In this document: one piece after another, positions 1 to 33,069 of the stretch | Layout of the letters: each line of letters opens with the position of its first letter | How positions within the stretch are numbered: position 1 is the first letter of the stretch | DNA from: Candidatus Binatia bacterium | GTDB lineage: Bacteria > Desulfobacterota > Binatia > UBA9968 | Direction: 5' to 3' | DNA: 33,069 nt | Assembly (NCBI GenBank): GCA_025924215.1 | Contig: JAICEJ010000008.1 | Location: 1-33,069, forward strand | The notes under the pieces: generated by a model | The model's input: the letters and a program-made list of their open reading frames with translations, nothing else | What the model was told of the DNA's origin: nothing | The model's database searches: none | Position numbers and translations under genes: made by a program

Positions 1-145
1 AGTAATCCGGATTCGAACCAGCGAGAGGGGTGAAGAGGCAATCAGTTAGTTCACTGCTCTAAGTCGTCGTACTGTTCTAAGTACCGGCCTGCAATGTCGG
101 ATGACCCCTGGCTCTTGGTAATGGATTGTGCAGGTAATCTCGGAG

Positions 146-186
146 TTGCTTGGGACGGCCGTAAAGCCAGCGGCCGTCCCAAGCAA
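146..186. repeat. Perfect 16-bp inverted repeat (TTGCTTGGGACGGCCG / CGGCCGTCCCAAGCAA) with 9-nt loop, just downstream of the ubiD stop; possible transcription-end hairpin
   Basis: Arms read directly at 146-161 and 171-186; no T-tract follows on either strand. Confidence 0.7.
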
Positions 187-216
187 TAGGTGCACTTAGG
201 TAGGCATTAAACTGAT

Positions 217-1818
217 TTATTTTTTGTCTGATTTCTCTTCTCCGGGTTGATTCCCGGGCTCAAAGCCGCCCACCTCGTGGTAGACAACCTTCTTATCTTC
301 TTCAAACGCTCTTACAATCGGCACTTGTCCGGGGAGACCCAGTTTCTTCCATTGACTGGCAACTTTATCGTACATCTCCTTGCGGAGCGCTGTGCGTTTT
401 GAAAAGACCGGTAGGTAGCGGTGCTCCTTGCAAGCATTAATCAAGGCTTTTGATCCGTACGGTCGTTTCTCCGGTGGATTTTGAGTTGGATCCAGCCAGG
501 TGCTCCAAGTATTGCGGAGAATATCTAGGTCATCAATTGGATTGCAGCGGCTGCTCATGGCCCAAATCACTTGATCCATATCCGTCGGATCGATATCTTC
601 ATCAACTGCGATAATCCATTTCGTGTAATAAGCGCCTCCAGGTACTTGAGCAGCCAGCGCCAATGCCTGTGCTGCATGGCCGGCATATCGCTGCTCGAGA
701 CTGATTACCGTCATGCCGAAACCACCGGCGCCAGCCGGATGGGCATAGACTCCCTGAATGCCCGGCACTCCGAGTTTGTCTAGATCGTCCCAGATCCGCG
801 CCGATCGGATGATAGCAAAAAACCCACTCTGCTCGTTGGACGGATAATCGGCCATCAAAGCATTGGTGAGTATCGGATTGTTGCGGTAATGGATAGCGGT
901 AATTTCCACAAGAGGGCAGCCGGCTTCGGGTCTGCCGTAATATCCGGGGAATTCACCGAACGGGCCTTCGCTTTTCACCGAATTCGGTTTAATGATGCCT
1001 TCGATCACAAACTCCGCATTCGCCGGCAGCAATAAGTCGGTTGTTTTTCCCTTGACCACAGGTATCGGTTCGCCCTTGATGCCGCCTAGAAATTCGTATT
1101 CCGAAACGTTCTTGGGGAAGGTTTGCGACCCGACGACCATAAATAGCGGATCAATTCCCCATGCGGCAGCGACTTCAACCGGTTTGCCCATCTGCCAAGA
1201 ACGGGTGATATGCAGGCGCGCATCTTTTCCAGGAGAAAGATAGAGACCTGCTTCTTTCTTACCTTGAAGCATCATTCGATAGGTGCCGACGTTTAAGTAG
1301 CCGGTATCGGGATCCCGAGTAATGACGCAATCTGCCGTTCCTGCGTAGCGACCCCCATCCAACGGCCAATGCTTGGGAATGGGCAGCTGAGTTAGATCGA
1401 CTTTGTCCCCCGTAAAAGTGTTCTGGTAAAAGCCTGCTTCCGACTGCTGAACTTCCCGGGGCTGTGTCCGGTGTTTGAGCTTATCCTTTACCCGCCGGAT
1501 CAATTCGACCGTCGGCGTGTCAGGAGGCTCTTCCATCGTCAGCGCAATCCGCTGCAGACTCGGTCCTAAGATGTTCCACAGAGAACGAGCCTTGAACGGG
1601 CTGTTCTCGTATCCTTTGATGTTGTCGAAAATGATTGCTGGGGAAGGTTTTTGTTTTGCCACCAAGTAGCCGATGGCGCTCATCTCCTCGTCGCAGCTGA
1701 CAGGATCCTTTACGCGCACCAAGTCGCCCATCTCCTCAACTCGCTCGATCCACTGCCGTAAGTCCTGAATCGGTTTACTACCTGCTGATTCCGTGGCTTT
1801 CTGTTCACGTTTAGCCAT
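217..1818 (-). CDS. UbiD family decarboxylase
   Basis: UbiD hallmarks NVGTYR and EGPFGEFPGYYG; GGAGG ribosome-binding site upstream of ATG at 1818 (the track extends to 1833). Confidence 0.9.
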   Translation of the reverse strand: MAKREQKATESAGSKPIQDLRQWIERVEEMGDLVRVKDPVSCDEEMSAIGYLVAKQKPSPAIIFDNIKGYENSPFKARSLWNILGPSLQRIALTMEEPPDTPTVELIRRVKDKLKHRTQPREVQQSEAGFYQNTFTGDKVDLTQLPIPKHWPLDGGRYAGTADCVITRDPDTGYLNVGTYRMMLQGKKEAGLYLSPGKDARLHITRSWQMGKPVEVAAAWGIDPLFMVVGSQTFPKNVSEYEFLGGIKGEPIPVVKGKTTDLLLPANAEFVIEGIIKPNSVKSEGPFGEFPGYYGRPEAGCPLVEITAIHYRNNPILTNALMADYPSNEQSGFFAIIRSARIWDDLDKLGVPGIQGVYAHPAGAGGFGMTVISLEQRYAGHAAQALALAAQVPGGAYYTKWIIAVDEDIDPTDMDQVIWAMSSRCNPIDDLDILRNTWSTWLDPTQNPPEKRPYGSKALINACKEHRYLPVFSKRTALRKEMYDKVASQWKKLGLPGQVPIVRAFEEDKKVVYHEVGGFEPGNQPGEEKSDKK

Positions 1819-1863
1819 CGCGGTAACCTCCAATTGTTTTTGTCTGCTACAAAATCTCAGCTG

Positions 1864-2613
1864 TTAAAGCCTGCCCTTTTTCGGCAATAGCGACTTGAAA
1901 TAGGCAAAGCCATCGTAAGCACGGTATTTCATGTTCTCTTTCATGTAATCGATATCCGGCTGCGGCATGATTGCTGGCTTGCCGACACAGCTCGCGATAA
2001 ACTGCATATAGGCAGTACGCTCCAAGTAGATCGCGTGAACTGTAGCATATTCTAAGCTGTCGCCGCACACAATAACGCCATGTCCTTTGAGTAACATCGC
2101 CATGCGATCACCCAACGTCTGACAAATTTCTTTACCGTCCTGAATCGTATAGATCAGCCGCGGACTGGGGAATATCGGAGTTTCGGGGGCGAAAACCGCG
2201 GCTTGATTGTAAATCGGCAGGATCGGGATGCCGGCAACGGAAAATGCCGTGGCCAGCGATTGGTGAGTATGAACGACCGAATTAACATCCGCGCGCGCTG
2301 CATAGATCGCCGCGTGGATCATCGTTTCACGGGGCGGGTTTTTGAGCTTTGTGATCGCCCGTTGCTTGCCGGGTTTCGCGTAGTTCTCCTCGCAAACTTC
2401 CATATATTCGTCGATATCCACGCGAATGATATCCTTGCTGGAGATTTCACCGAGCGGCGCCAGAACTGGTTTGATAAAAAACTTTCGGGTTCCGGGAATG
2501 CGAGCGCTGACGTGACCATGATAATCAGCCAAGCCCTGGTGAAACATGATGCGGTTGCCTAAAGCTACTTTCGTTCTTAATTCCTCGAGTTCTTTCCTGC
2601 TGCTTTTACTCAT
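1864..2613 (-). CDS. Class II aldolase/adducin family protein
   Basis: Metal-binding HTH near AVVHTHQS-type motif (VVHTHQSLATAFS) and LLKGHGVIVCG; AGGAG upstream of ATG at 2613; 45 nt upstream of ubiD. Confidence 0.88.
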   Translation of the reverse strand: MSKSSRKELEELRTKVALGNRIMFHQGLADYHGHVSARIPGTRKFFIKPVLAPLGEISSKDIIRVDIDEYMEVCEENYAKPGKQRAITKLKNPPRETMIHAAIYAARADVNSVVHTHQSLATAFSVAGIPILPIYNQAAVFAPETPIFPSPRLIYTIQDGKEICQTLGDRMAMLLKGHGVIVCGDSLEYATVHAIYLERTAYMQFIASCVGKPAIMPQPDIDYMKENMKYRAYDGFAYFKSLLPKKGRL

Positions 2614-3352
2614 GACTCTCCTCTTGATCAAAGCTAGTTGTCTACCTACGGATAAGTTACTAATCGCCGTCAATCTAACCTGAAAATCAAAAAACACAAT
2701 GCGCCACTTCCAGTTGTCCGTTCGCACACACCGTTTCTAGCTGCTGTGCTAAGCGCGCCATTGGTTCTCCTCTGTCCTCGCGCAGATTGCAGTTCGTCCT
2801 AAATTCATTTCACCGTCAACTTTGTTCAAGACAATCATTTGGAGCAGCTATCATTCAAACCGGGCAGTCATGCAAGACCATTGTTTTGCAAGCGAGGAAT
2901 CGAAAAACGTCTACACGCAGTTGAGTTCAGCCTTAGCGGTATAATGTCAAAGTGCTAAAAGGTCATCCAGCGCAACTCGTCCGAATACGACCGAAAAACC
3001 CACATGAACATGATCCATTTGCTAGCTGTTCCGACAAACGGTATAAGCACCACCCGGAACAGGTCCAAGCGCTTAGCAACTAGCTGATTTTTCCTGTTCC
3101 ACGAAGAATCATGGGGCTATGCAGTCAGCACAAATGAGGTCAAATTAGGCAACTTACGACAGTTTTTGCCATAGTCGTAACGGATCTTATGAGGATCTGA
3201 TAGGCACCGTGATATTCCAGTTATCCGATAAAAAATGCAATAATATCAATGGCTTATAGAATTTATGGGAACTGAGCTGATTAGGCTGCCCTATTTTTAT
3301 CGGCAATTATTTGTGCTAGAAACCTATCACTAAGTGGCCAAGGACATGTACC

Positions 3353-3733
3353 ATGCGGATGATATTGCCTCCCTTGAAAGACCGTCGGGCTGTAGACCGA
3401 TTCCTTTCATCATTTTTCAGCGAATATAAGCCACTGCACTTTAAAAAGGCTATTTCAATCGTTTGTCGCTTTTACCACCTCAAGCATCCCAAGATAGAGT
3501 GGTTTGAGTATCTTGATTGGGGTAAAACTGCGGGAAAGACTTACGAGGACGGCCAGATCTATCTAGTCCACCCTGAGAGTTGGAAACGCGGTCGGAAATA
3601 CTATAGCGAGCGTCGCTGGATCAATACTGTTTACCATGAAATGGGTCATTACGTGCTTTGGGCAGATGCAGAAACGAAGGCTGACAAGTTCGCGCTTCAA
3701 ATGGTCAGAGGCCTGAATCACCAGAAGTCATAA
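3353..3733 (+). CDS. Small solo HExxH zinc metallopeptidase-like protein (ImmA/IrrE-like or related zincin)
   Basis: 126-aa ORF with [24 protein letters not shown]: HExxH followed by an E/D-rich helix resembling ImmA/IrrE. Confidence 0.65.
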
Positions 3734-3774
3734 TCACTGGTACCCGCCGATCCTTTAGAATTAAAAGAGTAGCG

Positions 3775-6606
3775 ATGGACTACAAAGATACCCTCAATTT
3801 GCCAAAAACCAGTTTTCCGATGCGGGCCAACCTGCCGCAGAATGAGCCGAAGTTGGTCGAAAAATGGCAATCTGATCGCGTCTATTTTCGGATGTTAGAA
3901 GCAAACGAGGGCAAACCAAAATTCATCCTCCACGATGGACCTCCGTACGCCAACGGCGACATTCACATAGGTCATGCCCTCAACAAAGTTCTTAAAGACA
4001 TCATTGTTAAGTATAGAGCTATGACCGGTCACTTGGCGCCTTACGTGCCGGGTTGGGACTGCCATGGTCTACCCATCGAACTCCAAGTTGAAAAAAATGT
4101 CGGTAGAGCAAAAAAACTCGCGATGACTAAGGCGGAGGTTCGACGCTTGTGCCGAGAGTATGCGGAAAAGTACATCTCCGTTCAGCGAGAAGAATTCAAA
4201 AGATTAGGAATTCTAGGCGACTGGCAACAGCCATACCTTACCATGACGCCCGCCTATGAAGCCCAAGAGATTCGCGAGTTAGGAAAGTTCGTCGCCTCGG
4301 GAATGCTCTATCGTCGAAAGAAACCGGTTTACTGGTGCGCTTCCTGTGTCACCGCTCTCGCTGAGGCTGAGGTCGAATACGAAGAGCATGTCTCGCCCTC
4401 AATTTACGTAAAGTTTCTGGTTAAAGATCACAAGGGAAAATTTATCGGTGACGAAGAGGCCACTTACTTCGTCATTTGGACCACCACCCCGTGGACCTTG
4501 CCGGCTAATCAAGCAATCGCAATCAATCCGAAGTTTACGTACCGTCGCGTGAGAACTTCCAGGGGAGCCCTCATCATTGAGGAAGAGTTAGTTCCAACGG
4601 TGATGAAAGCAATCGGTTTGGAGCCCTCGGAATACAAAATCACCGAGGGTGCATGGTCGGGCGCCGAACTCGAAGGCATTGTTTGCCAACACCCCTGGTT
4701 GGATCGTGACTCAAAGATTGTTCTTGGTGAGTTTGTCACCCGGGACCAAGGGACCGGCTGCGTTCACATCGCACCTGGACATGGTCAGGAGGACTATGAA
4801 GTCGGAATGCGCTATGGCCTCGAGGTGATGGCGCCCGTGGATGCTGAAGGTAGGTTTACAGCTGAAGCCGGCGATCTGCACGGAGAATCGGTGTTTAAAG
4901 TCGATTCCAAGATCATTCAAAAACTTCGTGATCATGGAGCACTCCTGAAAGAAGAGACTCTTCCGCATAGTTATCCCCACTGCTGGCGTTGCAAAAAACC
5001 CATCATCTTTCGAGCAACGGAGCAGTGGTTTATTTCTATGGAGAAGAATGGGCTTAGAGACTCAGCCCTATTCGCCATCGAACAGGTGCGCTGGGTGCCA
5101 CCCTGGGGCAAAGATCGTATTCGGGGTATGCTCGAAAGTAGACCGGACTGGTGTATTTCGCGCCAGCGCTCCTGGGGAGTTCCAATCCCAGCGGTTTATT
5201 GTAAGCAATGCAATGAAGCTATTCTCACGCAAGTTGTCTGCGAACACATCGCCGGCATCGTTGAGAGAGAAGGCTCTGATGCGTGGTTTACACGGCCGCT
5301 CATCGAACTGGTGCCCGCTGATCTTGCCTGTCCAAGGTGCGGCGAAAGGAATTTCTTTAAAGAGGAAGATATTCTCGACGTCTGGTTTGACTCGGGAGTG
5401 AGCCATGCAGCAGTAGTCGAAGTTGACCCGAGGCTCGGCGGTCGCGCCCACCTTTATCTTGAGGGAAGCGACCAGCATCGCGGGTGGTTCCACACTGCTT
5501 TGCTCACTTCAATAGCCACTCGGGGACGCGCACCCTATGAAAGTGTGCTCACGCATGGCTTTACCTTGGATGGTAAAGGACGCAAGATGTCAAAATCCTT
5601 GGGCAATGTCATTGCCCCACAGGAAATCACTAAGAAATCGGGCGCGGAAATCTTGCGGCTCTGGGCGGCAGCTGAAGATTATCGCGAGGACGTGCGCATT
5701 TCAGATGAAATTCTTAACCGCCTGGTGGAGGCTTATCGGCGACTTAGAAACACAGCACGTTTTTTGATCAGCAACCTTTACGATTTCGATCCCGAGCACG
5801 ATCGCGTTTTGCCGCCCGATCTTGACGAACTCGACCGCTGGATCCTGCATCGGACCGAGAGCTTACTAAGTCGTAGCCGAGAGGCTTACGAGAAATACGA
5901 ATTTCATACTGTGTTCCATGGTCTTAATAACTACTGCAGCGTTGACCTTAGCGCGCAGTACCTCGATATCGCCAAAGACCGCCTTTACTGCGCCGGTGCA
6001 AAAAGCAGTGAGCGGCGAGCGGCGCAGACGACGCTGCATAGAATCTTGAACGTGCTGGTCCACTTACTGGCCCCGATTCTATCGTTTACCGCCGAAGAGA
6101 TTTGGACCTACATGAAGGCAAAAGATCGTCTGTCCGGCAGTATTTTTCTTTCTCAAATGCCGCAAGCGGATCCCGCGATGTTGGATCGAGAACTTGCTGA
6201 CAGATGGGATCGTATCTTCAAAGAGCGCGCCGAGGTGCTCAAGGCTTTGGAAGAGGCCCGAACTAAAGGCATCATCGGTCATTCGCTGGATGCAAAAGTC
6301 GTTTTGGTTAGCCAGAACGGCGGGCCCAATTCTACTCTGGGAAATCTGATTAAAGCGGATAAGAGCAAGATGCAGGATGTTTTGATCGTGTCACAGGCCG
6401 ACATTTCCGAATCGGTGACATCTGATAGCGCGAGTGTGTCTTGGTATCACACCGAACTATTGAACTGCCAAATCGCAGTCTCAAAAGCTGAGGGTCTCAA
6501 ATGCGAGCGTTGTTGGAAGTACGACACTGAGGTGGGGAGCGATGCAAGCCATCCGACCGTCTGTGCCCGTTGTGCCGCAGTTCTGAATTCTGGAGCCGCG
6601 GCTTGA
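3775..6606 (+). CDS. ileS: Isoleucyl-tRNA synthetase
   Basis: 943 aa; [16 protein letters not shown] and C-terminal zinc motif [12 protein letters not shown]...CARC. Confidence 0.97.
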
Positions 6607-7100
6607 GTCGCAAAACAAGGATCGTCGCCGGCTGCCTTGGTTTCATCGTGATCGCTGATCAAGTGACGAAGTATGTAGTCGATCGCACTATGCCGCTGCA
6701 TCACTCCATCCCGATCATCGATGGATTGTTCAGCCTCACGTACATCCGCAACACAGGTGCTGCGTTCGGTATCTTCTCCGGCAGCCATGAAGCATTTCGC
6801 TTGCCGTTTTTGATTACTGTTTCGCTTGTAGCGATCGGGTTTATTGTTATGATGTTGAAGCGCTTGCGGCAAACCGAGACCGGTCTAATCACGGCTCTCG
6901 CGTTTATTCTTGGCGGGGCCATCGGGAATCTCATCGATCGAATAATTTATGGCGAAGTGGTCGATTTCTTGGACGTGTATTGGTCCGATTACCATTGGCC
7001 GGCGTTCAATCTAGCCGATAGTTTTATAACGATTGGTGTGGGCATAACGGTCTATTATCTTGCCACAGTAAAAGGCGATGATCCGTTCGCCGCAAAGTAG
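6603..7100 (+). CDS. lspA: Lipoprotein signal peptidase (signal peptidase II)
   Basis: [24 protein letters not shown]...FNLADSFI catalytic motifs; TTG start at 6603 overlaps the ileS stop (TTGA); the track starts at 6570 (TTG). Confidence 0.95.
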
Positions 7101-7187
7101 TTTTGCTGCGTGCGCCGACGCATGCTGTTCTTCGATTTGTAAGTTTTTATCGGACGATTTATAGCATTCAGTGATCCAGCCGAACTG

Positions 7188-8036
7188 ATGCCTCGTCATC
7201 TCAACGATGTCACGCTTACGTGTCTGTTGCTCATGCTGAGCGGAACGATGAGTTGCCAGGCAGTCAGTTCGAGTCTGCCGCTTGGCACCGGGTGGCAGGC
7301 AACCCCCTTCAAGCGCGTAAATACGGCCGCGCAAGTCGCCGCCGATCTTCCTGCCCTAAATGTTCCGGCGCCGACGGGAAGGATTATCTTTATCGGAGTG
7401 CATGGCGGCAATCCGCCGACATGGGACGAAGCCGAGTGGTTTGACCCGCAGCAATGGTTGCCGTATCAAGCTATCGACCTCCAAGATCAGCGGGCGGTTA
7501 CTGAGATTGCGTACCGTGAGTCGGTGATGCATGTTGCTGCATTACAGATAGGACGACACTTCCCAAACAGTATCACCATAATGATTCGTGGCGATAGTCA
7601 GGTCGTTAGCGACCTCCTTGGGGCTATCTACTGCGTCGGAGATCGAATACTACTGGTTGGCCACAGTTTCGGTGGACAGGTCGTCGAGGAGCTAGCGAGA
7701 GATTTAAAACGAAGGCAAATTGCGGTCGACGCATTGGTCTACATCGAGAGCTTTTGGTCTAAAGGTTCGGTGCCCGACAACGTAAAGCGCGCCGTCAATT
7801 TCTACGTCCCGGCATCCTTCACGCTTTGTCGAGGTTTAGAGACAATCAAGGCAGAGGACCCCATCGGCACAGAAGCAATCAATATTGCCATACCCAACCC
7901 CCGGGGACCCTATAGCGGAATTTGCGCTGAACACCGCAACATCGACAGTGATCCACGCGTGTGGAAGGATATCTTTGATCGCATCATTACAAAGATCGAC
8001 TTCCAGCAGTCGAGTTTCAATCAACCAGCAAGCTGA
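7188..8036 (+). CDS. Putative exported alpha/beta-hydrolase-fold protein
   Basis: Hydrophobic N-terminus (TLTCLLLMLSGTMSC) and nucleophile elbow GHSFGG. Confidence 0.6.
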   Translation: MPRHLNDVTLTCLLLMLSGTMSCQAVSSSLPLGTGWQATPFKRVNTAAQVAADLPALNVPAPTGRIIFIGVHGGNPPTWDEAEWFDPQQWLPYQAIDLQDQRAVTEIAYRESVMHVAALQIGRHFPNSITIMIRGDSQVVSDLLGAIYCVGDRILLVGHSFGGQVVEELARDLKRRQIAVDALVYIESFWSKGSVPDNVKRAVNFYVPASFTLCRGLETIKAEDPIGTEAINIAIPNPRGPYSGICAEHRNIDSDPRVWKDIFDRIITKIDFQQSSFNQPAS

Positions 8037-8310
8037 CGATAGTGGCTCCCCAACTGCCGGCTTCGGCTGGGGCATCTTTGAAAGAAACAACCGCGGGATG
8101 TTTATCCAGAAGAGATCGGATTATGGCGCGTTGTACGCCTGCGCCTTTGCCGTGAATGAGACGGACCTGCCGGAATCCCGATCGCTGGCATTCCTCCAAG
8201 TATTCCTCAACCACGCTGGGGATGTCCCTGGGCTGAAACGGATGAAGATCAAGAACATCTTCAGGAGGAAGAACCACCGGTCCGTCAAAGGGAGGATCAC
8301 TCTCAAACAT
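8017..8310 (-). CDS. Smr domain protein
   Basis: LDLHPFQP...VRLIHGKGAGVQRAIIRSLL matches the Smr (MutS2 C-terminal) pattern; 3' end overlaps the convergent hydrolase by 20 bp. Confidence 0.85.
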   Translation of the reverse strand: MFESDPPFDGPVVLPPEDVLDLHPFQPRDIPSVVEEYLEECQRSGFRQVRLIHGKGAGVQRAIIRSLLDKHPAVVSFKDAPAEAGSWGATIVSLLVD

Positions 8311-8340
8311 CGATTACAAATCGAGTCCTTTGCTGTTTAG

Positions 8341-10776
8341 TCAATTTGGCGTCGCCGCTGATTCTGGCCGCTGGCGGCCGGATAAATTTCCGAGCAATTC
8401 CAAGATCGCTTCGTACTTAACCGGTTTCGTCAGGTGCGCGTCAAAACCAGCCTCTTTGGTGCGGTGCCGGTCCCGTTGCTGCCCCCACCCGGTAAGAGCA
8501 ATGAGCACAACCTGTTTGCCCCAAGGCTGCTCGCGTATTTTGCGCGCGGCATCGTAGCCATTTAATTCCGGCATCGCAAGGTCGAGTACAATGACATCTG
8601 GATGCGAAAGCTCCGCAGCTCTAAAAGCTTCAAGGCCGTCCCGGGCGATTTGGACTTCGTATCCTTCCTGCCGCAATAATCCGGCTAGCGTTTCAGCCGC
8701 TTGTGGGAAGTCGTCCGCGACAAGGATGCGTCGGACCTGGCTCTTTGCATTGGAAAAAACGGTATTAGCCTCTTTGCTGAATTCTTGCTGAGATGCTTTC
8801 TCCAGCACAGGCAAACTGACGACGAACTGGCTACCTTGTTTGGCTCCTAAGCTGAAAGCCTGTACTGTTCCCCCGTGGAGTTCAAGAATTCTGTGTACCA
8901 GAGTCAGGCCTAGCCCGAGACCGCCCTCGTCACGGGTGAACGATCGGTCGGCTTGATAGAACAAGTCGAACAAACGCGGCAGGTCTTCGGGAGCGATGCC
9001 GATCCCGGTATCCTTAACCTGCAGGACTGCCTGGCCGTTATCCAGTTCAAGAGTTAACCAAATTTGACCTGGATCAGGCGTGTATTTAGCGGCATTATTG
9101 ATCAAGTTCATAACTACTTGTGTTAACCGAACCCGGTCCGCGTCTACGTAGACAGGTGATGCGGGCAGTGTAATTGTGATTTTGTGGCCTCGCTCTTCGA
9201 TTAGCGGACGGCTTGACTCTACTGCGGTTTTAACAATTTCACTGAGCTCTACGTGTTCTTTATGGAGACCCAGCTTCTCTCGCGTGATACGGCTTATATC
9301 GAAAAGATCATCGGTGAGCCGGGTCAGATATCCTACTTGCTTATCGATGACATCCCTACCCCAGCGCTGTTGGGCTTCGGAAAAGCCGGAAGCCTGAGAT
9401 AAGCTGACAACGTTTCGCACTAGAGCTAGCGGATTTCTTAATTCGTGCGCTAAGGTTGCCAAGAACTCGTCCTTCCGCCGATCGGCATCGCGCAACGCTT
9501 CTTCGCTTTGACTTAAGGCGCTGTTCAGGCGCAGCCTTTCTACTGCTAGCCAGGTGCGCTCGGCCGCGGCAGCGATGAGCGAGACCTCCCGCTCGCTCCA
9601 CTCACGGGGTTCAGCTGTAGAGACAAACAACGCGGACACAAGCCTGCCTTCGCGCAATAGCGGGGTAGCCGCGAAAGCTCCGACGCCGATGCGCTGATAA
9701 TATCCGCTGTAAGTCGCGGTTCGGTCATCTCGGGAAGTGTCAAAGACTACGGTAGTGTGACCGGCCTGACAGTCGCTGACGATCTTCGGGCCAAGAGCCC
9801 TCAGCCGATAAGTTCCAGCCAAAGAAGGGAGATTAAGATGATAATCGCGATGAATGGTGAACCGACCCTTCTCAGAATCAGCCTCGGTAAAACTACAGCG
9901 GTCGGTTTGCAAATATTCGCCAAGTGCGACAGCAACGGCCCAAGTCAACTCATCCGGATCCGACGCCAGGCGAATACAATCACTAAGGTCGAGCAAAAAA
10001 AGCGTGTCCGCCTCGGCCTGTTTACGTTCAGTGATATCGGTGTTCATACCCACCCAGCCGCGCGCTGAGCCGTCAGCCGACAATAGCGGAACGGCGCGAA
10101 CTAAAGTCCATCGCCACTGACCATCGTATCGGCGAAGGCGGTACTGAGCTTCGAGAGGTTTTTTTCGCGCGGTCGCGTCTTCCCATTGCATTTGGACTCT
10201 CTTATGATCGTTAGGATGGTATGCATTAAGCCAGCCGGAGCCGCGCCGTTGCTCAAATGTTTGACCAGTAAATGCTCGCCAGGAAGGTGAGTCTTCAATG
10301 ATATTTCCTGCGCCGTCCGCTGTCCAAACGATTTGTGATGATGCTTCTACCAGCGCACGAAACCGCTCTTCACTCCGCCGCATCGCATCTTGCGCGCGCC
10401 TGTGACGTAGGCCCAGACCGGCGACGATCCAAATTAGGGTCACCGTGAGCACGTCATTGAAAATGGGGATCCACCCGGGAATTCCAGGTGAGCCGGGCGA
10501 TAGAAGATAATCCAGGATAATGAGCACCGTACTAAGCAGAGCGATCAGAATTTTCTCGCGAGCTCCTGGGAGCGCCAGCACTAGTAGTAGCGCAGCCACA
10601 TAACTGGTCGGTATGGCAACACCGAATGGCGAATATAGGTCGGCGAGAAAAACGCCAAATAGAAGCGCGGTGATTGTCAGCCAATATATGGCTGAACCAG
10701 ATCTTCCGAAGAGAAGTGGCGTTGGCGCTGGTGGCCCGAATACCGGAGATAGGGGTTTTGAGAAGTTTTCGTGCAT
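8341..10776 (-). CDS. Hybrid sensor histidine kinase (N-terminal TM segment, PAS, GAF, HisKA, HATPase_c, C-terminal REC)
   Basis: DEFLATLAHELRNPLALVRN H-box, VMNLINNAAKYTP N-box, DTGIGI, GLGLGL, C-terminal receiver VIVLDLAMPELNGYDA. Confidence 0.92.
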   Translation of the reverse strand: MHENFSKPLSPVFGPPAPTPLLFGRSGSAIYWLTITALLFGVFLADLYSPFGVAIPTSYVAALLLVLALPGAREKILIALLSTVLIILDYLLSPGSPGIPGWIPIFNDVLTVTLIWIVAGLGLRHRRAQDAMRRSEERFRALVEASSQIVWTADGAGNIIEDSPSWRAFTGQTFEQRRGSGWLNAYHPNDHKRVQMQWEDATARKKPLEAQYRLRRYDGQWRWTLVRAVPLLSADGSARGWVGMNTDITERKQAEADTLFLLDLSDCIRLASDPDELTWAVAVALGEYLQTDRCSFTEADSEKGRFTIHRDYHLNLPSLAGTYRLRALGPKIVSDCQAGHTTVVFDTSRDDRTATYSGYYQRIGVGAFAATPLLREGRLVSALFVSTAEPREWSEREVSLIAAAAERTWLAVERLRLNSALSQSEEALRDADRRKDEFLATLAHELRNPLALVRNVVSLSQASGFSEAQQRWGRDVIDKQVGYLTRLTDDLFDISRITREKLGLHKEHVELSEIVKTAVESSRPLIEERGHKITITLPASPVYVDADRVRLTQVVMNLINNAAKYTPDPGQIWLTLELDNGQAVLQVKDTGIGIAPEDLPRLFDLFYQADRSFTRDEGGLGLGLTLVHRILELHGGTVQAFSLGAKQGSQFVVSLPVLEKASQQEFSKEANTVFSNAKSQVRRILVADDFPQAAETLAGLLRQEGYEVQIARDGLEAFRAAELSHPDVIVLDLAMPELNGYDAARKIREQPWGKQVVLIALTGWGQQRDRHRTKEAGFDAHLTKPVKYEAILELLGNLSGRQRPESAATPN

Positions 10777-11047
10777 AAAGCTGCAGCCGCTAGTTGTTCA
10801 GTCAGACAAAGTTAGCAGTGTAGCAAAGACGTCTCCGATGCAAAAGCAAAAACGCCCGGCTCGTTTATACCATCGAAGCCATCGAAAAAGTGCTAACGAG
10901 CCCGCTTCACGACAGCCTGTGCGCATGTGGTAGGGTGATTTGATGCCGATTCGAACCTTACTGTGCATCGGTAACCGATTTCCAGCATGCTTGACAAGCA
11001 ACTCGGGTGCGACGATACATGTCAGAAGCACATTCGAGAGAGGTTCC

Positions 11048-12643
11048 ATGGCGAGCCAAAAATACTACCGCGACTTCCGCGCCCATCTGAAGGAACTTGA
11101 GGACCGAGAAAAATTGATTCGAATCCGTCGAAGGATCGATAAAGATACTGAATTGATGCCATTGGTTCGGTGGCAATTTCGAGGGTTAGACGAAGAGCAG
11201 CGCAAAGCTTTTCTGTTTGAAAAGGTCGTTGATGCAAAAGGCAAGCAGTATTCAATGCCGGTGACGGTGGGAACGTTGGCCGCAACAACCGAGATCTATG
11301 CGATCGGTTTGATGTGCCGACCTGAGGAGATCCACGAGCGCTGGAACAAGGCCCAGCTGAGTCCCATCGAGCCGGAAAAAGTCGCTGCGGGGCCAGTTCA
11401 GGAAATGGTTTGGACCGACAAGGAGCTGTTGAACGGTCATGGATTGGATATGCTCCCGGTGCCGATCTCTACGCCCGGCTTCGATAATGCCCCCTATTTG
11501 ACTTCAGCCAACTGGATCACCAAAGACATTGAAACCGGCGTTTACAACATCGGCAATTATCGTAGTCAAATCAAATCTCCCGATCGCGCCGGCGGATTAT
11601 TCACATCGCAACACATGGGGCAACACTGGCGCAAGTGTAAGGACAAGGGTGTGCCCTTGCAGGCGGCGATCGCCATCGGTGTTATTCCTAGTATTGCCTA
11701 TGCCGCGACCGCAAAGATTGCCTACGATTTCGATGAATACCGACTTGCCGGCGGCTTGGCTGGTGAACCAGTTGAGTTAGTGCAATGTAAAACCGTCGAT
11801 CTTTTGGTGCCGGCCACTACGGAAATTGTCATCGAGGGAATGATCCCCACTGACTCCCTCGAGCCGGAAGGACCGTTTGGCGAATACCCCGGCTACATGG
11901 GACATCGTACCACTTCTCCCTATCTCGATGTGACTTGCATCACCCATCGAAGAGACGCAATCTATACGGCGCTGATGAGTCAGTTTCCGCCCAGCGAATC
12001 GAGCAAGATAAAGCATACGGGGACGGAGAAGATCCTATACAAATATCTGCGTCACGATAGCGGCAATGCTGCAGTGCTGGATGTGGCGCTTCACGATGAG
12101 GTAAGCGGAAGTGGGCAAGCCTACTGTGTGGTTAAGATGCGTAATGCGTCGAAAGCGGAGGCCTGGCGCGCCCTTAACGCATCAGCCGGGTTCACGGGCA
12201 GCTATGCCAAGGTCTGCATCGCGGTCGATGAGGACATTGATATTCACGACCCGGCAATGGTGAATTGGGCGATCTGTTTCAACGTTAGGCCGGAAGAGGA
12301 TATTTTTATTGCCAAAGGAAAGTCGCCGGGGTTGGATCCTTCCGCTCATCCGCCGGGGATGGAAAGCCTTAAAGTACGGATGGCTTCGATTAGCGCCTTA
12401 CTGATCAACGCAGTGCGGCCATGGCCCTACACCCCTGTGTCTCTGCCTCGCAAGGAATTCATGGATAGGTCGAGGGCCATCTGGGAAGAACTGGGTCTTC
12501 CCTCGCTCAAGCCACGCATGCCGTGGTACGGTTACAGTCTCGGTGCCTGGACAAAACAAGATGAAGAAGAAGCGGAACTCGCTGTCAAAGGCGAATACTT
12601 CGTGACAGGCGACAAGCAAAAGGGACAAAGAACCAAGCCGTAA
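11048..12643 (+). CDS. UbiD family decarboxylase (second paralog)
   Basis: NIGNYR and IVIEGMIPTDSLEPEGPFGEYPGYMG; likely ATG at 11048 (MASQKYYRDF); the track starts at 10940. Confidence 0.9.
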   Translation: MASQKYYRDFRAHLKELEDREKLIRIRRRIDKDTELMPLVRWQFRGLDEEQRKAFLFEKVVDAKGKQYSMPVTVGTLAATTEIYAIGLMCRPEEIHERWNKAQLSPIEPEKVAAGPVQEMVWTDKELLNGHGLDMLPVPISTPGFDNAPYLTSANWITKDIETGVYNIGNYRSQIKSPDRAGGLFTSQHMGQHWRKCKDKGVPLQAAIAIGVIPSIAYAATAKIAYDFDEYRLAGGLAGEPVELVQCKTVDLLVPATTEIVIEGMIPTDSLEPEGPFGEYPGYMGHRTTSPYLDVTCITHRRDAIYTALMSQFPPSESSKIKHTGTEKILYKYLRHDSGNAAVLDVALHDEVSGSGQAYCVVKMRNASKAEAWRALNASAGFTGSYAKVCIAVDEDIDIHDPAMVNWAICFNVRPEEDIFIAKGKSPGLDPSAHPPGMESLKVRMASISALLINAVRPWPYTPVSLPRKEFMDRSRAIWEELGLPSLKPRMPWYGYSLGAWTKQDEEEAELAVKGEYFVTGDKQKGQRTKP

Positions 12644-12756
12644 CGCTACAGTCCTAGCGAACACCTTGGAGTTGCTGTCTACCAATCACTACCGACTATC
12701 TGCAGCGATCAGGTCTCGTGATACAGCGACTCGCTGCTCGACAATCCTCGATCATT

Positions 12757-13506
12757 ATGAATTTTGATCCTACGCTGATTCTCGTGGGCATGGCCCTACT
12801 GTTTGCCGCTTTCGTCAAAGGAGCTTCGGGACTTGGGTTCCCGCTGATTGCCACACCCACGGTGGCTTTGTTGCTGGATATTCGCATAGCCATCACTATT
12901 CTGCTGATTCCCAACATCGTCATGGATGTTGCTCAAGTATTCCGCGACGGATTTCCCTTTGCCATTTTGCGACGCTTTGCCTGGTTTTTCCTTGCGACTA
13001 TCGCCGGAGTATTTCTTGGTACTGCAGTTCTGGTCAACCTGCCGCTCTGGGTATTGAACTTCTGCCTGGGTACCATGGTTTTGGTATTCGTCGCGTTCAA
13101 CTGGCTGAAGTTTGAATTCAGAATTACTCCTGGCCTGGAAAAACTGCTTTCAATCCCGGTCGGGTTTATCAGCGGCTTTCTCAATGGTGTTACCAATGCC
13201 GCCGGTCCGGCGCTAGCGATTTATCTCTACAGCCTGAGGTTAGAGAAACGTCAATTTATCAAATCGATCGCGACAATCTTCGTGTTCACGAAATTGAGCC
13301 AATTGGCTGCTGTCTCGAGCTGGAATCTGTTTAATGCCTCAACTTTGATGTTGTCACTGCAGGTTACGCTATTCACTCTCGTCGGCTTCTATGTGGGTAT
13401 CAAAACGCAAGACCGAATCAACCAACAAACCTTCAATCGAGCTCTCTTGATCCTGCTGTTTGCCATCGGGGTAGCGCTTCTTGTGCGCGCGCTAACTCAG
13501 CCGTAA
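12757..13506 (+). CDS. TauE/SafE-type sulfite/anion exporter family membrane protein
   Basis: Multiple TM helices; FVKGASGLGFPLIATP and GFISGFLNGVTNAAGPALAIY duplicated-half motifs. Confidence 0.82.
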   Translation: MNFDPTLILVGMALLFAAFVKGASGLGFPLIATPTVALLLDIRIAITILLIPNIVMDVAQVFRDGFPFAILRRFAWFFLATIAGVFLGTAVLVNLPLWVLNFCLGTMVLVFVAFNWLKFEFRITPGLEKLLSIPVGFISGFLNGVTNAAGPALAIYLYSLRLEKRQFIKSIATIFVFTKLSQLAAVSSWNLFNASTLMLSLQVTLFTLVGFYVGIKTQDRINQQTFNRALLILLFAIGVALLVRALTQP

Positions 13507-13560
13507 TCCTGAGAGGCGTCGGTGCGATGCTGCCGCAGTCGGTCGAGCGTGGGGACGGAT

Positions 13561-14280
13561 TTACAACGCTGGAGCAAAAAGATTATCGGGTAATCCCCGA
13601 ACGTATTCGACTGTTTCCTGAAGTGAGATGACATCCGCATACTTCATCGCCATGTCGAAGAGATTGATCTTGTGCGATGCCTGGCCACGATCAAAAACGC
13701 AGTCTTCCACCACCGAAACTTTCAAATTGTAGGAAAACGCGTCGATGACGCTCGCACGAACGCAGCCGCTAGTCGTAGTGCCAGTGACCAAAACGCTGTC
13801 GGCGTGAACCTCGTTTAGCATGCTCATCAAAGGTGTGCCGAAGAAGGCGCTGGGTTTTTGTTTGCGTACAACGATGTCTCCTCCTCGAGGAGCGATTTCC
13901 GCGACAATGTCGTTGCCCTTATCCCAAGTATCGGTCATGTCCTCCGTCGAGCGACTATTCTTAGCTTGCCAGCGGCCGAAGGCAACTGCGTTGGTTCGAT
14001 CATCGTGGCCGGTAGTATAGAAAGTCGGCAGATGTTTCTTTCTACATTCGGTAAGTAGTTCGCCGATACGGTGAACGCCTTCCCAACCTTCGGCACCACA
14101 GCTGTTGCGAAAACGTTTGATTGAATCGAGAATGGGCTCCGGCTTATCACCGACGAAGTTGTAATTAACATCGATTACCAAGACCGCAGGTCTCTGTCCG
14201 AATCCAGCGCGTTTACCGTAGCCGGATTTAGAAAAAACTTCTTTGTCTCTATCGGTTAGCATATCGTCCCAACTTGCCAT
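13561..14280 (-). CDS. Isochorismatase-like cysteine hydrolase
   Basis: LVIDVNYNF (Asp), VVRKQKPSAFFGTPL (Lys), VTGTTTSGCVRASVIDA (Cys) triad; GGAGG upstream of ATG. Confidence 0.88.
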   Translation of the reverse strand: MASWDDMLTDRDKEVFSKSGYGKRAGFGQRPAVLVIDVNYNFVGDKPEPILDSIKRFRNSCGAEGWEGVHRIGELLTECRKKHLPTFYTTGHDDRTNAVAFGRWQAKNSRSTEDMTDTWDKGNDIVAEIAPRGGDIVVRKQKPSAFFGTPLMSMLNEVHADSVLVTGTTTSGCVRASVIDAFSYNLKVSVVEDCVFDRGQASHKINLFDMAMKYADVISLQETVEYVRGLPDNLFAPAL

Positions 14281-14372
14281 TCTTGCGCCTCCGTGAATGA
14301 GCTATACCCGGCCAGATCATAACAAACGGTTGCCTTTGTCAACCATCTTTTCGTTCATGCCTGCGCAAGCCA

Positions 14373-14402
14373 TTGACGCTTTGAGAGAGTTTCCTTTATA
14401 AC
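14373..14402 (+). promoter_or_regulatory. Sigma70-type promoter TTGACG-N18-TATAAC for the methyltransferase gene
   Basis: -35 at 14373-14378, -10 at 14397-14402, about 36 nt before the start codon. Confidence 0.5.
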
Positions 14403-14437
14403 CAGCGAGTGCGATTCTCGTTGTATAGGATTGAACA

Positions 14438-14989
14438 GTGGCTATGAAAACCTTCTTGCGAAGCCTGTTGGGCCTTTACCTGCTTGCCGTCTTAGGCGCT
14501 TGCGCCATCCCACGGTGGACGGACGGCGAAGTTCCATTTGTACCGACGCCAGTTGGGGTGGTCGATAGGATGTTGGAGATGGCGCGGGTGACCTCCGCAG
14601 ACGTGATCTACGATCTCGGCAGCGGGGACGGCGTGATTATCATTCGCGCGGCCCAAATGTTTGGGGCGCGAGGAGTTGGCATCGAGATCGATGCTGATCT
14701 TGTGCGTAAAGCTCAAGCCAATGCATTTAGAGAGAAGGTCGAGCATCTCACGGAGTTCCGTGTGCAGGATGCGCTGTCAGTGGATGTGTCTGAAGCAACG
14801 GTTGTGACGCTATACATGTTACCGGAATTCAACGCCAAGTTGCGGCCGATTCTCGACCGACAGTTAAAACCCGGGGCCAGAGTCATATCGCATGATTTTC
14901 CTGTGGAGGGTTGGGTGCCCGATCGCACAGAGCGGGTCAACGGCGACTTTCTTCACGATCACACAATTCTATTATTCGAGATCCGGTGA
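14438..14989 (+). CDS. Class I SAM-dependent methyltransferase with N-terminal lipobox-like signal
   Basis: DVIYDLGSGDGVIIIRAA...GIEIDADL SAM-binding motif; N-terminus LLGLYLLAVLGAC; GTG 14438 or ATG 14444. Confidence 0.82.
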   Translation: MAMKTFLRSLLGLYLLAVLGACAIPRWTDGEVPFVPTPVGVVDRMLEMARVTSADVIYDLGSGDGVIIIRAAQMFGARGVGIEIDADLVRKAQANAFREKVEHLTEFRVQDALSVDVSEATVVTLYMLPEFNAKLRPILDRQLKPGARVISHDFPVEGWVPDRTERVNGDFLHDHTILLFEIR

Positions 14990-15199
14990 TGAGCCGTATT
15001 AGGAATTGTACGAAGTGCAATTTAACCTGAATAAGTTGACGTAGCGGTGTTCTTGGATGGTCGGATCCCGAAAACAATTGCTGAATGTGTAATCGGCACG
15101 GCCTCCGATACTGTTACGAATCAGGTCCGTAATCGATTGCTAAGTCGCCACGTCTAGTTCGAGAGCTATCGTCCTGACTTGTCCGGGATGATGGGCTAC

Positions 15200-15556
15200 C
15201 TAATATTCATTTCGTTGGCGTTCCAGGCGTTGGATAGTCTGCCGGTTTCGGGTGATTTCAGCCTGATTTCTTTGGATTTGCTGTTGCTGCTGGTAATTGG
15301 TGATCTCCTGACCTTGCAGTTGGTCTCCCACCAGCGCGCCGGCGCCAAGACCGAAGGCTCCGCCGATTGCTGCTCCGGCACCCGGATGGCCAACAGCGGC
15401 GCCGATGAGCCCCCCTGTCGCGGCGCCGCCAAGCGCTCCGATTCCAGCCCCCTTTTCACGTGTGGACAAAGAGCCACCGGCACAGCCGGTCACTAACATT
15501 GTTCCGGCCAACACAAAAATTTTGACACTCCCGAAAGATTTTTTCGCTGTATGCAT
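15200..15556 (-). CDS. Glycine-zipper lipoprotein (YMGG-like / OmpA-associated glycine-zipper type)
   Basis: Lipobox LVTGC; GAGIGALGGAATGGLIGAAVGHPGAGAAIGGAFG repeats; Q-rich coiled tail; AAAGGAAAA RBS. Confidence 0.82.
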   Translation of the reverse strand: MHTAKKSFGSVKIFVLAGTMLVTGCAGGSLSTREKGAGIGALGGAATGGLIGAAVGHPGAGAAIGGAFGLGAGALVGDQLQGQEITNYQQQQQIQRNQAEITRNRQTIQRLERQRNEY

Positions 15557-15575
15557 AATCTTTTTCCTTTCTGTA

Positions 15576-15890
15576 TCATGAGCGTCCTAAAAAACGTTTG
15601 CTAGCCTTGCCGCTTGCTTTATTGTTCCGACCGGTTTGTTTCGGAGTGGTCGATAAGCGTTCCCGGCCGTGTACACCGTCGCTCTTATCGGAGCGCACCC
15701 AGCCGCGGGCCGGGTCGGCCGACCACTGCGGGGCTTCGTCGGTGCTTTGTTTGCTACTGTGCTTGTTAGAAATCGTGCCACGCTGCTTATGCGGGTTTTC
15801 CCCCTCGCCAGCAGCAAGGAGGGAGCTTGTTACGTTGGCCAGTAGCAGATTTGCGATTGCTAGCACCGCTATGTAGCTGGCTACCTTCAT
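15576..15890 (-). CDS. Small secreted basic hypothetical protein
   Basis: 104 aa with signal peptide (MKVASYIAVLAIANLLLANVTSSLLAAGE); tightly packed between 15902-16069 (11-nt gap) and the glycine-zipper gene (19-nt gap). Confidence 0.6.
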   Translation of the reverse strand: MKVASYIAVLAIANLLLANVTSSLLAAGEGENPHKQRGTISNKHSSKQSTDEAPQWSADPARGWVRSDKSDGVHGRERLSTTPKQTGRNNKASGKASKRFLGRS

Positions 15891-15901
15891 AAAACATTTG
15901 A

Positions 15902-16069
15902 TTAAGCTTTTTTTGCTTCCATCGTGCTCATAGTCACAGCTGCGATCGCGTGCGCGGCTGCTGACGGCTGAGCGAGTTTGTTCATATCAATTTTTTCGAT
16001 GTTGTCGTTAAAGCAACGAACGATCGCATTAAGTAACCCCATGACTTCAATAAAATGATCTGATTGCAT
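15902..16069 (-). CDS. 55-aa small protein absent from the ORF track: MQSDHFIEVMGLLNAIVRCFNDNIEKIDMNKLAQPSAAAHAIAAVTMSTMEAKKA
   Basis: AAGGAGGA at 16083-16076, 6 nt before ATG at 16069; open to TAA (complement 15902-15904); downstream of a sigma54 promoter. Confidence 0.7.
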   Translation of the reverse strand: MQSDHFIEVMGLLNAIVRCFNDNIEKIDMNKLAQPSAAAHAIAAVTMSTMEAKKA

Positions 16070-16104
16070 ATCGAATCCTCCTTAAGCTCTCGGGGAGCCT
16101 GTCA

Positions 16105-16121
16105 AAGCAACTCAAATGCCA
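16105..16121 (-). promoter_or_regulatory. Sigma-54 (-24/-12) promoter TGGCATTTGAGTTGCTT
   Basis: GG-N10-GC spacing with TGGCA and TTGCT blocks; predicted start near 16095, 26 nt upstream of the 55-aa ORF; next to a sigma54 activator gene. Confidence 0.72.
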
Positions 16122-16383
16122 CAATAAAAAATATTATAGATCGGCTATTTACGGTCTTCGCCATGTTGTCGGGGAGCGGTAGAAAAGCGGTAAAAAGGTC
16201 AGGGTCAGGAAAGAAATACGTGATCAAGCAACCCGAGTAATAATAGCCATTGCCGAAGCCAATCCTTCACACCTATCCAACAGTATTCTCTTTCACACCA
16301 TCAGCCGCACGCAGCAGGGGAGTATCGTCACTGGAGACGACGACAAAAAATGCACGTCAGAGTTTCGAACTATCGGAAGAGTT

Positions 16384-17739
16384 TTATGCTTTGCCGTAGA
16401 GCGCGAGCTTGGCGCTCAAAGTTTTCGGGGTAATACCAAGTAGGCGCGCAGCTTGGGTTTTGTTGCCTTCGCTCGCGGCTAATGCCTTTTCAATTGCTTG
16501 ACGTTCGGCTTCTGCCAGAGACATAGGTGCCAATTCAGATTTTTCTTCGACCACCGCTTTGAGGCAGAACTGCTCAAAATCTCTGGCCGTCAAAGTCGGG
16601 CCTGGAGATAAGACCGAGAGACGTTCCATGGCATTGCGTAACTCTCGCACGTTGCCAGGCCAGGAGTGAGCTTGCAGTGCAGTTGTGTAATCTGCCGCCC
16701 ACTCTGGTACCGGCCGGTGGTATTTCGTGGCGAAGAATTCGAGAAAATAATTTGCGAGCAGCGCGATATCCTCGCAACGTTGCCGCAGCGGCGGTAGTTC
16801 AAGATGAAAAACGCTCAGTCGATAAAAGAGATCCTGTCGCAGTTTGCTTTCTTTAACCGCGCTTGCGGGCTCGCGATTGGTGGCTGCCACTACTCTCACC
16901 GACACAGGAATATTTGCATTGCCGCCGATGCGCCGCACCTGCCGTTCTTCCAGAACTCGAAGAAATTTGGCCTGAACCTCCATGGGCATCTCAGTAATCT
17001 CATCGAGAAAGAGTGTGCCGCCGTCAGTTTGTTCGAAACAACCCGGGTGTCGTTCAATAGCATTGGTAAAGGCGCCTTTCTCGTGGCCGAAAAGCTCGCT
17101 TTCCATCAATGTTGCGGAAATGGCTGCGCAGTTAAGCGCAAAAAAAGTAGCCTCACGCCTCGGTGAAAGGTCGTGCAATGTTTGGGCGACGAGTTCTTTG
17201 CCGGTGCCGCTCTCGCCGCTGATTAAAACCGACGCATCAGTGGCGGCAATCTGGCCGATCTGCTGGTAGAGCTGACGCATGGGCGCGGATTTGCCGATGA
17301 GCGAGCCGTAAGAACCTAACGGCGACTCGAGTTTGTGGCGTAGTGCAACGGCTTCGCGAGCAAGCGCAACCTGCTTCAGAGCCTTCTCAAGCGTGATTCG
17401 CAGTCGCTCAGGCTCGAGCGGCTTGGGTAAATAGTCATAGGCGCCGAGCTTGATGGCTTGCACTGCGGTATCCACGGTCGCCTGACCAGTGACAAAGACA
17501 ACCGCAATTTGCCGCACCCGTTCTCCCAACGATTCGACGAATTGAAGTCCGCTCATGCCAGGCATCATGAGATCGGTGACGATGGCATGGGGTAATTCTT
17601 TATCGCAGCTTTTCAGGGCGGCAGCTCCGTCGGCAGCATCGAAAGTATTGTAGCCCCAGCTTTGAAGCAGCGCCGTCAAGCCTTGGCGGGTGACGGAGTC
17701 ATCATCGACTACAAGAACAACGGCGCGCGGGCGAGCCAT
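16384..17739 (-). CDS. NtrC-family sigma-54-dependent response regulator
   Basis: REC domain (VTDLMMPGMSG), Walker A GESGTGKE, GAFTNA loop, Walker B GGTLFLDEI, C-terminal Fis-type HTH (NKTQAARLLGITPKTLSAKL). Confidence 0.95.
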   Translation of the reverse strand: MARPRAVVLVVDDDSVTRQGLTALLQSWGYNTFDAADGAAALKSCDKELPHAIVTDLMMPGMSGLQFVESLGERVRQIAVVFVTGQATVDTAVQAIKLGAYDYLPKPLEPERLRITLEKALKQVALAREAVALRHKLESPLGSYGSLIGKSAPMRQLYQQIGQIAATDASVLISGESGTGKELVAQTLHDLSPRREATFFALNCAAISATLMESELFGHEKGAFTNAIERHPGCFEQTDGGTLFLDEITEMPMEVQAKFLRVLEERQVRRIGGNANIPVSVRVVAATNREPASAVKESKLRQDLFYRLSVFHLELPPLRQRCEDIALLANYFLEFFATKYHRPVPEWAADYTTALQAHSWPGNVRELRNAMERLSVLSPGPTLTARDFEQFCLKAVVEEKSELAPMSLAEAERQAIEKALAASEGNKTQAARLLGITPKTLSAKLALYGKA

Positions 17740-17741
17740 AA

Positions 17742-19274
17742 TCAGCTAGGCTCCAGCGGAAGAATCAAGCGAAAGGTGGCGCCATGACCGTTGCCCTGAT
17801 AGGTCAATGATCCGCCGTGCGCTTCGACGATCAATTGGCTTAGCGGCAACCCGATACCGCTGCCCGAGATTTTTGTCGTTTTGCCAAATTCGAAAAGCTC
17901 CGGTTCTTGCTCCGGTGAGACTCCGGGTCCAGCATCGTTAATATCCACCATTACTCGAGAGTCATCCTTCTCTGCCATAACGCGGATCTCGCCTCCATCC
18001 GGCTGCGCCTCCATGGCATTGCGCAGCAAATTATCGAAGGCTTGGCGCAATCGAGTCGCATCTCCTTGGACTCGCCATGGTCCTTGAAGCCGTTCCTGGA
18101 CAAGGCTAATGTTTTGGGCTACGCAAGCTGACCCGATCGCTTCCAAGCTAGTCTTTAGAACTTCAGCTAGATCCACCGGTTTATGCTCCATATTCACGGG
18201 AGCGGAATAATCTGTGAAATCTCGTATCAGCCGATTCACTTGGCGCAGGCTCGAATCGAGCGCTGCAATGCAACGGTGCTGCTGATCGATTGCACCATTG
18301 GACTCTTCGGTAGATTGCGCCGGACTGCGCAGGAGCTCGAGATGAATAGCTAGGGCGTTCAGCGGCGTTCGGACTTCGTGCGCCAGAGTGCGCGCGGCAA
18401 GCGCCAACCGTTGTGCAGGTGCGGGTGCGGCAACCTTCTTCCGCTGCTTCATCACCAGACGATCGATAAGATCCAAGCTAGTGCCGACTTCGTCCTCTCT
18501 GGCATACTCGGGACGAGCGGCGTAAGTTCCCGCTTCCGCTTGGCGGAGAGTTTCGCTGATAATGCTAAACCGGCGCGTATAAAGTGCGGTGGTAAGAAAT
18601 GCGCTAAGCAGAGCGATGCCGCCACCCAACGCAAATAGTAGAGTTAGCTGTCGCCACATGCCGGTCAGAAGCTCAGTCCAGTCGGCTGGATTGATCCATA
18701 GGCGCAATCCGCCTGGGCCGCGCGCCCCCTCCGGCATCTGCAACGGCACCATTACATCATAATAGGTTGCTTTGCCTTGAGTTCGAGAATTGATCAGGGT
18801 AACTCCGCGACGCAACGCTTCATGGAACTGCGCATCTCTGTACGCTTCCGCGTCTTCCTGTCCCGCTGAGCTATAAAGGACCATTCCCTCGGCATTTAGG
18901 ACCCACATCGCCTCGATACTACCGCTTCGATCAACGTAAGCGCGCATGAGTCCTTTCACTTCCTCATGGCGCGATGGCCTGCGGACGGTGGTTTGTTGCC
19001 GGTTTGCGCTGCTTTTGCCGGGGAATATATTTCCCAGAAAACTCCAAAACGAGGATGATTGCGTTCGCGACGGCCCGGTTTGAACGATAACCGGCCGTTG
19101 TTTCAGGCTATCGGCTAAGGCGATTTCAACCTGGCGCGCCATTAGCAGTGCCGTTTGTAGTGTGGCCTCGGTAGTAAGCCGTTGCGCGATCAGCCAGACA
19201 CCCGCGGCGAACAGACCCGATATGATGAGTATGGTGCCCAGGAAAACCGCTATTTGCTGCTGCCGCAAACTCAT
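17742..19274 (-). CDS. Membrane sensor histidine kinase, cognate of the adjacent regulator
   Basis: Two TM segments flanking an extracytoplasmic domain, HAMP-like region, LAHEVRTPLNALAIHLELL H-box, SGSGIGLPLSQ; ATG at 19274 or TTG at 19310. Confidence 0.92.
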   Translation of the reverse strand: MSLRQQQIAVFLGTILIISGLFAAGVWLIAQRLTTEATLQTALLMARQVEIALADSLKQRPVIVQTGPSRTQSSSFWSFLGNIFPGKSSANRQQTTVRRPSRHEEVKGLMRAYVDRSGSIEAMWVLNAEGMVLYSSAGQEDAEAYRDAQFHEALRRGVTLINSRTQGKATYYDVMVPLQMPEGARGPGGLRLWINPADWTELLTGMWRQLTLLFALGGGIALLSAFLTTALYTRRFSIISETLRQAEAGTYAARPEYAREDEVGTSLDLIDRLVMKQRKKVAAPAPAQRLALAARTLAHEVRTPLNALAIHLELLRSPAQSTEESNGAIDQQHRCIAALDSSLRQVNRLIRDFTDYSAPVNMEHKPVDLAEVLKTSLEAIGSACVAQNISLVQERLQGPWRVQGDATRLRQAFDNLLRNAMEAQPDGGEIRVMAEKDDSRVMVDINDAGPGVSPEQEPELFEFGKTTKISGSGIGLPLSQLIVEAHGGSLTYQGNGHGATFRLILPLEPS

Positions 19275-19367
19275 GCCGGCGCAGGATAACAGATCGTCCA
19301 AAGCCAGCAAAGTTGAACTCCTGGCCGAACTTGCGCCTCTAGCACCTTTGCTGCATAGTTAATTCTT

Positions 19368-20378
19368 ATGCTGGTGGATGCTTTAAATCGGCCGATCAAA
19401 GATCTCAGAATATCAGTGACTGACAGATGTAACTTTCGTTGCAGCTACTGCATGCCGCTGGATGAATACGATTGGATCCACAAGAAGGAGATTCTCACTT
19501 TCGAGGAAATCTCACGGTTGGCGACCCTATTTGTCGGACTCGGGGTCGAGAAGATCCGTCTCACCGGTGGCGAACCCCTGGTCAGGCAGAATCTCGATAG
19601 GCTAGTGGCCAAGATTTCCTCAATTGGCGGGCTTAAAGACTTGTGCCTGACTACGAACGGGGCGCTGCTTGCCGAAAAAGTCGCAGCACTTAAAGCATCC
19701 GGTCTGAAGCGCGTCAACATCAGCGTTGACTCGCTGAGCCCCGAGAAGTTCAGACAAATGACTAAGCGCGGCGACTTGAGCAAGGTCTTGGAGGGCATTT
19801 TTGCGGCTAAGCGGCATGGCCTTCATCCGATAAAACTGAATGCGGTGATCGAAAAAGGCTTAAATGAAGATGACATCTTGAGCCTGGTCGAGTTCTCACG
19901 TGACAACGGTTTTGCTCTGCGTTTCATCGAGTATATGGACGTCGGCAATTCCAACGACTGGACATCCGGAAAACTCGTCTCAAAAAAAGAGATCATTGAG
20001 AAGATAAACGGTCAATATCCGCTTAAGGAAGTTGGACGCGCCGGAGGAAGCGCACCGTCGGTGGACTATGAGTTTATCGATGGCCGCGGGGATGTCGGTG
20101 TGATTGCTTCGGTAACCGAGCCGTTCTGCTCGAGCTGCACGCGTGTGCGGCTCACCGCGGATGGGAAAATTGTAACATGTCTGTTTTCTGGCATCGGTCA
20201 CGATGTCAAAGGATTGTTACGCGGCGGCGCAACGGACGAGGAAATTAGCAACTTTATTGTCGCGATCTGGGAGAAGCGGGCCGACCGTTATTCGGCCGAA
20301 CGATTGGAAGCTCTTCGGTCGGCCAACTACGACCCTAAGAATCACAAGAAAATCGAGATGATCTCGTTAGGCGGCTAA
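19368..20378 (+). CDS. moaA: GTP 3',8-cyclase MoaA (molybdenum cofactor biosynthesis)
   Basis: Radical SAM DRCNFRCSYC, LTGGEPLVR, C-terminal CSSCTRVRLTADGKIVTCLF and terminal GG. Confidence 0.95.
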   Translation: MLVDALNRPIKDLRISVTDRCNFRCSYCMPLDEYDWIHKKEILTFEEISRLATLFVGLGVEKIRLTGGEPLVRQNLDRLVAKISSIGGLKDLCLTTNGALLAEKVAALKASGLKRVNISVDSLSPEKFRQMTKRGDLSKVLEGIFAAKRHGLHPIKLNAVIEKGLNEDDILSLVEFSRDNGFALRFIEYMDVGNSNDWTSGKLVSKKEIIEKINGQYPLKEVGRAGGSAPSVDYEFIDGRGDVGVIASVTEPFCSSCTRVRLTADGKIVTCLFSGIGHDVKGLLRGGATDEEISNFIVAIWEKRADRYSAERLEALRSANYDPKNHKKIEMISLGG

Positions 20379-20649
20379 GGAATCAGTCTTTCGTGGGGTA
20401 GCATGCCCCGTCCTCCACTCCGCCTCGCCGCTCAGGCGAAGGGTTTGCAACTCACATAGTACTGTGTTTCCTATCGCCAAGTGAACCGTCGCGCTACTCT
20501 TCCTTGCGCCAGTTAGCTGACGCACTAGCAGCGAGCCGGCCTACAACAGGTAGTTTTGTCGAATCTCGCGCGCAACATAGCTGGACAAAGATGATACCCC
20601 GTGGAAGAATTCTCCGTACCTCAAGCGGAGTTTTTGAAGGAGAACGATA
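20379..20649 (+). promoter_or_regulatory. Long leader with competing hairpins upstream of a MoeA-like gene; candidate cis-regulatory RNA
   Basis: GGGG/CCCC at 20395-20409, CGCC/GGCG at 20426-20438, CTCCG/CGGAG-TTTTT at 20612-20635, TTCTCC pairing GGAGAA (RBS) at 20610/20639. Confidence 0.3.
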
Positions 20650-21639
20650 ATGCTCAAAGTTATACCTGTTGAAGAAGCCGTGGGACTTCCACTCGCCCAC
20701 GATATCACCGAGATCGTACCTGGAAAGCACAAGGGGCCGGCGTTTCGGCGGGGTCACATTGTACGTAAGGAAGATATCTCAAAGCTGCTCGATGTCGGCA
20801 AGCGAAATCTGTACGTTATGGAGCTCGATAGTGATGAGCTGCACGAGGAAGACGCGGCGCACAGATTGGCAAAAGCAGCCGCGGGTCCCAATCTCAAGCT
20901 GGTTGGTCCGAGTGAAGGTAGAGTAAATCTAGTGGCAGAGATTTCCGGATTGTTGAAAATCGACTCTGATCTGCTCTATCGTCTCAATTCCTTGGGTGAT
21001 CTGATGATGGCAACATTGCTGTCCGATCGTTATGTGAACAACGGCGATGTGGTGGCCGGTACACGAACGATCCCAGTCGTAGTGAAAGAAGAATTAATTC
21101 AGCGAGCTGAGGCTTTATGTAAAGATCATCCGATCGTACGAATTTTGCCGATGCCGCCGCGGCGCATTCATCTGATCGTTACCGGCAGCGAAGTTTACAC
21201 GGGGAGAATCCAAGACGGTTTTGAGCCTATAGTTCGGCGGAAAGCTGCCGCAATGGGATCTGATTTGGCCGATAAGCAAGTTGCCAATGACGATCCCGAT
21301 CAAATCGCCAAGCTTATCCAAGAGGCCCAACGAAGCGGCGCAGAGATAATTCTGGTCAGCGGTGGAATGTCAGTCGATCCCGACGACAAAACACCAGAAG
21401 GGATCCGCCGCAGCGGCGCGACGATAGAATCTCACGGCTTTCCGGTGCTTCCAGGTTCGATGTTTCTAATGGCTTATTTAAACGGTACGCCGATTCTGGG
21501 ATTGTCGGGCTGTGTCTTGCATGATCCGTTCAGCGCTTTTGATATCATCCTCCCGCGCCTTTTGGCGGGAGATAAGATAACCCGGGCGAACATCATGGCG
21601 TTGGGCCACGGCGGGCTGCAGAAGAAACACGATCACTAA
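20650..21639 (+). CDS. Molybdopterin-binding MoeA-like / MoCF domain protein
   Basis: VTGSEVYTG and ILVSGGMSVDPDDKTPEGI plus PVLPGSMFL match the MoCF/MoeA fold; N-terminus VIPVEEAVGLPLAHDITEIVPGKHKGPAFRRGHIV; AAGGAG RBS. Confidence 0.87.
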   Translation: MLKVIPVEEAVGLPLAHDITEIVPGKHKGPAFRRGHIVRKEDISKLLDVGKRNLYVMELDSDELHEEDAAHRLAKAAAGPNLKLVGPSEGRVNLVAEISGLLKIDSDLLYRLNSLGDLMMATLLSDRYVNNGDVVAGTRTIPVVVKEELIQRAEALCKDHPIVRILPMPPRRIHLIVTGSEVYTGRIQDGFEPIVRRKAAAMGSDLADKQVANDDPDQIAKLIQEAQRSGAEIILVSGGMSVDPDDKTPEGIRRSGATIESHGFPVLPGSMFLMAYLNGTPILGLSGCVLHDPFSAFDIILPRLLAGDKITRANIMALGHGGLQKKHDH

Positions 21640-21653
21640 GGATGGAGGAAACA

Positions 21654-22304
21654 ATGGAGATACTAAAAACCCTGAAAGACCGTTGCGACCCGAGTTATGC
21701 CGCGTTGATTGTGGTCGATGTCCAAAATGATTTCGTTAGCCCGGAAGGGAGCGCGGGCAAGCGCGGCGATGATGTCGGCGCGGCAATGGCTATGATACCG
21801 AACCTGACGAGTCTTATCGATCAAGCTCGAAAAGTAGGTCTTACAGTTGTTTATATAAGGACCACACACAGCGATTGGACCGACACGCCGTCCTGGATTT
21901 ATCGCACATCGCAAAAAAGCGGTTTGAGTACTTGCCGTGAAGGAACTTGGGGTGCGGAATTTTATGATGGAATTGCGCCGCTTCCGAGTGAGAGAGTCGT
22001 GATCAAGCACCGCTACAGCGCCTTTATCAACACGGATCTGAACACCGTGTTGAAAGCCCGTGGCATTCAAAGCATTCTGGTTTGCGGGGTGGCGACCAAT
22101 GTTTGCGTCGAAACCACCGCGCGAGACGGTTATATGTACGATTATTACGTGACGATGATCGATGATTGCTCCGCTGCTTACGATGCCAAGCTACACATGA
22201 GTACACTAGAGAACATTCGACGCCATTTCGGCCTCGTGGCTTCGTCACACCAAATTATTGAATCGTGGAGTGGACTGCCCGTGAAACGAGCAATGGGCTT
22301 ATAG
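21654..22304 (+). CDS. Isochorismatase-like cysteine hydrolase (second copy in window)
   Basis: LIVVDVQNDFVSPEG, VVIKHRYSAF, VCGVATNVCVETTARD; GGAGGAA 3 nt upstream of ATG 21654; the track starts at 21642. Confidence 0.9.
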   Translation: MEILKTLKDRCDPSYAALIVVDVQNDFVSPEGSAGKRGDDVGAAMAMIPNLTSLIDQARKVGLTVVYIRTTHSDWTDTPSWIYRTSQKSGLSTCREGTWGAEFYDGIAPLPSERVVIKHRYSAFINTDLNTVLKARGIQSILVCGVATNVCVETTARDGYMYDYYVTMIDDCSAAYDAKLHMSTLENIRRHFGLVASSHQIIESWSGLPVKRAMGL

Positions 22305-22317
22305 TGGGTGAGATCGC

Positions 22318-22355
22318 AAAAGAGCCTGGCGCGGATTGACCGGACAGGCTCTTTT
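22318..22355. terminator. Bidirectional Rho-independent terminator between convergent genes
   Basis: AAAAGAGCCTG (22318-22328) / CAGGCTCTTTT (22345-22355), A/T tails on both sides. Confidence 0.7.
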
Positions 22356-22377
22356 GGTCGGGTGCGCAACGCTCCGC

Positions 22378-23406
22378 TTACTTCATCATCTCTGCATTAA
22401 GCTGATCTAACGCTTCTAGGGGAGGCTGAAGATCGGCCTGGGTTAGCTCCGACAACGGAATGTCGCACAGGTTCAATTCCTCGGCGAATTCTTTCCGATG
22501 CGGGTTGTAGTAAATCAAACCGGTCAAGAATTTTCCTTCGGCGATGGCTGCATGAATCGCTTGTATCGCTTGCGCTTTGTTGGTTGGGTCATAGTCTTTG
22601 CCTAATTTGTGCAAGACAATCCGTGAGCCGTCGTGCAAAGACACTTCGTGATCAGTGCCTTCATCATAGTCAGCTTCAATATTCTCAAAGGGAGGAATGA
22701 AGTCCAGGTCGTGAATAGGATCGAGGTGACCTTTGACGTATTTGAGGCTCTTGGTCGACCCTTCGTGGTTGTTAAATGTCACGCACGGGCTGATGACGTC
22801 CAGAATGGCGCTTCCTTTGTGATGTAGAGAACCTTGAACCAAAGGAGTTAACTGCTTGCGGTCACCGGAGAAACTTCGCGCGACATAGGTGGCTCCGAGG
22901 GTGATTGCCAACTCCGCAAGATCGATCGCCGGTATGTCATTGACTTTGCCGCCCTTCATTACCGATCCGACATCAGCGGTGGCCGAAAACTGGCCTTTGG
23001 TCAGGCCGTAGACGCCATTATTCTCGATAATGTAGGTGATGTTAACGTTTCGTCGCATCATATGACAGAAATTTCCCAAGCCGATGGCCGAAGTATCGCC
23101 ATCGCCGGATACGCCAATAGGCATCAGCGTGTGGTTTGCCAAATTAGCTCCGGTCGCCACCGCTGACATTCTGCCGTGTACGGCATTGAAACCGAACGAT
23201 TGACTTAGAAAGTACGCCGGGGTCTTCGATGAACAACCAATGCCGCTTAACTTAACGACTTTTCTCGGATCGATGCTGCTCTCGTAATAAGCCCGTATCA
23301 CCGATGCTGAAATCGCGTCATGACCGCAGCCGCGGCACATGGTAGATGGCGCGCCTTCGTAGTCTTTTTCCGACAAATTAATACGATTGAGTTTTGCTTC
23401 TGCCAT
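22378..23406 (-). CDS. 2-oxoacid:ferredoxin oxidoreductase beta subunit (TPP-binding)
   Basis: MCRGCGHDAISASV, GDGDTSAIGLGNFCHMMRRN, ENNGVYGLTKGQ. Confidence 0.92.
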   Translation of the reverse strand: MAEAKLNRINLSEKDYEGAPSTMCRGCGHDAISASVIRAYYESSIDPRKVVKLSGIGCSSKTPAYFLSQSFGFNAVHGRMSAVATGANLANHTLMPIGVSGDGDTSAIGLGNFCHMMRRNVNITYIIENNGVYGLTKGQFSATADVGSVMKGGKVNDIPAIDLAELAITLGATYVARSFSGDRKQLTPLVQGSLHHKGSAILDVISPCVTFNNHEGSTKSLKYVKGHLDPIHDLDFIPPFENIEADYDEGTDHEVSLHDGSRIVLHKLGKDYDPTNKAQAIQAIHAAIAEGKFLTGLIYYNPHRKEFAEELNLCDIPLSELTQADLQPPLEALDQLNAEMMK

Positions 23407-23427
23407 TTCTCTGTCCTTATTGTAAGA

Positions 23428-25254
23428 TTAAGCGGTTTTTGGCTGCGCCAACTGAGCGGCATCAAAAATCTGTTTAACGACTTCGCCGGCAGCCATGGGC
23501 AAGCCATTGTAAACAAGAATGCTTGTGAGCTTAGATCCTAGATCCGGATTTTCGTCTTTGATGATCGCTGCCATTTGACCGTCCCGGTTCTGCTCAACAA
23601 GATAGATGGTGTCATGTTCAACCAAGAAATCTCTAATTTCGCTGGTTAAGGGCAATGCACGGATCAACATATGATTGGTTTTCAATCCTGCCGCCTTGAG
23701 CCGGTCACGCGCTTCGCGAACGGGTTCGTAGCTCGAACCATAACAAATGATGCCGGTTTTAACGCCCCTTTCCTTTTCTACAATAGGTTTGGGAACAAAC
23801 TTTCTGGCGGTCTCGAACTTCTTCCGTAGCCGGTCGAGAATATACTTATAGTCAGTCTCATCCTCAGAATATCTCGCGTCGGCGTCGTGACCGGAGCCTC
23901 GGGTAAAATAAGATGCCATCCGATTTGGATTTCCCGGAACCGTTCTGTATGGGATTCCATCGCCGTCTTGATCAAAGTAACGGCGAAACTTTTTACCGGC
24001 TTTTGACCATTCCTCCAGTTGCTCCGCGCTGAGCCGTTTGCCGTAATCAAAAGGCTCCGGCTGCAGTTTCAGCGGTTCAGACGGCCAGAGATTCATCCCC
24101 AAGTCTAGATCCATGGCGACGAAGACCGGTGTTTGAAATCGATCAGCGTAATTAAAACTCTGCCGGGCAAAATCGAAGCAAGAATTCATATCGTGGGGGA
24201 TCAAAATCACATGGCGAGTGTCACCGTGGGATGCCCCGTACATCAACGAGATATCGGCTTGCTGTGTTCGTGTCGGTAATCCGGTTGATGGACCTCCGCG
24301 CTGGACAATGAAGAATACGCAGGGAATTTCGGCGTAATAAGCCAGACCTATAGTCTCATTCATCAGCGAAAGCCCGGGTCCTGACGTGGATGTCATCGCC
24401 CGTGCCCCCGACCAACCGGCTCCGGCGATCATGCCAGCCGAAGCAATTTCGTCTTCGGCCTGGACAATCGCATAGGTTTTTTTACCGTCCTTGGGCTTAC
24501 GTAGTTTCGGTAGGTAGAACTCCATTGCTTCGGCTAACGAGCTAGACGGAGTAATCGGATACCAGCAGATGACCGAAGCCCCGCCGTAGATCGCGCCCAA
24601 GGCTGCGACCGTGTTACCCTCGGTGATAATTTTGCCTTTATTGCCGTTCGGTATCACCTCCAACCGAGCGATATTCTGCGAGAAGCCCTTCTCTTTCATA
24701 TATTGATAGCCAGCATCGATACAGATGAGGTTGGATTCGATCACGGCGGGTTTTTTCCCGAAGGTGTCTTCGAGCACGGCTTTGATAACTTCCATGTCAA
24801 TGCCAAACAGGTAGGCCAAGGCGCCAACATAGAGCATATTTCGCTGCTTCGCCCGCAGCGGAGAGGCGGGTACCAATTTGGCCACAAGCTTATTCGCCGG
24901 GAAGCCGACGTATTGCACGCCCTCTCGCTTTAGTTGGGCCGGCAGCGGGTTGGAATCGTCGTAAAGAATCAAACCGCCATCGCGCACGCGGTAGATGTCC
25001 TTTGCAGCCGTGGCATCGTTGAACATGACCATTACGTCGATGTCGTCTTTGCGGCTCAGGTAACCCTCTGCGGAAGCCCGAATCTGATACCAGGTGGGTA
25101 AACCCTGTATGTTGGACGGGAACATGTTCTTCGATGAACATGGTATGCCCATTTTAAAGATCGCTTTGAACAGAATATTGTTCGAGGAAGCACTCCCGGA
25201 ACCGTTCTCAGTTGCGACACAGATATTAAGGTCATTGATAGATGGTGTCTCCAA
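23428..25254 (-). CDS. 2-oxoacid:ferredoxin oxidoreductase alpha subunit (fused gamma-alpha)
   Basis: N-terminal gamma-type GSGSASSNN domain then alpha domain GWSGARAMTSTSGPGLSLMNE, GPSTGLPTRTQQ; TTG start with GGAGG. Confidence 0.92.
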   Translation of the reverse strand: METPSINDLNICVATENGSGSASSNNILFKAIFKMGIPCSSKNMFPSNIQGLPTWYQIRASAEGYLSRKDDIDVMVMFNDATAAKDIYRVRDGGLILYDDSNPLPAQLKREGVQYVGFPANKLVAKLVPASPLRAKQRNMLYVGALAYLFGIDMEVIKAVLEDTFGKKPAVIESNLICIDAGYQYMKEKGFSQNIARLEVIPNGNKGKIITEGNTVAALGAIYGGASVICWYPITPSSSLAEAMEFYLPKLRKPKDGKKTYAIVQAEDEIASAGMIAGAGWSGARAMTSTSGPGLSLMNETIGLAYYAEIPCVFFIVQRGGPSTGLPTRTQQADISLMYGASHGDTRHVILIPHDMNSCFDFARQSFNYADRFQTPVFVAMDLDLGMNLWPSEPLKLQPEPFDYGKRLSAEQLEEWSKAGKKFRRYFDQDGDGIPYRTVPGNPNRMASYFTRGSGHDADARYSEDETDYKYILDRLRKKFETARKFVPKPIVEKERGVKTGIICYGSSYEPVREARDRLKAAGLKTNHMLIRALPLTSEIRDFLVEHDTIYLVEQNRDGQMAAIIKDENPDLGSKLTSILVYNGLPMAAGEVVKQIFDAAQLAQPKTA

Positions 25255-25330
25255 AATGCAGCCTCCTTATTACGCCTTAGCAACCAGGTAAGCGTACCAT
25301 ATTCGTGTGGAAAGACAACGTGTTAGGATC

Positions 25331-26191
25331 TCATCCGGGCGTATAATGATCCTCTGATTGCCAAAAATTGGCGACCTCTTTCCAACTCTGTCGGACGTTT
25401 TCGTCGATATTAAACGCTCTTGCGTAATGGAGAACATCCGGCATGGAAACAATCCCCAATAGCTCCTCGCGATCATCTTTAACTGGCATATTGCGAATGT
25501 CCCGACGGTACATCTCCGCCAAAACATCGCCGATGTGAGTGGTTCGTGGCATAGAGATCAGGGGGGCCGTCATGACTTCACGCACCGGAGTTTTGGTGAT
25601 GTCTGGTACCTTATTGATCACTCGCTTTAATAGGTCACGCTCGGTGAAGATTCCTTTAGGTCGTTGCTCTTGCGTCACCACCACTGCGCTTGAGTTTTTG
25701 TTCATCATAAGTTCAGTGCTTTCGGCAATTGACCGCTGCTCGTCAACAGTCAGGACCTGACCCGACATGATTTCTCCAACCGTTCGAGTTTCGCTGAGAC
25801 CTTGGCCTAGCTCCACCGCAATCTTCAAAATACGCCGCATAGAAACAATGCCAACGATAGTTCCACGTCTTCCGCGCACGAGGAGATGACGAAAATTGCC
25901 CTGATACATCCTGCCGAGAGCCTCGAGAATATGAGTCTCCTCTGCAACGGCTTGAATCGGTGACGTCATGACCTCTCGAATGCTGGTCTGCTGCAGATCG
26001 ATTCCCTTATTGGCGACTCGTTTCAACACATCCTTTTCGGTAAATATTCCCACCGGAACATCAGCGTCGGTGATGATCACCCGACCAATGTCAGCAGTCA
26101 CCATGATGTCAACGACCCGGGAAATCGTTTCAGTGATTCTGGCAGAGGTCAGTTGTGTGGTCATGATTTCTTTGACCTGATTACTAAGCAT
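25331..26191 (-). CDS. Protein of four CBS domains (two Bateman modules)
   Basis: Repeated GIFTEKDVLKRV / GIFTERDLLKRV and GIVSM(R/P) blocks; GAGGAGG RBS upstream of ATG. Confidence 0.9.
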   Translation of the reverse strand: MLSNQVKEIMTTQLTSARITETISRVVDIMVTADIGRVIITDADVPVGIFTEKDVLKRVANKGIDLQQTSIREVMTSPIQAVAEETHILEALGRMYQGNFRHLLVRGRRGTIVGIVSMRRILKIAVELGQGLSETRTVGEIMSGQVLTVDEQRSIAESTELMMNKNSSAVVVTQEQRPKGIFTERDLLKRVINKVPDITKTPVREVMTAPLISMPRTTHIGDVLAEMYRRDIRNMPVKDDREELLGIVSMPDVLHYARAFNIDENVRQSWKEVANFWQSEDHYTPG

Positions 26192-26383
26192 AGCGCACCT
26201 CCTCGTATTTAGATGAGAGTTGCTACAATGAGCCTATGATAATCCTGCTGGGCAATATAACACTTCTTTACCGTTTGCAGCATCATGATTAAGAGTTAAG
26301 CGGTATCCACTTTAAAGGCATAGCATTGCGACTTGATATCGGAGCATGTTAGATTTATTCCATTCCCAGGGAGGCAGAAGAAC

Positions 26384-26698
26384 ATGAGCCGCAGGGAAAC
26401 CGAATCGGATCACGGCCTAATTACCGAGACCAAAAAGAAGTTAAAAAAGCCCCCCCTCTATAAAGTTTTGCTGCACAACGATGACTATACTACAAAGGAA
26501 TTCGTGGTGCAGGTCCTCCAATATGTTTTCCATAAAGAATCGACAGAGGCCGTCCAAATCATGCTCCACGTTCACAAGAAAGGTATTGGGGTGGCGGGAG
26601 TTTACACTTACGAAATCGCCGAAACCAAGGTTACTCTAGTCGAGAATTTGGCGCGTCAGCACGAGTACCCGCTGAAGTGCACGATGGAAGAGGCTTAA
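26384..26698 (+). CDS. clpS: ATP-dependent Clp protease adaptor ClpS
   Basis: YKVLLHNDDYTTKEFVVQVLQYVF...VHKKGIGVAGVYTYEIAETK; GGGAGG RBS before ATG 26384. Confidence 0.95.
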   Translation: MSRRETESDHGLITETKKKLKKPPLYKVLLHNDDYTTKEFVVQVLQYVFHKESTEAVQIMLHVHKKGIGVAGVYTYEIAETKVTLVENLARQHEYPLKCTMEEA

Positions 26699-26699
26699 T

Positions 26700-28949
<2,250 letters not shown>

Positions 28950-28956
28950 AGAGATC

Positions 28957-28987
28957 GTCAAGCAGCCGCGCCACGCGGCTGCTTGAC
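28957..28987. repeat. Perfect 14-bp hairpin (GTCAAGCAGCCGCG-CCA-CGCGGCTGCTTGAC)
   Basis: Read directly between the clpA stop (28949) and the M48 start (29001); no T-tract. Confidence 0.75.
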
Positions 28988-29000
28988 TCGCACCCGCCCG

Positions 29001-30266
29001 ATGCCTAACGTTATCATCGGCATTTTCCTTGTGCTTTTCACCCTGGAGTTTGTCGTTGAGCTAGTACTCAATGAGCTCAACATTCGCCAAGTCCGGAAGA
29101 GTAGAGCGGCGCAAGCGGTCCCGGAATTTTTTCAAGATAGAATTAGCAAGGACGAGTACGAGCAATCCGCTCGTTACACATTGGCCAAATCTCGCTTCCG
29201 ACGCTGGTCGGAGGTTTATGGCCGTATCGTGATTTTGTTTCTACTATTCGGTGGGCTCCTGCCGTTGTTAGAAAACCTTATCATCGCGATGCTGCCTCAA
29301 AGTCTAGCTAACAGCCATATAAGGGGTGTGCTCTTCTGTCTTGCTGTCGGCGCGATACTTTCACTGGCCAGTCTTCCCATCGATCTTTATTCCACGTTTG
29401 GTATTGAAAGTCGCTTCGGTTTCAATAAGACGACGCTGTCACTTTATTTTTCCGATAAGTTAAAAGGACTAATTCTGGGAATTCTGATTGGCGGACCTTT
29501 TTTATTTGTCGTGCTCTGGTTGATGCAAGCGACCGGCGAATACTGGTGGATCTGGGCGTTTGTTTTCATCACCCTGTTCCAACTCCTGATGATCATAATT
29601 TTTCCAACTTTCATCGCCCCTTGGTTCAACAAGTTTGAACCGTTGGCCAGCGGAGAACTGCGCGATCGGATACAGGCGCTGGCAAAACAGATCGGTTTCA
29701 AGTCAAGCGGCATCTTTTTAATGGACGGTTCGAAACGTTCAGCTCATTCGAACGCGTACTTCACCGGGATTGGCAGGGCCAAACGGATTGTACTTTTCGA
29801 TACCCTGATCGAGCAGATGAGCATCGAACAGGGACTTGCGGTGTTGGCGCATGAGATGGGGCACTACAAAATGAAACACGTCCGTCGGATGATGCTCATG
29901 CAGGGTCTGATTCTCTTCGTCGGCTTATATATTCTCAGTCGGCTGGTGAATTACGAACCGGTGTTTTCGGCGTTTGACTTACAGCCGTCAAATCATGCAG
30001 CGTTAGTGCTCTTCAGTCTGCTTTCAGGTCCATTAACTTTTTACCTCGCACCCTTAGTGAATCTTTTGTCGCGCAAACATGAGTATGAGGCTGATCGTTT
30101 TGCGGTAATCACGTTGGGTAAAGGCAAGCCGATGGAAGAAGCACTGATCAATCTTACGGTAAAAAATTTGTCGAACCTGACGCCGAATCCGTGGTATTCC
30201 GCCTATCACTACTCGCACCCAACGCCCACAGAGCGAATTGGTGCGATTCGACGAATCACGACCTAG
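29001..30266 (+). CDS. M48 family (Ste24/CAAX-protease-1-like) membrane metalloprotease
   Basis: HEMGHYKMKH, EYEADRFAV, multiple TM helices, FGIESRFGFNKTTLSLYFSDKLKG; ATG 29001 (the track uses TTG 28983). Confidence 0.9.
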   Translation: MPNVIIGIFLVLFTLEFVVELVLNELNIRQVRKSRAAQAVPEFFQDRISKDEYEQSARYTLAKSRFRRWSEVYGRIVILFLLFGGLLPLLENLIIAMLPQSLANSHIRGVLFCLAVGAILSLASLPIDLYSTFGIESRFGFNKTTLSLYFSDKLKGLILGILIGGPFLFVVLWLMQATGEYWWIWAFVFITLFQLLMIIIFPTFIAPWFNKFEPLASGELRDRIQALAKQIGFKSSGIFLMDGSKRSAHSNAYFTGIGRAKRIVLFDTLIEQMSIEQGLAVLAHEMGHYKMKHVRRMMLMQGLILFVGLYILSRLVNYEPVFSAFDLQPSNHAALVLFSLLSGPLTFYLAPLVNLLSRKHEYEADRFAVITLGKGKPMEEALINLTVKNLSNLTPNPWYSAYHYSHPTPTERIGAIRRITT

Positions 30267-30443
30267 CAAGCTTCAGATGCACCGCAGCACGCTGATCGCC
30301 GGCAGTCGGGGACTATTGACAAACTAATGAATAGACAGAGTCTTATCACAAGCTCTCCGGAGTCTCCTGCGACAGAATCCGAGCAACTCTGCTGGATTCC
30401 AGCCTAACGCGCAATTACCTGGCGTTCCGAACATACAAAATAT

Positions 30444-30473
30444 TTGACTGCTGGAGAGCGTTTCGTGTACTTT
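30444..30473 (+). promoter_or_regulatory. Possible sigma70 promoter TTGACT-N18-TACTTT upstream of cysD
   Basis: -35 at 30444-30449, -10 at 30468-30473; about 270 nt before cysD. Confidence 0.3.
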
Positions 30474-30749
30474 TAGTGCCCGTACAGCTATGTGAGGAGA
30501 CTAGTTTACGGCGCCACCTCAACGCCTTATTTCGTTAATCCCTGGTGCGGTCTACCAACCCCTGTCCAATTTCGTGCTGGCACATCCATGAGGAACGCTC
30601 AACAAGTGAACCGATTGTCTGGCAGCGGTGAAGGAACTGGGGTAGCTTTCTATTCGAAATCCTCGGTGATGGCTGTAGTTTCCTTGAGCCTATTATCGAA
30701 CGGCGACTTTCTCTCGACGAGGAGCTGCTCCAGTTACCGGTGATATCCA

Positions 30750-31652
30750 ATGCGTAGAGAGGGCCTGGCAGAGGAGCTTGAATCTGAATCGATTGAAATA
30801 ATCCGCGAAGTAGTAGCTACAGCGGCCAAACCGGTGATGCTCTACTCGATCGGCAAAGACTCATCGGTAATGCTGCGCTTGGCACAGAAGGCTTTTTTCC
30901 CCGGCCCAATTCCGTTTCCATTGATGCATATCGATACCGGCTGGAAGTTTCAGGAGATGATTGCGTTTAGAAATCGCATGGCGACCGAAGTCGGATTTGA
31001 GCTGATTGCCTATACAAATCCGCGAGGCCTTGCCGAAGGTATTGGGCCAGTCTCCCATGGTTCGGCGTATCACACCGATGTGATGAAGACTGAAGCTCTG
31101 AGGCAAGCGCTTGATTTGTATGGCTTTGATGCTGCCTTTGGTGGGGCCAGACGGGACGAGGAAAAGTCGAGGGCAAAGGAGCGCATCTTTTCGTTTCGCG
31201 CGCCGGGCCATCGTTGGGAGCCAAAATCCCAGCGGCCGGAACTTTGGAATCTTTACAACACGCGGATCAATCAGGACGAAACCATCAGAGTATTTCCACT
31301 CTCCAATTGGACCGAAGCGGATATCTGGTCCTACATTCGCCAGGAGAACATTTCGATAGTGCCCTTATACTTCGCTGCCGAGCGGCCTGTCGTTAAGCGC
31401 TATGGCCAATGGATTATGGTCGACGACAGCCGGTTGCCGCTCCAGCCCGGCGAAACGGCGGATCTCCGCATGGTGCGATTCCGAACGCTCGGGTGTTATC
31501 CTCTGACCGCGGCTGTTGAAAGTACTGCAACCACTCTCGACCAGATCGTCGCCGAAACTCTTGCTGCCACGCGTTCCGAACGACAAGGACGCATCATCGA
31601 TCATGATGGCGCCGGCTCCATGGAACGCAAAAAGCAGGAAGGTTATTTCTGA
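30750..31652 (+). CDS. cysD: Sulfate adenylyltransferase subunit 2
   Basis: [22 protein letters not shown]-loop, [33 protein letters not shown]. Confidence 0.95.
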
Positions 31653-33069
31653 TGGATACGCTGAGATTCATCACCTGTGGCAGCGTAGACGATGGCAAGT
31701 CGACGCTCATTGGTCGCTTACTTTATGACACTAAGCTGATATTCAAAGATCAGTTCGAGGCACTGACAGCCGATTCGAAAAAATTTGGTACTCAAGGTGG
31801 GCGTTTGGACTTTGCACTGTTGGTCGACGGCTTGCAGGCCGAGCGCGAGCAGGGCATCACCATCGATGTTGCTTACCGGTTTTTTGCGACCAGCAAGCGT
31901 CGCTTTATTGTGGCCGACACCCCAGGCCATGAACAGTACACCCGTAACATGATCACCGGCGCGTCCACAGCGCGCGCGGCTGTGCTCCTGATTGACGCTC
32001 GCAAAGGCGTGCTTGTCCAGACCAAACGCCACAGCCGCATTATCTCGATGCTTGGAATTCGTCATGTCGCTCTTGCTGTCAACAAGATGGACCTTGTGAA
32101 TTGGTCACAGTCGGTGTGTGACGAAATCGCGGATTCCTATGCCCATTTCGCCAAAGATCTTGGCTTCGACACGATCACAGTAATTCCAGTGTCGGCGCTC
32201 GAAGGTCATAACATCGTTGAAGCCGGCCACGTCGCAATGTCCTGGTATGCAGGACCGAGCCTATTGCAGTGGCTTGAAACAATTAAGTGGGAGGACAGCC
32301 ATAACGAAAATCCCTTCACGATGCCGGTCCAGTGGGTTAATCGGCCCAATCTCGACTTCCGCGGGTTTTCCGGGCGAGTTGCCAGTGGTTCGGTCAGGCC
32401 CGGAGACAGCGTGCGCATCATTCCGTCAGGAACGGTTAGCTGCATCAAGGAAATCGCATCCTGGGCCGGATCTCAGCCTGAAGCCAGCGCAGGGCAGTCG
32501 GTGACTTTGACGCTCGGGGATGAGATTGACGCCAGCCGGGGGGATGTCATCGCGGCCGCTTCACATCCCGTCCAGTCTGCTGATCAATTTGAGGCGGATC
32601 TTCTTTGGCTGAGCGATCATCCTATGCTGCCGGGCCGTCCCTACGGAGCGCTGATACATACAAAGTCGGCCACCGTGACTATCACTCACATCAAGCACCG
32701 CTTGGATGTCAATACAGGCTCATTCCTTGCGGCAAAAAAACTTAGTCTCAACGAGATTGCCACGGTCAACTTGAGTTTCGACCGGCTCATACCATTTGCG
32801 TCTTATGCCGAAAACAAGAGACTTGGCGCGTTCATTCTCATCGACAAAGTAAGCAACGAGACCGTGGGTGCGGGTATGATCCATTTTGCGCTGCGGCGGT
32901 CTCTAAACGTTCACTGGCAAGCGATTGAGGTCACGAAAGCGGCGCGGGCCGAAATGAAGCATCAAGTGGCGAAATGTTTATGGTTCACCGGCCTTTCCGG
33001 GTCAGGCAAGTCAACCATCGCCAATCAGTTGGAGAAAAGTCTGCATTCGGAATGCAAGCACACCTATAT
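31652..33069 (+). CDS. cysNC: Bifunctional sulfate adenylyltransferase subunit 1 / APS kinase, truncated by window end
   Basis: [45 protein letters not shown]; continues into APS kinase WFTGLSGSGKSTIANQLE; start overlaps the cysD stop by 1 nt. Confidence 0.93.
   Translation, partial: MDTLRFITCGSVDDGKSTLIGRLLYDTKLIFKDQFEALTADSKKFGTQGGRLDFALLVDGLQAEREQGITIDVAYRFFATSKRRFIVADTPGHEQYTRNMITGASTARAAVLLIDARKGVLVQTKRHSRIISMLGIRHVALAVNKMDLVNWSQSVCDEIADSYAHFAKDLGFDTITVIPVSALEGHNIVEAGHVAMSWYAGPSLLQWLETIKWEDSHNENPFTMPVQWVNRPNLDFRGFSGRVASGSVRPGDSVRIIPSGTVSCIKEIASWAGSQPEASAGQSVTLTLGDEIDASRGDVIAAASHPVQSADQFEADLLWLSDHPMLPGRPYGALIHTKSATVTITHIKHRLDVNTGSFLAAKKLSLNEIATVNLSFDRLIPFASYAENKRLGAFILIDKVSNETVGAGMIHFALRRSLNVHWQAIEVTKAARAEMKHQVAKCLWFTGLSGSGKSTIANQLEKSLHSECKHTY

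Follow-up and report, generated by a model that had tools for sequence, protein, structure and literature searches.

Comparative sequence analysis gives good support for a genuine protein-coding gene of 55 codons, under selection, at the head of a sigma-54-dependent operon of a Candidatus Binatia bacterium. We call this small protein and its family A1; in our reading, it founds a small-protein family restricted to one lineage, a single bacterial family. The gene lies in a window of 33,069 nucleotides, i.e., the whole stretch of DNA analyzed, in the order histidine kinase, NtrC-type regulator, sigma-54 site, A1, secreted 104-aa protein, and glycine-zipper lipoprotein. The features of the locus are as follows.

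17742..19310, minus strand: partner sensor histidine kinase, which may start instead at the ATG at 19274
16384..17739, minus strand: NtrC-type response regulator (receiver, sigma-54 AAA+, Fis HTH)
16106..16121, minus strand: sigma-54 -24/-12 promoter TGGCATTTGAGTTGCT, full consensus, also kept upstream of homologues
16076..16083, minus strand: Shine-Dalgarno (SD) sequence AAGGAGGA, 6-nt spacer to the A1 ATG
15902..16069, minus strand: A1, 55-aa small protein gene, with frame-specific purifying selection and homologues in 7 genomes
15576..15890, minus strand: 104-aa secreted protein, signal peptide by eye, motif QWSADPxRGWVR, start 11 nt after the A1 stop
15200..15556, minus strand: 118-aa glycine-zipper lipoprotein (Gly-zipper_Omp, 1.3e-6)

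Re-reading of the minus strand bore out the open reading frame (ORF) proposed in a preliminary description of this DNA, with its ATG at 16069, in-frame TAA stop at 15902, and predicted product MQSDHFIEVMGLLNAIVRCFNDNIEKIDMNKLAQPSAAAHAIAAVTMSTMEAKKA. The perfect SD claimed 6 nt before the ATG is also present, at 16083-16076; the arrangement AAGGAGG-N4..9-ATG occurs once in the window versus 0.28 times expected by chance. A 60-aa length cut-off would explain any omission of A1 from the ORF track. As claimed, A1 is the first gene of a sigma-54 operon, since it is the first gene after the site at 16121-16106. This site, which fits the pattern TGGCAY-N5-TTGCW, is the sole occurrence in the window of the full consensus TGGCATN5TTGCT (0.09 expected). 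No sigma-70-like promoter was found between 14900 and 16400, nor were any RNA families found in the window. Given the usual promoter distance, transcription would start near 16095, and the SD would lie within a short leader. The divergent homologues, the likeness to the neighbor's signal peptide, the amphipathic helix, and the constant gap to the next start, all presented below, go beyond the preliminary description.

The regulator immediately upstream of A1 is an enhancer-binding activator with a sigma-54 interaction domain (Sigma54_activat, 9e-69). The adjacency of A1 to the kinase/regulator pair and the type of its promoter fit membership in their regulon, binding itself being a prediction; no inverted repeat that might form a regulator-binding dyad was detected upstream of A1 in three loci at the settings used. 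Two other loci carry lesions in these genes that reflect mutation or assembly error: an in-frame stop codon shortly before the position where the kinase usually starts (G018:C2, L041) and a regulator ORF broken from 4018 to 4107 (G008:C611, L093). The secreted protein and its relatives share a near-invariant QWxADPxRGWxR motif and a basic tail, and this family has no Pfam or NCBIfam match.

Whether the frame is coding was judged by two analyses that the preliminary description had suggested, a homologue search with the 55 aa and the calculation of dN/dS. Searches of the genome collection returned A1 in its own genome and homologues in two congeneric genomes, at 98% and 65% identity. The preliminary description had named a frame lost amid conserved flanks as evidence against the gene; the opposite was seen in the three-way DNA alignment, where the A1 ORF has no indel whereas the 5′ flank and untranslated region (UTR) have many and are heavily rearranged. 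Compared with the window, the 65% copy is changed at 21 of 35 synonymous sites and at 27 of 130 nonsynonymous sites, giving a dN/dS of 0.20 (Fisher p=1.6e-5). This depletion is specific to the A1 frame, as the other five (two sense, three antisense) gave values of 0.5-2.2 without significant depletion of nonsynonymous changes. Most of the constraint falls in the first 35 codons (dN/dS 0.14). The 98% copy gave a dN/dS of 0.06, a value resting on five differences only.

A decaying signal-peptide duplicate, or a short-lived open frame without function, would share some properties with A1, which is short and lineage-restricted, with a poorly conserved C-terminal third that diverges rapidly. A second congeneric pair, G015 and G008, also shows weak constraint that is not significant (dN/dS 0.62, p=0.16), and a nascent 10-codon copy exists in genome G012 (described below). 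We nevertheless consider this explanation very unlikely. The frame-specific dN/dS of 0.06-0.20 argues against it in the window's genus, none of the seven copies has a frameshift, and the promoter and SD are retained.

The homologue search also reached divergent members. Orthologues of the adjacent response regulator are found at 71-84% identity in other genera of the same bacterial family, and the DNA behind them contains divergent small ORFs with conserved sigma-54 sites in G013, G021, and G015. The E-values of these three are not independent because the sequences sat in the search profile, and their membership is based on common position, start register, and promoter. The profile including them identified a further homologue in G008 (E=4.5e-10). 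The four divergent homologues represent three further genera of the family, and a sigma-54 site lies upstream of each. In total, A1 occurs in 7 of the 148 genomes of the class, all within one bacterial family; the relatives' genomes are metagenome-assembled. The remaining 141 genomes and a sample of the phylum yielded no convincing homologue. Weak profile matches in G018, G016, G005, G011, and G007 were set aside; the frame inspected in G018 is unlike A1, and that match is not credible. A profile match in G012 proved to be the secreted neighbor and not an A1 member. The earlier statement that A1 matches no family held for Pfam and NCBIfam, and PHROGs and PDB likewise gave no significant match. 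No relative was confirmed when the single sequence was used to scan 84,980 species genomes, by a method that reaches close relatives only and from which the window's own or near-identical genomes were possibly excluded. In regulator trees, the A1-bearing loci group with the A1-less G006, apart from the A1-less G005, G018, and G020. This grouping is compatible with one origin and one loss of A1, the inner forks being uncertain.

In every one of the six loci where A1 adjoins the secreted gene, 10-11 nt separate the A1 stop from the secreted-gene start. In the window and in G001, its nearest relative, the secreted gene lacks its own SD; in other loci, the SD of this gene overlaps the A1 stop or lies directly next to it. 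The constant gap and the missing SD indicate that the two genes are probably translationally coupled; RNA folding around the secreted-gene start did not differ from that of shuffled sequences. These same features would be expected of a leader ORF whose translation matters more than its product, with ribosomes loaded by the strong SD, terminating, and reinitiating at the secreted gene. We regard such a role as a rather unlikely full account of A1. Selection on A1 in the window's genus acts at the amino acid level, and a helix and its amphipathicity are conserved at low sequence identity. Furthermore, in G013 A1 lies elsewhere in the locus, away from the secreted gene and with its own sigma-54 site, indicating that it is not merely a leader. 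A role as leader and a role of the product are compatible and can both be true.

A1 also appears to be related to the signal peptide of the adjacent secreted protein. The A1 profile matched the secreted protein of G012 through its signal peptide (E=1.9e-7), although this strongest single match could be a local chimera or an assembly effect. The N-termini of A1 proteins resemble the neighbors' signal peptides with a Z of 6.5 relative to hydrophobicity-preserving shuffles, compared with -0.2 for unrelated signal peptides. When the A1 profile was run on 178 signal-like N-termini from all loci, ranks 1 to 4 were all taken by the secreted family, and five further members of that family ranked between 21 and 57. 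HHalign aligned A1 residues 1-24 with signal peptide residues 1-24, in register from the start codon (P=0.0003, with a probability of only 41%). Within A1-bearing loci, no similarity between A1 and its neighbor was found at the DNA level. The A1 core differs from that of the signal peptide in being charged or polar and amphipathic, and no secreted domain follows it. A1 is likely to have descended from the signal peptide or to have exchanged sequence with it.

In G012 (contig C37, L053), a near-identical 83-nt duplication with few differences is present at about 310-393 and 601-684 on the reverse strand. The duplicated segment comprises the 5′ UTR, SD, and first 8 codons of the secreted gene, with the second copy located in the gene's own 3′ end, and it yields an SD-led 10-codon frame. 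The 5′ segment thus does duplicate at this locus, with the proviso that an assembly error in this metagenome-assembled genome is possible. On a more specific and fairly doubtful scenario, A1 was born from the signal-peptide segment of its neighbor: a duplicated 5′ segment with UTR, SD, and first codons turned into a gene of its own, lost the hydrophobic core, came to encode an amphipathic helix, and acts on the same export or signaling route, with intermediates in relatives. If the signal-peptide origin is true, the family shows intermediate stages from an export signal to a new small protein.

The N-terminal half of A1 is predicted to form an amphipathic helix. AlphaFold2 modeling with six sequences placed a helix at residues 2-24, with a pLDDT of about 90 for residues 11-20; the rest of the model is weak (pTM 0.39). 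All seven members contain an amphipathic 18-residue stretch, with hydrophobic moments of 0.42-0.63 and shuffle p-values of 0.0008-0.016 that are uncorrected and refer to the best window. Three signal peptides of the secreted family gave moments of 0.22-0.30, which are not significant. Helix and amphipathicity persist across members of low sequence identity. The earlier claim that A1 lacks a transmembrane (TM) segment held as far as hydrophobicity goes: the best 19-residue mean is 0.72, compared with 0.86-0.92 in three neighbors' signal peptides, and the hydrophobic stretch is interrupted and does not qualify as a single TM segment on this one scale. Nor does the window's A1 have the continuous hydrophobic core and cleavage site of a signal peptide; the G013 homologue is borderline by eye.

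That A1 exists rests on computation, and the mechanism that we infer is as follows. The kinase/regulator pair would switch on the sigma-54 operon under envelope-type stress. A1 would remain cytoplasmic, resting on the surface of the inner membrane via its amphipathic helix, and would modulate the sensor kinase or else the coupled secreted neighbor's export. The family would have arisen by duplication of, or exchange with, the neighbor's signal-peptide segment, with loss of the continuous hydrophobic core. We give slightly less than an even chance to this reading as a whole, i.e., a genuine lineage-restricted gene derived from a signal peptide whose product acts at the membrane surface, with the kinase or the neighbor's export as its target. 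Equally, the helix could mediate contact with another protein, as amphipathic helices also serve as dimer and adaptor interfaces. Together with the coupled synthesis of A1 and the secreted protein, this leaves room for a cytoplasmic A1 that works through a protein partner and not through the membrane, for instance as a chaperone or adaptor for the neighbor's product. We hold this to be unlikely, the relation to signal peptides and the envelope-type operon favoring the membrane.

A proposed effect on the kinase has parallels in known small proteins. MgrB, a small protein of a two-component regulon, is reported to act on its kinase, PhoQ (PMC8404706, PMC10576120). MgrB and A1 are both about 50 aa long and encoded within the kinase's regulon, a membership that is putative for A1, and A1 also adjoins kinase genes. 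However, MgrB is a membrane protein, whereas A1 is predicted to form an amphipathic helix, lacks a TM segment as judged by hydrophobicity, and matches no family, and any effect of A1 on a kinase is hypothetical. DUF1127 small proteins are reported to bind the kinase PhoR (PMC12501420). They resemble A1 as small proteins without a catalytic domain, a kinase partner being a proposal for A1; A1 did not match the Pfam DUF1127 profile. A1 resembles MgrB and DUF1127 proteins in size and setting and is assigned to neither. A literature search for sigma-54 small amphipathic proteins or signal-peptide-derived small proteins returned nothing. A1, which combines a promoter, an SD, and evidence of selection, represents a clean case, from an uncultured soil/groundwater bacterium, of a functional gene too short for common length cut-offs.

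A1 also directs attention to an apparent regulon of envelope and stress genes under sigma-54 control, in which other small families await description. Genome-wide, 40 sigma-54 consensus sites were counted in G000, versus 11 for a control with the reversed pattern. The genes behind the first 30 sites, named from sequence by eye without a profile search, include those for lipoproteins and CsbD-like, hemerythrin-like, and MlaC-like proteins. These gene contents are naturally interpreted as a role of the operon and its regulon in envelope or general stress. Apparent stress and envelope genes of G000 (L112-L141) often lie behind TGGCATATGC-like sites.

A second small-protein family, A2 (TTLGELIAALTEEAF...LVAYILxDLL; about 58-80 aa), occurs in the same operons. 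It has 44 matches in 20 of the 148 class genomes, with up to 6 per genome (L061-L090, and L040, L041, and L042 downstream of the regulator), some of them behind sigma-54 sites. The A2 members tested belong to no Pfam or NCBIfam family, and homology of A2 to A1 was rejected (HHalign probability 0.2%). In G001, G000, and G002 (L073, L074, and L090), A2 is fused in frame, at the N-terminus, to an MlaC-like protein that retains an apparent internal signal peptide. The fusion sits behind the sigma-54 site TGGCATATGCGTTGCT in L073 and L074 and behind TGGCATAAGCGTTGCT in L090.
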